Positions 1 through 64,000 of a stretch of 64,000 nucleotides of DNA are shown one piece after another. The notes beneath the pieces are model-generated. The model was not told where the DNA came from. It searched no databases and worked only from the letters and a program-made list of their open reading frames with translations. Source of the DNA: Olivibacter jilunii (GTDB taxonomy: Bacteria > Bacteroidota > Bacteroidia > Sphingobacteriales > Sphingobacteriaceae); assembly GCF_900607235.1 (NCBI RefSeq), contig NZ_LR027852.1, positions 124,001 through 188,000 of the forward strand, read 5' to 3'. A program made the translations under genes and the position numbers. Each line of letters begins with the position of its first letter. Position 1 is the first letter of the stretch.

Positions 1-229
1 TATAACCCAATTGACTTTCTGATGAACCGAAGTCCTTTCTTAATCCGATAATGTTCCATTGATTAATCACCCCGGCTCCAACACCGATTGACCAGGTTCT
101 AAATTCGCTCTCAGGAGCAAATGGCTTAACATCATTTACCTGGGTGGTTTGAGCAAATGCAGGCGCAGAAGCTAAAAGTGCTAAAGCGACTAAAGAGTTT
201 GTTTTTTTTAGTCTAAAGTTCTTGATCAT
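1..229 (-). CDS. Outer-membrane protein, probably OmpA-like, N-terminal fragment
   Basis: Partial gene running off the left edge; 76 codons are visible from the ATG at 229. The protein opens with a basic start and a hydrophobic signal peptide ending in a typical cleavage context (APAFAQ), followed by a segment containing TWSIGVGAG, which resembles the first strand of Bacteroidota OmpA-type barrels. The family call rests only on this short N-terminus; another outer-membrane barrel is possible. Confidence 0.5.
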   Translation of the reverse strand, partial: MIKNFRLKKTNSLVALALLASAPAFAQTTQVNDVKPFAPESEFRTWSIGVGAGVINQWNIIGLRKDFGSSESQLGY

Positions 230-419
230 AAAATTTAATTTCGTGTCTAAATTGTTTTCTGAAATTTGATGCTGTATTACCAAAAATTAGACCATTTTCT
301 GCTTGGTTGATGTAACGGATTGATTATTAGATGCTTTTATTTGGAAGGAGGAGCGGGAAATGTGCTAAAAAAAGGACGATTTCTCGCTCTTTTTCACACA
401 TTTCCTCAAAAAGATACAG

Positions 420-899
420 TTATCGTAAACGATCTGCCGACTTGATAAGTTTGGTATCGTGATTAATGCCTTTAAGCGCTAAGAGTAGAAAAATAATATA
501 GGGAGGGATAAGTAACGCACCGATACCGATATTATTTAGTTCGAGACTTTTGTTAACTGCTTCAACAGCACTATTAGCAGACAGAAACAGCCAAAAAGCA
601 AAGAGAATGACCAATAAAAGAGTAACTAAGATCAGACTTACCTGTTTTTTTCTGTTTTTATATTTTAAAATGGTGATCAGCGGTAATACCGCCAATAAAA
701 TTGTTGCGATTGCCTGAAGGATAAAAGTGAAAGACGTGCTCAACTGATTACGGCCCCCGGTGTTATTTAAAACCCCTGTTACTTTTAATGCCATGGCAAT
801 CCCGCTGTTGTCAGAAAATTGTGCATATGGGAATAAAAATAAGACTAGGATAGTCACCGAAGCCAACAATAGCCAAACAGTTTGTATACGTTGTATCAT
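420..899 (-). CDS. DUF4293 family membrane protein
   Basis: A 159-residue integral membrane protein. It starts MIQRIQTVWLLLA, the usual opening of DUF4293 proteins, and has four hydrophobic segments (about residues 7-27, 58-78, 87-107 and 128-146), with a polar extracytoplasmic loop after the first. The function is unknown; the family is essentially restricted to Bacteroidota. A good promoter lies just upstream (920-949), so it is probably transcribed alone. Confidence 0.8.
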   Translation of the reverse strand: MIQRIQTVWLLLASVTILVLFLFPYAQFSDNSGIAMALKVTGVLNNTGGRNQLSTSFTFILQAIATILLAVLPLITILKYKNRKKQVSLILVTLLLVILFAFWLFLSANSAVEAVNKSLELNNIGIGALLIPPYIIFLLLALKGINHDTKLIKSADRLR

Positions 900-919
900 G
901 TAAAAAATATATATTGCTA

Positions 920-949
920 CAAAGATAATATATTCGTATCAACGCGCAA
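920..949 (-). promoter_or_regulatory. Bacteroidota-type promoter for the DUF4293 gene
   Basis: On the minus strand TTG (947-949) is followed after exactly 19 bases by TATCTTTG (920-927), matching the Bacteroidota sigma consensus TTG-N19-TAnnTTTG. The ATG at 899 follows about 20 nt downstream. Confidence 0.65.
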
Positions 950-1022
950 GGTATAAGTACACCTTGGATATGGAGAAAGTCTTTCTTATGGATGTCAAAA
1001 ATCTACCTACTTTTATCTAAGT

Positions 1023-1799
1023 TTGCAGGTAGTGAAATCAGCAACGAAAAGATATTTTGTAGAACTTGCTTTCCATGGGGGAGCTTACCATGGCTGGCAA
1101 ATACAGGAAAATGCAATTAGCGTGCAGGAGGTACTTAATAAAGCTTTGGGTACCCTATTACGGGTGCCAGTTAATACGGTTGGCTGCGGAAGAACGGATA
1201 CCGGTGTACACGCAAAGCAGCTCTTTGCACACTTTGACGATGCGGTTGGTGCGATTGAAGGCAATGAAGAACGCATTGTGACAGGTTTGAACGCGCTATT
1301 ACCGACAGATATTGCGGTAAAGCAACTTTTTGTTGTTGCTCCTAATGCGCACGCTCGTTTTGATGCGATCAAACGATCTTACGAGTATCATATACACTTC
1401 GGTAAGAATCCATTCCTGCATGGCTTTTCTTGGCAATTAAGGGATCGACCGGATGTGGAAGCGATGAACGAGGCCGCGCGACACATGATGAAATATAAGG
1501 ATTTCAGCTGTTTCAGTAAATCACATACACAAGTTTTTACCAATAACTGTCAGCTTACGAAGGCAGAATGGCAATGGCTTGATGGAGGGCGTCTGGTTTT
1601 TTATATATCGGCTGATCGGTTTTTGAGGAATATGGTAAGGGCAATAGTTGGTACTTTAATGGAAATTGGAAACGGAAAACGCGATTTAAATTATATTCAC
1701 GAAGTCATCAATAGCAAGAACAGAAGCATGGCAGGTGTTTCGGTGCCTGCTTGTGGATTATATCTTACCGAGGTTTTGTATCCCTGGGACGAAAAATAA
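1023..1799 (+). CDS. truA: tRNA pseudouridine synthase A
   Basis: Isomerises uridines 38-40 of the tRNA anticodon stem-loop to pseudouridine. The 258-residue length is standard for TruA. The catalytic Asp is D59 in GCGRTDTGVHA, and the conserved RSYEYH and FLRNMVRAIVGTLMEIG segments are present. No ATG is available in frame: translation must begin at TTG (1023) or GTG (1032), both just before the conserved KRYFVELAFHGG start. Its downstream neighbour is an ABC exporter on the same strand. Confidence 0.93.
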   Translation: MQVVKSATKRYFVELAFHGGAYHGWQIQENAISVQEVLNKALGTLLRVPVNTVGCGRTDTGVHAKQLFAHFDDAVGAIEGNEERIVTGLNALLPTDIAVKQLFVVAPNAHARFDAIKRSYEYHIHFGKNPFLHGFSWQLRDRPDVEAMNEAARHMMKYKDFSCFSKSHTQVFTNNCQLTKAEWQWLDGGRLVFYISADRFLRNMVRAIVGTLMEIGNGKRDLNYIHEVINSKNRSMAGVSVPACGLYLTEVLYPWDEK

Positions 1800-1887
1800 A
1801 GTAAAAAGTTCCTTTAAAACGGACGGTGTATCAATAATTAAAAAGCTGTAGGCTGATATCTGAGGGCTGAACGCAGCGAATGTAAAA

Positions 1888-3708
1888 ATGAGTGAAGCAA
1901 AGATAACAGGTAGAACATATGACACCCAACTGTTACGCAGACTGGGAAAATATTTAAGACCCTATCGAACCTATTTTGTTTGGTCGGTTATACTCACCCT
2001 TATTGTAGCAGGTATCTCTCCTCTTTTACCGATGTTGGTAGAATATACCCTTGATCAGTTTATTTTAAAGAACAACTATCAGGGACTGAATATCATGACC
2101 TTAATCATGTTCGGTTTGCTGATTTTTCAAACCGCTATCAGATATTATCACACCTTGCTGACCAATTCGTTGGGACAGTCTGTTATTCGCGATCTCCGAA
2201 TTGAGACCTTTAATCATATCACGGATCTTCGGCTGAAGTATTTCGATAAGACTCCAATTGGTAGACTGATAACTCGTACAATATCGGACTTGGAAACCAT
2301 TGCCGATATATTTTCTGAGGGATTAATACAAATCATTGGTGATATTTTGCAGTTGATTGTGATCATAGGTGTCATGTTCTATACTGATTGGGAGTTGACA
2401 CTCATTGTATTAATACCGATGCCGTTGATGGTTATTGCTACTCATTTCTTTCAAGAAGCCATGAAGTCTGCCTTTCAGGATGTGAGGCATTGGGTATCCA
2501 ATTTGAATACCTTCTTGCAAGAGCATATTTCAGGTGTCAGCATTATCCAATTCTTTGCTCGTGAGAAACAAGAAATGGATAAGTTTAAAGCGATTAACGC
2601 GGAACATCGAAATGCCCATATTCGTTCTAATTGGTATTTTTCCATTTTTTTTCCGGTTATCGAGATTATCATGGCCATCGCCTTGGGATTACTTGTTTGG
2701 TATGGTTCTAAATCTATTTTGGCAGGGCGTATCTCACCCGGTGTTGTGGTTGCCTTTATTATGTATATCAATATGATTTTTCGGCCTATCCGAGAATTAG
2801 TTGATAAATTTAACACACTCCAAATGGGAATGGTAGGGGCAGAGCGTATCTTTACTGTTTTAGATACGGATGAAAAGACTCCAAACGATGGAATTTTAAA
2901 ACCGGAAAAAATAAAGGGAGATATCACCTTCGATCATGTTTGGTTTACCTATGACGATTATATTGAAACGAACAAGAAATTAAACTTACCGGATCCGATC
3001 GTTGACGATCACAGCGTAAAATGGGTGCTCAAGGATGTGAGCTTTACCGTAAAGGCCGGTGAAACGCTGGCCTTAGTCGGCGCAACCGGTGCGGGTAAGT
3101 CTTCCACCATCAATATTCTTAGTAGGTTTTATGAGATCAGTAAAGGATCGATCCGATTAGACGGTGTCGATATCCGGTCGTATGACATTAACTATCTGCG
3201 TAAAACAATTGCAACCGTCCTGCAGGACGTTTTTCTTTTTTCCGATACGGTAGCTAATAATATAAGTCTTTACGATGCAAGCATTACTCGGGAGGCCATG
3301 ATAGAGGCAGCAAAGAGGGTGGGAGCACATGAATTTATTGAGCGCCTACCTGGCGGTTATGACTATCAGGTTAGGGAACGAGGATCCACTCTGTCGGCAG
3401 GGCAAGCCCAGTTAATATCCTTTATAAGAGCTTTGGTCCACGATCCCAAGATCCTCGTGCTTGACGAAGCGACTTCCTCCGTAGATACTGAAACAGAGTT
3501 GCTGATTCAGGCCGCTATTGACAAGCTGATGAAAAATCGAACCTCCATTGTCATTGCTCATCGTTTGTCTACTATTCAGAAAGCCGACAAAATCATTGTG
3601 CTCGACCATGGTGAAATAAAGGAGATAGGCAATCACCAGGAACTCCTTCATCTAAATGGCTATTATAAGCGCTTATATGATTTGCAGTTCCACTCTGCGG
3701 GCATTTAA
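1888..3708 (+). CDS. ABC exporter, fused permease and ATPase (MsbA/lipid-type)
   Basis: A 606-residue half-transporter: six predicted transmembrane helices in residues 20-310, then one nucleotide-binding domain. Walker A is GATGAGKSST (398-407), the signature is LSAGQAQ in place of LSGGQ, Walker B is ILVLDEATSSVD and the switch His lies in VIAHRLSTI. A short insertion (ETNKKLNLPDPI) precedes the second strand of the ATPase, which is common in Bacteroidota homologues. It probably works as a homodimer exporting lipids, lipopolysaccharide precursors or hydrophobic drugs; the substrate cannot be read from the sequence. Confidence 0.88.
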   Translation: MSEAKITGRTYDTQLLRRLGKYLRPYRTYFVWSVILTLIVAGISPLLPMLVEYTLDQFILKNNYQGLNIMTLIMFGLLIFQTAIRYYHTLLTNSLGQSVIRDLRIETFNHITDLRLKYFDKTPIGRLITRTISDLETIADIFSEGLIQIIGDILQLIVIIGVMFYTDWELTLIVLIPMPLMVIATHFFQEAMKSAFQDVRHWVSNLNTFLQEHISGVSIIQFFAREKQEMDKFKAINAEHRNAHIRSNWYFSIFFPVIEIIMAIALGLLVWYGSKSILAGRISPGVVVAFIMYINMIFRPIRELVDKFNTLQMGMVGAERIFTVLDTDEKTPNDGILKPEKIKGDITFDHVWFTYDDYIETNKKLNLPDPIVDDHSVKWVLKDVSFTVKAGETLALVGATGAGKSSTINILSRFYEISKGSIRLDGVDIRSYDINYLRKTIATVLQDVFLFSDTVANNISLYDASITREAMIEAAKRVGAHEFIERLPGGYDYQVRERGSTLSAGQAQLISFIRALVHDPKILVLDEATSSVDTETELLIQAAIDKLMKNRTSIVIAHRLSTIQKADKIIVLDHGEIKEIGNHQELLHLNGYYKRLYDLQFHSAGI

Positions 3709-3718
3709 TGTGGCTGTT

Positions 3719-3899
3719 GGTAATTCGTTGCCGGTTATTCGTTGTTCGCCGGGATACCCTGCGGCTGGTTGCAGTGTACATAAATCTAGGGCCCTTGCAA
3801 TCGAAACAAGTATCTTTAAGGATCGCAGCTTATAGCTTACAGCCTAAAGCTTACAGCCCAAAGCTTATGGCTTAAAACTTATAACCTAAAACGTACAAT
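3719..3899. repeat. Low-complexity intergenic repeat words
   Basis: Two short word families follow the ABC exporter. At 3725-3748 the minus strand reads CGAACAACGAATAACC plus a degenerate tail; the same word occurs inside valS (53405-53428). At about 3828-3899 permutations of AGCTTA, TAGCTTACAGCC and TAAAGC are strung together, a pattern repeated at 13.2, 32.4 and 57.5 kb. No coding potential. Confidence 0.6.
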
Positions 3900-3949
3900 T
3901 GGCTGAAAGCTATTTTAAATCTCTTTCCCTTATTTTAAAATGAATTTAG

Positions 3950-3957
3950 TAAGTTTG
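3950..3957 (+). promoter_or_regulatory. Promoter -7 element for sucD
   Basis: TAAGTTTG matches TAnnTTTG and lies 19 nt before the sucD ATG. No convincing -33 TTG is visible at the right distance. Confidence 0.45.
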
Positions 3958-3976
3958 CCATACAAAAATTCGACCA

Positions 3977-4858
3977 ATGAGTGTACTTGTAAATAAAGAT
4001 TCAAAAGTTATAGTTCAGGGCTTTACCGGCACTGAAGGTTCGTTCCATGCGTCACAAATGATCGAGTATGGTACCAATGTAGTAGGTGGTGTAACTCCTG
4101 GAAAAGGAGGGCAGACTCATTTAGACCGCCCTGTGTTTAATACGGTTCAAGACGCGGTAGATACTACGGGTGCTAACGTATCCATTATTTTCGTCCCCCC
4201 CGCGTTTGCTGCGGATGCAATCATGGAAGCTGCGAGTGCAGGAGTGGAAGTTATCGTTTGTATTACAGAAGGTATTCCTACAAAAGATATGATCCAGGTG
4301 AAGGAATATCTAAAAGATAAAAAATCTCGTTTAATCGGACCGAATTGTCCAGGTATTATTACTGCTGATGAAGCGAAAATCGGCATCATGCCTGGTTTTA
4401 TCTTCAAAAAAGGTAATGTCGGAGTTGTTTCCAAATCGGGTACTTTAACATATGAAGCAGTAGACCAAACGGTAAAAGCCGGATTAGGAATTACAACAGC
4501 TATTGGTATTGGTGGAGACCCTATTATCGGCACCACTACAAAGGAGGCAGTAGAGTTATTGATGAACGATCCCGAGACAGAGGGTATTATTATGATTGGC
4601 GAAATCGGCGGCGGAATGGAAGCTGAAGCAGCCCGTTGGATCAAAGAGCATGGCACTAAACCAGTGGTTGGTTTCATTGCCGGACAGACTGCGCCTCCGG
4701 GACGCAGAATGGGACATGCCGGAGCGATCGTCGGTGGAGCTGACGACACCGCAGCAGCGAAAATGAAGATCATGCGTGAATGCGGAATCCGTGTAGTAGA
4801 ATCTCCTGCCGAAATCGGTGTTGCTATCGCTGAAGAATTAGCGAAAGTACAAGCCTAA
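3977..4858 (+). CDS. sucD: Succinyl-CoA synthetase (ADP-forming), alpha subunit
   Basis: TCA-cycle enzyme subunit that interconverts succinyl-CoA and succinate with substrate-level phosphorylation, acting as an alpha/beta complex with SucC. The 293 residues contain the CoA-binding Rossmann region ([13 protein letters not shown]), the ligase motif GPNCPGII and the phosphorylated His H247 in [10 protein letters not shown]. SucC is not adjacent, as is usual in this phylum. Followed by a strong terminator. Confidence 0.96.
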
Positions 4859-4933
4859 GCTTCATTAAAAAGATCATTGATATGGAAGCTGCAGGTTAAA
4901 TGTTAAATTACGATCAGCTGACAACATAAATAT

Positions 4934-4961
4934 AAAGCCCGAAAAAAAATCGGGCTTTTTT
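4934..4961 (+). terminator. Rho-independent terminator after sucD
   Basis: Stem AAAGCCCGA / TCGGGCTTT closed by an A-rich loop and followed by a T run. It ends the sucD transcript and separates it from msrB. Confidence 0.8.
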
Positions 4962-4988
4962 CGTATATTGTATTAATAGCTGAACAAT

Positions 4989-5498
4989 ATGAGGAACATT
5001 AGTGTTTTATTGCTGTGTTTAGGTTTGTTTTTTCAAGCCTGTGCACAAAACGCGTCGCGCGAAAATAAATCAACTCAAAAAAAAGTACAAATGGAATCAA
5101 AAGAGCAAATAGATACGACTATTAAGTCGGCCGGTAATTATAATAAATTAAGTGCAGAAGAAGCTTGGGTCATAGAACAAAAAGGTACAGAAAGACCTTT
5201 TACAGGTGCTTTACTAGACAATAAGGCTAAAGGCGTGTATGTTTGCCGCAAATGCAATGCACCCCTTTATCGCTCTGAAGATAAATTTGAATCGCATTGC
5301 GGGTGGCCGAGTTTTGATGATGAGATAAAAGGTGCCGTTAAACGGATTCCTGATCCGGATGGCATGCGAACGGAGATTGTGTGTGCTAATTGTGGCGGGC
5401 ATCTTGGGCATGTGTTTTTAGGAGAAGGATTTACAACAAAAAATACCAGACATTGTGTCAACTCCATCTCTATGAAGTTTGTTCCGTTAGAAAAGTAA
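4989..5498 (+). CDS. msrB: Peptide methionine-(R)-S-oxide reductase, lipoprotein form
   Basis: Repairs oxidised methionine (R-sulfoxide) in proteins. The 169 residues begin with a lipoprotein signal (LFFQAC, lipidated C18), so it acts in the envelope. The MsrB domain spans about 50-167: zinc ligands C86/C89 and C132/C135, the SHCGWPSF motif, and the catalytic C156 in RHCVNS. Stands alone between a terminator and the GH92 gene. Confidence 0.93.
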
Positions 5499-5730
5499 CG
5501 GAAAGTATATCGTAAGCTCCAGACGATTGAGCAGTCCAACAAATAATTGTATGGGATAGTTATGATCTCGGAAAACACTACATTTAACTGGTCGAACAAT
5601 AGTATTGTGCATTGCCTTGTTATTGGCCACTTGTAAGGCCATAAGCCATTAAATCGTTTTAGTACTGCTCTTTTCAAATATATTCTTTATTTTAGCCATC
5701 TTAACATCAGGCTAACATAAATACTTTAAA

Positions 5731-7989
5731 ATGAATAAGAATATTTCTCGGTTCGTATGTAGTGCATTATTGAGTTTACCTTTGCTTGTAAGTGCACAAG
5801 AGAGAAAATTAGTTGATTATGTCGATCCTTTTATTGGCACAGGAGGACATGGCCACACTTTTCCCGGAGCAACTGTTCCATTTGGCATGGTACAATTGAG
5901 TCCGGACAACGGCCAGGCAGGTTGGGATTGGTGTAGCGGCTATCACTATAGCGAGAATCACATTGCGGGTTTTAGTCACACACATTTAAGTGGAACAGGT
6001 ATTGGCGATTGGTTAGATATATCAGTAATGCCTTTACTATACCCCTTAAAAGATGAAACTGCAGACATCAGGGCGACCTTCAATCATCGTAACGAAAAAG
6101 CTTCGCCCGGGTATTACGAAGTTGAACTTGATAATAAGATAAAGGCAGCATTGACAGCTACAGAGAGGGTAGGATATCATCGTTATCAGTTCCCGAATCA
6201 GAGTATTCCTGTTTTGCGACTGGATTTGGGATTTCACCTCAATTGGGATTCACCCACTGAAACCTATGTGAAGGTTTTGGATGATTCCACATTGGTTGGT
6301 TACCGTTATTCTACCGGCTGGGCTAAGGTACAACGTGTATATTTTGCGCTAAGAACTTCTCAACCATTTAAGGAGGCTATCTTAGCGGGTCACGGCGTGC
6401 AGTCGGCACAAATTAAAGCGGCCAAAACCGAAGAAAAAGGAAAAGGAATCAGTGCTCAATTAGTATTTGATGAGCAGCAAAAGAATATTGAAATCAAGGT
6501 AGCCCTGTCTATGACGGACGAGAACAAGGCACTCCAGGCTCTCGGCGAGATAGGCGATTGGAACTTTGCGCGCGTAAAAAATGAAGCTGCCGATAAATGG
6601 GAACACGAGCTGCAAAAAGTGCAGGTTTCTTCTTCTGATGAAAAGTTAAAGCGTGTATTTTATACTGCACTTTATCATACCTGTATAGCTCCCTCTCTAT
6701 TTTCGGATGCTGACGGGGCCTATAAAAATGCAAGTGGCAACGTACTAAAAATGACAAATAACAATCAAAGGTATACCGTTTATTCGTTGTGGGACACATT
6801 CAGAGCACTTAATCCGCTATTTACTATTACCCAACCTGAGAAGTATACGGCCCTGCTTAATAGTATGCTTGCTTTCTATGATGAAAACGGCTTGTTACCG
6901 GTTTGGGATTTAAGTACCTGGGAAACGAATACCATGACGGGATATCATGCTATACCCGTCATTGCGGATGCCATATTAAAAGATTGGCCCGGCATTGATA
7001 AAGAAAAAGCATACAAAGCGATGCTAGCCTCTGCCTTTCAAACGGGCCGGGGTGTACCTGAATATATTAAGTATGGATATATGCCACAGGATAAAATGGG
7101 GCACAGTGCAAGCGTAACGTTAGAATACGGTTATGATGATTGGTGTATTGCCCAGGTGGCGAAGAAACTTGGAAAGGAAGAAGACTACCGGAAATTCAGC
7201 AAGCGGGCCCAGGCTTATCAGCATATTTTTGATAAAAATACAGGCTTTATGCGAGCCAAAAACAGCAATGGTAAATTTGTGGTTCCTTTTGATCCTTACT
7301 TGTCAGAGCACGATGAAGTGAAAGCGCAGTATGTAGAAGGAAATGCTTGGCAACACTCGTTCTTTGTTCCGCACGATGTGCGCGGCTTGGCTAATTTATA
7401 TGGCAGCCATAGTAAATTAAGTCAAAAATTAGATTCGCTGTTTTCGGTTAAATCGGAATTAACGGGAGGAAATACATCACCGGATGTGAGTGGTATGATT
7501 GGTCAGTATGCCCATGGTAATGAACCCAGTCATCATATAGCATACATGTATAGTTTCTTGGGAGAGCCTTGGAAGACGCAAGAACGGGTGCGGCAGATTG
7601 TCGACTCGATGTATCACGATCAACCGGACGGTTACGCAGGAAATGAAGACTGCGGGCAAATGAGTGCTTGGGCTGTATGGAGCATTGCCGGTATTTATCC
7701 AGCCAACCCTGCTAGCAGTGAATATGTAATAGGCAGCCCAGCTGCCGATGAGGTGATTTTTAGGCCCGGAGGAGGCAAAGAATTGTGTTTTAAAGCTATT
7801 AACAACAGTAAGAGAAATATATATGTGCAGGAAGTAAGATTTAATGGTAAAAAATACGATAAGACTTATTTTACACATGCTGATATAATAAATGGTGGGG
7901 AAATTGAGTTTATAATGGGAGAGAAGCCGAACAAGAAGTGGGGAAAGAAGAAGGATAGTTGGCCACAATCGGCAATAGATAGCGAATAA
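5731..7989 (+). CDS. Glycoside hydrolase family 92 alpha-mannosidase, secreted
   Basis: A 752-residue protein with a signal peptide ([10 protein letters not shown]) and the hallmark GH92 start [20 protein letters not shown], followed by [32 protein letters not shown] and, near the C-terminus, the GNEPSHH and [10 protein letters not shown] motifs. GH92 enzymes are calcium-dependent exo-alpha-mannosidases acting on N-glycan or yeast mannan branches; linkage specificity cannot be told here. The rlpA gene overlaps its stop codon (TAATG), so the two are co-transcribed. Confidence 0.92.
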
Positions 7990-8369
7990 TGAGATATTTT
8001 TGTGATATAGTTAAGCAGGCACTGATTTTCAGTGCCTGTTTATTTTTACTGGCGTCATGTACACCACGCTTGCACGAACGAGGAGGCGCTTCTTACTACG
8101 CTGATAAATTTAAGGGGAGACGCACGGCCAGTGGTGAGAAATTCAGACAATATAAGTTGACCGCAGCCCATAAGACGCTGCCTTTTGGTACAAAAGTTAA
8201 AGTAAAAAACCTAGACAACGGGCGAACTGTAAAAGTACGGATTAACGATAGAGGACCGTTCGTTTCGGGAAGGATTATCGATTTATCGAAAAAAGCAGCT
8301 CGTCGATTGGGAATCATTCAGTCGGGAACGGCGAAGGTCGAGATAAGTTATAAGAAAAAACGAAAATGA
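7989..8369 (+). CDS. rlpA: RlpA-like septal-ring lytic transglycosylase lipoprotein
   Basis: A 126-residue double-psi beta-barrel protein. The signal ends in a lipobox (LLASC), then [39 protein letters not shown] and [16 protein letters not shown], which are the conserved RlpA segments, including the Glu of ASGE and the Asp of NDRGPF in the active-site cleft. It lacks the C-terminal SPOR domain of the E. coli protein. Coupled to the GH92 gene by a one-base overlap. Confidence 0.88.
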
Positions 8370-8403
8370 ATTAGCTAATTAGTTAATTGGCTAATTAGCT
8401 AAT
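8370..8403. terminator. Palindromic repeat between convergent genes
   Basis: A 13-bp perfect inverted repeat, ATTAGCTAATTAG and its complement, separated by TTAATTGG. It sits just after rlpA and 26 bp before the 3' end of the convergent barrel gene, so it may act as a two-way terminator although it has no T tract. It is built from the TTAGCTAATTAG words seen as low-complexity repeats elsewhere. Confidence 0.5.
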
Positions 8404-8428
8404 GGGGTTAAAGAGGGGCTAAAGGCCG

Positions 8429-9433
8429 TCAATTGCCAAAAGGTATCTTAATTCCTAAATTAACACCTAAGCCGCCAATATTGATGTAAGAACGCAGTTC
8501 ATCGGCCGGTTTATTAGAGTCAAATCCCTCCCATCCGGCAACATTGTCGCCTGCTGTGATGGTTTTATGATAGTTTACTAATTTACTACTTTCACTGGCG
8601 GCGTCTTTGCTAAGCGTACCGCTTGTTAACGGTTGCCCGCTCATAACAACATTGTATTCGCCGCTTAATTCATGTAATTCTTTCTTTTTACCTCCTACCG
8701 AAATGTTCCGATATTCAAGTTCAGCATATATACTGATGCGGTCGTTCAACATCCAGTCAAAGCCGACGGCGCTCTGAAAGCCTACTGTAGGATTTGCTTT
8801 GATCCGGTCAACCCGTTTTACATTATGTAAGGTCATTATTGCATTAGGAGGTAAACCGGATGTCATATGCATGCTTTCTGCCACGCTTCCTGTTTGGTCG
8901 TTTGCTGTCGTAGTAATTTCAAGATGTCCACCTATAGGAATAATTACGCCCGCCTTCATGTAAGGTTTTACACTGCTATTAGTGGGAATATGAGCTACTA
9001 ATGCCGGCGCAACATCAAATGCCTTGACCTTGCCGCTATTATGCAAATTTAGTACTTCATTGCCGCCTAGGCTGCCTCTTTGACGCATCATATCTTGTGA
9101 ACGACTGTTGTAATAATTCAGCCCCACTTCAACACCTAATATTCGACTAAAGCGATACCCGGGAGTTAAGCCGACCCGCCAGCCTTCGCCGAAAGAGCCT
9201 GTAATAGTACTTTCCGATACCGTTTGTTGCGTTGGTGGATTCCCTGGAATGATATTAAACACTCTATCTCTTGCCGGTTGACCACCGATGGCAGGAAATT
9301 CAACAGGGGTTACTTTTAAGAAGTAGGCGCCGCCAGCTTTGATATAGAAACCTTTGTTGTAATCATCTTGAGCTTTTGCAGAGTAGAAAAACGAACCGGC
9401 AAGTATGCTTGCCATTAAAATCATCTTCTTCAT
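8429..9433 (-). CDS. Outer-membrane beta-barrel protein
   Basis: A 334-residue protein with a signal peptide (ILAGSFFYSAKAQ) and alternating amphipathic strands ending in a C-terminal aromatic strand (GVNLGIKIPFGN), as in OmpW/OmpA-like eight-stranded barrels. Recognisable strands include GWRVGLTPGYRFSRILGVEVGLNYY and VGFDWMLNDRISIYAELEYRNI. The function is unknown; the size suggests a porin-like or adhesin-like surface protein. Confidence 0.7.
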   Translation of the reverse strand: MKKMILMASILAGSFFYSAKAQDDYNKGFYIKAGGAYFLKVTPVEFPAIGGQPARDRVFNIIPGNPPTQQTVSESTITGSFGEGWRVGLTPGYRFSRILGVEVGLNYYNSRSQDMMRQRGSLGGNEVLNLHNSGKVKAFDVAPALVAHIPTNSSVKPYMKAGVIIPIGGHLEITTTANDQTGSVAESMHMTSGLPPNAIMTLHNVKRVDRIKANPTVGFQSAVGFDWMLNDRISIYAELEYRNISVGGKKKELHELSGEYNVVMSGQPLTSGTLSKDAASESSKLVNYHKTITAGDNVAGWEGFDSNKPADELRSYINIGGLGVNLGIKIPFGN

Positions 9434-9869
9434 AATGTAAAGTTTAAATAGGTGTTCTTCAATTGGTTTATCGTTTTTATTATGCTTGCATAATAATTAC
9501 AAACGAAAGTAATAAAGGTTTGTAGTAATTGCAAATTTTTTGATGCGTATCTGTACGTACAAAAAACTGACCTTACCCTTTAATTCGGAAAAACAACAAT
9601 TGAAATCGGAAGCTTAAGAAAGTGTACCGGATTGATTTTTTATACTTTCAAGGGAGCAGCAGAATGCGCTCCCTTGAAAGTTCTAAGTTTATAATGTGTT
9701 AGCTGTTACTTTTACAAAGTGTTTCAAATGTAAAATTTTTATTTTTTTTGTGCAACAAAAATGTAATAAAAAAATGGCTTAAATTGATAAGTGTACTGAA
9801 GTCAAATTCAAAAGTAAAAACTCAAAAGATACAGCAAGCGTCTGCGTTGCTAATCGTATTAACTTTAAC
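9434..9869. other. Intergenic region with a strong hairpin
   Basis: Between the barrel gene start and the miaA 3' end. It holds a perfect 14-bp inverted repeat: ACTTTCAAGGGAGC at 9644-9657 and its complement at 9668-9681, with a 10-base loop. No T tract follows on either strand, so it is not a classical terminator. The rest is AT-rich, including the AAATTCAAAAGTAAAAA word at about 9803. Confidence 0.6.
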
Positions 9870-10769
9870 TTATTTAAGTGTATCTGTAAGGAAACTAATA
9901 ATTTCAGTTGATTGGCTTGGTTCAAACCAATGTGTGTTACTATCTTTTTTGAACCAGGTGATCTGCCGTTTAGCAAATTGGCGTGTATGTTGTTTTATTT
10001 TATCGACAGCCGCCTCTAACGTATACTTACCATCTAAATAATCAAAGAGCTCTGCATAACCTACCGTAAGTAGTGGAGGCCGTTTTTTATACGGGATAAG
10101 CATTTTTACTTCTTCCAGTAAGCCTTGTTGCATCATCAGGTCTACGCGCTTATTAATACGATTGTATAGGACGCTCCTTTCCGTGTTGAGCCCAATCTTT
10201 AATATCTGAAAAGGTCTTGGATTAGATTTGTCTCTTCTAAAAAAAGAAAAAGGTTTACCGGTGCTTTCGTACACCTCTAGTGCACGTATAATACGCTGAG
10301 GATTATGTATATCAACCTCTTGATAATAATCCGGATCCTTACGTTTCAATTCTTCCTGTATGAATGTCAGACCCTTCTCTTTATATTGTTCGTTTAAACT
10401 TTCGCGAATCCCCGGTAGTGGGCGAGGAAGTTCATCTAGTCCCTCACATACGGCATTTATAAACAATCCACTTCCTCCCACCATCACCACTACATTTTTA
10501 TAGCTGAATAAGTCATCCAATTTGGCCAAGGCTTCTCGTTCAAAATCCCCTGCACTATAATCATCCAATATACTAAGCGAATCAATAAAAAAATGAGGAG
10601 CAGCCTGAAGTTCCATTTTACTCGGTTTTGCTGTCCCAATCGCCATTTCACGATAAAATTGTCTTGAGTCGGCAGAAATAATAGCGGTGTCGTATGCTTT
10701 TGCTACTTCAATAGCTAAAGCCGTTTTACCGATTGCCGTAGGACCTACTATGGTGATGAGTGTCTTTAT
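9870..10769 (-). CDS. miaA: tRNA dimethylallyltransferase (non-ATG start)
   Basis: Adds the isopentenyl group to A37 of tRNAs reading UNN codons. The first in-frame ATG (10646) would lose the P-loop and substrate site. Upstream, the same frame encodes KTLITIVGPTAIGKTALAIE and then ISADSRQFYREMAIGTAKPS, the normal MiaA N-terminus. No ATG, GTG or TTG precedes it; the only start candidates are ATA (10769) or ATC (10772), giving 299-300 residues, the usual length. Other landmarks are the VGGSGLF loop and the RRDKSNPRPF region. Confidence 0.85.
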   Translation of the reverse strand: MKTLITIVGPTAIGKTALAIEVAKAYDTAIISADSRQFYREMAIGTAKPSKMELQAAPHFFIDSLSILDDYSAGDFEREALAKLDDLFSYKNVVVMVGGSGLFINAVCEGLDELPRPLPGIRESLNEQYKEKGLTFIQEELKRKDPDYYQEVDIHNPQRIIRALEVYESTGKPFSFFRRDKSNPRPFQILKIGLNTERSVLYNRINKRVDLMMQQGLLEEVKMLIPYKKRPPLLTVGYAELFDYLDGKYTLEAAVDKIKQHTRQFAKRQITWFKKDSNTHWFEPSQSTEIISFLTDTLK

Positions 10770-10773
10770 GATC

Positions 10774-10840
10774 GTTAAGTCGTTAAATTGTAGAGTAGTT
10801 GAGTGGTTAAATTGTCGAGTTAAGCTTTTATAAAAGCCTT
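10774..10840. repeat. GTTAAATTGTCGAGTTAA word repeat
   Basis: Degenerate direct repeats of GTTAAATTGTAGAGTAGTTGAG and GTTAAATTGTCGAGTTAAG lie immediately upstream of miaA. They belong to the same class of intergenic word arrays as those at 8.4 and 13.2 kb and may contain the miaA leader. Confidence 0.45.
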
Positions 10841-10888
10841 ACTATGGCGGTTACTATTCAACATCTATACTACTTGACTATTTACTAA

Positions 10889-11509
10889 TTAGTAGTCGTC
10901 CTCATAATTCTCGTTGTCCGAAAATTCGCCGGAAAAATCATCTTTTTCTTCGGAGCCGTCTTGGGTTTCTTCGTCGTCCATCAGATCTAGATCCATATCC
11001 TCGGCTTCATCAATTCCGTATTCGGTTTCGTTGAGGAAGTCGTAATCTTCTTTGTCCTCTTTTTTCAAAGCCGAAGCTTCAGTAGGAATAACAGCGGCAC
11101 CAAATGGTTTCGGAGCTAGGCCAACAGTTTTTACCGTGAGTGGATACGTTTTTCCGTTCTCTTCCTTTAATATTTTAATCAATTGAACGTGGAAATCAAA
11201 GGGCCTGTCAAAGTTGTAAGTATAGTAAAACTTTTGATGCGGATCGTCAATAAATTTATTCAATTTGGAATTTTCCATTAGCGCTATTCCGCGCTCTTCC
11301 TTGCGTTTACTTGGCAAGTAGGCAATCTCTTCACCTTTCATCCACTGATCGTTACTAATGTAAAAAGAAGAGGAGACTTCCGGGTTATATCCCGTGGATT
11401 GATGAATTGCATGATGCAAATCTAATAAGGTATGCGTTGAGAGCACATCAATTTCGCGGATAATATCGTCGTAATCTTCAAAAGTAACTCGAAACCTATA
11501 AATAGCCAT
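10889..11509 (-). CDS. Plasmid pRiA4b Orf3-like protein with acidic tail
   Basis: A 206-residue protein. Residues 1-125 match the pRiA4b Orf3/IS1096 passenger family by pattern: AIYRFRVTFEDYD, LDLHHAIHQSTGY, SFYISNDQW and FYYTYNFDRPFDFHVQL. The C-terminal third is highly acidic (runs of D and E from about residue 150), probably disordered. No function is established; in Bacteroidota this gene is chromosomal and common, so it is not evidence of a plasmid. Confidence 0.75.
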   Translation of the reverse strand: MAIYRFRVTFEDYDDIIREIDVLSTHTLLDLHHAIHQSTGYNPEVSSSFYISNDQWMKGEEIAYLPSKRKEERGIALMENSKLNKFIDDPHQKFYYTYNFDRPFDFHVQLIKILKEENGKTYPLTVKTVGLAPKPFGAAVIPTEASALKKEDKEDYDFLNETEYGIDEAEDMDLDLMDDEETQDGSEEKDDFSGEFSDNENYEDDY

Positions 11510-11738
11510 GACAGAAAATCCTGTTTTTGTTTTAAAATGCTAATATCACTAAAAAAGTAAAAATTCAAAAGTAAAAAGTAAAAACCCCGAAGGGCTCATT
11601 GATGCCTTAAAAAAACAAACAAAACCTCAATAATTAAAAAACTTGCCTCTCGTAGGGAGAGTGAAAAAGTGAAAACCTTGCTGATGGCTCCAGGAGAAAA
11701 GGCCATTTTTTGGAGCACGAAGGAGTCGCAGTCCCATA
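11510..11738. other. Short intergenic region with UUCG-terminator repeat
   Basis: Contains AAAATTCAAAAGTAAAAAG words and a 26-nt segment (11578-11603) that is identical to one at 63245-63270. On the minus strand it reads AGCCC-TTCG-GGGTT followed by T bases, a small UUCG tetraloop hairpin with a T run, consistent with terminating the minus-strand cca transcript. Confidence 0.55.
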
Positions 11739-13148
11739 TTATGACGACTGTATGATAAGGCCGAGTTCCTTTCCTTTCTTTTCCATATAGGCAAGCGCCT
11801 CTTCCCGGTTATTTTTTATGTCGCCTTCCAAGATTGCTTCGCGAATTGCCTTTTTTATAATACCTACTTCCGGCCCCGGACGAAGGTTGAACGATCTCAT
11901 AATATCCTCGCCACTCACCGGTGGTTGCCAGTTTCGTATCTGATCACGTTCCTCCACATCTTTAATACGTTGTTTTACCAGCTCAAAATTGTCTCGATAC
12001 TTTTTGCGTTTGTATTCATTTTTGGTTGTTACATCCGCATGGCAGAGCTTCATTAAACTGTCAATGTCGTCCCCTGCTTCAAAAAGTAAACGTCTTACCG
12101 CAGAATCCGTTACGACATCTTTTGCCAGTACAATGGGACGAAGGTGGAGTAGCACTAATTTTTGCACAAACTTCATTCTGTCATTAAGAGGAAGCTTCAG
12201 ATCAGCAAATATTTTCGGAACCATTCGAGCCCCTCGATCTTCATGGCCATGGAATGTCCATCCCTGTTTTTTGTCGAAACGCTTAGTGGCGGGTTTTGCA
12301 ATATCATGCAGAATCGCGGCCCATCGCAACCATAAGTCGTCCGTCACTTCGGCGATGTTATCCAAGACCTCCAATGTATGATAAAAATTATCTTTATGTC
12401 CTTTGCCGTCAATAATTTCAACGCCATAAAGCTGGGTCATAAGGGGGAAAATGAGTTCCAGCAGACCGGTGTCGAAAAGATAATTAAAGCCAATACTCGG
12501 TTTTTTTGAGCAGATGATTTTATTGAGCTCATCGGTAATACGCTCCTTCGATATGATCTTGATACGCTCGCGCTGCGATTTAATCGCATTAAAGGTTGGA
12601 GAACTGATTTTAAATTGTAGCTGACTGGCAAAACGTATAGCCCGCATCATCCGTAGCGGATCGTCAGAAAAAGTAGCCTCCGGTTCCAAAGGTGTGCGAA
12701 TGGTTCTGATCTGAATATCCTTCACGCCGTTAAAAGGATCTAACAATTCGCCAAAATTTTGTTTGTTCAGGCTTAAGGCCATTGCATTAACCGTAAAGTC
12801 GCGCCTCTTTTGGTCGTCTTCCAAGGATCCATTTTCCACAATCGGTTTGCGTGAGTCTCTACGATAAGATTCTTTCCTTGCACCCACAAATTCAATATCG
12901 ATCTGATCATAGCGCAACATGGCTGTTCCAAAATTTTTAAAAACGGACACTTTGGTATTTAGGTGCTTGCCCACCTTTTCGGCAAATTCGATACCACTTC
13001 CAATAACCAGGATGTCAATGTCATTTTTGAAGGGTCTTTTCATCAATCGATCGCGCACGTATCCGCCAATTACATAAATTTCTGTATTGTATTGGTTGGC
13101 CAAATTGCTCAGCGTTTCAAAAACGGGAAGTTGCAAGTACTCTTTCAT
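11739..13148 (-). CDS. cca: CCA tRNA nucleotidyltransferase with HD domain
   Basis: Adds or repairs the 3' CCA of tRNA (class II polymerase-beta fold). The 469 residues show the nucleotidyltransferase motif GGYVRDRLM and the metal-binding DID in FKNDIDILVIG, the RRDFTVNAMAL motif, the DPLRMMRAIRFASQL motif, and an HD phosphohydrolase-type domain with HTLEVLDNIA and LHDIAKP. Poly(A) polymerase is the alternative for this family; without a biochemical test the CCA role is the default. Confidence 0.9.
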   Translation of the reverse strand: MKEYLQLPVFETLSNLANQYNTEIYVIGGYVRDRLMKRPFKNDIDILVIGSGIEFAEKVGKHLNTKVSVFKNFGTAMLRYDQIDIEFVGARKESYRRDSRKPIVENGSLEDDQKRRDFTVNAMALSLNKQNFGELLDPFNGVKDIQIRTIRTPLEPEATFSDDPLRMMRAIRFASQLQFKISSPTFNAIKSQRERIKIISKERITDELNKIICSKKPSIGFNYLFDTGLLELIFPLMTQLYGVEIIDGKGHKDNFYHTLEVLDNIAEVTDDLWLRWAAILHDIAKPATKRFDKKQGWTFHGHEDRGARMVPKIFADLKLPLNDRMKFVQKLVLLHLRPIVLAKDVVTDSAVRRLLFEAGDDIDSLMKLCHADVTTKNEYKRKKYRDNFELVKQRIKDVEERDQIRNWQPPVSGEDIMRSFNLRPGPEVGIIKKAIREAILEGDIKNNREEALAYMEKKGKELGLIIQSS

Positions 13149-13164
13149 CAGTGGGGCAAAAATA

Positions 13165-13245
13165 CGAAAAATTAGCTATTAGCCTTTAGGTTTAGTCATT
13201 AGGTATTAGCTTTTAGCCTGTCAGCTTACAGCTAAAAGCTAGTTG
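13165..13245. repeat. TTAGC/AGCTTA word repeat
   Basis: Between cca and the tsaC-like gene a string of TTAGCTATTAGCC, TTAGGTATTAGC and TCAGCTTACAGCTAAAAGC units occurs, the same word family as at 3.8, 32.4 and 57.5 kb. Self-complementary stretches could form hairpins. Confidence 0.5.
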
Positions 13246-13812
13246 CTAACGTCTTATAAAGCTAAATGCACCGCTAGCATCCAACTTCATAATCGTTGAC
13301 GCTTGCTTCGGGGTTAGGTCATCCTGTTCAAACTCAACAATATAATCGACGCCATTCTTTATTTCATCACTTATTTCTAGGAAATTTTTAGGGGATGGTT
13401 CGCCACTGATGTTCGCAGAGGTAGAAACAATGGGCTTCCGGAAACGTTGGATCAGTTGTTCGCAAAAGCGATGTTTCGCAATTCGGATTCCAATACTGCC
13501 ATCTTCAGCCACCAAGTTTGGGGCAAGATTTTTCGCGCCATCATAGATAATGGTTAAGGGTTTTTCAGTGTATTCAATTAATTGATAAGCCACGTCAGGG
13601 ATTTCCTGAACATAGCTGGCTAGTTTATGCTCATTATCAAGTAAAATGATCAAGCTTTTATCTTTCGAGCGTCCCTTTAGCTGATAAACCTTATCCACCG
13701 CCTCCGGGTTGGTGGCATCGCAGCCAATGCCCCAAATGGTATCGGTAGGGTAGAGGATAACGCCGCCGGATTTTAATACTTGAAGTGCTTGGTTAATATC
13801 ATTGTTCATCAT
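13246..13812 (-). CDS. tsaC: L-threonylcarbamoyladenylate synthase (YrdC/Sua5 family)
   Basis: Makes threonylcarbamoyl-AMP from threonine, bicarbonate and ATP for the t6A37 tRNA modification. The 188-residue YrdC domain has the start GGVILYPTDTIWGIGCDA, the basic KGRSKDKSLIIL segment and PIVSTSANISGEPSP. The C-terminal Sua5 domain is absent, so this is the short TsaC type. Its start overlaps the stop of the upstream glycosyltransferase by 4 bp (ATGA), implying translational coupling. Confidence 0.9.
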   Translation of the reverse strand: MMNNDINQALQVLKSGGVILYPTDTIWGIGCDATNPEAVDKVYQLKGRSKDKSLIILLDNEHKLASYVQEIPDVAYQLIEYTEKPLTIIYDGAKNLAPNLVAEDGSIGIRIAKHRFCEQLIQRFRKPIVSTSANISGEPSPKNFLEISDEIKNGVDYIVEFEQDDLTPKQASTIMKLDASGAFSFIRR

Positions 13813-14921
13813 ATACTCTTGTATAAATTGAATAAATCTTCCGCAAGGTTTTTTGGATTAAAACGTTGTACATACTCGTTGCCTTCCTTAATCATCGTCG
13901 ATCTTAACACGTTATTCGTATTAATATCATTTATGGCAGATCCCATTCCCTCTACATCATCCGGATCAACATATCGGCTATTTGGCCCCCCTGCTTCCTC
14001 TAGGCAAGAACCCCTAGCTGCTATAACAGGTATCCCACTATGTAGGGCTTCAATTATAGGTATCCCGAAACCTTCGAAACGCGACGGATAGATAAAAATA
14101 TGCGCCATTTGATAAATAGCCGGCAAATCGTCAAAGGGTACAGAATGCAATAAAAGAACCCGTTTTTGTAAGTTTCTCTTTGCAATTTCGTGTTGAATAA
14201 GCTGTAAATAAGCGGTCTCTTTGCCGATGACGACAAGATGAATATTGGTTGGAATACGGTCTAAAGCTCTGATCGTGAGTAATAGATTCTTTCGCGTTTC
14301 GATCGTGCCAACTTGTAATAAATAGGTTGTCGGTAGCTGATATTTCTTTTGCACGGCTCGCTTTTCCTCCTCATCCACTGTTTGGCTAAACTGCGGGTGA
14401 CAGCTCTGGTACACAACTTCTATTTTTTGCGCTGCAATACCTAGAAATTCCATCAAATCCCGTTTCGTTTGTTCACTAATCGCAACGATCTTGTCCGCCT
14501 TTCGGCATGCTTTTTTTATTTTATAGGTATAGATACTCCGATCGATGGGTTTGAAATAATGAGGGTAGCGGATAAAGATCAAATCGTGCACGGTTAAAAC
14601 CCATTTGGTTTTCCCTTTTTTAGAGCCAAAAGGTAATTCGTGGCTTAATCCATGATAAATGTCCAGATTATATTGATGTGCCAGCGAGTTTAGCGTAAAT
14701 GTACGCCATAGAGAAGAAAACTTTTTGGCAAGCCCTTTCGAAGGGAGCACTTCCTGAACATGTAAGCCTTCAGCTTTGTATAAAACCGAAGGCTTACTAT
14801 TAAATAAGAAATAGTGATTTTCAGAATAGAAACGGCACATGCCATCAATTAGAGATCGACTATAGTTGCCTAATCCCGTTTTATTATGAAAAGCCCGCTT
14901 CGCGTCATATCCTATTCTCAT
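13809..14921 (-). CDS. Glycosyltransferase family 4 (GT-B)
   Basis: A 370-residue retaining GT-B enzyme. The N-terminal domain contains NKTGLGNYSRSLIDGM (acceptor side), the linker has ISEQTKRDLMEF, and the C-terminal GDP/UDP-sugar domain has LLQVGTIETRKN and the E-x7-E region FEGFGIPIIEALHSGIPV. It is coupled to the downstream tsaC-like gene and is probably cytoplasmic or peripheral membrane. Sugar and acceptor are unknown. Confidence 0.88.
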   Translation of the reverse strand: MRIGYDAKRAFHNKTGLGNYSRSLIDGMCRFYSENHYFLFNSKPSVLYKAEGLHVQEVLPSKGLAKKFSSLWRTFTLNSLAHQYNLDIYHGLSHELPFGSKKGKTKWVLTVHDLIFIRYPHYFKPIDRSIYTYKIKKACRKADKIVAISEQTKRDLMEFLGIAAQKIEVVYQSCHPQFSQTVDEEEKRAVQKKYQLPTTYLLQVGTIETRKNLLLTIRALDRIPTNIHLVVIGKETAYLQLIQHEIAKRNLQKRVLLLHSVPFDDLPAIYQMAHIFIYPSRFEGFGIPIIEALHSGIPVIAARGSCLEEAGGPNSRYVDPDDVEGMGSAINDINTNNVLRSTMIKEGNEYVQRFNPKNLAEDLFNLYKSI

Positions 14922-14944
14922 TTTATCAACAGCAGATTCGTTAG

Positions 14945-15763
14945 CTATACTGCTACGTTATGATCTCTTAAGGCGTTATTTAAAGAGGTCTTCTTATCCG
15001 TTGACTCCTTGCGTTGTCCGATAATAAGCGCACATGGTACTTGATATTCGCCTGCAGGGAATTTCTTTGTATAAGATCCGGGAATTACCACTGAGCGTGC
15101 AGGTACCACGCCTTTATACTCTTTCGGAATTTCGCCGGTCACATCAATAATTTTCGTAGATGCGGTCAGCACGACGTTTGCACCCAATACGGCTTCCTCT
15201 TCCACACGTACACCTTCTACCACAATGGCTCGTGAGCCCAAGAAACAATTGTCTTCAATAATAACCGGTGCAGCTTGTACCGGCTCTAACACGCCGCCGA
15301 TACCGACGCCACCACTTAAGTGTACATTTTTCCCAATCTGTGCACAAGATCCTACAGTAGCCCAAGTATCCACCATGGTACCCTCATCTACGTAAGCACC
15401 AATGTTAACATAAGAAGGCATCATAATAACTCCTTTTGCTAAAAAGGCGCCATAACGGGCCAAACCGTGCGGTACTACCCGAACACCCGCTTCTTTATAG
15501 TTTGTTTTCAACTTCATTTTATCGTGGAAAACAAAAGGGCCCACGTGAATTTCGTTCATTTGACGGATGGGAAAGTATAAAATAACGGCCTTTTTAATCC
15601 AATCGTTAATATGCCATCTTCCCGCAACCTTTTCAGCAACACGCAAAGTTCCCTCATCCAAGTGAAGAATAGTGGTCTCAATCGCTTCTCTATATTCTTT
15701 AAATTCTATTAGGTGCCTTTCTTCCCAGGCTTCTTCAATTAGTTTTTTTAATTCTGCAGTCAT
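14945..15763 (-). CDS. dapD: 2,3,4,5-tetrahydropyridine-2,6-dicarboxylate N-succinyltransferase
   Basis: Fourth step of lysine/meso-diaminopimelate synthesis by the succinylase route, in the cytoplasm. The start is placed at ATG 15763 (MTAELKKLIEEAWEER), because a longer frame begins with TTG and adds seven unconserved residues. The protein (272 residues) has hexapeptide repeats of a left-handed beta helix (GAYVDEGTMVDTWATVGSCAQIGKNVHLSGGVGIGG) and the terminal VPARSVVIPGS turn. Confidence 0.95.
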   Translation of the reverse strand: MTAELKKLIEEAWEERHLIEFKEYREAIETTILHLDEGTLRVAEKVAGRWHINDWIKKAVILYFPIRQMNEIHVGPFVFHDKMKLKTNYKEAGVRVVPHGLARYGAFLAKGVIMMPSYVNIGAYVDEGTMVDTWATVGSCAQIGKNVHLSGGVGIGGVLEPVQAAPVIIEDNCFLGSRAIVVEGVRVEEEAVLGANVVLTASTKIIDVTGEIPKEYKGVVPARSVVIPGSYTKKFPAGEYQVPCALIIGQRKESTDKKTSLNNALRDHNVAV

Positions 15764-16223
15764 TTCAATAAAAAAGTTTAACAAAGAAAGTAAAATTTAT
15801 TGATATAGCGATAGGAAGCTTTAGGCGATTGGATGACTACTTACCTCAAGCACAAGCATAACATAAAACTTAAACCTTAAAACGTACAAATCATGCCTGG
15901 CTTTTCGCTTTTTAGGTGTTGTTATGTTGGTAAAATAGGTTTAAAGAAGGGCTTTTTGCAGATATCTTTACCTTATGGCACAGGTAAAAACCTTTCTTCA
16001 CGAATATTTTGAGAATTTCCCTGGCCACAGGGTCAACCGGAATAAAAATCATCTGTTAATTACTAAAAGATCGAAAGCAGGATGAGACAACAATACCTAC
16101 TTCAACTTTATTTGCCAATTTTAAATGCGTTTATCTGCAATTCTGACCGGATTTTTTAATTTTGAGTGTAGCTAATTAGGGAAGACTACAATACGATCAA
16201 TATAGATGTAACACCAGGCAATA
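15764..16223. other. Intergenic region upstream of the glycan locus
   Basis: About 460 bp between dapD and the divergent GT9 gene. It contains a stretch similar to the AACTTAAACC-TTAAAACGTACAA words seen near 3.88 kb (15857-15888), a 36-codon open frame (15975-16085) with no recognisable product, and a good -7 promoter element at 16157. Nothing else was recognised. Confidence 0.6.
16157..16164 (+). promoter_or_regulatory. Promoter -7 element of the glycan locus
   Basis: TAATTTTG fits TAnnTTTG and lies 60 nt before the GT9 start. The -33 part is not clear. Confidence 0.4.
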
Positions 16224-17261
16224 ATGAAAAAAACGAATGCTGTTAGAAGAGCTGTAATGAGAAATCTTACCAAAGATATTGGGAAATCCCATGCTGTAGT
16301 AGATAAAAAAAAGGATGTTGTCATAAAAAAGATATTAATTACGAGGCCTAATCACCGGTTAGGAAATCTTTTGATAATTACACCCCTCGTTCAGGAAGTT
16401 ATCAATGTTTTTCCGGATAGTAAAGTAGACCTTTTTGTGAAAGGCGGAGTGTCACCTTCAATTTTTAAGAACTATAAAAATATTGATAGAATAATTCAGC
16501 TTCCTAAAAAACCTTTCAGCGATTTATTCAAATACCTAAAAGGCTGGGCCCTTTTAAGAGCCAGAAAATACGATCTTGTGATCAACTCAACTGCGGGTTC
16601 TTCATCAGGTAGACTATCAACACTGTTTGCTCGTTCACGCTATAAGTTTTTTGGTGACTTTAGTGAAGAAATACAAGTTAGATACTCCGATTATAGACAC
16701 TTGGCTAAAAATTCAATTTATAACCTAAGAGACTATTTATCAAAGTTAGGCTATAACGAAAATTCCGCCACCATTCCGAATCTCGATCTCAAATTAGACC
16801 AAACTGAAATTGCTTTGGGGAAAGAAAAATTGGAGAATTTAACGCGCAACCACAGGGATACTATTTGTCTTTTTACCAACGCAACGGGTGAAAAATGTTA
16901 TCCTGAAGAGTGGTGGGCGAAATTTTATGAGATATTACAGCGAAATTTTCCGAATTATAATATTATTGAGTTGTTACCCGTTGAAAATATATCGAAGCTA
17001 AATTTTAAGATTCCTCATTTTTACAGTACGGATATTCGTGAAATGGGAGGCTTCATTGCAAATGTTGCACTCTTCATTGCAGCTGATAGCGGGGTAATGC
17101 ATTTAGCAAGTGCTTCAGGCATACCTACGATTGGCTTGTTTTCTGTAAGTGATGAAGACGTCTATGCGCCATATAACGGCAAGAGTTTTGCAGTTAATAC
17201 CAATCATATTGATAATGAAAAAATTATGCAGTTAATCTACAACGCTTTGAACAAAGATTAA
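16224..17261 (+). CDS. Glycosyltransferase family 9 (heptosyltransferase-like)
   Basis: A 345-residue protein with the GT9 layout: N-terminal KKILITRPNHRLGNLLIITPLVQEVINVFPDSKVDLFV and C-terminal FIADSGVMHLASASGIPTIGLF, the ADP-heptose-binding region of WaaC/WaaF. Such enzymes extend the lipopolysaccharide inner core at the cytoplasmic membrane face. It is followed after 17 bp by a WaaP-like kinase, which supports a core-oligosaccharide role. Residues 1-35 are basic and not part of the fold. Confidence 0.85.
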   Translation: MKKTNAVRRAVMRNLTKDIGKSHAVVDKKKDVVIKKILITRPNHRLGNLLIITPLVQEVINVFPDSKVDLFVKGGVSPSIFKNYKNIDRIIQLPKKPFSDLFKYLKGWALLRARKYDLVINSTAGSSSGRLSTLFARSRYKFFGDFSEEIQVRYSDYRHLAKNSIYNLRDYLSKLGYNENSATIPNLDLKLDQTEIALGKEKLENLTRNHRDTICLFTNATGEKCYPEEWWAKFYEILQRNFPNYNIIELLPVENISKLNFKIPHFYSTDIREMGGFIANVALFIAADSGVMHLASASGIPTIGLFSVSDEDVYAPYNGKSFAVNTNHIDNEKIMQLIYNALNKD

Positions 17262-17278
17262 ACGGTGAAATAAGTGAA

Positions 17279-18052
17279 ATGAAGGTGTTTTTTGCAGAAG
17301 ATTTTTCTCAGTATAACGAGGAAATTATCCTTACTTTAAAAAAATTTAAAACAAGCGGGACAATCATTGGTAACGGAAATAGAAACGTTGTTAAAATTTT
17401 TGAAATTAGCGGGTTACTATTCAACTTTAAATCCTTCAAACAGCATAACATTATCAACCGACATGTTTATAAATTTTACCGAAAGTCTAAGGCAAGAAGG
17501 TCTTTTGAATACGCACAGTTACTTTTAGATAAAAATTTTTGCACGCCTAAACCTGTAGCCTATATCGAAAATCATGATTTCATTGGTTTAACTTCAAGTT
17601 ATTACATAAGTGAACACCTCGAAAATACTTTTACTTTGGCGGACGTTCTTTTTAACAGAGATTTTCCCGGACGAACGGAGATTATTAAGGAATATACTGC
17701 ATTAATCTATGCTCTACATGAAAACGGTATTCAGTTTATTGATAATACGGCCGGGAATTTTCTGATCAGACAAGAAAATGGCACCTATCGTTTTTATATG
17801 GTTGATTTGAATAGAATAAACGTTTATGCTCGTATCAAGATACCTAAAAGACTTAAAAATTTCGGAAAACTCACCCTTGATCTCACCTTTGATAAAGAAA
17901 TTCTGAGGATTATCAGTGAGGAATATGCATCTTTGTCGGGACTGTCTTCGGAATACTGTTTCAGGGAAATAAGTAGAGCATTAAATAAAATGTTGATTAA
18001 ACGCAAAGTAAAGAAAGTCCTGAAATTGTACAAATATCTCATCAGGATTTAA
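17279..18052 (+). CDS. Lipopolysaccharide core kinase (WaaP/InaA-like)
   Basis: A 257-residue protein-kinase-like enzyme. Recognisable parts are VKIFEISGLLFNFKSFK (nucleotide-lysine region), the catalytic loop NGIQFIDNTAGNFLIR and the metal-binding DLNRI, which replaces DFG as in Kdo/heptose kinases. It would phosphorylate a core sugar of LPS. It forms a likely two-gene operon with the upstream GT9. Confidence 0.78.
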   Translation: MKVFFAEDFSQYNEEIILTLKKFKTSGTIIGNGNRNVVKIFEISGLLFNFKSFKQHNIINRHVYKFYRKSKARRSFEYAQLLLDKNFCTPKPVAYIENHDFIGLTSSYYISEHLENTFTLADVLFNRDFPGRTEIIKEYTALIYALHENGIQFIDNTAGNFLIRQENGTYRFYMVDLNRINVYARIKIPKRLKNFGKLTLDLTFDKEILRIISEEYASLSGLSSEYCFREISRALNKMLIKRKVKKVLKLYKYLIRI

Positions 18053-18155
18053 TGTTTAACGGCTATTCTGAATACCATGGTCACGTCAGGTTAATATAGC
18101 AGTCAGTTATTGAAATAAAAAAACCATTTCAGACATTAACCTAAAACTTTATTAA

Positions 18156-18743
18156 ATGAAATCAATGCTTGAAGATTTAAAACAGTTTGACACAGAATTA
18201 TTCCTAGCAATCAACGGAAAGCACAATGCTTTCTTTGATACGATAATGTATTGGGCAAGTGATAAATTGTTCTGGATTCCGTTTTACGCTGTGATAGTGT
18301 TTTTTTTAGTTAGAATTTATAAGAAATTCACCATTTATATTCTACTCGCAATTACGGTAACTATTACTTTGTGTGATCAGACTGCTTCCGGACTTTTGAA
18401 AAATCTGGTGAAACGTTTTCGACCTTCTCACGAACCAACTTTAGCCGGCCTGGTTCATTTAAGCGAAGCGGGTCCAGGTGGTAAATATGGTTTTGTATCA
18501 TCTCACAGTGCCAATGCATTTGGGCTTGTAACGTTTCTCTTCTTCTTACTGCCTGCAAAATATAATTGGTTGAAGATCATTTTATTGTTCTGGGCTTTGC
18601 TGGTTTCTTATAGCAGAATTTACAATGGCGTTCATTATCCGTTTGATATTCTTGGTGGTGCGTTAGTGGGTGTGCTCTCAGGTAGTCTTGTTTGGATTAT
18701 ATTTAGAGCTATTTTTAAAAAAAGCGATTTTAATAAGGATTAG
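18156..18743 (+). CDS. PAP2 family membrane phosphatase
   Basis: A 195-residue protein with five hydrophobic segments and the three acid-phosphatase motifs: KNLVKRFRPSHEP (KxxxxxxRP), SSHSANAFG (variant of PSGH) and SRIYNGVHYPFDILGG (SRxxxxxHxxxD). Probable substrates are undecaprenyl pyrophosphate or a phosphatidyl/lipid-A phosphate at the periplasmic face. Its position next to core-LPS genes fits either. The short N-terminal amphipathic stretch is typical. Confidence 0.88.
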   Translation: MKSMLEDLKQFDTELFLAINGKHNAFFDTIMYWASDKLFWIPFYAVIVFFLVRIYKKFTIYILLAITVTITLCDQTASGLLKNLVKRFRPSHEPTLAGLVHLSEAGPGGKYGFVSSHSANAFGLVTFLFFLLPAKYNWLKIILLFWALLVSYSRIYNGVHYPFDILGGALVGVLSGSLVWIIFRAIFKKSDFNKD

Positions 18744-18788
18744 GGGGGATTAGCGTATCAAATTTAAATGCCTTGCTTCTAAACAAGC

Positions 18789-18819
18789 TTTAACATATAG
18801 ATGCAGGGTGTTTATATTA
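18789..18819 (+). repeat. Flank repeat shared with 52110-52140
   Basis: A ~30-nt segment, TTTAACATATAGATG followed by CAGGGTGTTTATATTA, recurs with three differences at 52110-52140. Both copies lie immediately left of a structured element on the plus strand, although the elements have opposite orientation. Confidence 0.7.
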
Positions 18820-18820
18820 T

Positions 18821-19349
18821 AAGAACGTTTATTTTAACTTCTTTCTTTCTTTTCATTAAGTTTTCGTTTTTTAAGGCATTCAAGCTTTCCCTAAGGGGAA
18901 GGTCCGCGAAAGAAAAGAAGCAAAGAGACGACCGTAGGGAGTCCATGAACACCTTTGAAAATAATGAAGTAGTGAATAAAATCGCCGCTTCCTGCCTACC
19001 GCAGGCAGGCAAAATTTACAGGAATGGTAGTGCCTCCCACTGCATGATGTAAATTTTGGAGGCGGCATTTTAGTAGAACGATGGACTTTTACTTTTAACC
19101 AAGCGTACCATATCTTCAGCCCTAAATATAGCCCCGTGAGTTGGTAAAACGGCCTTGGAGGATACCGAGGCAACGAGCCGCAAAGCATTTGCATGTCTGT
19201 TCATGTGGCAATATCTAAGCGGATTGAGGAAGTGAAACGGCTCCAATACGCGCCAGCGATGCTTTGCAATCAGTTGCAAGGTAGCCTGCACAGCCTTGGG
19301 TTTTGTTCAACTTTTTGCCAAGAAAAAGTTGATTAAGAAAAACGTTCTT
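18821..19349 (-). repeat. Structured dispersed element, copy A
   Basis: About 529 bp bounded by AAGAACGTTT (18821-18830) and its complement (19340-19349). Read on the minus strand it contains an end hairpin (TCAACTTTTT 19307-19316 / 19323-19332), a core at about 19150-19300 that is roughly 85% identical to copy C, a GCAAAGCAT/ATGCTTTGC stem (19180-19188 / 19259-19267), and nested stems AAAATTTACA (19011-19020 / 19048-19057), TAAAATcGCCGC (18977-18988 / 19062-19072, one bulge) and AGTCCAT (18940-18946 / 19081-19087). Open frames inside it are short and inconsistent between copies. Confidence 0.75.
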
Positions 19350-19376
19350 TTTAAAAGTAACAAGAAAAAGCTCCAT

Positions 19377-19407
19377 TTTGAGCTTTCCCCTTAAAAGGGT
19401 ACATTTG
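19377..19407 (+). promoter_or_regulatory. Consensus promoter of the S4-domain gene
   Basis: TTTG (19377-19380), then exactly 19 bases, then TACATTTG (19400-19407). The ATG is only 6 nt past the -7 element, so the mRNA must be leaderless or nearly so. The spacer carries a small palindrome, CCCTTAAAAGGG. The promoter starts 28 bp beyond the end of element A. Confidence 0.65.
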
Positions 19408-19413
19408 TAAATT

Positions 19414-19818
19414 ATGGCCAAAGAGTTAGAGAAGCTCCGCATTGATAAATATTTATGGGCGATCCGCATTTTTAAAACACGAAGTTTAGCAACAGAGGCC
19501 TGTAAAGCTGGTCGGGTGAAGTTAAACGGTCAAAATATTAAGCCTTCCTATGTCGTAAAAGTGGGTGAAACCTATCACATTCAAAAAGGTATTGAAAAAA
19601 AGGTAGTCAAAGTGCTTGATTTGTTAGATAAGCGTGTGGATGCAAAAACGGCGGTTACTTTTTATGAAGATTTAACGCCTGTAGAAGAAACATATGGTTA
19701 TAAATCGATGTTCCACGCGCCGGTTTTAAAACGCGATCGGGGGACTGGTCGCCCTACTAAGAAAGATAGGAGAGAGATTGACGACTTGAAAGACGAATGG
19801 TTTGCTGAGGAAGACTAA
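19414..19818 (+). CDS. S4-domain RNA-binding protein (Hsp15/HslR-like)
   Basis: A 134-residue basic protein. The S4 fold covers residues 6-70: EKLRIDKYLWAIRIFKTRSLATEACKAGRVKLNGQNIKPSYVVKVGE, as in Hsp15, which recycles stalled 50S subunits carrying nascent chains. The C-terminal tail RDRGTGRPTKKDRREIDD is basic and typical of HslR relatives. It interrupts the surface-glycan genes and is unrelated to them. Confidence 0.87.
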   Translation: MAKELEKLRIDKYLWAIRIFKTRSLATEACKAGRVKLNGQNIKPSYVVKVGETYHIQKGIEKKVVKVLDLLDKRVDAKTAVTFYEDLTPVEETYGYKSMFHAPVLKRDRGTGRPTKKDRREIDDLKDEWFAEED

Positions 19819-20054
19819 ACTTTTCGAACAAAATGTGGAGATATAGAATGTATCGTGGCAGGATTTTTGTATAGTAATATGGATTTTCAGAAGGTAAATG
19901 TTTTGCTTATTAATAGTTGAGTCACCTGCTCAATTAGCAAAAATAAGCGTGTTGAACGCAGTATTTATCGTTTATAAAAAAGCTTTTGATAGCAGTGTAG
20001 CAAATTGGCCGCATTTTCGTTTAGTACTTTAGCAAGAGCATTATACGTTAGATT

Positions 20055-20906
20055 ATGGAGAAAAAAAAACCGACATCATCCCTAATAATATCAACATACA
20101 ATTGGCCGGAGGCTTTAAGTTTGTCGCTTAAAAGCGTATTGACACAAAAGGTTTTACCGAATGAAGTCATTATCGCGGATGATGGCTCTACAGAAGAAAC
20201 TAAATGCATTATCGACTCATTCAAAAGTATCTTCCCAGTTCCATTGAAACATGTCTGGCATGAGGATAAGGGGTTTAGATTAGCAGAAATTCGTAATAAA
20301 GCTATTTTGGCCGCGAGTGGAGATTATATTATACAGACGGATGGAGACATTGTTATGCACCCAAGTTTCGTAGCTGATCATCTAAGATTTGCAAAACGGA
20401 ATACCTTGGTTCGAGCAAGTAGAATTTATATAAATAAAGGTAAATCGAATTCGATGTTAAGAAATGGAAGTTCCGCAATTAATGCTTTCAGTAGAGGGAT
20501 AACTAATTTCTTTAGCGCCGTGAGAATCCCGTTTCTATGGCGTCTTTTCGAATATCGTTATAAAAACAAAGGTGATGAGATTTACGAAATTCACGGTTGC
20601 AATATGGCCTTTTGGAAGAGCGATGCGTTAGCCGTTAATGGATATAATGAATCATTTTGTGGTTGGGGTCCCGAAGATAAAGAATTTGTGGCGAGATTGC
20701 TTAACAGAGGTGTGAGAAAAAGATTTTTGAAATTAGGTGCCGTTGCTTTCCACATTCACCATAAGGAAAATTCCAAGCAATTTTTAGTTGCTAATGAGAA
20801 CGCCTTTAAGCAGACAAGAGAAACAAAGCAGATATGGTGCGATACGGGGATTTTTTCTAATAGAATCTTAGACCTAGAGAAATCTTTCGTTTTCGATAAT
20901 GCTTAA
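20055..20906 (+). CDS. Glycosyltransferase family 2
   Basis: A 283-residue GT-A enzyme: N-terminal SLIISTYNWPEAL, the nucleotide site IIADDGSTEE, the metal-binding DGDIVM, and a C-terminal galactosyltransferase-type half HGCNMAFWKSDALAVNGYNESFCGWGPEDKEFVARL. It is closely similar to the next gene, which overlaps it by 8 bp; the two appear to be a tandem duplication. Likely adds sugars to core or surface glycan. Confidence 0.88.
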   Translation: MEKKKPTSSLIISTYNWPEALSLSLKSVLTQKVLPNEVIIADDGSTEETKCIIDSFKSIFPVPLKHVWHEDKGFRLAEIRNKAILAASGDYIIQTDGDIVMHPSFVADHLRFAKRNTLVRASRIYINKGKSNSMLRNGSSAINAFSRGITNFFSAVRIPFLWRLFEYRYKNKGDEIYEIHGCNMAFWKSDALAVNGYNESFCGWGPEDKEFVARLLNRGVRKRFLKLGAVAFHIHHKENSKQFLVANENAFKQTRETKQIWCDTGIFSNRILDLEKSFVFDNA

Positions 20907-21717
20907 GGACGTTCGCGTTGCACTTGTTATTTCTACTTATAATTGGCCTGAGGCCCTTCACCAGGTGCTTGTGTCTGTCAGAAACCAATATATACTACCT
21001 GATGAAGTTCTTATAGCAGATGATGGGTCGGATAGTCGGACGAAAAACCTAATTAGTTCTTTTAAGCAAGAGTTTCCGGTTCCTATCAGACATTTCTGGC
21101 ATCCAGATGAAGGATTCAGAAAAGCCATAATCATGAATGCAGCTATCGCTTCTTCCTCTTCTGATTATATTGTGCAAATTGATGGTGACATTATAGTACA
21201 TCCAAATTTTATTAAGGATCATATCGAAGAAGCGGAAAAGGGCTGTTATATTAAAGGAAGCCGTGTGCTACTATCTTCTCTGAAAACAAGTCGAATTTTA
21301 GCTAGCAAAGAAAAAAGAGTAACTATAAAGCCATACTCGTGTGGTATAACCAATAGATTAAATGCTTGTCGACTACCCTCGTTATCTAAGCTTTTTATCA
21401 AAAAACACAAGCGATCTCACGATCTTAGAGGCTGTAACTGCGCCTATTGGAAAAAAGATTTTGTTGCTATAAACGGCTATAACAACGAGCTACAAGGCTG
21501 GGGTCATGAAGACATTGAGTTAGCTGCTAGGTTTATTAACTTGGGGTTATTGCAGAAAACCGTTAAGTTAAAAGCGATTTGTTATCATCTTGATCATCCC
21601 TATAACCCTCGATTAAGCGAACAGGCAAATTATCTAAAATACAAGGAAGTGGTAAAGGAAGGAAATATTAGATGCAAAGATGGACTTGAGGGAGCTGTAT
21701 TAAATTTAGAGGTATAG
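20899..21717 (+). CDS. Glycosyltransferase family 2, paralogue of the previous gene
   Basis: 272 residues with the same layout as its neighbour: VALVISTYNWPEALHQVL, IADDGSDSRT, IDGDIIVHP, then RGCNCAYWKKDFVAINGYNNELQGWGHEDIELAARF. The first 100 residues share the STYNWPEAL, LP-DEV-IADDGS and FPVP-RH-WH pattern with the upstream protein. A decayed third relative lies at 29.1-29.4 kb. The 8-bp overlap indicates translational coupling. Confidence 0.88.
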   Translation: MLKDVRVALVISTYNWPEALHQVLVSVRNQYILPDEVLIADDGSDSRTKNLISSFKQEFPVPIRHFWHPDEGFRKAIIMNAAIASSSSDYIVQIDGDIIVHPNFIKDHIEEAEKGCYIKGSRVLLSSLKTSRILASKEKRVTIKPYSCGITNRLNACRLPSLSKLFIKKHKRSHDLRGCNCAYWKKDFVAINGYNNELQGWGHEDIELAARFINLGLLQKTVKLKAICYHLDHPYNPRLSEQANYLKYKEVVKEGNIRCKDGLEGAVLNLEV

Positions 21718-21731
21718 AATTCTTTTTACTA

Positions 21732-22838
21732 TCATAATGAAATAGCTGCAATAATGATGATAGCTATCAAAAGTAACTTAATAATTTTCCAACGATTTAA
21801 CCTAAACCATGATGGTGAGGCCTTTTTAAAGCTCATGTCTATCCTTCTAGAAAATCCGTTAAGATGCCCCATACGTAGATTGCCCCACAATTGACCAATT
21901 TCGTAAATGTTTTTAATTGCCATTAGGCGCCAAGCTATATCAAAATTAATTGTTTTCGTGTCCTTTATTGTCCTGATGAAATTAGTGATAAACTCACTTA
22001 ACACTATGGCTAGCATAAAGATTAGGATTATTTTTAAAAAGCCACAGATTGACGCTGGAATTGCCAGCAAAAGTAATAAGAGTAACGTCTCTGAAGAATT
22101 GGTGAAATCAATGTAGGTATAAGGTCTTATAGCAGGAAGATTTGCTATTTCTGCAGCGCCTATGCCATATCGAATCATTCGTCCAGTTTGCATTTTTCCG
22201 CTATTCCACCAAGGGTGGACAACAATGGCATCTGGAACCGAAATGTACTCATCGTTATTTACCAAGCTATTTCGGACAAGAAATTCGATATCTTCCCCTC
22301 CCTTTTTTAGGTTCTTATCAAACATAGGTGAAGTAAGTTTTTCCCTATTGAGCATTATGTTAGCTGTCGGAGCCCATTTCATTCTTGTCTTTTGTCTGGC
22401 GATATTGAAGTGGGCTGTGGATCCGTTTATCGTTAATGCCTTAGTCGCACTATTGAAAGGAGGAGGGAAGTCTGTTACACCAATAAACCCAATTGCGTTC
22501 GCATTTTTCTCGATTACATTTGTGTACGCATATAATAATTTTTCGTCAGGAACAATATCATCATCTAAGAGTAGTATCCATTTACTGTTTCCAGCTTGAA
22601 TTCCTTTGTTTCTTGTTGCGGAAAAGCCTAAGTTTACATCGTTTATTATTAAATGGATTCGTCCTTGTTTTGATAACTCATTTATTTTTGATGGTATTGT
22701 AGCGTTTGGATTGTCAGCGACGATATAGATATGTATGTCATATTTTTCAGGTTTTTTAAGATCGATGATTGGTATTAAAATGTGTTCGTCCAATCTAAAC
22801 GAAGGTATAACTACGTCGATCGCATGGGAGTTGTTCAT
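21732..22838 (-). CDS. Glycosyltransferase family 2 with C-terminal membrane helices
   Basis: A 368-residue protein. Residues 1-220 are a GT-A domain: IDVVIPSFRLDE, VNLGFSATRNKGIQAGNSKWILLLDDDIVPDE (DDD metal site) and KKGGEDIEFLVR. Two adjacent hydrophobic helices follow (about 255-300) and a last one at the C-terminus. It is convergent with the preceding gene (15 bp gap). Substrate unknown. Confidence 0.83.
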   Translation of the reverse strand: MNNSHAIDVVIPSFRLDEHILIPIIDLKKPEKYDIHIYIVADNPNATIPSKINELSKQGRIHLIINDVNLGFSATRNKGIQAGNSKWILLLDDDIVPDEKLLYAYTNVIEKNANAIGFIGVTDFPPPFNSATKALTINGSTAHFNIARQKTRMKWAPTANIMLNREKLTSPMFDKNLKKGGEDIEFLVRNSLVNNDEYISVPDAIVVHPWWNSGKMQTGRMIRYGIGAAEIANLPAIRPYTYIDFTNSSETLLLLLLLAIPASICGFLKIILIFMLAIVLSEFITNFIRTIKDTKTINFDIAWRLMAIKNIYEIGQLWGNLRMGHLNGFSRRIDMSFKKASPSWFRLNRWKIIKLLLIAIIIIAAISL

Positions 22839-22969
22839 ATGGACAAATATACAAGTCTTATAATGGTTTTGTCGGTCTTTAAATCCACATTGTTGTGATA
22901 TATTAACATTTTTTCTCTCAAAGTGACAAATTAAGAATGGTGAAAAAATTAGATCTAGGGGAAGTGATT

Positions 22970-23689
22970 ATGTCAGGATATTATCGCCTAAGCATCGTAA
23001 TAGTAACCTATAATGCAGAAAAACACATTACCAAATGTTTGCAAAGTATTGTAGATTATGGTGGAAGCAATTTACAGCTAATCTTAGTTGACGGGGGCAG
23101 TACCGACGAAACAATGGCTAGAGTGGGGGCTTTTGAAAATCATATAGATATAATGATCAGCGAACCTGATCAGGGAATTTATGATGCAATGAACAAAGCT
23201 CTAACCCTTCTAAAGGGAACCTGGGTGCTGTTTTTAGGAGCGGATGATAGACTCCTTCCTACGTTTCCTTCATTTGTGGAGAGTTTTGCAGATAAACGAA
23301 GTATATATTATGGAAATTGCATAAGCGATTTCGAGGTTTTAGGGGGAGTGTTTACAAAATATAAATTAGCTAAACGAAACCCTTGCCATCAAGCCATCGC
23401 TTACCCGTGTATTGTTTTTCACAAATACAAATACGATTTGAAATATAAGGTTTTTGCAGATTATTTGTTAAATATGCAATGTTGGGGCGACGGAACGTTT
23501 AAAAAAAGATATTTACCAATTGAGGTGTCCTATTATAATATGGATGGTTATTCTTCTTATACTCATGACGAGGATTTTAGAAGGGATAAGCCAAGGCTGG
23601 TAAAACAATATTTAGGTGTTTTAGTTTACCTGAGATATTGTTTAAAAAAATTGAGAGAGAGAAATAAAATTGACTCTAAGTTTTTCTGA
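22970..23689 (+). CDS. Glycosyltransferase family 2 (WcaA-like)
   Basis: The start is placed at ATG 22970 because AGGGGAAG sits 9 bases before it and the fold begins right after (YYRLSIVIVTYNAEKH); an in-frame ATG at 22937 would add 11 residues. Motifs are ILVDGGSTDET and ISEPDQGIYDAMNKALTLLKGTWVLFLGADD, typical of colanic-acid type transferases. The tail KYRVFADYLLNMQCWGDG is also family-like. Confidence 0.85.
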   Translation: MSGYYRLSIVIVTYNAEKHITKCLQSIVDYGGSNLQLILVDGGSTDETMARVGAFENHIDIMISEPDQGIYDAMNKALTLLKGTWVLFLGADDRLLPTFPSFVESFADKRSIYYGNCISDFEVLGGVFTKYKLAKRNPCHQAIAYPCIVFHKYKYDLKYKVFADYLLNMQCWGDGTFKKRYLPIEVSYYNMDGYSSYTHDEDFRRDKPRLVKQYLGVLVYLRYCLKKLRERNKIDSKFF

Positions 23690-23751
23690 TAATATACCCC
23701 TTTTTGTTAATAGATTGAACTATATGGTGTGCGAGATTAAAATATAGGTAG

Positions 23752-24855
23752 ATGAAGATACTTTTTGATCATCAGATTTTTTCACTTCAGAATTATGGCG
23801 GGATTTCCCGTTATTTTTCAGCACTTTCACAGGGTCTGAAATCTAACGAAGGGATTTCTAGTCATATAAAGTTACTTTACAGTAGGAATCACTACTTAGA
23901 GGCGAAGAATTCTGTGCTTAGTAAAACAATGGGTGAGTTGTTTTTAAAGAAGCAAAAGAAGATATATAAATGGAATGAGAAATATTCAAAATATTTGATA
24001 GGTAAAAATGATTTTGATGTTTTTCATCCTACTTACTATAATCCGTATTTCCTTGATAGTTTAAAAAGACCCTATGTTATTACGGTTCACGATATGATTC
24101 ACGAATTGTTTCCTGAGTTTTTCGCCCCAAATGATGAAACCGTGCTTGTGAAAAAAAAAGCTATAAATAAGGCTAACCACATTATCGCCATCTCGGAATC
24201 AACTAAGAGAGATCTTCAACTGCTATTGAATATTCCAGAAGACAAGATCACTGTAATTCATCATAGTTTATTTGATAAGTTGGTCATTCATTCTGAACCC
24301 CAAGAACAGGGGAAAAGCAAGCATTCGGTTCCATATGTGCTATATGTGGGTTCTCGGGATGGTTATAAAAACTTTTATAAGTTTATTACTGCCACCGCTA
24401 ATATTTTAAAAGGATATGATATTGCCTTACTTTGTGTTGGTGGCGGGAGTTTCGGTATAGCTGAAGTAGAACTGATTAATCGTCTTAATCTTGCTCAATA
24501 CGTAAAGCAGGTGGATGCTCATGAAGAGGAGTTGAAGTTATATTATGCCAATGCTGTATGTTTTGTATACCCTTCGTTATATGAGGGATTTGGTTTGCCG
24601 ATTCTGGAAGCTTTTAATAATAAATGTCCAGTAGTTTGTAGTAACACAAGTTGTTTTCCTGAAACCGCGGGAGATAGTGCTGTTTATTTTAATCCAAAGG
24701 ATATAGATGATATTGCAGCGGCCGTGAATTTAGTTCTTACAGATGAAAAATTAAGATCAAATTTAATAGAGAACGGATTGAAAAGACTGCAAATGTTCTC
24801 TTTAACGAACTGTTTGCAAAAAACAATGGATTGTTATAATAAATTAATACAATAG
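23752..24855 (+). CDS. Glycosyltransferase family 4
   Basis: A 367-residue GT-B enzyme opening with MKILFDHQIFSLQNYGGISRYFSALSQ, with the linker ISESTKRDLQLLLNIPEDKI, VLYVGSRDGYKNF and the E-x7-E region YEGFGLPILEAFNNKCPV. Similar in plan to the GT at 13.8 kb. Ten bases separate it from the next gene, so both are in one operon. Confidence 0.88.
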   Translation: MKILFDHQIFSLQNYGGISRYFSALSQGLKSNEGISSHIKLLYSRNHYLEAKNSVLSKTMGELFLKKQKKIYKWNEKYSKYLIGKNDFDVFHPTYYNPYFLDSLKRPYVITVHDMIHELFPEFFAPNDETVLVKKKAINKANHIIAISESTKRDLQLLLNIPEDKITVIHHSLFDKLVIHSEPQEQGKSKHSVPYVLYVGSRDGYKNFYKFITATANILKGYDIALLCVGGGSFGIAEVELINRLNLAQYVKQVDAHEEELKLYYANAVCFVYPSLYEGFGLPILEAFNNKCPVVCSNTSCFPETAGDSAVYFNPKDIDDIAAAVNLVLTDEKLRSNLIENGLKRLQMFSLTNCLQKTMDCYNKLIQ

Positions 24856-24865
24856 TTTTAAATTT

Positions 24866-26032
24866 TTGGAAATGAATCGAATACTTTATTTCTTTCCTCA
24901 CAATTTGATGAATGATAATATGGGGTGTATTAAAAGGGCGTGGATGTTGCTAGAATATTTTAAGGAGCGGCAATTTCAAGTTGATCTCGTATATAGTGAT
25001 GATTTTTGGGAAGGCCCGGAAGATGAGGTACAATTGAAGGAATTAAAGGATAGAGGATCATTTAGAAATATTATTAAACTCAATAAGAAGCCTACTGTTA
25101 CCGATATTAGAACCTATTTGAAATTTAAACTACTGAGAGTTTTTCAACGAACGAATAAAATATCGTTGCCAGATTTTACAACCACGTATAATAGATTCCA
25201 GTTCGAAATGCTAATAAAGTCTACTGAATATGACTATATTATTATAAACTACGCCTATTGGGCTAATTTTGTTAAGAAAGCGAAAAGATGGAAAGGACCA
25301 AGGCTTATTATTGATACACATGATTTTCTAACTTCACAAATTCAACATAATTCTCAAATAGATATAGGGAATACCTTTAAGGAGGAAATTGAGAGGCTCC
25401 AACACTTTCATGAAATTTGGGTCGTTTCTGTCGAAGAGCAATATTTATTTAGCCAATTTTGTGGAAATAAAGTGAGGCTTATACCGATTAGTTTTCCAGA
25501 TAACTGTCAATATAACAATAGAAGTATAATATATGACCTAATTTATGTGGCTAGTGATAATAACCACAATATAGAATCGGCGAAGTGGTTTTTTGAAAAA
25601 GTATTTCCGTTATTGTCCCAAGGAATAAAAATTTGTGTAATTGGAAAAATAGTAGACCATATTCCTATCGATTGTAACATTCATAAAGTGAGGTTTGCAG
25701 GTGAGTTAGACAGTTTTTATAAAGAGTCGCGTTTAGCAATTTGTCCAATGCTTAGTGGTACGGGGGTCAAAGTTAAGGTATTGGAAGCCCTTTCCTTCGG
25801 ACTGCCAGTCGTGGCTACACCGAGAGGTACGGATGGTCTTTTAAATAAAGTAGGTAACGGTTGTATGGTAGCAGAAACGCCTCGGGAATTTGCAGAAAGT
25901 ATTAAGTCGCTTATTGAAAATCGAGATATGTATGTTGAAACTCGTGAAAAGGCGATTAATTTTTTTCGAGCAAACTACGCTAATCAGGCCTTTTTCGAAC
26001 TGATGGATCATCAATTAATGAAAGTTTCTTAA
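24866..26032 (+). CDS. Glycosyltransferase, GT4-like
   Basis: A 388-residue protein. The N-terminal half contains RILYFFPHNLMNDNMGCIKRAWMLLEYFKERQ and the middle IDTHDFLTSQIQH; the C-terminal half ends with PMLSGTGVKVKVLEALSFGLPVVATPRGTDGL, the donor-binding loop of glycan-locus GT4 enzymes (Glyco_trans_1_4 type). It follows a GT4 and precedes a DUF5672 gene at 10-bp spacing. Confidence 0.82.
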   Translation: MEMNRILYFFPHNLMNDNMGCIKRAWMLLEYFKERQFQVDLVYSDDFWEGPEDEVQLKELKDRGSFRNIIKLNKKPTVTDIRTYLKFKLLRVFQRTNKISLPDFTTTYNRFQFEMLIKSTEYDYIIINYAYWANFVKKAKRWKGPRLIIDTHDFLTSQIQHNSQIDIGNTFKEEIERLQHFHEIWVVSVEEQYLFSQFCGNKVRLIPISFPDNCQYNNRSIIYDLIYVASDNNHNIESAKWFFEKVFPLLSQGIKICVIGKIVDHIPIDCNIHKVRFAGELDSFYKESRLAICPMLSGTGVKVKVLEALSFGLPVVATPRGTDGLLNKVGNGCMVAETPREFAESIKSLIENRDMYVETREKAINFFRANYANQAFFELMDHQLMKVS

Positions 26033-26041
26033 GCAGATTTT

Positions 26042-26860
26042 ATGTTTAACATCGATAGAAAAAAACATACGGCGGAGATTATTATTCCTTTATATAAGGA
26101 AGTTCCTTCGAATGATGACCTGTTATCTATTCGACAATGCTTCAATGTACTTTCTAATTACCCCATTGTTGTAGTAAAACCCGCAGGACTCCAATTAGAT
26201 TATTATCCTTTTCATTTCGATCGCGTAGAAAATTTTGAGGCAAAATATTTTCAAGGGATAGCTGGTTACAATTCCCTCATGCTTTCCGAAGATTTTTACG
26301 TTAAGTTCTTACAGAGCTCGTATATTTTAATTTACCAAACAGATGCTTTTGTGTTTAGTGATCAACTTGACTATTGGTGCAAGCAAAACTATGACTATAT
26401 TGGAGCGCCTTGGCTTTATAGAGACTATGTCGATAAAGCCAAGTTTATCAAAGAATCTATAAGAGGCTGGGCGCACAGGAGATTTAACATTAAAGACGCC
26501 GTAAGCGGACTGCCTGCAGAACTTCAATTCCACAACGTAGTGGGGAACGGAGGATTCTCTTTAAGAAAGGTCGAATTGTTCCATAGAATCTGCAAAAAAT
26601 ACAAATTTCTGATTGACTACTATCTTCAACATCCGGAGAAACAGTTTAATGAAGACGTGTTCTGGTCGATAGAAATAAACCGAAAAAAAAGACATTTAAG
26701 AGTTCCTGACTATAAAAAAGCATTAACTTTTTCTATAGAAAGTTATCCAGTACTAGCGTGGTCGTTGGTCAATCAGAAATTGCCTTTTGGATGTCATGGA
26801 TGGGATAAGTGCCGGGACTTCTGGAAACCTATTTTTAAAAATCAAGGATATGATATATAG
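26042..26860 (+). CDS. DUF5672 protein, probable glycosyltransferase
   Basis: 272 residues. The conserved DUF5672 core is visible: IIIPLYKEVPS, VVVKPAGL, YNSLMLSEDFYVKFLQSSYILIYQTDAFVF, YIGAPWL, VGNGGFSLRK and EDVFWSI. DUF5672 proteins occur in glycan loci and their QTDAFVF segment looks like a metal-binding DxD site. No activity is proven. Confidence 0.78.
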   Translation: MFNIDRKKHTAEIIIPLYKEVPSNDDLLSIRQCFNVLSNYPIVVVKPAGLQLDYYPFHFDRVENFEAKYFQGIAGYNSLMLSEDFYVKFLQSSYILIYQTDAFVFSDQLDYWCKQNYDYIGAPWLYRDYVDKAKFIKESIRGWAHRRFNIKDAVSGLPAELQFHNVVGNGGFSLRKVELFHRICKKYKFLIDYYLQHPEKQFNEDVFWSIEINRKKRHLRVPDYKKALTFSIESYPVLAWSLVNQKLPFGCHGWDKCRDFWKPIFKNQGYDI

Positions 26861-26960
26861 TCTGATGATCAATTGGTTTTTTATCTAATTCGAGCTCTGT
26901 ATGGGCTACCTCTTTAACACTGAACCTATTTACATTTTTCTGTTTTGATATAAGATTTTT

Positions 26961-27866
26961 ATGAATAACATTATTAAGGTTGGCTTTTTAGTTTCATATG
27001 ACTTCAAATATTTGTATCGTTCTATTCCCTTGGTTTACGAAGCAGCAGATGCGGTATATTTAGCAATTGACGAAAATAATAGAACATGGTCAGGAGATGA
27101 TTTTGTAGTTCCGAAAGAGTTTTTTGAATGGTTAAAAACTTTTGATATCGATAACAAAATTGTCATTTACAAAGATGATTTTTATGATCCCCATTTGTCG
27201 CCCATGGAAAACGATACACGTGAGCGAAATATGCTTGGAGAATTTATGGGAGAAGGTGGATGGCATATACAGATAGATGCTGATGAGTATTTTATTAATT
27301 TTGCTGGTTTTAAAGAGTTTTTGCTTAAAGAAATTAAGAATTATTTAATCGATCGGACTTTTACCGTTTGTGTATATGTTCAAGTATTAACGATTTATAA
27401 AGAACTTGAGGATGGATTTCTTGTAATAGATTCGGACGAGTATTTACCTGTAGCAACAAGGTATCCGAAATATGAACAAGCCAGAAGAACAGGGGAGGAT
27501 AAGTTATTTGTAAGTTATAAAATGGTTCATCAAAGTTGGGGACGAGAAGAAACAGATTTACTTAAAAAGCTAAAAAGTTGGTCTCACAAAGACGATTTTA
27601 ACGTAGATAGTTATTTTCGGTTATGGCAGGCATGCGATAAGTACAATTTTGTATATTACAATAATTTCCACCCCTTGATTCCAACTATATGGTCAAAGTT
27701 AAAATATTTACCGTCCCACACTATTGATCATTTAGTTTGTGACACTAGCAATGATCAGGAAGGGATACATGTTAAGTATTCTCCTACAGAGAAGGCTTTG
27801 GAAAAAGGGAAATCCCGTAAGGTTAAATGGTTAAATAAACTTGGAATACTAAAAAAACTCACCTGA
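26961..27866 (+). CDS. Probable glycosyltransferase in the glycan locus
   Basis: 301 residues, not matched to a named family with certainty. VGFLVSYDFKYLYRSIPLVYEAADAVYLAIDENN and the later GGWHIQIDADEYFINF look like a GT-A fold with an acidic metal-binding DADE. The C-terminal third has a basic tail (GKSRKVKWLNKLG). Context suggests a polysaccharide role. Confidence 0.6.
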   Translation: MNNIIKVGFLVSYDFKYLYRSIPLVYEAADAVYLAIDENNRTWSGDDFVVPKEFFEWLKTFDIDNKIVIYKDDFYDPHLSPMENDTRERNMLGEFMGEGGWHIQIDADEYFINFAGFKEFLLKEIKNYLIDRTFTVCVYVQVLTIYKELEDGFLVIDSDEYLPVATRYPKYEQARRTGEDKLFVSYKMVHQSWGREETDLLKKLKSWSHKDDFNVDSYFRLWQACDKYNFVYYNNFHPLIPTIWSKLKYLPSHTIDHLVCDTSNDQEGIHVKYSPTEKALEKGKSRKVKWLNKLGILKKLT

Positions 27867-27909
27867 GAGTGCCTCATTTATCAAAAAAAGGATTAGATAA
27901 GCCCGACAT

Positions 27910-28932
27910 CTAGTATGTTTTATTAAAATACGTCCATTTCGTTGCATTATATATCCTTTTATAGAAAAAAGCTCGCTTGACGAGCTTGGTGTTGCTTGTG
28001 AATCTTTTCCATTTATTCAAACGATTTTGCCACGTTAAATAATCAGTCATAAGTAATAGATTACGGGCCATATCATGAGCATTTAAGGTTGATAAGGCGA
28101 TTTCCCTAAGTCGTTCTCCGTCTTTGGGATCGTATTTCTCCATTTCCCGTATTAATTCTGTTTCTTTGTACTGCCTATTCAAATACCGACCAGAACAGTT
28201 CTTTGTTATATATTTCCAAAATTTTTCGGGACGTAAATAACCGTCTGCTCTATTTCCATTGTATCCTCTATTATCATATATTAGACAAGGTCTTCCACAT
28301 GCCATGGCATCATAGATGGATCTTCCAATTCCTACGACTAAATCAAAGCGGTTAATTACTTTTTCCACTTCAATAATTGGATTTTTATGCTTATTATAGG
28401 AAGAAAAGTCTAAACCCTTAGACGCACAGATCTCCTTTAATGCGATGTTCGCTTTTTCACTTTGACATAATGAAAGTACTCTTTTTAACTTTTGGTTTGG
28501 CGAACTTGTTGGCTTCTTAGTTTGTATATCTATCCCATTTAATATCACCTCATTTTGATAACCTAATTCATTTAGATGTAATGATACCTCCTCGGAAATC
28601 GCCACATGAAAATCTGCAAGAGGAGAGGGTTGCTCAAGCTCAGGTAACACGCCATGACAGATTTGTATGATTGGAGCTCTCGAAAACAGTTCTCTTACAG
28701 TAGTGTTATGATTAGCAAAAATTAGATCGTATTTCTTTTTTGACATAAAAGGAACTTTTAACTCTCCTTCTATTTTGTCAGATATCAATCCCTTATCAAA
28801 AGTGAAATATTCTACCTCTATACCCAGTAACTCACTCAGCGCTTTAATTAAATCGTATGTATAAAGTTCAGACCCGCCTACGCCTTCCAAATGATTTGTT
28901 GCTACTAAGACTTTTTTTACTTCTTTTCCCAT
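27910..28932 (-). CDS. Glycosyltransferase, GT4-like
   Basis: A 340-residue GT-B protein: KVLVATNHLEGVGGSELYTYDLIKALSELL at the N-terminus, QICHGVLPELEQP and VAISEEVSLHLNELGY in the linker, and a short donor domain with VVGIGRSIYDAMACGRPCLIYDNRG. The donor half lacks the long E-x7-E loop of the other GT4 enzymes. It is transcribed opposite to the rest of the locus and closes it. Confidence 0.72.
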   Translation of the reverse strand: MGKEVKKVLVATNHLEGVGGSELYTYDLIKALSELLGIEVEYFTFDKGLISDKIEGELKVPFMSKKKYDLIFANHNTTVRELFSRAPIIQICHGVLPELEQPSPLADFHVAISEEVSLHLNELGYQNEVILNGIDIQTKKPTSSPNQKLKRVLSLCQSEKANIALKEICASKGLDFSSYNKHKNPIIEVEKVINRFDLVVGIGRSIYDAMACGRPCLIYDNRGYNGNRADGYLRPEKFWKYITKNCSGRYLNRQYKETELIREMEKYDPKDGERLREIALSTLNAHDMARNLLLMTDYLTWQNRLNKWKRFTSNTKLVKRAFFYKRIYNATKWTYFNKTY

Positions 28933-29100
28933 AAACTTTTGTTGGTATTAATAGGAAGTGTACTGCTGTTGCTATATCATGACTTAAGATAAAAACGAAG
29001 GAATATGTTCTATGATACAGTTTTAATGTAACTTTTTTGTTGTTTAGTTTGTTGTGGTTATGTATAATCGGATCAAATTATGCGTACTGTTCTAAATTAT

Positions 29101-29411
29101 TTGTCTCTCTTTCTTCAAAAAAAGAGGGCGTTCGCACGATTTAAGAGATTCTAGTTGTGCCCTTTGCATGCTGACTTATAACAGTAAATGGTTATAATAA
29201 TGATTTGAACGGATTGGACGATGAAGATATATCGCTAGCTGCCAGATTGGTTAAATACAGCGTATTAAAAAAAGTGTAAAGCTTAAAGCTGTTTGCTATT
29301 ATTTAGATTACAAAATTAATGTAAGAAATAATGAACGAGGCAGTTACGCGGTTTATCTAATCGTTGTTGAGAATGGAATTGATGCTTGGCAAAATGGAAT
29401 GGTAGTTTGTA
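29101..29411 (+). pseudogene. Decayed GT2 glycosyltransferase fragment
   Basis: Two frames together match the C-terminal part of the GT2 encoded at 20899-21717. From 29184: VNGYNNDLNGLDDEDISLAARL, then KYSVLKKV and a stop. After a two-base shift near 29278: LKAVCYYLDYKINVRNNERGSY, continuing to DAWQNGM. The intact gene has INGYNNELQGWGHEDIELAARF and VKLKAICYHLDHPYN. Upstream, LSLFLQKKR (29101) recalls its LSKLFIKKHKR. The start of the gene is missing. The rest of the 590-bp gap (28933-29100, 29412-29469) holds nothing recognised. Confidence 0.72.
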
Positions 29412-29469
29412 TCGTTGCAATAAAACGTGGTTATATTTTTAATAATTGCACATGCATTATAAATTTACC

Positions 29470-29513
29470 AAAACGCCTAAGAGAAAGCAGTTAACTTATA
29501 TCCCAGGCGTTTT
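29470..29513 (-). terminator. Terminator of the FG-GAP operon
   Basis: AAAACGCCT (29470-29478) pairs with AGGCGTTTT (29505-29513). On the minus strand the hairpin lies 12 bases past the FG-GAP gene stop and ends in TTTT. Confidence 0.55.
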
Positions 29514-29524
29514 GTATTGAGAGC

Positions 29525-30886
29525 TTATCTCAAATTAACAACTACATCCCATGAGCCATAACCATTATTTGCATAGTCTATCCTCCAATATCCGTTTGCA
29601 TCTTTTATGGCGAGGTCTGCTTTCCCATCTCCGTCATAGTCAGCGGGCGCTGGCACTGCATCGATTGAATTGCCATAGTTCGGAAATTTTAGGTCAAAAG
29701 AACCAAAACCTGTTGCGGCATAATCTATCCACCAATAACCATTGGTATCTTTGATTGCAAGGTCTGCTTTACCATCACCGTCGTAATCGGCTGGCGCTGG
29801 TATAGCATTTGAATATCCATAATTCGGTAACGAAACGTTAAAAGAACCAAATCCGTTTGCGGCATAATCTATCCACCAATATCCGTTTTTATCTTTAATA
29901 GCCAAATCTGCTTTGCCGTCACCATCGTAATCCGCTGGGACAGGAATGGCATCTGTCGAATTTCCGTAACCGGCGAATACAGCATCGATTGAACCGTAAC
30001 CATTATTGGCATAATCTATCCGCCAATAGCCATTATCATCTTTGATTGCTAAGTCTGCTTTGCCGTCACCATCGTAGTCGGCTGGTACAGGTAAAGCTTT
30101 GGGAGAGTTTCCATAATTTGGCAAAGCTATATCAATGGAACCAAATCCATTGGCTGTATAGTCTATCCGCCAATAGCCGTTCGAATCCTTAATGGCTAAA
30201 TCAGTTTTGCCATCCCCATCATAGTCAGCAGGTACTGGTACGGCCTCAATAGAATTGCCATAGTTGGCTAAAACCACATCCCAAACACCGAATCCGTTTT
30301 TTGCGTAGTCTATTCTCCAGTATCCGCTCGCGTCTTTGATAGATATATCCATTTTTCCATCTCCATCATAATCTGCTGGTACGGAAATTGAACCTGCGGG
30401 ATAAGGTGTTTCTATATCGCCTGCGGAAATCGTTCCATACGTCTTACTTGCATAATAATACGAAGACCATTTTGGCGTTGTTCCGCTATAAGTATCCCAA
30501 TAACGCCATTTGAGCTTCACAACTCCGGCCTTGTTATTTGGTTGCAGCTTTGCTGTTTTAGCAAACTCCTTACTCCAATAAGTACCGGTAGCTTGTGTAA
30601 AATCAGAGGTAGTTACAAAAATACTATCAGAAATTGCGGTTTCGAAGCCGTTGGCATCTAAAACATAGATCGCTTGCGCTTTAACTTGTGTGGAACCATC
30701 GTATCGTTGGAATTGCATGACGGTATTGAATGGAGTTTCGCCACTGTTGGACTCATACTTGATTTTCCCATCATGAAGATATATGTTTTGAACTCCCCAC
30801 ATCCCAATTTTTATATCTATCACTTGGCTCTTTGCCACATTGATTAAGGTAACAAAGGCTAATAACGTATATAGCAGCTTTTTCAT
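29525..30886 (-). CDS. Secreted FG-GAP/VCBS repeat protein
   Basis: 453 residues with a signal peptide (LLAFVTLINVAKSQ). Residues 1-150 form a separate beta-rich domain; the rest is six near-identical repeats of about 49 residues, each with PADYDGDGKADLAIKD, GYWRIDY and GFGS. The DxDxDG motif is a calcium-binding loop, as in FG-GAP/integrin-like propellers. It follows the small lipoprotein by one base, so the pair is one operon. It could be an adhesin or surface glycan-binding protein. Confidence 0.8.
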   Translation of the reverse strand: MKKLLYTLLAFVTLINVAKSQVIDIKIGMWGVQNIYLHDGKIKYESNSGETPFNTVMQFQRYDGSTQVKAQAIYVLDANGFETAISDSIFVTTSDFTQATGTYWSKEFAKTAKLQPNNKAGVVKLKWRYWDTYSGTTPKWSSYYYASKTYGTISAGDIETPYPAGSISVPADYDGDGKMDISIKDASGYWRIDYAKNGFGVWDVVLANYGNSIEAVPVPADYDGDGKTDLAIKDSNGYWRIDYTANGFGSIDIALPNYGNSPKALPVPADYDGDGKADLAIKDDNGYWRIDYANNGYGSIDAVFAGYGNSTDAIPVPADYDGDGKADLAIKDKNGYWWIDYAANGFGSFNVSLPNYGYSNAIPAPADYDGDGKADLAIKDTNGYWWIDYAATGFGSFDLKFPNYGNSIDAVPAPADYDGDGKADLAIKDANGYWRIDYANNGYGSWDVVVNLR

Positions 30887-30887
30887 T

Positions 30888-31169
30888 TTATTTCTTATCT
30901 AGGTTTTTGTCACGGTTATAAACATCAAGAACATCTTCATACTTAAGCTCACGATCGTAGTCCCCAGGTAGCTTAAACGCTTGGGTTTCTTTATTAAACA
31001 CAATGGAAGAAACGTCCAAATGCATTTTTTCTGCTAGAAACTGCCGTAGGGTCTCAATTTGGGCTTTTTCTTTTGTCTCTTGTTGAACTGCATTATCCTT
31101 GTTACAGGCTGCGAAGGATAGGCTGAGCAGTACCATGGGCACTACTAATGATTTTTTGAAATACTTCAT
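30888..31169 (-). CDS. Small lipoprotein upstream of FG-GAP gene
   Basis: 93 residues from ATG 31169 (MKYFKKSLVVPMVLLSLSFAACNKD); a longer frame adds 16 unlikely residues. The lipobox is SFAAC. The mature part is charged (AEKMHLDVSSIVFNKETQAF, DRELKYEDVLDVYN) with no known domain. Its stop is one base from the FG-GAP start, so the two products probably act together at the cell surface. Confidence 0.68.
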   Translation of the reverse strand: MKYFKKSLVVPMVLLSLSFAACNKDNAVQQETKEKAQIETLRQFLAEKMHLDVSSIVFNKETQAFKLPGDYDRELKYEDVLDVYNRDKNLDKK

Positions 31170-31530
31170 AAACATAAATATAAGTTTAGGAGGCAAGGCC
31201 TCGTTGAACGGCCGCAAAGCAAGTGATTAAAATCGGCTAAATCAAAAAAATTACACAGAATGCCATTTTATGAGGACGAAATTTGGTTTTGATTATATGA
31301 AATTAATTTTATGCTTGGTAGAGATAAACTCAAATTTGTTTTTATAAATTTGTTGCTCTCAAATTGCTGATTAGCTTCATGCGATTACCGGTGTTCTTGC
31401 TCAATATCCACCAACTCAAGAATCTATTCTTTCAGCACTCGCCCTTCTTCTTTGATAGTTAAGTTCCTTACCCTTATTTGGAGATCGATAATCGAAACAG
31501 ATAAATAACCATTAATCCAGAGAACCTACC
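31170..31530. other. AT-rich intergenic region, nothing recognised
   Basis: About 360 bp upstream of the lipoprotein operon and left of the 21-bp repeat array. No promoter of the consensus type was found. On the minus strand near 31400-31480 a short run reads LTIKEEGRVLKE, stop, ILELVDIEQEHR, which looks like coding sequence but is too short to name. Confidence 0.4.
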
Positions 31531-32031
31531 ATAAAGACGATTGTCTTTATCATGGATCATATTGACTTTGTAACAAGGACTTTTGTATTCAACTTGCTCC
31601 CGGTCGTCTTTATCGTATTTCCGTATGGCTTTGTGCCAATTCCGATCGGGATGGTATTAAAGACGCGCGGAATTAAAGCAAACCGATATGACTTTGTTTC
31701 TAAGTCATACGGGTTTATAATAATGTCGGTCGACATTGTGTTGATGTCCGTTGCATTTATTATAAAATCAGACGGGTTTATAGTAAAGCCGTTTGTCTTT
31801 ACTATAAAGACAGGTGGAATTGAGTTACTCCTGGTTGGAGTCAAGTTAATTCCGTATATCTTTAATATAAAGTTGTTTGGAATTGTGTTAAAGTTGATCA
31901 CCTTTATAGTAAAGACAACTTACTTTGTTTTAAATGCAGTTGGATTTACTACCATGCTGTTCATGTTTGTTTCAATGTCAGTTGGAATTGGTTTAAAGTT
32001 GCTTGTATTTGCTGTGATGCTGTTGAAATAA
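31531..32031. repeat. Array of ~23 degenerate 21-bp repeats (heptad-coding)
   Basis: Each 21-bp unit carries a variant of GGNTTTATNNTAAAG. On the plus strand the array is open from ATG 31552 to TAA 32031 (159 residues) and translates into strict heptads such as SYGFIIM, SVAFIIK, SDGFIVK and TTYFVLN, with Phe or Ile at a fixed position. The minus strand is also open over 31557-31901 with its own heptads (NGFTINP, SDFIINA, TDIIINP). The heptads continue upstream of the ATG without a break, and no ribosome-binding site is evident, so coding is doubtful. Confidence 0.7.
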
Positions 32032-32450
32032 TACTAAAGTACGATGAAGATATTTATATTTTGCTCAGCGAAATAGCAAACGATTTTGGCAGACACGGTG
32101 CCGGATTTATTGCTATTTCTGCCAATTAAAAAGTTCAACCTACCTGGCTAGCAACTTTAACATATTTTAACAGCTGTAGCAGCCGTCTATAAACTGATGC
32201 ACATCCTTACTATATTCGAGTCCGATAGTAGTCCGATAGGTATTGCTTAAAAAGCCGTGTTTTGGGCTTTTTTACGTACTGTATAGGGATATCACTGGGA
32301 TATAGGGGGAATAGGACACGGATAGAGCACGGCTCAAGGTCGGATCAAGGACGCCTTTATGTAACGATTTAGCCTAAAGCCTATAGCTTATAGCCTACTG
32401 CCTTCTACTTTTGGCACGATATTTACATATAAGACATTGCTTATTGATAA
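32032..32450. other. Intergenic region with terminator-like hairpin and words
   Basis: Between the 21-bp array and the OmpA lipoprotein. It contains a direct repeat AGTCCGATAG (32219-32240), a terminator-like hairpin AAAAGCC / GGGCTTTTTT at 32249-32273, and a string of AGCCTAAAGCCTATAGCTTATAGCC words at 32370-32400. No gene recognised. Confidence 0.5.
32249..32273 (+). terminator. Terminator-like hairpin
   Basis: AAAAAGCC, an 8-base loop, GGGC and a run of six T. No gene was found immediately upstream on the plus strand, which raises the possibility of an unrecognised transcript ending here. Confidence 0.5.
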
Positions 32451-33371
32451 ATGAAAACAATTATGTACAAGAAAGTGTTTAGTTTGCCCCTTGCAGTTCT
32501 AGCCATAGCGCTACTTGCAAGTGCTTGTGTGGGCAACAAAAAGTATACAGCTTTGCAAAGCGATTATACCGAGTTGCAAACGAAGTATAAGGACTTGGAT
32601 TTAAAGTTCCTGAATAGTCAGCATGAATTGACGAATGCCAAATCTCGCGTAACGGATCTAGAAGAACAGATCGCGCAGTACAAGTCGAATGTAAATTCGC
32701 TACAGGCGGCTTTGGATAAATGTTTAACCAACAGCGGCCAGGGCAATGCCAACATCGCCAAGTTAGTGGATGAAATTAATGCTTCTAACAAATACATCCA
32801 GCATTTGGTGAATACCAAGGCTAAAAGCGACTCGCTTAATATGGTGTTGACCAATAATCTGACGCGCTCCTTGAGCCGTGAAGAGATGCAGGATGTGGAT
32901 GTTCAAGTGTTAAAAGGTGTGGTTTATATCTCGCTTTCGGATAACATGCTCTATAAATCGGGTAGTTATGAAATTTCTCCGGCTGCCGGCGAAACATTAG
33001 GTAAAATTGCTAAGATTATCATGGATTACAAGGAGTATGAAGTGTTAATTGAAGGTAATACGGACAATGTACCAATTTCGCAGAAGAACATCCGGAACAA
33101 CTGGGATTTAAGTGCGCTGCGTGCTTCATCGGTGGTACAGGCCTTGCAAAACGACTACGGGGTAGATCCTAAGCGACTTACTGCTGGTGGACGTGGAGAA
33201 TATAACCCAATTGCAAGCAATGATACGGAGGCTGGAAGAACGCGCAACAGACGTACCCAGATCATCATTACACCTAAGTTGGATCAATTTATGGAGCTGA
33301 TTGATAAGGCGCCTGAAAGCTCGCAAGATGGCGATACAACAGTTACCGAGCAAGATACTACTACTTATTAA
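32451..33371 (+). CDS. OmpA family lipoprotein with coiled coil
   Basis: 306 residues; ATG 32451 or 32463 (MYKKVFSLPLAVLAIALLASAC). The lipobox is LASAC. Residues 25-95 form a heptad-rich coiled coil (LQSDYTELQTKYKDLDLKFL and a later RVTDLEEQIAQYK). Residues 150-285 are an OmpA peptidoglycan-binding domain: VLIEGNTDNVPIS, NWDLSALRASSVVQAL and GRGEYNPIASNDTEAGRTRNRRTQIII. It anchors the outer membrane to peptidoglycan, like Pal. Followed by a strong terminator. Confidence 0.9.
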   Translation: MKTIMYKKVFSLPLAVLAIALLASACVGNKKYTALQSDYTELQTKYKDLDLKFLNSQHELTNAKSRVTDLEEQIAQYKSNVNSLQAALDKCLTNSGQGNANIAKLVDEINASNKYIQHLVNTKAKSDSLNMVLTNNLTRSLSREEMQDVDVQVLKGVVYISLSDNMLYKSGSYEISPAAGETLGKIAKIIMDYKEYEVLIEGNTDNVPISQKNIRNNWDLSALRASSVVQALQNDYGVDPKRLTAGGRGEYNPIASNDTEAGRTRNRRTQIIITPKLDQFMELIDKAPESSQDGDTTVTEQDTTTY

Positions 33372-33387
33372 GCAAAAAAAGCTAAAA

Positions 33388-33424
33388 GAAAACCCCGGGC
33401 TGCATGCAGTGCCGGGGTTTTTTG
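33388..33424 (+). terminator. Rho-independent terminator after the OmpA lipoprotein
   Basis: AAAACCCCGG pairs with CCGGGGTTTT around a loop that itself contains CTGCATGCAG; six T follow. Confidence 0.85.
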
Positions 33425-33864
33425 TATTTGGATTTGTTTTTCCATGCCACGCCGTAAGCAGCCCTCGGGGAGAGGGCCGCAGGCGTGTGCCAAACAAACA
33501 CAGAACAAAAACTTTTAAGCGAAAAGCCGTAAGCTAATCACCTAAGATCTTTTGAAGGCACAGCGCTTCGTTTAAAGCAGTGCCTATATGTTTAAGAACA
33601 ATAAATCTTTCCCTCTCTATCTTTCTAGTCTGCGATTATATGTGTAAAGCCTAGAGGCTAAAGCGCCATAACGCAAAATAGAAGAAGCCTTTGTGATTTT
33701 TCCGATAACTGAGCCCTGCGTTTAGGAACAGGTTTAAGAAATTTAGGCTTCTTATCAGTACGTTGCAAGATAATAATTTTTTTTGTTAAAGAAAAAAATA
33801 TCGAAATATTTTGTGTAATCCAAATAATAGGAATATCGAAAATTAGACTTTTTTCAAACGATAG
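33425..33864. other. Intergenic region, no gene seen
   Basis: About 440 bp between the OmpA lipoprotein terminator and the susD terminator. The only structure noted is a hairpin GCCCTC / GAGGGC at 33461-33477. Otherwise AT-rich sequence without recognisable gene or promoter. Confidence 0.5.
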
Positions 33865-33899
33865 AAAAGGTCTGAATAGTTAAATTATTCAGACCTTTT
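33865..33899 (-). terminator. Terminator of the susCD operon
   Basis: A 14-bp perfect stem, AAAAGGTCTGAATA and its complement, with a 7-base loop and T runs on both strands, 14 bp beyond the SusD stop. Confidence 0.85.
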
Positions 33900-33912
33900 T
33901 AATGCTTAATTA

Positions 33913-35541
33913 TTAAAAGGTTTTATCAGCAACGTCCCACCACAAACGGGTCCCGCCATTATCTTGCCCGCCTAGCATCTCAACAGCCTCGGCTACTGCC
34001 GCACTATTACTGTTATATTCACGTTGCGGATAGGGCATCCGTCTAACGCCGGGAATAGTAGGTATCGTTCCACCACTATAATTTACTACAACAGGAAATA
34101 GAATAGGATAACTGGTGCGCCGATATTCAGCCCAGGCTTCATCACCGTCCGGAAATATAGCAATCCACTTCTGGGTGATGATGCGTTCCAGCTTAGTCGC
34201 GCTGGTAGCAGCATCATCCCATTTGATTGTAATTTTACTCAGGTAAGGAGAAGAAGCAGCAACGTCATTTTCCCCGCTCTTAACAGCCTTCGGATCTACG
34301 TAAGGCATAGCCATGCTTGTTGCATCATTCTTATAAGCGCTTGCTTGAGCGGTTAAATTATACATCTCAAAAGACCGGTCGATGCCTGTCTCATAATTGG
34401 TTTTCGCATCTCCTGCATTGCTCCAACCTCTCAATGCCGCTTCGGCTTTCAAAAACCAGCTTTCGGGAGCTACCATTAATTGCATCTTCATAGCTTGTGG
34501 TTGCAATTTGGAGTAATTGTCGTACCGGCTTTTGGCATCAATGTTAATACCGGAACGGATCCCCTTATATTGTCCGGCGACAGCGGGATCCGTTGCGGTA
34601 AGGAATAGTTTGGGTAGACGAGGGTCGTTGTAACCGCGTAAAATAGATTCAAATGGAGCACCCAGTCGGGTATCACTCCAACTACTGGTGATGATGTTTA
34701 AGGGATGGTCTACACTTAAGGTGATGTAGCAGTTATCGACTACATTTTCCAATAAACCGCCATTTACAGGGTCCAGGGCTTTCTCGCCCTCGGTTTTAGC
34801 TAATGTAGGATTGACATAAGCGATGCGTAAAGCCAGTCGCAAACGCAATGTATTGGCAAATTTAAGCCAATGGCTATACCGTTTCGAGGTATAGGCAAGG
34901 TCGGCCTTCTGCATGGCCGGAGAATCCTCGTTGTTTTGAATCGTTTTAAGGATGTCAATCGCTTTATTTAAGTCCTCAAAAAATAGGGTATAGGCTTGTT
35001 CCTGCGAGTCATAAGAGATTCCGCCATCATCGTTGATCACATTATACTTACTATAAATAATCGGGCCGACCTTATCGCTAGTACGATGCATGGCCGCTAC
35101 CTTTAGCACAAGGGAAAAAGCGTAAATATCCTGTAAATTTTGATCTTCTTTCGTCAATTCGATCACACGATATACCGGATTCATCGCTTTAATATAACGC
35201 TGCACCCAAATAGCCTGATACCAACCTTGCACTAGGCTATAGGTTAGATTATTGGCATTACCCACAAAAGGCGCCTGCGCACCAAAGTAACCGCCATAGG
35301 CGTCGCTGCACAAATTATTGGCTAGTTGGTATTCGCCCACATCCTCCGGAATAATGTCGCGTTGTGCCTGTGCTAGAAAGGATGCTATTAAAGCATAATC
35401 GGCGTTTGCCTGATCATCTGTAACGCCCACAGGGCTGGTGTTGATCTCTTCGAATTTGTCTGTACAACTCTGACCGACGGCTAATCCGATGAACGCAATG
35501 AAAAGTATGCTGTATTTTTTAAATTTATTGATCGTGTCCAT
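33913..35541 (-). CDS. SusD/RagB-like nutrient-binding lipoprotein
   Basis: 542 residues, SusD-like 2 type. The signal ends in a lipobox (GQSC), followed by the family start DKFEEINTSPVGVTDDQ, and later LVQGWYQAIWVQRYIKAM and SKRYSHWLKFANTLRLRLALR (TPR-type helices). The C-terminus has the usual W-rich segment (GGTRLWWDVADKTF). It binds the substrate over the SusC pore at the cell surface. Only 11 bp from the susC stop. Confidence 0.9.
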   Translation of the reverse strand: MDTINKFKKYSILFIAFIGLAVGQSCTDKFEEINTSPVGVTDDQANADYALIASFLAQAQRDIIPEDVGEYQLANNLCSDAYGGYFGAQAPFVGNANNLTYSLVQGWYQAIWVQRYIKAMNPVYRVIELTKEDQNLQDIYAFSLVLKVAAMHRTSDKVGPIIYSKYNVINDDGGISYDSQEQAYTLFFEDLNKAIDILKTIQNNEDSPAMQKADLAYTSKRYSHWLKFANTLRLRLALRIAYVNPTLAKTEGEKALDPVNGGLLENVVDNCYITLSVDHPLNIITSSWSDTRLGAPFESILRGYNDPRLPKLFLTATDPAVAGQYKGIRSGINIDAKSRYDNYSKLQPQAMKMQLMVAPESWFLKAEAALRGWSNAGDAKTNYETGIDRSFEMYNLTAQASAYKNDATSMAMPYVDPKAVKSGENDVAASSPYLSKITIKWDDAATSATKLERIITQKWIAIFPDGDEAWAEYRRTSYPILFPVVVNYSGGTIPTIPGVRRMPYPQREYNSNSAAVAEAVEMLGGQDNGGTRLWWDVADKTF

Positions 35542-35552
35542 AATGTTGTCAA

Positions 35553-38500
35553 TTAGAAAGATGCTTTTAATGTTAAACCGAAACTTCTGGTAGTGGGTAA
35601 GCCAAAAATATCATAACCCTGGCCTCCGACACCGGTGGTTGTGTTAAGCTCCGGATCATATGGAGCATCGTTTTTAAAGAAAAACAGGTTCCTTCCGGAA
35701 AGACTGAGCGAAGCTTGTTGAACCGCGCGCCATTTGATCGGCAATTTATAACTGATAGAAAGCTCGCGTAGGCGAATATTGGTGGCATCGTAAATTTGCC
35801 CTTCAATAATTCCATCCCGGTTACCGATTGCACCATAATAAGCCTGTGCTGGTAATAGACCTTGCCACGGCGTGCCATCGGCTTGTACCGCCGGAACATC
35901 TACACCGCCCCGATCACGGGCATCAGCGCTTTCTTGGCTCACACCGAAAGAATTTAAATAACCTTGAGTAATGCTGATAACCTGGCCACCAAAACGGCCA
36001 TCGATGGTAAGGCTCAGCGAGAAGTCTCCATAGCTTACCGTATTGTTCCATCCAATGATAGATTTGGGATTATTATTGCCAAGGTAGCCATCGGGCCCGC
36101 CTTGAGGTCTTCCGTTTTCGTCCACGATAAGAGTACCATTCGCATCACGTAAGAATGTGCGTCCCCAAAAGTCACCGAAAGATCCACCCAGGCGCAGAAC
36201 ATTGAAATTGCCACCAATACTATAGCGTTCGCCAAGGCCGGGCGCCAACTCCAATATTTTGTTGCGGTTTGCCGTAAAGTTCACGCCCGTATTCCATGTG
36301 AAACGCTCGGTTTTGATCGCGTCAACACCTAAGGCAAGCTCAATCCCTTTGTTTTCGACATTTCCGGCATTGAGAAACACGGTAGTATATACCGCGCCGA
36401 CGGGGCCGTCATAAGAGAAATATTGATTCTTTGTATTGGTCTTATATAGTGCTAAATCTATGTTAACGCGGTCGTTAAAGAAGCGACCTTCATAACCAAG
36501 TTCAAAACTTCTGCTAATTTCGGGTTTAAGCGGAAGCCCTTTATACGGGCCAGAAACATTGGCCGTCAGTGTTCCGGTGGCTAGCGTATTTACCGGAAAT
36601 GTTGAAAAGGCGGCTACATCGTTACCAACCTGTGCGTAAGAGAAGCGTAATTTACTATAATTGATAAAAGTTGGAAGTGTCATCAGTTCGGAAAGGATGG
36701 TGGTTAACCCGGCCGACCAATAAAAATACCCTTTGCTTTTGTTGGGCGTGAAAGCCAATGTTGAGGACCAGTCGTTCCGTGCGGTGAGATCGACGTAAAC
36801 CTTCTCTTTGTAACCGATGTTGGCTGAGCCAAATAACGACTGAACCTGTCTTTTGTTGGCAGTTTCTGTTAGACTGGTGATGGGCGAATTTCGGTAGATA
36901 TTACTTAATAGGAAAACATTGGCAATAGCTAATCGACGCTGATCCAATATCCAACCGCTTTCGCGTACATCATTAATGGACGTACCTGCCGTAAATGTCA
37001 GATTCCAATCGTCGAACTGCTTGTTTCCGTTGACTAATAAATCTCCATATAAGGCGGTACTTTCTCCTTCTTCGCGTTGATATCGACCATTATCATTCAG
37101 CACGCCCGCAATGGTTTCTCCGGAAATGACGCCTTGGGTACCGGCATAGGTTCGGCGTTGCCACTTATCCCAACGCTTGTTAAGGGTCCCTCGTGCCGTG
37201 ACATTCAGCCAATCAGTTATATTGTAACGCAGTTGCGCCTGGCCGATAATGTTGTTGCGGTTCTGATCAGTCGGATTTCGATGCAATACCCAGAACGGGT
37301 TCTGCTGATGGTGCGTACCCGTAAGACCAGCATCGGCATTGATATTCCACCAGTCCTGTAAATATAGATTTCTTGACGACGAAAAGTATTCGAAGGTTTT
37401 ATATTTTTCGAAATCCTGCCCGCGAGGAAACATATATAGGCCACTTAAGGGACTGAAATACAAACCGGAGGCAGGGCGATTATGTATCTTCTGATAGGAG
37501 TACATTAAGCTTCCATCGAAGGACAATTTATTGTCGAAGAAGTTGGATGTATTGCGAAGCGATACGGTATGCTGATCGAATGTGTTGGTTGGAAGTACCC
37601 CTTTATTCGTGGTGTTGCCATAAGAGAAATAATTCTGCATCTTTTCCGTGCCGCCACTAAAACTAACTGAATTAATAAAGGTGGTCCCTGTATCGAAGAA
37701 ATCTTTTACAGGGTCTGAAAAGGAGCCTGCTTCACCCCAACTTTCTTCACTATCGGGCGTCGACTGGCCATATTTATATTGTAGCTTGGGTAAGTAAAAA
37801 GGTTTATCAATTGTCACGCCGGAGGATATATCCAGTCGCATACGCCCGGCCGCTCCTTTTTTAGTGGTAATCATAATGGCTCCGTTGGCTCCCTGACTGC
37901 CATAGAGTGCAGAAGCAGAGGCGCCTTTTAACACGTTGATACTAGCGATATCATCTGCATTCAGGGTACTGAGAATGTCGCCTTTGTCTGTTCCGCCACC
38001 AAAAGGCCCCTCAGAGCCACTGCCCGAAGTATTGGTAATCGGCAAACCGTCTACTACATAAAGCGGTTGATTACTGCGGTTCGATTTCATACCTCTTAAG
38101 ACAATATTAACAGAACCGCCCATCCCGGACGAGCTGCGGTTAATCTGAAGTCCCGAAATTCTGCCGGTTAAGTTATTCATCGGGTTTACATCTTTAACAC
38201 GCGTCAGTTCATCGCCCTTCACAGTCTGGGTAGAGTAAGTCAAGCTTTTAGCTTTGCGTTCAATCCCCAAAGCGGTAACTACCACCTCGTTCAGTTTATT
38301 GTCTGACGCAACCAAACGTATATTAAGAGGGGTGTTGTTATTGGCTGCGACGGTAACAGTTTGCGATTCGTAACCCAAAAATGAAACTTCAAGCGATAAG
38401 TTGTTTAAACTGGTTTGTAAATTGAATCGGCCCTCTTCGTCGGTGGAAGTGCCGATATTCGTTCCTTTTACTTTGATGGATACGCCAGGTAACGGTTGGC

Positions 38501-38600
38501 CATCCGTCTGATCGGATACTTTTCCGATGATACTTCTTGTCTGCGCTCCCAATAAGAGCCATTGACTAAAGAACATTAAGCATAGCAAAACTTTCTTCAT
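35553..38600 (-). CDS. SusC/RagA family TonB-linked outer-membrane transporter
   Basis: 1015 residues: signal peptide, a carboxypeptidase-D-like domain (residues 25-100: IIGKVSDQTDGQPLPGVSIKVKGT), a plug domain with the SusC signature region LYVVDGLPI and GASASALYGSQGANGAIMITTKKG, then a 22-stranded barrel ending in the aromatic strand SFGLTLKASF. It imports the ligand captured by SusD, powered by TonB. No sensor, anti-sigma factor or hydrolase is adjacent, so the substrate cannot be guessed. Confidence 0.93.
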   Translation of the reverse strand: MKKVLLCLMFFSQWLLLGAQTRSIIGKVSDQTDGQPLPGVSIKVKGTNIGTSTDEEGRFNLQTSLNNLSLEVSFLGYESQTVTVAANNNTPLNIRLVASDNKLNEVVVTALGIERKAKSLTYSTQTVKGDELTRVKDVNPMNNLTGRISGLQINRSSSGMGGSVNIVLRGMKSNRSNQPLYVVDGLPITNTSGSGSEGPFGGGTDKGDILSTLNADDIASINVLKGASASALYGSQGANGAIMITTKKGAAGRMRLDISSGVTIDKPFYLPKLQYKYGQSTPDSEESWGEAGSFSDPVKDFFDTGTTFINSVSFSGGTEKMQNYFSYGNTTNKGVLPTNTFDQHTVSLRNTSNFFDNKLSFDGSLMYSYQKIHNRPASGLYFSPLSGLYMFPRGQDFEKYKTFEYFSSSRNLYLQDWWNINADAGLTGTHHQQNPFWVLHRNPTDQNRNNIIGQAQLRYNITDWLNVTARGTLNKRWDKWQRRTYAGTQGVISGETIAGVLNDNGRYQREEGESTALYGDLLVNGNKQFDDWNLTFTAGTSINDVRESGWILDQRRLAIANVFLLSNIYRNSPITSLTETANKRQVQSLFGSANIGYKEKVYVDLTARNDWSSTLAFTPNKSKGYFYWSAGLTTILSELMTLPTFINYSKLRFSYAQVGNDVAAFSTFPVNTLATGTLTANVSGPYKGLPLKPEISRSFELGYEGRFFNDRVNIDLALYKTNTKNQYFSYDGPVGAVYTTVFLNAGNVENKGIELALGVDAIKTERFTWNTGVNFTANRNKILELAPGLGERYSIGGNFNVLRLGGSFGDFWGRTFLRDANGTLIVDENGRPQGGPDGYLGNNNPKSIIGWNNTVSYGDFSLSLTIDGRFGGQVISITQGYLNSFGVSQESADARDRGGVDVPAVQADGTPWQGLLPAQAYYGAIGNRDGIIEGQIYDATNIRLRELSISYKLPIKWRAVQQASLSLSGRNLFFFKNDAPYDPELNTTTGVGGQGYDIFGLPTTRSFGLTLKASF

Positions 38601-39261
38601 GTTAAGTGATTTTGGTTATAAATTGTTGTTTAAGAACGGGTTGTGTTACATTAGGTTGGCCTGCAAATGCTTTCAAAAAGCACAATAATATCCCAGCGCA
38701 CATTTTTTTGTTTCACAAATGTGATCGCCTGCTTCACAGCATCGAGTCCGTAAATAAATTGATAGGGTAAGTGCTTTACGATCGATTACACGATTAAGTT
38801 ATTGAGAATAACAGAAAACCTCTAAGGATCTATTGCACAATAATGTTTAATAAACGAGGGATTAAGCTGGTTGATGGCTTACATTCTGTTCTCTGTTGCT
38901 ATCAATAAAATGTATTGATCGGTTGCTTGTATTGTTCTTGTGTTTGTATTAGTCTGACTTTAATTGAATTTAGTCTCTCATAATTGTAACATTTCTGTGA
39001 ATATAGATAATATTTTTAACAAAGCAATAGTATTTCAAAAAAAAAGTTTTTGATGGGTTCTTATTTATACCAAGTATAAAATGAAACATACTTTTGTGAA
39101 ATAAAATAGAAGTTTAGCAGCTCGTGCCCACCTAACTTAAGCTTTCAAGTTTGCTGTGTAGACAGAAAACAAGCCCTATCCGGCTCTTCAAAAAAATAGC
39201 TGATTTCAGGGGCAGCCGATAGTGGCAAATTCGCTAGTTTTGTTCACATCCCATTAGAAAT
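38601..39261. other. Divergent intergenic region susC / ankyrin gene
   Basis: 660 bp between two divergent operons. A TAGTTTTG element at 39235-39242 is a plausible -7 for the ankyrin gene. No clear promoter for susC, no binding-site palindrome and no small gene were found. Confidence 0.5.
39235..39242 (+). promoter_or_regulatory. Promoter -7 element of the ankyrin operon
   Basis: TAGTTTTG fits TAnnTTTG, 19 nt before the ATG; the -33 element is not clear. Confidence 0.4.
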
Positions 39262-40461
39262 ATGACAAACGACGAATTAAGAGCAATAGAGTCCGCCGCA
39301 AGGGCTAAAGATTCGGAACAACTCAAGGCGATAACCGAACAGGCTACAAGTGCTAAAGATTTTCAAGATTATGCACTTGGATCTGCCGTCACTCAGTTGA
39401 TTAAATCGAGTCAATACGAAATAATCGACCTTTTTATTCGGAAAGGTTTGATCGAAACGGATCTTTATCTATACGACAAATTTGACAATAGTATTATTAA
39501 CACATTCTTACGCATCGATAGTCTGCAATTGCAGGACTTAGCTGGTTATTTAGCTTGGTTTGAAACTTTTGCCACCCGGATCGATGAAATTGACGAAGAA
39601 GTAGGGGGGATTACTTTACTCAACTATGCGATTGAGGTGAATGCGCCCGTCTCCTTATTGAAAATATTAGTGGGTCAAGGGGCAGACATTCATCGGAAAG
39701 ATAAATACGACCAAACGCTTCTTTACAAGATATGTAATTACGGGATGAAACCCGAAGCCTATCGAAGAGAGCTTGTAACATGGTTGATAGCAGAAGGCCT
39801 AGATATAAATGCTGCCAATGTTGAGGGGAATACACCCCTTCATGTTGCTGTTCGTTTGCGGAATATAGAGGTGATAAAAGCGTTGTTGGAAGCCGGTGCC
39901 TACCCCAATGTTGAAAATAAGCAGGGAGAGAGCGCCTTTTTTCATGCCGCTGTTTTTCAATTCGACGCAAAAATAATGGAGTTGTTTTTACATTATCAGA
40001 CCCCGGATTTTTATGCTTTAACCAAACAAAAAGAGAATCTCTTAAATGGTTTTTTGCGCGCCATGGTATATGAGAATGATGATAATTATAAAATATTGGA
40101 TATGTTGTTAGATCATGGAGGCGACCTTAAGGAGCCGTCGGACTATTACCATCGGCCAAAAACAGGAATTGACTGGGCTTTAGAGAAGTCATACAACTTA
40201 CTGGAGCGCTTGGTACACAGAGGTGCTCTCGATCTCGACTATCGCGATAATGAAGGCAACACGTTATTGCATAAGGTATGTATGTTTAACTTGAATTATG
40301 ATGAACCAAAGGCAAAAGAACTGTACCGAAAGGTGAAATTTCTATTACAACAAGGTGTAGATGCCAAATTAGAAAATATAGCCGATAAAAAAGCGGTAGA
40401 TTATGCGTTGGGTGACAATCTGAAATCAAAAACAGTAGAATTATTATTAGCACAAGAATAA
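39262..40461 (+). CDS. Ankyrin-repeat protein
   Basis: 399 residues with at least five ankyrin-type repeats, the clearest being GGITLLNYAIEVNAPVSLLKILVGQGADIHRKD (about 113-145), GNTPLHVAVRLRNIEVIKALLEAGAYPNVENKQG (about 187-220) and GNTLLHKVCM with LLQQGVDAKLEN near the end. The N-terminal 100 residues are helical and unlike ankyrin. No signal peptide, so probably cytoplasmic. It is 8 bp from a second ankyrin gene. Confidence 0.85.
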   Translation: MTNDELRAIESAARAKDSEQLKAITEQATSAKDFQDYALGSAVTQLIKSSQYEIIDLFIRKGLIETDLYLYDKFDNSIINTFLRIDSLQLQDLAGYLAWFETFATRIDEIDEEVGGITLLNYAIEVNAPVSLLKILVGQGADIHRKDKYDQTLLYKICNYGMKPEAYRRELVTWLIAEGLDINAANVEGNTPLHVAVRLRNIEVIKALLEAGAYPNVENKQGESAFFHAAVFQFDAKIMELFLHYQTPDFYALTKQKENLLNGFLRAMVYENDDNYKILDMLLDHGGDLKEPSDYYHRPKTGIDWALEKSYNLLERLVHRGALDLDYRDNEGNTLLHKVCMFNLNYDEPKAKELYRKVKFLLQQGVDAKLENIADKKAVDYALGDNLKSKTVELLLAQE

Positions 40462-40469
40462 GTTGTATT

Positions 40470-41813
40470 ATGTCTCAATCATTTATCATTGCCTGTGAAG
40501 GAGGTAAAAGGAAGATTGCTGAAATCCTTTTGGAAAAACAACAAGTTGATGTGGGTTATACTGACGAAAAAGGCCGTACAGCATTACATTATGCGGCGCA
40601 TCGCGGTTATTTGGATCTAGTGAAGCAATTAGTTGAATCAGGTGCGGATCTGAATTATGAAGACCATCAGGGAGAAACGCCCCTGTACTTTGCCTTGTTG
40701 CAAAAACAGAAACAAACGGCCTTGTTTTTAATGAACCAGGGAGCTGATATACGAATAAACGACTTTCTGGGTAACAGCTTATTGCATATTGCCGCAAGAA
40801 CCGGACAACAGGAGGTGGCCGAAAAATTGATCGCTGACGGACTCGATATTAACGCTTTAAACAATGAGGCAGAATCACCTTTATTGATTGCTGTGCAATA
40901 TAAGTACCCGCCGATGGTGCAATTACTATTAGATAATGGAGCTGAAGCAAATGTAAGTGATAAGCAGGGAAATACGGCGTTAAATTTGGCTGTTGAACAG
41001 AACTCGGTACCGATCGTTAATAAGCTTTTAGACAATGGAGCGGCTGTCAATATAGTGAATGATCAGAGCGAAGGCCCTCTCCTTTTAGCAACGAAATTAG
41101 GTAACCGTTTAATTACGCAACGTTTAGTAGAACAGGGTGCTGATATTTTTGCCGAATCGGCCGAAGGTATATCGCCGGTATGGTACGTGTGTGGCAGTAA
41201 TCAAAAGGAGCTATTGGCGCTATTTCTATCCAAAGGATTGTCTCCCGATTATGCAAGGCCGGTCGATTCTTTCGATGGCCGAGACGGGGATTATATTCGG
41301 AAATTGATTGCGCGAACCGGTACGCGTACTTTTATATTAGGCTTTGAACCGCATTATGCAGGCGAGACTTTGTTACAGACGGCCGCGAAATCCGGTTATC
41401 TTTCTTTAGTAAAACAACTGTTAGAGGCGGGAGCAGCGATTGATAAGCAAGACGCCGCAGGCAATACCGCGTTGCATTATGCAGCGGCTTATGGTAAGAA
41501 AGATGTTGTCCGGTTTTTGTTAACGCATGGCGCAACCACAGATTTAGCCAACGCGTTGGAGCAAAAGCCTATCGATTATGCTAATATGCAAGGTTTCAAC
41601 GAGATAACCGCCCTATTAATCGATTTTGGTGCTCAATCAAATGATATAGTTGACGGGCCGATGCAGGCAGAAATGCCAAAGGTAGCCGTACAGGCGGGTA
41701 TGGATATGGCACAAAAGAAACAGGCACTTTTTGATTTGAAGGATTTATTAGATGCAGGTATAATCAATCAAGAGGAATTTGATGCCGAGAAAAATAAAAT
41801 TCTACAATCCTGA
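40470..41813 (+). CDS. Ankyrin-repeat protein with C-terminal SHOCT domain
   Basis: 447 residues. Repeats run from about residue 30 to 390: GRTALHYAAHRGYLDLVKQLVESGADLNYED, GNSLLHIAARTGQQEVAEKLIADGLDINALN, GNTALNLAVEQNSVPIVNKLLDNGAAVN and GNTALHYAAAYGKKDVVRFLLTHGA. The last ~35 residues (KKQALFDLKDLLDAGIINQEEFDAEKNKIL) are a SHOCT motif, often an oligomerisation or targeting tail. In operon with the previous gene and a small membrane protein. Confidence 0.87.
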   Translation: MSQSFIIACEGGKRKIAEILLEKQQVDVGYTDEKGRTALHYAAHRGYLDLVKQLVESGADLNYEDHQGETPLYFALLQKQKQTALFLMNQGADIRINDFLGNSLLHIAARTGQQEVAEKLIADGLDINALNNEAESPLLIAVQYKYPPMVQLLLDNGAEANVSDKQGNTALNLAVEQNSVPIVNKLLDNGAAVNIVNDQSEGPLLLATKLGNRLITQRLVEQGADIFAESAEGISPVWYVCGSNQKELLALFLSKGLSPDYARPVDSFDGRDGDYIRKLIARTGTRTFILGFEPHYAGETLLQTAAKSGYLSLVKQLLEAGAAIDKQDAAGNTALHYAAAYGKKDVVRFLLTHGATTDLANALEQKPIDYANMQGFNEITALLIDFGAQSNDIVDGPMQAEMPKVAVQAGMDMAQKKQALFDLKDLLDAGIINQEEFDAEKNKILQS

Positions 41814-41841
41814 ACTTGTTGAAATATAAAATAAGATAACT

Positions 41842-42114
41842 ATGTTGATTTATCGAGGTTGGGGAATCTTAGCCATTTTAATACCCATTGTATGTATAAT
41901 GATTGGCATATCGCTTTTTGGCGAAGCAGGAAATTCGACTTTACGTGGGTTTCTTTACAGTTTGTTAGTTTCCGGTATTATAATCGTTCCCTTGGGGCTT
42001 TATCTTAAACGTAAAGGTAGAAAGCACGATTTATATTTTATTCCGTTATTTGTTTGGGGAATCGTTTGGATCACTGTTGCGTTTGGGTTTTTACTCGGAA
42101 AAGGTCTTTTGTAA
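41842..42114 (+). CDS. Small membrane protein
   Basis: 90 residues, three hydrophobic helices (about 6-24, 33-52, 65-84) and a basic loop (LKRKGRKHD). No family recognised. It follows the ankyrin genes by 28 bp and may be their membrane partner, which is inference from position only. Confidence 0.65.
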   Translation: MLIYRGWGILAILIPIVCIMIGISLFGEAGNSTLRGFLYSLLVSGIIIVPLGLYLKRKGRKHDLYFIPLFVWGIVWITVAFGFLLGKGLL

Positions 42115-42140
42115 GTGAGTTTACCAAGCAATAGGTTAGC

Positions 42141-42171
42141 TTGTGTTTTATTGTCAATTTGGCTAAGTTTG
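42141..42171 (+). promoter_or_regulatory. Promoter of the DUF481-like gene
   Basis: TTG (42141-42143), 20 bases, TAAGTTTG (42164-42171), and the ATG seven bases later. A very short 5' leader is implied. Confidence 0.55.
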
Positions 42172-42178
42172 TCTAGTA

Positions 42179-42910
42179 ATGGTCAAACAGCTATGGTTTT
42201 CTGTTCTCTTTGTTGTTTTCATTAGCCTCGCACACGGTCAAACGCAGGATAGCACAAATTATTACGTCCAGTTCTCGTCCACGAATTCGATTAATAAAAC
42301 AAATGACAAAAGCGCATTTCTATTGAACAACGCACTCCGTTTTTCCATCGCAAAAGAGCGGATTAAACTAAATTTCAACAATAACTGGCTCTATGGACGC
42401 CAGGATGGGAGCCAGTCAAATAACGATTTTTCAAGCTCACTTGATTTTAATATTTATCGGAAAGATCTTCGGTTTTTCTATTGGGGTTTAGCGAATTACA
42501 ATACGAGCTTTTCTTTAAAGATTAGAAACCAACTATTGGCGGGAGCCGGCGTTGCTTATAACCTGATTGACAAAAACGAAGTTTTTCTTAACATAAGCGA
42601 CGGCTTTCTCTATGACGCAAGCAGTATTCTTGAAAATGAGTTACCTATAGATTATCAAACGGTACGAAACTCTTTTAGACTCCTTTACAAATTTGTCTTT
42701 AAAGAGCTTATCATCATTCAGGGCAGTAATTTCTACCAACCTTCGCTCACCGATGCGGCAGACTTTAATATTAAATTAAACAACGATATTGCATTTAAAC
42801 TAAATAAATGGCTTAGTTTAAAAGGCTCTTTGGTATATAACCGTATTAATCGTACAGATCGAGAAAACCTATTATTTACCTATGGAGTTGCTTTTGAAAA
42901 GTATTTTTAA
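42179..42910 (+). CDS. DUF481-like outer-membrane beta-barrel protein
   Basis: 243 residues with a signal peptide (FVVFISLAHGQ). The mature part alternates polar and aromatic residues in strands such as RIKLNFNNNWLYGR, LRFFYWGLANYNTSFSLKIRNQLLAGAGVAYNLI and WLSLKGSLVYNRINR, and ends with VAFEKYF, a C-terminal aromatic residue typical of barrels. The layout is like DUF481 proteins. Function unknown. Confidence 0.65.
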   Translation: MVKQLWFSVLFVVFISLAHGQTQDSTNYYVQFSSTNSINKTNDKSAFLLNNALRFSIAKERIKLNFNNNWLYGRQDGSQSNNDFSSSLDFNIYRKDLRFFYWGLANYNTSFSLKIRNQLLAGAGVAYNLIDKNEVFLNISDGFLYDASSILENELPIDYQTVRNSFRLLYKFVFKELIIIQGSNFYQPSLTDAADFNIKLNNDIAFKLNKWLSLKGSLVYNRINRTDRENLLFTYGVAFEKYF

Positions 42911-43070
42911 GCTTTCGGTAGTTGCCCGAGCTACTTCACAAAAACGACGATAATGAAAACTTTTTTGGCACGTTATTACTTCTGTAAAAGAAGTAATTTG
43001 TCTTGCGAATGAAACCTTCCACTAATATGGCAGGGAAGCATAGGTCTAATTCATTAATTATTTTACGCTG

Positions 43071-43730
43071 ATGAAGAAAGCAGTTGTATTTGGTGCCACC
43101 GGCCTTATAGGCTCGTATCTTTTAAAGGAATTACTCAATAGTACAGATTATGAAGTCGTAACGGTTGTTGTTCGGAGAAAATTGACTATTCATCATCCTA
43201 AGTTGAAACTGTTAATAGGCGACTATCATAGCTTACCTAGTCTGAAAGAAGATATTAAAGCCGATGAAGTTTATATAACCTTGGGAACTACGAAAAATAA
43301 AACACCTGATCAAAGGGTATATTACGAGATAGACCACGACTATCCGGTGCTGGCTGCAAAAATAGCCAAAGAACAAGGTGCAACAGCCGTTTTTTTAGTG
43401 ACGGCCGTCGGTGCGAATCCTAGCTCCGGTGTGTTTTATTTAAGGACGAAGGGGGAAGTGGAAAGGGATCTCACAGCACAAGGGTTCGATCATACACATA
43501 TTTTCAGACCTTCCATGTTAATGGGAAATCGGGACGAGAATAGGCCATTGGAAAAATTTTTTATGGCCATATGGTGGTTTATTGGACCGCTGTTAATAGG
43601 GAAGGGGCTTGAAAAATATCGAGGTATTGCCGGAGAGCGTGTGGCTAATGCCATGATAAAAGCTGCACAAAATCAAAACGAAAAAGTAAAAATTTATCAT
43701 TGGCGAGAAATGCAGGATCTTTTAAAATGA
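43071..43730 (+). CDS. NAD(P)-binding oxidoreductase (HTATIP2/TIP30-like)
   Basis: 219 residues, atypical short-chain dehydrogenase: cofactor-binding KKAVVFGATGLIGSYLLKELL, VVVRR, ADEVYITLGTTKNK, VFLVTAVGANPSSGVFYLRTKGEVE and FRPSMLMGNRDENRPLEK. Substrate unknown. It lies 80 bp before a TetR gene and may be under its control. Confidence 0.82.
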   Translation: MKKAVVFGATGLIGSYLLKELLNSTDYEVVTVVVRRKLTIHHPKLKLLIGDYHSLPSLKEDIKADEVYITLGTTKNKTPDQRVYYEIDHDYPVLAAKIAKEQGATAVFLVTAVGANPSSGVFYLRTKGEVERDLTAQGFDHTHIFRPSMLMGNRDENRPLEKFFMAIWWFIGPLLIGKGLEKYRGIAGERVANAMIKAAQNQNEKVKIYHWREMQDLLK

Positions 43731-43810
43731 GCCGAATTCGCTGCTTATGAAAAGAGCTCACATTTTGTTGCTATCAATAATTTTTTTTCCTTTGTGCAAA
43801 AGGAACCGGC

Positions 43811-44401
43811 ATGAAAAAGGCGGAAGCAACTCGATTCAGTATTCTACGAAAAGCCTTTGAACTCATATACACGAAGGGATATCAAACAACGAGCATTGAT
43901 GATATTCTTGCAACAACAAAAGTAACGAAAGGAGCCTTCTATTACCATTTCAAGAATAAAGATGAAATGGGACTGGCCATTATCAATGAAATTCTTAAAC
44001 CTAATTTTGCCAAAAATTTCATTGATCCTTTAAAAAACGATCAGGACCCTATAGAACTCATATATAATATGATGTACCACCTCTTGATGGAAAACGAATT
44101 TCTAAAAGTAGAATATGGTTGCCCTGCCGCTAATCTAACGCAAGAAATGGCCCCTTGGAATGAGCGTTTTGCGAAAGCACTTGACGAACTCGTCAATCAA
44201 TGGAATAAGTCTTTAATCGCAACGATCGAAAAAGGAAAGAAAGACGGACGTATACGACAGAACGTGGACGCAAAACAGGTTACTTTTTTTGTTATGTCGG
44301 GTTATTGGGGTATCCGTAATTTCGGCAAACTTGAAAATAATCGATCGGTATATGTTTCTTATTTAAAGGAACTTAAGAATTACTTGAACTCGCTGAGATA
44401 A
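43811..44401 (+). CDS. TetR/AcrR family transcriptional regulator
   Basis: 196 residues. The N-terminal helix-turn-helix is ILRKAFELIYTKGYQTTSIDDILATTKVTKGAFYYHFKNKDEMGLAII; the C-terminal ligand domain has YGCPAANLTQEMAPWNERF, as in the LmrA/YxaF-like group. A 24-bp palindrome overlapping the promoter of the next gene (44414-44437) is its probable operator. Confidence 0.9.
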   Translation: MKKAEATRFSILRKAFELIYTKGYQTTSIDDILATTKVTKGAFYYHFKNKDEMGLAIINEILKPNFAKNFIDPLKNDQDPIELIYNMMYHLLMENEFLKVEYGCPAANLTQEMAPWNERFAKALDELVNQWNKSLIATIEKGKKDGRIRQNVDAKQVTFFVMSGYWGIRNFGKLENNRSVYVSYLKELKNYLNSLR

Positions 44402-44413
44402 TTTTTTTATCTA

Positions 44414-44449
44414 AAAACATACTGAGTAGTATGTTTTGTTATATCTTTG
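44414..44449 (+). promoter_or_regulatory. Probable TetR operator and -7 element
   Basis: A perfect inverted repeat, AAAACATACT, four bases, AGTATGTTTT (44414-44437), is followed by TATCTTTG (44442-44449), a full match to TAnnTTTG. The palindrome covers the position of the -33 element, so binding there would block transcription of the gene at 44469. It lies 12 bp after the TetR stop. Confidence 0.72.
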
Positions 44450-44468
44450 CTTCGTTAATTAAAAAACG

Positions 44469-44927
44469 ATGTACGTTACACTTATTTTTCTTCATTCTCT
44501 TTTCAGGTGGTTGGTGCTAGTCAGTCTAGTCGTCGCTATTGTTCGTGCCTATCTAGGTGTTAATCAGCTTAAGCCCTTTTCAAAAACGGATAATGCAATT
44601 AGGCATTGGACGGCCACCATTGCACACATACAGCTGGTGCTTGGAATTATCCTTTATACCAAAAGCCCTATTATAAAATATTTCTGGAAGGAAACCGAGG
44701 AGACCTCGTCGAATTGGGACGTAGCATTTTTTGCCCTGTTCCATGCCTTCTTGATGTTTAGCGCGGTGGTTGTCCTTACTGTTGGCTCTTCTTTAGCTAA
44801 GCGTAAATCGGAAGATGGAGAAAAGTTTAGGACCATGCTGATATGGTTTTCAATAGCCTTGTTTATTATTTTTATAGCCATTCCATGGCCATTTTCACCT
44901 TTATCTAGCAGACCTTATTTTAGATAA
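44469..44927 (+). CDS. Conserved membrane protein under the TetR operator
   Basis: 152 residues with four transmembrane helices (about 5-27, 46-64, 85-107, 122-143). Conserved-looking H9, H46 and H53 and the phrase HSLFRWLVLVSLV recall cytochrome-b-like or heme-associated membrane proteins, but this is weak. It is one base from the next gene and probably co-regulated with it. Confidence 0.68.
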   Translation: MYVTLIFLHSLFRWLVLVSLVVAIVRAYLGVNQLKPFSKTDNAIRHWTATIAHIQLVLGIILYTKSPIIKYFWKETEETSSNWDVAFFALFHAFLMFSAVVVLTVGSSLAKRKSEDGEKFRTMLIWFSIALFIIFIAIPWPFSPLSSRPYFR

Positions 44928-44928
44928 T

Positions 44929-45234
44929 ATGATACACTTGAAACAATCAAAAGTTGCTACGCTCCGTCTGATAGGTGTAGCCGAGGGAATATCGTTATTA
45001 ATCCTCGTTTTTGTCGCGGTACCGATGAAATACTATTTCGATAACCCTTCTTTAACTAAATTAATGGGCCCTATTCATGGTGCGCTGTTTTTGCTATTTG
45101 TTTTTAATGCGCTTAGTGTAGGAATAGAGCAAAAATGGAAATTTAGAACCACCACATGGCAGGTTCTACTGGCTTGTATCGTGCCCTTTGGGACGTTCTA
45201 TATCGATCGAAAGATTCTTCGGAAATTAGATTAA
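44929..45234 (+). CDS. DUF3817 membrane protein
   Basis: 101 residues, three hydrophobic helices, with the family features LRLIGVAEGISLLILVFVAVPMKY, GPIHGALFLLFV and a C-terminal VPFGTFYIDRK. DUF3817 proteins are small membrane proteins of unknown role. Second gene of the TetR-controlled pair. Confidence 0.83.
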   Translation: MIHLKQSKVATLRLIGVAEGISLLILVFVAVPMKYYFDNPSLTKLMGPIHGALFLLFVFNALSVGIEQKWKFRTTTWQVLLACIVPFGTFYIDRKILRKLD

Positions 45235-45434
45235 AAAAGTAAATGTGTCATTGTTGTTAAAAAACGGTGACAGCAATACGAAATAGTAGCGCTTTATCTC
45301 ACCTTTACGTTACAAAGAAGCTTACATTTAATCTGTTCTTTATTCGTCTGAGCATAAAAAATATAGATTAGAAAAAATTAATTTCATATTATCAAAATGT
45401 TAAGCCAAATTTGCAAATGTTTTTTTGAGAGGAG

Positions 45435-46160
45435 ATGCAACCTTTAATTCAAATGGAATACCCGGCAACCATTACCTGGAAACAGGCGATGCAAAGTTGG
45501 GCTTTTAAAAGCTGGCTGATCGCTGGCCATCTTTTGTTTATTGTACTTTTATTTGTGCTGCCCCAATTCTTTGATCATATCGAGCTGAGAGATGGAGTGC
45601 CTTTATATGATCCGTTGCTGAACCTTTTACCTACCATGGATTTATCAACGCCCATATTTGTATGTATATGGGGGATGGCAGCGTTGCTTTTGTATCGGTG
45701 TTTTTCTAGCCCTGCCATTATGATTACCGCATTATATGGCTTCTTGCTGGTTGTATTTATGCGGATGCTGACCATTTCGTTGGTCGCATTAGACCCTCCC
45801 ACCGGATTAATTCCTCTAGTGGATCCGTTAAGCAATATTGCCTATGGAAAGGCCGGTTTTATTACCAAAGATCTTTTTTTTTCCGGTCATACCTCCACGA
45901 TGTTTCTTATCTTTTTATGTTTACCAAATCGAGTGGATAAGCTATTAGCTTTAATAGCCACGCTATTGGTCGGAAGCATGGTGCTGATTCAGCATGTGCA
46001 TTACAGTATCGATGTGCTGGCGGCTCCTTTATTTACCTGGTGTTGTTTTTGGTTGGGACGCGAAATCGCATTAAGCGGATGGTATAAGGCAGCCCATTTA
46101 GCTTTAGCAAAAGAAAAAGTGGGTGTGCGTGTGGTGACTACTGAGCTTCGTAAGCTATAA
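45435..46160 (+). CDS. PAP2_C (sphingomyelin synthase-like) membrane protein
   Basis: 241 residues, six hydrophobic segments. The catalytic motifs are DLFFSGHTSTMFLIF and QHVHYSIDVLAAP, which match the sphingomyelin-synthase-type branch (His, then H-x3-D) rather than the KxxxxxxRP branch seen at 18.2 kb. Members transfer or remove lipid phospho-headgroups. As Sphingobacteriaceae make sphingolipids, a role in ceramide headgroup chemistry is possible but unproven. Confidence 0.75.
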   Translation: MQPLIQMEYPATITWKQAMQSWAFKSWLIAGHLLFIVLLFVLPQFFDHIELRDGVPLYDPLLNLLPTMDLSTPIFVCIWGMAALLLYRCFSSPAIMITALYGFLLVVFMRMLTISLVALDPPTGLIPLVDPLSNIAYGKAGFITKDLFFSGHTSTMFLIFLCLPNRVDKLLALIATLLVGSMVLIQHVHYSIDVLAAPLFTWCCFWLGREIALSGWYKAAHLALAKEKVGVRVVTTELRKL

Positions 46161-46377
46161 TTTCTCTTCCAATAGCGTTAATTTCATCGTCCGCTTCAAA
46201 ACGAGGTAGCTCGGTTTCCGAATCCAATTTAATCCAGCTATTCTCCGTGTCTTTCATGATTTTCATATATTCGACACCATCTTTATAAACGGTATAGATG
46301 TCCTCTTCTTCCGGGAAGATCGCATAATCAATCTCATTGAGAGTAATGTCAAAAGGCTCTTTCGTTTGCATAGTCAT
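46138..46377 (-). CDS. Small conserved protein of unknown function
   Basis: 79 acidic residues (MTMQTKEPFDITLNEIDYA, EEEDIYTVYKDGVEYMKIMKD); ATG 46371 is an alternative start. The 3' end overlaps the convergent PAP2_C gene by 23 bp. No family recognised; the composition and length suggest a soluble small protein. Confidence 0.55.
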   Translation of the reverse strand: MTMQTKEPFDITLNEIDYAIFPEEEDIYTVYKDGVEYMKIMKDTENSWIKLDSETELPRFEADDEINAIGREIIAYEAQ

Positions 46378-46472
46378 CTTTTGTTACAAAGTTAAGGAAA
46401 TTCTATTATAGTAAATAAGGTAGATAGTTTGGGTTAGACTTATTGCACTTTACATGGAGTCATGCTCATTTT

Positions 46473-46972
46473 AAAAGAACGTTTATTTTATACATCCCAC
46501 TTGCTGCGCCCATTGGGCCAAGGTGCTTTGGCTTGTCTATTCCGTTGCAACCCGTGGTCAGATGCCCATCCGTGAATCGGAGCCACCCTCTTGCGCAATG
46601 GCGTGCCCTTCGTTCGTCGATTCACTGATTACCGTCTGCTTCGCATAATAATGGTGAGGGGCATCTTTGACTGCCGGTTGCTGCCTCCATAGACTAGGCC
46701 ATTATCGTCCTTTGGAACGATTTTGCAACGGGCTATAGCGCAGGGCATAACGGCCTTCCAGGGTGAGCGTAAAGAAAATTCGGTTAGCAGGGCGTGCTAA
46801 AGTGTTATGCGAAAAAGCGAAGGGAAGGAATTGTGAATAGGGGCGGCTCCGCAGAACAGAGGGATAGGAACCGAATTTTTAGTGAGCACTGGATAGCCTT
46901 GATTGTTTGGTTCTTTATGATCAAGCATAAAGAACATATATTAAAAAAGTTGAATAAAATAAACGTTCTTTT
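46473..46972 (+). repeat. Structured dispersed element, copy B, with perfect terminal inverted repeats
   Basis: Exactly 500 bp between AAAAGAACGTTTATTTTAT (46473-46491) and its complement (46954-46972). Interior stems: AGATGCCC (46560-46567 / 46659-46666), GTGAATCG (46572-46579 / 46618-46625), AAAATTCGGTT (46775-46785 / 46869-46879), TGTTaTGCG (46803-46811 / 46850-46858, one mismatch) and the end hairpin GTTCTTTATG (46910-46919 / 46926-46935). The arrangement matches copy C with different base pairs in each stem. No convincing gene inside. Confidence 0.75.
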
Positions 46973-47068
46973 TATTATTACGCTCGATTGGATCATATGT
47001 TGAAAAAACTTTTTATAGTTAAACCTGTTGTGCTGAAAATAGTCTTATCGGTTGTAAATAATGATTAT

Positions 47069-47500
47069 ATGAGAAAAGTTTTTATACTAATCACGATGTT
47101 AACCATCGTCGTTGCTGCCTGTACAGCGAAAAAGGGGATGACGTCCAAAAAAGATGCATTGAACGGAACATGGGAATTGGACTATATCAGCGGTCCTCGC
47201 ATTGCATTTGAAGGCTTGTATCCCAATAAAAAACCCTTTATAAAAATTGAAGTAGACAGTAACCGCGTGAGTGGCAATACCAGTTGCAATAACTTTTTCG
47301 GAAAACTGAATCGTGATGGTCATAATATAAGCTTTAAAGAAGGTTTAGGAATGACGAAAATGTTTTGCGAAGGGCTGGGAGAGCCGACCTTCATCAGTAC
47401 GCTCGAAAAGGTAAATCGTTATGATATTACCGATGAAGGTAAAACGCTTCATTTTATTATGGGAGATATTGCTATGATGCGGTTCAGGCGGATTGACTAA
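47069..47500 (+). CDS. META domain lipoprotein (HslJ-like)
   Basis: 143 residues from ATG 47069 (MRKVFILITMLTIVVAACTAK); an upstream in-frame ATG at 46988 would add 27 residues without a signal and begins at the edge of element B, so it is rejected. Lipobox VVAAC. The META domain covers LNGTWELDYISGPRIAFEG, NRVSGNTSCNNFFGKLNRDG and GMTKMFCEGLGE. Function unknown; HslJ relatives are linked to novobiocin tolerance and motility. Confidence 0.85.
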   Translation: MRKVFILITMLTIVVAACTAKKGMTSKKDALNGTWELDYISGPRIAFEGLYPNKKPFIKIEVDSNRVSGNTSCNNFFGKLNRDGHNISFKEGLGMTKMFCEGLGEPTFISTLEKVNRYDITDEGKTLHFIMGDIAMMRFRRID

Positions 47501-47609
47501 ATGCTGAAATCGGACCTCTGTTAAAGGTTTGTTTCTTACCCTGAAATTTTGTACTTTGGACTATCACTTTTATTAACTAAGTTTTTATTAAAAAAATAAA
47601 CGATTCAGT

Positions 47610-47759
47610 ATGGGAAAAGGAGATAAAAAAACCAAAAGAGGGAAGATCACGATGGGTTCATTCGGAAAAACGAGACCTCATAAGCAAAAAAAAATCGCAG
47701 CAGCAACGGCGGTTGTAGAAGAAAAGGCCACAGTAAGTGCTAAAAATAAAAAGGGTTGA
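47610..47759 (+). CDS. 30S ribosomal protein Thx
   Basis: A 49-residue, strongly basic protein: MGKGDKKTKRGKITMGSFGK, then TRPHKQKK and an alanine-rich tail. It matches Bacteroidota Thx proteins (GKGDKKTKRGK-GSxGKTRP), which bind the 30S subunit head. The gene is too short for many gene callers. Its last codons form one arm of the hairpin that terminates the convergent ompH gene. Confidence 0.85.
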   Translation: MGKGDKKTKRGKITMGSFGKTRPHKQKKIAAATAVVEEKATVSAKNKKG

Positions 47760-47774
47760 TATTCATCAACCCTT
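47751..47774 (-). terminator. Terminator of ompH, overlapping the thx 3' end
   Basis: A 10-bp perfect stem, AAGGGTTGAT and its complement, with loop ATTC. On the minus strand it is followed by TTTTTATTTTT, and lies 25 bp past the ompH stop. The stem includes the thx stop codon. Confidence 0.75.
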
Positions 47775-47798
47775 CCTTATAACCTATTTAAACGTTAA

Positions 47799-48401
47799 TT
47801 ATTTCTTTTCCTTTTTATAAGCAGCATTTAAGCCGTCTACCACTTCTTTGGTGATTTCAAGGCTCTCATCTGCGAACAGTACACCCGGGTTTCCTTTGGC
47901 ATAAGTTAATACAAATTTATAGCCTTTCTCTTTCGCATGCGATTTAAGGTAATCGGCTACCTTGTTGTATAACTTTTCTTGTTCTTGGGCTTCATCATTG
48001 GCAAATGACTGATTCGCATTCTGGTTGAATTTGCCGAGCTCTTCCTGCTTACGTGCCAAACGTTCTTCTGTACTTTGGCGCTGTTCTGCACTCATGGTAG
48101 CAGCGTTTTTTTGGTACTCAGCCACTTCACGTTGAAAAGCATTGCCTTTCGCTTGTAGCTCGCTCTGTGTCTTTTTTGCTTTTTCCTGAAGCTTGGCTTG
48201 CATATCTTTAAAGTACTCATAATTGGCTAATAGCGAATCAGAGTTTACATATACGATCTGTCCTTCAGTGGCTGCGGCAGCAGTGCTGTCTTTGCCGGAC
48301 TTAGCCGCCGGTTTATTTGCATTGTTATTACATGATACTGCAGCCACAGCCAGCATCAAGCCTAATGAAATTTTTGCTATAGAAGCGAATGGTTTGTTCA
48401 T
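47799..48401 (-). CDS. OmpH/Skp-like periplasmic chaperone, lipoprotein form
   Basis: 200 residues. The signal ends in a lipobox (AAVSC), unlike E. coli Skp. The domain (50-195) starts IVYVNSDSLLANYEYFKDM, has a long coiled coil (residues 70-150, rich in K, E, Q and A) and closes with FVLTYAKGNPGVLFADESLEITKEVVDGL. It is expected to hold outer-membrane proteins during transit. Confidence 0.85.
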   Translation of the reverse strand: MNKPFASIAKISLGLMLAVAAVSCNNNANKPAAKSGKDSTAAAATEGQIVYVNSDSLLANYEYFKDMQAKLQEKAKKTQSELQAKGNAFQREVAEYQKNAATMSAEQRQSTEERLARKQEELGKFNQNANQSFANDEAQEQEKLYNKVADYLKSHAKEKGYKFVLTYAKGNPGVLFADESLEITKEVVDGLNAAYKKEKK

Positions 48402-48440
48402 CTTATGTCTTTATTGTTTAATTTCTATGCAATCAAAACG

Positions 48441-48472
48441 CAAACCTAACATAAAAATCATATACTAAGCAA
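48441..48472 (-). promoter_or_regulatory. Promoter of the ompH gene
   Basis: On the minus strand TAGGTTTG (48441-48448) fits TAnnTTTG and is preceded by TTG after 21 bases (48470-48472). The ompH start is 40 nt downstream. Confidence 0.5.
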
Positions 48473-48606
48473 TTTTTTTTTAAATGCGCGCGGGAATCAT
48501 GCATATTGAGAAACCGATTTTATGAGGTGTATGTCAGCAAAAAATTGACTGGATAGGAAAGGAATTGTAGGCGTTCCCATCCTATTCTCTGTGTTTTTTT
48601 ATCTAG

Positions 48607-50658
<2,052 letters not shown>

Positions 50659-50678
50659 TAAAGGGCATAAGGTGATAG

Positions 50679-50714
50679 GGTATAGGGTGTAAGGCTTTCC
50701 TTAAACCTTATACC
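50679..50714. terminator. Imperfect hairpin between gyrB and the convergent hydrolase
   Basis: GGTATAGGGTGTAAGG pairs with CCTTAAACCTTATACC (14 of 16, the others G-T type) with loop CTTT. It could terminate transcription in both directions. The sequence is one of the local word repeats (ATAAGGTGATAGGGTATAGGG). Confidence 0.5.
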
Positions 50715-50729
50715 TTTCTACCTTCTCCC

Positions 50730-52007
50730 TCATCGAAGGAAATTAACCAAGCCTATTACTAAATCGCTGTTTAACGGGAGGTTTGGATTTGAATAAGTCT
50801 TCAAGTTAGCTTCTTTATTTGCAGGTGCTGTTTTTAGTGTATGGTTCATGTTTTTTATAAGTAAGAGCGTGGCTTTGGGATTCGCTGCTTTTAACTTTTC
50901 GGCGTGGCTGGTCGGTACTTGCAAATCCGTAGTGCCTCCCACAATCAGGATTGGTATTTTTAACTTCCTGATTTCTTCTTCGGGATTGATTTTGAAAGAC
51001 GAAATAAGGAAGGGTTGTATAGCCGGGGCAAATAAACTATTGAGCTCGGTCGGAACATTATTTGTCATTTTTCCCTGTTTCAGCAGGTTGATAATTGACG
51101 TAGCTTCTTTAACTAAGGAAGGTTGTGTTAATAATTGATTTTCTAACACAGTAGCAAGATTTTCTCCCGGGCCGCATAAAGAAACAACGGCGTCCGGATT
51201 CAGCTGCTCCGATGCAATAATGCCGATGTTTGAACCTTCGCTATGACCTATAATAAACAGCTTTTGAAATTTTTTTTGATTTTTGAGAAATGTTCCAAGA
51301 ATCACCGCGTCATCTACAAAGTCGTTAAACACCAAGTTATTTTGGCTTGTCTGAAAGTTTACACTTTCGCCGATCAAACGCTTATCGTATCGGAAACTGG
51401 CGATGCCGTTATCCGCTAACGCTTCCGCTAATAATAAGTAACTGTTGGCTTTCACACCATAAAGGTTGTTGCCATTGCGATCCGTAGGACCGCTACCCGC
51501 AATGATTAAAGCGACGGGAGTACCCGCTTGCGGATTTTTTGGTGTCATAAGAGTTCCGCTGATAATACCTCCATTTACTTTGATTTTTAACGCCTCTTCG
51601 GGGAAATTAGCCGGGCTCCTATTGGTGTTGGCCCTGATTTTGGGTTGTTGTTGCATTAAAAAAGCCGAAATATCTCCGCTCGTGTTAAAATGGAATGTTA
51701 AGGGAACAATATAATCTTTAAAAGTGGCTTGCAGTATCAACGAGTTGTTATTATTAGTAATGCTATCGAGTGGTTCTACCTGCTCAAAAGCACCAAATTG
51801 CTGGTTAATACCCTTCCATATCTTCGATAATGTTGCTGGGTTAACCTTCGCTTTAAAATCAGCTGAAGTAAGATCAAGTGCTTCCTTGTAGTTGGAATCA
51901 ACCATGAGCGAGATGAATTTTGCCGCCTTATTGCCGTTTGTGTTTTGCGCTTTTCCGCTATAAATGCTCAAGAATAATAAGGTAAAGAGAATAAAAAGGT
52001 AACGCAT
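50730..52007 (-). CDS. Secreted alpha/beta hydrolase with DUF3887-like N-terminus
   Basis: 425 residues with a signal peptide (FLSIYSGKAQ). Residues 25-115 look like DUF3887 (AAKFISLMVDSNYKEALDLTSADFKAKV). The hydrolase domain has PVALIIAGSGPTDRNGNN (oxyanion region), SFRYDKRLIGES, the nucleophile elbow GHSEGS (Ser near 256), and a C-terminal acid/His pair in LIVGGTTDLQVP and NMNHTLK. A periplasmic esterase or peptidase is likely. Confidence 0.83.
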   Translation of the reverse strand: MRYLFILFTLLFLSIYSGKAQNTNGNKAAKFISLMVDSNYKEALDLTSADFKAKVNPATLSKIWKGINQQFGAFEQVEPLDSITNNNNSLILQATFKDYIVPLTFHFNTSGDISAFLMQQQPKIRANTNRSPANFPEEALKIKVNGGIISGTLMTPKNPQAGTPVALIIAGSGPTDRNGNNLYGVKANSYLLLAEALADNGIASFRYDKRLIGESVNFQTSQNNLVFNDFVDDAVILGTFLKNQKKFQKLFIIGHSEGSNIGIIASEQLNPDAVVSLCGPGENLATVLENQLLTQPSLVKEATSIINLLKQGKMTNNVPTELNSLFAPAIQPFLISSFKINPEEEIRKLKIPILIVGGTTDLQVPTSHAEKLKAANPKATLLLIKNMNHTLKTAPANKEANLKTYSNPNLPLNSDLVIGLVNFLR

Positions 52008-52109
52008 AAAATGAAAAATTTTCCTTAAGATATAAAAATTATACGACTATCGGCTTTTCTCCCTAAAATAGGGATTACCTTCAGTGAACTCCCTTTGGTC
52101 GGTTTCGCC

Positions 52110-52140
52110 TTTAACATACAGATGAAGGTGTTTATATTAA
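52110..52140 (+). repeat. Flank repeat shared with 18789-18819
   Basis: TTTAACATACAGATG then AAGGTGTTTATATTA; differs from the other copy by a few substitutions and one indel. It lies directly left of element copy C. Confidence 0.7.
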
Positions 52141-52562
52141 TTTGATCTCTCTTTACCTTGATGCAAAGAGAGGCAAACATCAAGGCTTTGTAGACTACCT
52201 TGCACCTGATGGCAAAGCATCACTGGCGCGTATTGGAGCCGTTTCACTTCCTCAATCCGCTTGGATACTACAATATGAGCAGAGGAGCAAATGCTTTGCT
52301 GCTCGTTGCGTCGGTATCCTCCAAGGCCATGTAAGTACTTCGGGACGGTTTTGCAAGGGGTTGGGAAGAACGGCCTCACAGCGTGAGCGTTAAAAAGATT
52401 TAGGATAGCCAAGGCAAAAAAATCATGTGAAAAAGTGAAGCGTGGCTTGGAGGGAGGAGCGGCTCCACATGATTTGAGCGATGGACCTAAATCTTTAGCG
52501 AAGGATGTGCAGCCTTGAACTTTTGGTTCTTTTCTTTCAAAGAGAAAAGAACAAATATTTTA
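52141..52562 (+). repeat. Structured dispersed element, copy C
   Basis: About 420 bp, core 85% identical to copy A but in opposite orientation. Stems: CTCTCTTT (52147-52154 / 52165-52172), GCAAAGCAT (52212-52220 / 52291-52299), AAAGATTTAGG (52394-52404 / 52486-52496), AAATCATGTG (52420-52429 / 52466-52475) and the end hairpin GTTCTTTTCT (52526-52535 / 52543-52552). No terminal inverted repeats as long as those of copy B were found. The rest of the gap to valS (52563-52720) has nothing recognised. Confidence 0.75.
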
Positions 52563-52720
52563 TAAAAAAACTGACTAAAAAATCCTTCCTTTTCTAAAAG
52601 CAAACACCTGTTGCTTTTAGGAGTTATATCCGACAGTTATAAAAATTATATGGTACTTGCTAGCGAAAATAGCTCATTGCTGAAAGCCGATCTCCATTTC
52701 CAAATAAGCGAATTTTATAG

Positions 52721-52728
52721 TAGGTTTG
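52721..52728 (+). promoter_or_regulatory. Promoter -7 element of valS
   Basis: TAGGTTTG fits TAnnTTTG, 46 nt before the valS ATG. Confidence 0.45.
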
Positions 52729-52774
52729 CACCTCTTTATATGTATACAATAGTATACTAAATGTTATTTATACC

Positions 52775-55420
52775 ATGAGCATAGCGAAGACATACAACCC
52801 CAAAGAAACCGAAGATAAATGGTATGCCTATTGGCTGGAAAAGAAGTTTTTCCGTTCTATACCGGATGGTAGAGAACCCTATACGATTGTCATGCCTCCT
52901 CCTAACGTCACGGGCGTATTGCACATGGGACATATGCTAAATAATACGATTCAGGATGTATTAATTCGCCGTGCCCGGATGCAGGGTAAAAATGCCTGTT
53001 GGGTGCCCGGTACCGATCATGCGTCTATCGCAACCGAGGCAAAGGTAGTCGCTATGCTTAAAGAGCGCGGAATCAATAAAAGCGATATCACACGTGAAGA
53101 ATTCTTGAAATACGCTTGGGAATGGAAGGAAAAATACGGCGGAATTATTCTCGATCAATTGCGAAAGCTGGGAGCCTCGTGCGATTGGGACCGGACGCGC
53201 TTCACTATGGAACCCGACTTGAGCGATGCGGTAATTGATACATTTATTCACCTTTATAAGAAGGGGTATATCTACCGAGGTATCCGCATGATTAACTGGG
53301 ATCCGCAGGGTAAAACCGCTGTCTCAGATGAAGAAGTAATTCGCAAAGAGGTAAACCAGAAGCTGTATTATATCCAGTATCAAGTTGTAGACACCAACGA
53401 AGAACGAACAACGAATAACCAACAACGATCGTACATCACCATCGCAACAACCCGGCCGGAAACGATTATGGCTGACACGGCCGTTTGTATCAATCCGAAT
53501 GACGAACGCTATCAGCATTTAAAAGGAAAGAAAGTACTGGTTCCTATAATAAACAGGGAAATACCCATCATTGAGGATGAGTATGTTGAGATGGAATTTG
53601 GTACAGGTTGTTTAAAAGTAACGCCGGCACATGATCTGAACGACTATGAGCTGGGCCTGAAGCATAAATTAGAGGTTGTCGACATCTTAAATGACGATGG
53701 AACGCTAAATGAAAAAGCGCAGATATTAGTAGGAGAGGATCGCTTTATCGCCCGTAAAAAAATTGCTAAAATGCTGGAAGAAGCAGGGCAATTGGAAAAG
53801 GTTGAAGATTATAAGTCGCAGGTTGGCTTTTCAGAGCGGACCGATGCAGCTATTGAACCAAAGCTATCTATGCAATGGTTTTGTAAGATGGAGCACCTTG
53901 CAAAGCCGGCACTGGATTACGTGCTTAGTGGTGAGGTTAAACTAATTCCTGACAAATTTATCAATAGCTATCGCCATTGGATGGAGCATGTTAAAGATTG
54001 GAATATATCGAGGCAACTCTGGTGGGGCCAACGAATCCCGGCTTGGTACAATGAAAATCAAGATTGGGTTGTAGCTAAAACTGAAGAGGAAGCGATAGTC
54101 GAGTTTGAGCGCTTGGGAAAAAGCACAAAGGGCATTTATCAGGAGGAGGACGTGCTAGATACTTGGTTTTCGTCAGGCTTATGGCCTATATCCGTTTTTG
54201 ACGGATTTAAAGAGCCAAACGGAGCCGATATCAATTATTATTATCCTACAAATGATTTGGTAACAGCGCCTGAAATATTGTTTTTCTGGGTAGCGCGTAT
54301 GATGATTGCAGGGCACGAATTTCGAGGAAAGGCACCATTTAAAAATGTCTACCTTACCGGTATCGTGCGCGACAAACTTGGACGGAAAATGTCTAAATCA
54401 TTGGGGAATTCGCCGGATCCGATTGAGTTGATGGATCAATATGGTACGGATGGCGTGCGTGTTGGAATGTTGTTGTCGTCTCCTGCAGGTAATGACCTCA
54501 TGTTTGATGTGGCCTACTGCGAGCAGGGCCGAAATTTTGCCAACAAGATTTGGAATGCCTTCCGATTAGTTAAAGGCTGGGAAACGGTTAACAAACCGGC
54601 AACAAAAGCAGAGCTTAAAACCGTGGAATGGTTTGAGAGCCGCTTTAGTGAAGCTGTGATCGAAGTAGAGGAGCATTTCGCCGCCTATAGACTTTCTGAT
54701 GCGCTCATGACCATTTACAAGCTTATATGGGATGATTTCTGCTCCTGGTATCTTGAACTGGTAAAGCCGGCTTATCAACAGCCTATTGCTAAAGATCTAT
54801 TGACCTTTACGATCGACTTTTTTGAGCAGGTATTGGCCCTTGCTCATCCTTTTATGCCATTTATCACGGAGGAGCTATGGCACGATGAATTGTTTGGAAG
54901 TCGGAGTGCGTTGGATTGCTGTATTGTGGCAGCCTATCCTAAGGCTTCAAAGATCGATCGGGAGCTTCTAAATGACTTTCAGGTGGTTCAGCAAGTTGTT
55001 TCTGAAATACGTAACGTGCGAAACACGAAACAAATTTCTCCTAAAGAGACACTTCCACTTGCTATCAAAGTGAATACCGATATTGCTTACGAAAACTATT
55101 TAGATAGTATCAGAAAATTGGCGAACATCAGCGACGTAAGCTTCGTTTCGGAGCAACAAGTGGGGACGGCAGCATTTATAGCAGGCAAGGATGAGTTTTT
55201 TGTAAGCATAGCTCAAAATATTGATGTGAAGGCCGAGCGTGAGCGAATAACAAATGAAATCACGTATTTACAAGGTTTCCTGAAATCGGTGAACGCAAAA
55301 CTATCAAACGAGCGATTTGTACAAAACGCGAAGCCGGAGATCGTGCAGAATGAGCGTAATAAGCAAGCAGATGCACTTGCGAAGATTAAAATTTTAGAAG
55401 AAAGTTTGGCGTCACTTTAA
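52775..55420 (+). CDS. valS: Valyl-tRNA synthetase
   Basis: 881 residues. Class I landmarks: PPPNVTGVLHMGHMLNNTIQD (HIGH motif as HMGH), the editing domain with TRPETIMADTAV and GTGCLKVTPAHDLNDY, DVLDTWFSSGLWP, and KMSKS in GRKMSKSLGNSPDP; a C-terminal coiled coil binds tRNA. Residues 206-219 (DTNEERTTNNQQRS) are extra compared with the usual spacing before the editing motif and are encoded by a dispersed intergenic word (see findings). Confidence 0.97.
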   Translation: MSIAKTYNPKETEDKWYAYWLEKKFFRSIPDGREPYTIVMPPPNVTGVLHMGHMLNNTIQDVLIRRARMQGKNACWVPGTDHASIATEAKVVAMLKERGINKSDITREEFLKYAWEWKEKYGGIILDQLRKLGASCDWDRTRFTMEPDLSDAVIDTFIHLYKKGYIYRGIRMINWDPQGKTAVSDEEVIRKEVNQKLYYIQYQVVDTNEERTTNNQQRSYITIATTRPETIMADTAVCINPNDERYQHLKGKKVLVPIINREIPIIEDEYVEMEFGTGCLKVTPAHDLNDYELGLKHKLEVVDILNDDGTLNEKAQILVGEDRFIARKKIAKMLEEAGQLEKVEDYKSQVGFSERTDAAIEPKLSMQWFCKMEHLAKPALDYVLSGEVKLIPDKFINSYRHWMEHVKDWNISRQLWWGQRIPAWYNENQDWVVAKTEEEAIVEFERLGKSTKGIYQEEDVLDTWFSSGLWPISVFDGFKEPNGADINYYYPTNDLVTAPEILFFWVARMMIAGHEFRGKAPFKNVYLTGIVRDKLGRKMSKSLGNSPDPIELMDQYGTDGVRVGMLLSSPAGNDLMFDVAYCEQGRNFANKIWNAFRLVKGWETVNKPATKAELKTVEWFESRFSEAVIEVEEHFAAYRLSDALMTIYKLIWDDFCSWYLELVKPAYQQPIAKDLLTFTIDFFEQVLALAHPFMPFITEELWHDELFGSRSALDCCIVAAYPKASKIDRELLNDFQVVQQVVSEIRNVRNTKQISPKETLPLAIKVNTDIAYENYLDSIRKLANISDVSFVSEQQVGTAAFIAGKDEFFVSIAQNIDVKAERERITNEITYLQGFLKSVNAKLSNERFVQNAKPEIVQNERNKQADALAKIKILEESLASL
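53405..53428 (+). repeat. Intergenic word embedded in valS
   Basis: CGAACAACGAATAACC followed by AACAACGA; 22 of 24 bases match the reverse complement of 3725-3748 in the gap after the ABC exporter. Confidence 0.7.
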
Positions 55421-55502
55421 TGTTACTATTCCGTTTTCGATAGCTCAAAGCTTTTATTATCTTCGTGAGGATATTAAATTATAAAAACTTAAAGTTATTA
55501 AC

Positions 55503-56147
55503 ATGAAAAGAATTCTCAGTCTAGCACTTATCGGCTTTGTTCTAGCATCTTGCGGTGGTGCTTCCAAAAAGGAAGAGAAAGCGGCCGATCAGGACCCGAA
55601 TTTAATCACTTGCGAGGGCATCGGTAAAGTAAAATTAAGCTATAGCCATGCGGATCTTGAAAAGGAATTTGGCGCCGATAAATTGGCTGATACAACGAAG
55701 GAAGTAGAAGGTAAGAAAGTGAGCGTTACTAAAGTATTCAAAGATACACCTGAAGAAGTAACAGTATTTTGGGCAGAAACGACTGCTCCTTTTACCAAGG
55801 CGGTGAAATTGAGCGTATCGGATGAAATGGGACCCTATCAATTGGAAGAAGGTATTCGAGTAGGTTCCACATTAAAAGATATGGTAAAAGCAAATAACTT
55901 TTTGCCGGTTACGTTTACTAACTTTTATGCTAATGTGGATGGTTTTGCTCGTATTGAGAGCTTCAATGACGGTGATTTAGGTCAGAAGTATCCTTGTTTA
56001 GGGGGTGTATTGGATATAGATAGAACCGATAACCTGGAAGTTACATTGCTGGATGAATTTAAAAAGGAGAATCCGGTCAAATCTAATCATAAGGCCATGA
56101 ACTTTATCTATGCTAATGTGGTAGAATTAAGTGTTTCTGCCAAATAG
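55503..56147 (+). CDS. Lipoprotein of unknown function
   Basis: 214 residues with a lipobox (VLASC). The start of the mature part is charged (GGASKKEEKAADQD). The body has GIGKVKLSYSHADLEKEFGADKLAD and LEEGIRVGSTLKDMVKANNF, a pattern seen in small envelope proteins with a BLIP/SmpA-like fold, but I do not recognise the family. It is followed by a terminator. Confidence 0.75.
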   Translation: MKRILSLALIGFVLASCGGASKKEEKAADQDPNLITCEGIGKVKLSYSHADLEKEFGADKLADTTKEVEGKKVSVTKVFKDTPEEVTVFWAETTAPFTKAVKLSVSDEMGPYQLEEGIRVGSTLKDMVKANNFLPVTFTNFYANVDGFARIESFNDGDLGQKYPCLGGVLDIDRTDNLEVTLLDEFKKENPVKSNHKAMNFIYANVVELSVSAK

Positions 56148-56180
56148 ATAGATCGCGATATATAATAGACATATCTTTGT

Positions 56181-56216
56181 TAAGCCGTTTGTTTACAAAA
56201 ACAACGGCTTATTTTA
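56181..56216. terminator. Bidirectional terminator
   Basis: TAAGCCGTT pairs with AACGGCTTA; TATTTTATTT follows on the plus strand. It serves the lipoprotein and overlaps the 3' end of the convergent HsdR-N gene. Confidence 0.65.
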
Positions 56217-56670
56217 TTTCGTGGTAGAAAGGAATGTCTTCCAAGAAACGGTAACTTTCCTTTTCATGGTCAATGAGACAGTAATAGTGTTCTAAGCCGT
56301 TGCTCACAACCAGGTAAGGAACTTTATGAACCATATTGTATCGTGCGATCTGTTCGAATACGGCCTGCGTGATTTTTATTGAAGGAGCCTTTAGCTCTGC
56401 TATTAATAGGCGTTTACCCGAGGGATTAAAAACTACGATATCGGTGCGTTTCTGCAGTGAGTTTAATTTTAGTCCGCCTTCACTTTGAATCAATGCTTTA
56501 GGGAAACCCTTAGCTTGTATAAGATGTTGAATCCAATGTTGCCGTACCCATTCTTCGGGCGTTAATAAGAGATGTTTTTTTCTTAACTCATCATAAATGA
56601 ACAGGCGATGTTCATCTTTGCTGAGTTTTAGCGGATAGGAGGGGAGATTAAGTGGAATGGGGCTTAACAT
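56209..56670 (-). CDS. HsdR N-terminal domain protein (PD-(D/E)xK nuclease-like)
   Basis: 153 residues, only the nuclease-type N-terminal domain of type I restriction HsdR (HSDR_N_2). The active-site-like residues are in TDIVVFN and LLIAELKAP (E-x-K). No helicase, HsdM or HsdS follows, so it is not a restriction system. This solitary form next to holA is common in Bacteroidota; a role in DNA repair or replication is a guess. Confidence 0.8.
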   Translation of the reverse strand: MLSPIPLNLPSYPLKLSKDEHRLFIYDELRKKHLLLTPEEWVRQHWIQHLIQAKGFPKALIQSEGGLKLNSLQKRTDIVVFNPSGKRLLIAELKAPSIKITQAVFEQIARYNMVHKVPYLVVSNGLEHYYCLIDHEKESYRFLEDIPFYHEIK

Positions 56671-56749
56671 AATGACCGTGTTTGCGGATGTCTTAAAGAT
56701 ACAAAGCTAGGGAGATTTTTTTAATTAGTTATAAGTTGTACGTTATATA

Positions 56750-57470
56750 GTTAGTAGGGAGTAGTTAATAGGGAGTAGTTAATAGGGAGTAGTTAATAGG
56801 GAGTAGTTAATAGGGAGTAGTTAGTAGGGAGTAGGAAGTATGACAGGTTCACAGCTAACAGGTTCCCTTGTTCACTAATAAGGGAGTTAGTAGGGAGTAG
56901 GAAGTAGTTAGTAGGAAGTATGACAGGTTCACAGCTAACAGGTTCCCTTGTTCACTAATAAGGGAGTTAGTAGTTAGTAGGGAGTAGTTAGTAGGGAGTA
57001 GTTAGTAGGGAGTATGACAGGTTCACTGCTAACAGGTTCCCTTGTTCACTAATAAGGGAGTTAGTAGTTAGTAGGGATTAGTTAATAGGGAAGTAGTTAG
57101 TAGGGAGTAGTTAGTAGGGGAGTAGGAAGTAGTTAGTAGGAAGTATGACAGGTTCACAGCTAACAGGTTCCCTTGTTCACTAATAAGGGAGTTAGTAGTT
57201 AGTAGTTAGTAGTTAGTAGGGAGTAGGAAGTAGTTAGTAGGAAGTATGACAGGTTCACTGCTAACAGGTTCCCTTGTTCACTAATAAGGGAGTTAGTAGT
57301 TAGTAGGGATTAGTTAATAGGGAAGTAGTTAGTAGGGAGTAGTTAGTAGGAAGTATGACAGGTTCACTGCTAACAGGTTCCCTTGTTCACTAATAAGGGA
57401 GTTAGTAGTTAGTAGTTAGTAGGAAGTATGACAGGTTCACTGCTAACAGGTTCCCTTGTTCACTAATAGC
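56750..57470. repeat. Composite repeat array between hsdR-N and holA
   Basis: Seven copies of a ~55-bp block, each starting TGACAGGTTCAC (56841, 56921, 57015, 57145, 57247, 57356, 57429) and running through GCTAACAGGTTCCCTTG, TTCACTAATAAGGGAG. Blocks contain CCCTT/AAGGG hairpin arms. Between them are variable runs of GTTAGTAG, GGGAGTAG and GGAAGTAG. The array opens with five copies of a 14-bp unit AGGGAGTAGTTAAT. Spacing varies from 73 to 130 bp. It lies in a 970-bp gap between divergent genes; no cas genes are near. Confidence 0.85.
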
Positions 57471-57641
57471 AGTCGCAGCGGCCGTAGCAAAAGCCTATGC
57501 TTATAGCTTACTGCTTATAGCTTAAAGCTTACCGCTGACAGTTGTCAAACCTTAAAAATTATTGTTATTTTGCAGCGTGGTCTAGCCTATACCTAGGCTA
57601 ATTGATAGTTCCCTGTTAGCCCATTAGATTAATAAAAGAAT
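57471..57641. other. holA upstream region with word repeat
   Basis: Contains CCTATGCTTATAGCTTACTG and AGCTTAAAGCTTACCGCTGA (57498-57537), the AGCTTA word family, then a region with GTTATTTTGCAGC that only loosely resembles a promoter. holA starts at 57642. Confidence 0.45.
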
Positions 57642-58649
57642 ATGAGTGCATCTAACATTTTAGCCGATATCAATAAGAGAAAGCTGAAACCGATTTATCT
57701 TTTGCATGGAGAAGAAGCATACTACATTGACTTGATAGTCCATGCTTTAGAGAATAAGGTGCTGAGTGAAGCTGAAAAGGGTTTTAATCAAACGATTCTA
57801 TATGGAAAGGATACAGACTGGGTTACGATCTTGAATACAGCTAAACGATATCCGATGATGAGCGACTATCAAGTTGTCATTATAAAAGAGGCTCAGAATT
57901 TAAAATGGGATAAGGCAGATGAGTTTTTTCAAGCTTATGTGGAGAAACCTTTAACAACTACCGTATTAGCTTTTGCGTACAAATATAGCAAGTTTGATAA
58001 GCGGAAAAAGATATATAAGGCCATTGAAAAGAGCGGGGTTGTGCTTGAATCCGCTAAGATTTATGATAATAAATTAGCACCCTGGATTGATGAGTATGTA
58101 AAGGAGCGTGGGATGAAGATCCATCCACAAGCTGCAGCGATGATGGGTGAATATTTAGGTACAGAGCTTTCGAAAGTAGCAAATGAGTTAGACAAGATGA
58201 TGCTCAATGTGCCAAAGGATAGGGAAATAGGTGTTACAGACGTTCAAAATAATATCGGGATAAGTAAAGATTTTAATATTTTCGAACTGAATACCGCCCT
58301 GGGAAAAAAGGATGTCTTAAAGGTAAATCAGATCATCGATTATTTTTCTGCTAATCCGAAATCCAATCCGATTCCCGTCGTGATGGGATCGCTATACGGT
58401 TATTTTTCAAAAATCTTGAAATTTCATTATTTGCCTGATAAAAGCCAGCAAAGCGCTGCCAAAGAATTAGGGGTTCATCCCTTTTTTGTGAAAGATTATG
58501 AGTTGGCAGCCCGGAATTATCCGATTATGAAACTGTTTCATATTATCGGCTATCTTCGGGAGTACGATTTAAAGTCGAAGGGAGTAGATGCCTTTAATCT
58601 CGAAGCCGAAGATTTGCTGAAGGAAATGATGTTTAAGGTTTTACATTAA
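57642..58649 (+). CDS. holA: DNA polymerase III delta subunit
   Basis: Clamp-loader wrench of the replisome that opens the beta clamp. 335 residues: ILADINKRKLKPIYLLHGEEAYYIDLIVHAL at the start, TVLAFAYKYSKFDKRKKIYKAI, and the helical collar domain with ELDKMMLNV and DFNIFELNTALGKKD. It is a full-length HolA. It lies divergent to the HsdR-N gene across the repeat array. Confidence 0.92.
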   Translation: MSASNILADINKRKLKPIYLLHGEEAYYIDLIVHALENKVLSEAEKGFNQTILYGKDTDWVTILNTAKRYPMMSDYQVVIIKEAQNLKWDKADEFFQAYVEKPLTTTVLAFAYKYSKFDKRKKIYKAIEKSGVVLESAKIYDNKLAPWIDEYVKERGMKIHPQAAAMMGEYLGTELSKVANELDKMMLNVPKDREIGVTDVQNNIGISKDFNIFELNTALGKKDVLKVNQIIDYFSANPKSNPIPVVMGSLYGYFSKILKFHYLPDKSQQSAAKELGVHPFFVKDYELAARNYPIMKLFHIIGYLREYDLKSKGVDAFNLEAEDLLKEMMFKVLH

Positions 58650-58674
58650 TAAGGCTCCATCAAGAAATAAATAG

Positions 58675-59334
58675 ATGAAAAAAGAAAGAAAACGACCGCA
58701 AGGAGAAATTAGGGATAGAGAGCGGACTAAATTAAAGCTCTTAAGTGCAGTGGGTCAAATAATACGGACGGAAGGCTACCAAGGCTTGGGCGTTAATAAG
58801 ATCGCTCAAATAGCCGGTGTAAACAAAAAATTGATTTATAGGTATTTTGATAGTGTCGACAACTTGGTGGAGAAATATGTTCGGGAAAAAGATTATTGGG
58901 TCAGTTTTGTTGATAAAATAAATGTTGCAGATTCGTTCCAGCAAGATTTTGGGCAAGTGGCTTTGCCAAATTTGTTGACACAGCAACTCGATTTTTTTTT
59001 CGGAGCAGACGAACTGCAAAATATCGTACTTTGGGAAATCAGTAAACAAAGCTCGTTAATGCGCGAAATCGCTAATGCCAGAGAAGAGTTGGGCAGTGAC
59101 CTTTTTCGGTTAACGGATCCATTATTCAGTGACACAACGGTAGATTTAAGGGGAATTGTTGCGCTACAGGTTGCCGGTATTTATTATTTGGTACTACATG
59201 CGAAAAACAACGGAAGCACCTTTTGCGAAATTGATGTGAATACGTTAGAAGGACGGGAACGTATAAAACAGGCTGTGACTAAAATTAGTAGCTGGGCATT
59301 TGACGAAGCTAAGAAATGTAAAAACAGAAAATAA
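58675..59334 (+). CDS. TetR/AcrR family transcriptional regulator
   Basis: 219 residues. Helix-turn-helix: KLLSAVGQIIRTEGYQGLGVNKIAQIAGVNKKLIYRYFDSVDNLVEKYV. The C-terminal domain has no recognised ligand class. It is 25 bp after holA with no obvious target operon; a strong terminator follows. Confidence 0.88.
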   Translation: MKKERKRPQGEIRDRERTKLKLLSAVGQIIRTEGYQGLGVNKIAQIAGVNKKLIYRYFDSVDNLVEKYVREKDYWVSFVDKINVADSFQQDFGQVALPNLLTQQLDFFFGADELQNIVLWEISKQSSLMREIANAREELGSDLFRLTDPLFSDTTVDLRGIVALQVAGIYYLVLHAKNNGSTFCEIDVNTLEGRERIKQAVTKISSWAFDEAKKCKNRK

Positions 59335-59340
59335 ACAGAA

Positions 59341-59373
59341 GGGTGTCTGAAAGTTTTTCGGACACCCTATTTA
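59341..59373. terminator. Bidirectional terminator
   Basis: GGGTGTCTGAA pairs with TTCGGACACCC (one G-T pair), followed by TATTTATTT on the plus strand; it ends the TetR gene and lies directly beyond the ABC-F stop. Confidence 0.7.
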
Positions 59374-59374
59374 T

Positions 59375-61057
<1,683 letters not shown>

Positions 61058-61059
61058 CT

Positions 61060-61653
61060 ATGATAATATTATCGCTGCACGGAATGACGAAAGAACAATT
61101 TCTGTTGGAAATATCCAAAAATGTGTCGAAGATGAAAGCCACAGTACTGGCACAGCTCGCCATATCAGATCATTATACCATGTCCGACCTCTTGTCGCTT
61201 TGTTATCATCCGCAGAAAGCCATTGCTTTTCGAGCGGCCTGGATACTGGAATTTGTCGAAAACAAATCGCCTGACCGATTTATCCCTTTATTAGTCGAGT
61301 TTATTGAGCAACTTACGCATCAACATAATGCAAGTTGTCAGCGGCATTTTACGAAGATTTTGATGAATTATACCAATAGAAAAGCTAAAACGATTCGTAA
61401 AGAAGCTTTCAGTCACTTGACAACAACACATAAAGAACAAGTGGTAGAGCGTGTATTCGAGTGGCTGATCAAATCTGAAACACCGGTTGCGGTAAGGGTC
61501 AACTGCATCGAAATACTTTATAACCTCGTTCCTTTATTTCCGTGGATTAAAGATGAGCTAAACGCGCAAATTACTTTTTATTTAAAAGATGGTAGCGCTG
61601 CGATGCAGAGTAGAGGAAAAAAATTACTGATGAAATTGCTGGAAGCATCTTGA
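61060..61653 (+). CDS. HEAT-like helical protein of unknown function
   Basis: About 197 residues from ATG 61060 (AAAGG precedes it); GTG 61030 and ATG 61084 are alternatives. The body consists of paired amphipathic helices, e.g. LLSLCYHPQKAIAFRAAWILEFVENKSPD and VFEWLIKSETPVAVRVNCIEILYNLV, which resemble HEAT repeats. No family was named. It is divergent from the ABC-F gene. Confidence 0.65.
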   Translation: MIILSLHGMTKEQFLLEISKNVSKMKATVLAQLAISDHYTMSDLLSLCYHPQKAIAFRAAWILEFVENKSPDRFIPLLVEFIEQLTHQHNASCQRHFTKILMNYTNRKAKTIRKEAFSHLTTTHKEQVVERVFEWLIKSETPVAVRVNCIEILYNLVPLFPWIKDELNAQITFYLKDGSAAMQSRGKKLLMKLLEAS

Positions 61654-61681
61654 AAAAAACTAAGATCTTTTTTCGATATCC

Positions 61682-63196
61682 TTATTTCAGTAGATTGACC
61701 TTATATAAATCTGTCCGTCTATCCTTCATGGTTTTTACCGTACCGTATTCATGCAGTTCTTTTAGTGCATAGAGATCCACGTCGGTTAATAAAACCATCT
61801 CTGCATTTGGTGTCGCTTCGGCTTTTACGCCATTGGTAGGGAAGGCAAAATCCGACGGAGTGAAGACGGCCGACTGCGCATATTGTATGTCCATATTGTT
61901 CACTTTTGGTAAATTGCCAACGGATCCGGCAATGGCCACATAACATTCGTTTTCGATCGCCCGTGCTTGTGCGCAGTTTCTTACCCGTGTATAGCCATTT
62001 TGTGTGTCGGTTAAAAACGGAACAAATAGGATTTTCATCCCCTGATCGGCCATGATCCTGCTTAGTTCAGGAAATTCGACGTCATAGCATATCTGAATGC
62101 CTATTTTACCGCAGTCTGTATCAAATACTTGTACTTTGTCTCCACCGTACATGCCGTAATATTTGAGCTCGTTAGGTGTAATATGGACTTTGTTGTAGGC
62201 GTCGACTTTACCGCTTCGATGACATAAGTAGGTTGTATTATACAGACGATCATTGGCCGAAAGAGAAGGCATAGATCCTGCGATAATATTTACGTTATAG
62301 GAAACCGCCAAGCGCTGAATTTTCTCTTTGATTTCTTCAGTGTGTTTGGCCAACATGCGCATCGCCTCCCGTTCGGGTAAGTGGTTATAAGGCTCCATTA
62401 GGGGAGTGTTGAAAAACTCCGGAAAAAGCGCAAAGTCCGCACCATATCCGCTAACAACATCCACGAAAAATTCAATCTGATCGTAAAAGGCCTCAACATT
62501 ATTAAAAAGGCGCATTTGCCACTGGATAAGACCTAAGCGAATGGTTTGCTTGGTAGGTGAAATCGAACTGGTTTTCGGTTCGTAATAGATATTATTCCAT
62601 TCAAGTAAAGTAGCATATTCCAATGATTCACGGTCTTCGGGAAGATAGTTTTTTAGGATCTTTTTTACGTGAAAATCATTAGATAACTGAAAGGTTAGGG
62701 TAGGGTCATAGAGTTCTTTTTGTTTAACCTTTTCAATATACTGTTTGGGTGTAAGTGTATCCGCATGCTCATGATATTTGGGAATCCGCCCGCCGGCAAT
62801 GATGCTTTTCAGGTTGAGCTGTTCACAAAGTTCTTTTCTCGCATCATATAGGCGCCTGCCCAGACGTAAATCCCTATAGTCCGGGTGAACAAACAATTCG
62901 ATACCATATAAAACATCGCCTTCAGGATCATGGGTGTTAAACGTGTATTTGCCCGTAATCTCTTCGTACGAATGCGTTCTATCTGTTTTTTCAGAATCGA
63001 CAATAATCGATAAAGCGCATGCAACCACATGGTCGTCCACTTCGACACACAATTGCCCTTCGGGAAAGATGCTCAACAAATGTTTGATGCTTGATTTGGG
63101 CCATATACCGCCTGCTGTGCCGTGATAGGCTTCAACCATAGAGGTTTTTAAATCATTATAATCTGAAAGTCCAAGTGGTCTTATGATGATGTTCAT
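61682..63196 (-). CDS. GNAT acetyltransferase fused to carbon-nitrogen hydrolase
   Basis: 504 residues. Residues 1-160 are a GNAT domain (GIELFVHPDYRDLRLGRRLYDARKELCEQL). Residues 220-500 are a nitrilase-superfamily amidase with the triad Glu (DFALFPEFF), Lys (YNKVHITPNE) and Cys (IGIQICYDVEFPE). Such fusions occur in many bacteria; the substrate is unknown, and an amino-compound or nitrile detoxification or metabolite-repair role is conceivable. Confidence 0.87.
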   Translation of the reverse strand: MNIIIRPLGLSDYNDLKTSMVEAYHGTAGGIWPKSSIKHLLSIFPEGQLCVEVDDHVVACALSIIVDSEKTDRTHSYEEITGKYTFNTHDPEGDVLYGIELFVHPDYRDLRLGRRLYDARKELCEQLNLKSIIAGGRIPKYHEHADTLTPKQYIEKVKQKELYDPTLTFQLSNDFHVKKILKNYLPEDRESLEYATLLEWNNIYYEPKTSSISPTKQTIRLGLIQWQMRLFNNVEAFYDQIEFFVDVVSGYGADFALFPEFFNTPLMEPYNHLPEREAMRMLAKHTEEIKEKIQRLAVSYNVNIIAGSMPSLSANDRLYNTTYLCHRSGKVDAYNKVHITPNELKYYGMYGGDKVQVFDTDCGKIGIQICYDVEFPELSRIMADQGMKILFVPFLTDTQNGYTRVRNCAQARAIENECYVAIAGSVGNLPKVNNMDIQYAQSAVFTPSDFAFPTNGVKAEATPNAEMVLLTDVDLYALKELHEYGTVKTMKDRRTDLYKVNLLK

Positions 63197-63244
63197 TAGA
63201 AAAGTAAAAAATAAAAATTCAAAAGCCTGCCTCCCGGAGGGATG

Positions 63245-63270
63245 GTAAAAACCCCGAAGGGCTCATTGAT
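63245..63270 (-). terminator. UUCG-tetraloop terminator repeat after ruvB
   Basis: A 26-nt segment identical to 11578-11603. On the minus strand AGCCC-TTCG-GGGTT and a T run follow the ruvB stop by about 45 nt. Short AAAATTCAAAAG words precede it (63213-63224). Confidence 0.55.
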
Positions 63271-63313
63271 AACTATCTTATGTCTTGATACTTATATCTT
63301 GCATTCCAACTAG

Positions 63314-64000
63314 CTAAAATAACGTATTTCCTTTGGGATAGTTTGCTTTTCCCAGATGCTTGTAGGCCAGTTCGGTACATTCGCGGCCTCTTGAAGTTCG
63401 CATAATATAGCCCTCCTGAATAAGAAAAGGTTCATATACCTCTTCGATCGTCCCTTCATCTTCTCCTACTGCAGTAGCGATGGTTTTCAGTCCTACCGGC
63501 CCTCCTTTGAATTTATCGATTATGGTCAATAAAATCCGATTATCCATTTCGTCCAATCCATGCTCATCAACATTGAGCGCGTTGAGCGCGTATTGGGCAA
63601 TTTCCGTATCGATATTGCCATTTCCCTTGATTTGGGCGAAGTCACGGGTTCTTCGTAGCAAGGCATTGGCAATCCGTGGGGTGCCACGGCTTCTCCTGGC
63701 GATTTCATAGGCACCTTCTTCGCTGATTGGTGTCCGTAATATCCCGGCAGACCGAAGTACGATGGTTGTTAAGAGTTTGGCATCATAATATTGCAAACGC
63801 GCATTAATGCCAAAGCGGGCGCGAAGTGGCGCTGTTAACAAGCCTGATCGGGTTGTGGCCCCCACAAGGGTAAAAGGACTGAGGGATAATTGCACAGACC
63901 GGGCATTCGGTCCGGTTTCGAGCATGATGTCAATTTTGAAATCTTCCATCGCCGAATAAAGATACTCTTCTACTAAGGGGCTCAGGCGATGGATTTCATC
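63314..64000 (-). CDS. ruvB: Holliday junction helicase RuvB, C-terminal part
   Basis: The gene continues past the window: the frame is open to base 64000, adding [17 protein letters not shown] before an internal Met. Visible parts are Walker B (DEIH), sensor 1 ([20 protein letters not shown]), the arginine-finger region ([21 protein letters not shown]) and the winged-helix end ([40 protein letters not shown]). RuvB drives branch migration with RuvA. The N-terminal Walker A lies outside. Confidence 0.95.

Follow-up and report, generated by a model that had tools for sequence, protein, structure and literature searches.

Copy B, a 500-bp segment of the Olivibacter jilunii genome, probably represents a decayed copy within a family of non-autonomous, MITE-like, ISAs1-type elements that carry an undescribed structured module. 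The family itself is mobile: its positions are species-specific, relatives have sites without the module, and target duplications flank part of the copies. The family is multicopy, short and non-coding, and the genome contains ~31 of its cores and 34 of its end motifs. The A-type core, a conserved structured module by comparative sequence analysis, is absent from Rfam and constitutes a candidate new RNA family. We refer to the whole stretch of 64,000 nt analyzed here as the window.

The inner module and its closing stem

Copy B, a palindrome-rich module (46473–46972, plus strand), measures 500 bp from end to end, as had been claimed. Its left arm is the perfect 19-bp repeat AAAAGAACGTTTATTTTAT (46473–46491, plus strand), and its right arm (46954–46972, minus strand) is the exact reverse complement. 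The round length is incidental; relatives with both arms span 349–606 bp. Within the window there are five matches to the 19-mer with up to three mismatches, versus 0.14 expected from shuffles. Copy A is an A-type module between such arms (18819–19351, plus strand, 533 bp end to end), with ATAAGAACGTTTATTTTAA at 18819 and AAAAGAACGTTTTTCTTAA, on the minus strand, at 19333–19351. A remnant of an outer shell, CTTTAACATATAGATGCAGGGTGTTTATATT, lies to its left (18788–18818, plus strand), and its conserved structured core (19151–19300, plus strand) scores 173.5 bits with the core model R1. The core of copy C is on the minus strand (52179–52328, 175.3 bits with R1), with outer shell sequences AGGGATTACCTTCAGTGAACTCCC...GATGAAGGTGTTTATATTA on the left (52070–52139, plus strand).

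The original prediction proposed a genome-wide search for the 19-mer, and the motif does recur: in the 6.7 Mb genome, the end motif AAAAGAACGTTTNTTTT with one mismatch was found 34 times (16 forward, 18 reverse) versus 0 for the reversed control, many matches being paired ends 370–540 bp apart. The two arms covary within elements and behave, therefore, as a closing stem, designated P1. In 36 copies with arms chosen by motif alone, same-element pairs had 389 Watson-Crick cells versus 366.6 ± 5.8 for exchanged arms (2 of 20000 permutations), and arms change together, as in AAGG/CCTT, AACATT/AATGTT, AAAGGAAGG/CCTTCCTTT and GAACTATTT/AAATAGTTC. Additionally, a scan for covarying helices in a MAFFT-based alignment of 35 A-type copies, made with no folding program, ranked highest P1, a 3′ hairpin, the pairing of the loop of this hairpin with upstream sequence, and further stems. 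The 19-mers are an inner closing stem and not transposon ends. The non-autonomous mobile element and the closing stem, first suggested as alternative readings of the same repeats, are both borne out, but for different sequences, because the mobile ends lie further out.

Copy B has relatives at C10:147598 and C2:256203, and L147 in genome G004. Its P1 arms differ from those of C2:256203 by one compensated pair (ACATTT/AAATGT in copy B, ACGTTT/AAACGT in C2:256203). Sequence reading, hairpin prediction and covariation among the A-type copies point to a 3′ hairpin, GTTCTTTATG-ATCAAG-CATAAAGAAC, at 46910–46935 (plus strand). The loop ATCAAG is complementary to CTTGAT at 46898–46903 (plus strand), read from the sequence as its putative upstream partner in a pseudoknot-like pairing that covaries in 35 A-type copies. 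The plus strand of copy B gave no match to model R1, and there was a weak minus-strand match within its left half (E 0.0017). Copy B is a member of a divergent subfamily, the B subfamily, in which the closing stem and the 3′ hairpin are retained. Since it lies outside the main core model, conclusions on the core extend to copy B only insofar as it shares the closing stem, the 3′ hairpin and membership of the dispersed family.

A conserved fold in the core

With a covariance model built on the A-type core (150 nt), matches were found in 23 of 301 Sphingobacteriaceae genomes, distributed in 5 of the 25 sampled genera, with E values down to 1e-33 outside Olivibacter. Neither the window nor 13 loci from the five genera matched an Rfam family above the gathering score, and no relevant paper on repeats of Olivibacter or Sphingobacteriaceae was found in the literature searched. 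The module has a multi-helix architecture with a 3′ pseudoknot-like hairpin, and its 3′ element, in which a hairpin with the loop NTCAAG comes after GCCTTGAN, recurs in other genera, where it was read and scanned; a P1-like closing stem was not convincing in these genera. Among 28 core sequences, 95.8% of the cells pair, and two-sided changes occur in 30 of 37 pairs, versus 12.3 in shuffles and 7–13 with slid partners, in an alignment that was fitted to the structure, which favors this result. The helix scan of the A-type copies described above is in agreement. On the core strand, G-T was tolerated over A-C by 37:12, and by 35:17 with the opposite-strand model, with p values that are optimistic because the sequences are related; this excess favors folding of the core strand as RNA or single-stranded DNA.

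A coding gene in the core was considered and rejected: neither the 104-aa ORF of copy A nor an antisense translation typed from the repeats matched Pfam, and the left modules differ by indels between copies. In MITEs, the ends are usually regarded as the only part that is maintained. Here the interior fold is preserved across genera through compensatory changes, which suggests a role for the folded form, and we infer that selection acts to maintain this form, either as RNA or as single-stranded DNA. It is possible, if somewhat short of probable, that the inner module is an undescribed Sphingobacteriaceae element, a large structured RNA (or single-stranded DNA) comprising a ~150-nt core and a 3′ pseudoknot, which spreads as a selfish entity and was captured in Olivibacter by ISAs1-type ends.

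The same data could also describe a family of structured non-coding RNA genes of Sphingobacteriaceae, trans-acting or selfish, for which the shell would be only the vehicle in Olivibacter, a reading that we hold to be plausible without being the probable one. The covariation across five genera, the presence of the 3′ pseudoknot-like hairpin in all five and the excess of G-T over A-C on the core strand agree with it; however, single-stranded DNA would also fit this excess, and the copies are variable and modular, are absent in the congener G001, and have no fixed orientation or neighbor. Alternatively, the covariation of the arms might come from mutation and not from selection, with template switching perfecting the quasi-palindromes of a decaying MITE whose fold is functionless. 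Nested inverted repeats do abound in the family, and template switching is known to act on short hairpins, but the P1 arms lie 350–600 bp apart, the loop-to-upstream pairing crosses a hairpin, G-T and A-C are asymmetric between strands, and within Olivibacter the sequence of the core hardly varies, all of which makes this origin unlikely.

The apical loop of the core (L060–L108, alignment columns 84–90) reads GYGNARC with a varying N (GTGAAAC, GCGAAGC, GCGTAGC, GCGGAGC, GCGCAGC), which we take to be the pattern of a GNA triloop; such triloops are very stable in DNA. In another genus, locus L092 (G017:C2, ~277500–278300) contains elements arranged in tandem that share the 3′ hairpin and the spacer insert but have a different core.

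Outer ends, target duplications and sites without the module

Positions of the family are species-specific: apart from one 45-base repeat match, no flanks are shared between 30 copies from this genome and 20 copies in related genomes. A concatenated flank query from nine copies identified in G003 or G004 orthologous flanks, up to 94% identical, that lack the module, the insertion polymorphism being compared between species only. The empty sites anticipated in relatives thus occur between species; some orthologous sites are occupied by short DNA of another kind and are therefore not cleanly empty. For instance, the G003 site orthologous to that of L089 (L164, G003:C90, ~66100) has a lone P2-like hairpin, TTTACTTTCTTCCGCAGAAAGTA, similar to the second stem of the module. 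Searches for phage, viral or plasmid carriage of the module gave no match. At the site of copy B itself, G002 is without the copy, and in G004 P1-like arms enclose ~115 bp of unrelated DNA. With the motif recurring in the genome and the copy missing from G002, the outcome that the original prediction named as undermining mobility was not observed. Copy B has no recognizable outer ends and no target duplication was found for it which, together with the stem-like arms in G004, suggests that it may be old; the argument for mobility is weaker for this copy taken alone.

Where intact, the mobile unit reaches outward to CAGGGATT...AATCCCTG and is flanked by target duplications of ~9 bp. The direct repeats at the outer ends are ~8–10 bp long, some with one mismatch (e.g., TTCATTCCA and CATAACAAAA), and in the 12 copies with both outer ends they scored 53 versus 8.7 ± 6.8, a value reached by none of 300 permutations. 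Both outer ends are recognizable in only ~12 of some 39 copies, and the target duplications that the original prediction suggested looking for are present in part of the copies. Because these duplications lie outside CAGGGATT/AATCCCTG and not beside the 19-mers, the latter are not the mobile ends. Many copies are enclosed in an extra layer that has CAGGGATTACC...GGTTTCGCCTTTAACATATAGATGAAGGTGTTTATATTA at one flank and TTTAAAGGCGAAATCCCTG at the opposite flank and can face either way with respect to the core, and the module occupies the same place in the shell across copies. Yet another layer, similar to GACTATCGGCTTTTTGNCCTAAAACAGGGAT, precedes some shells (L197, L112, L120, L127). A shell without module also exists, at C6:114133 (~58 bp, with ATCTAGCTA on both sides).

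Such empty shells, and the occurrence of the module in both orientations at one place of the shell, would be expected if the 19-mers were the ends of a second transposable element, with AAAAGAACGTTT ends, that inserts site-specifically into the shell repeat. We consider this improbable: there is no target duplication beside the 19-mer, the arms vary freely while remaining complementary, unlike protein-bound ends, and no transposase with 19-mer-type ends was seen. The hairpins near the ends and the conserved fold might recall a single-strand (IS200/IS605-like, Y1) transposition system, a class without target duplications or inverted ends, and the presence of both in this family makes movement of the module by such a system very improbable.

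A candidate transposase

The MITE-like reading requires a mover. In line with the original remark that the window has no transposase gene, whole-genome searches with PF01609, PF00872 and NF033564 placed no member of these three families there; the proposal of a partner acting in trans also stands, in that the family is mobile and would need such a transposase. Among the four elements of the ISAs1 family examined, ends could be fixed for two, CAGGGCAAACGCATTAAAA in the Olivibacter congener G001 and CAGGGCAATCGCACTA in Xanthobacter, both with 10-bp duplications, and the Nostoc and Vibrio copies gave no clear ends. Compared with the congener ISAs1, the shell end CAGGGATTTCGCCTTTAA is identical at 12 of 18 positions, among them those of CAGGG and CGC (p ~5e-5, shuffled letters). 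Genome G001 contains one ISAs1 transposase and no core copies, and no match to an ISAs1 transposase was found in the genome of copy B or in G002, G003 or G004. Past mobilization by ISAs1 is therefore an inference.

An ISAs1-family DDE transposase acting in trans most likely inserted the members with intact CAGGGATTTCGC... termini, and insertion would have duplicated ~9–10 bp of target; the agreement of the ends makes this transposase the putative mover of the family, and copy B itself may have arrived by an ISAs1-type insertion. Inside the shell there is a palindrome-rich module of 350–600 bp, consisting of P1 (the 19-bp repeats), hairpins, the structured core and the 3′ hairpin, the loop of which is complementary to sequence immediately upstream. 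The analysis found no coding function in the module, and pairing is kept while the sequence drifts. Other movers were considered: an IS4/IS5-type mover was rejected, since no CAGGG-type ends were found around the four PF01609 transposases of the genome; no IS256 mover was found; and no autonomous element with 19-mer or shell ends was seen.

Comparison with known elements

The family is a known kind of mobile element with an unusual cargo. As in ISAs1 elements and their derived MITEs, the outer ends are CAGGG....CGC.TT.AA and there are 9–10-bp target duplications, as in the congener ISAs1; in contrast, the Olivibacter element has no internal transposase, its interior is unrelated to the IS, and it carries a long structured cargo. 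It resembles BrickBuilt from Porphyromonas gingivalis, also a Bacteroidota MITE with non-coding internal repeats and IS-like ends. The ends of BrickBuilt are like those of resident IS, matching IS5-family elements, and it holds a minisatellite (PMC4596501), whereas the Olivibacter element has a conserved fold between ends that resemble those of ISAs1. Families of stem-loop repeats, such as ERIC and others, are likewise dispersed and intergenic, with conserved folding; they are mostly 50–300 bp and often single stem-loops (PMC2267715), whereas the Olivibacter module is larger, has pseudoknot-like pairing and spans genera. The many copies, the insertion-free sites and the candidate transposase would make this family suitable for testing whether structure helps an element to spread.

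Genomic neighborhood

Copy B is situated upstream of a gene with a META domain and is flanked on the opposite side by a PAP2 gene. The genes neighboring 29 copies are divergent in 12 cases, tandem in 16 (8 each way) and convergent in 1, and these copies showed no orientation bias toward their neighbors. This pattern is consistent with insertion into promoter-rich intergenic DNA and speaks against the module being a terminator or a fixed cis-regulator. A terminator or 3′-UTR element was rejected because just 1 of the 29 copies lies between convergent genes, and a cis-regulatory RNA because tandem copies divide 8/8 by orientation.

The window also contains two other repeated regions: an intergenic imperfect array of units similar to AGTTAGTAGGGAGTAGTTAATAGGG at 56709–57459, and six direct repeats of 144–147 nt at 29518–30393, inside a minus-strand ORF for a protein with tandem repeats.
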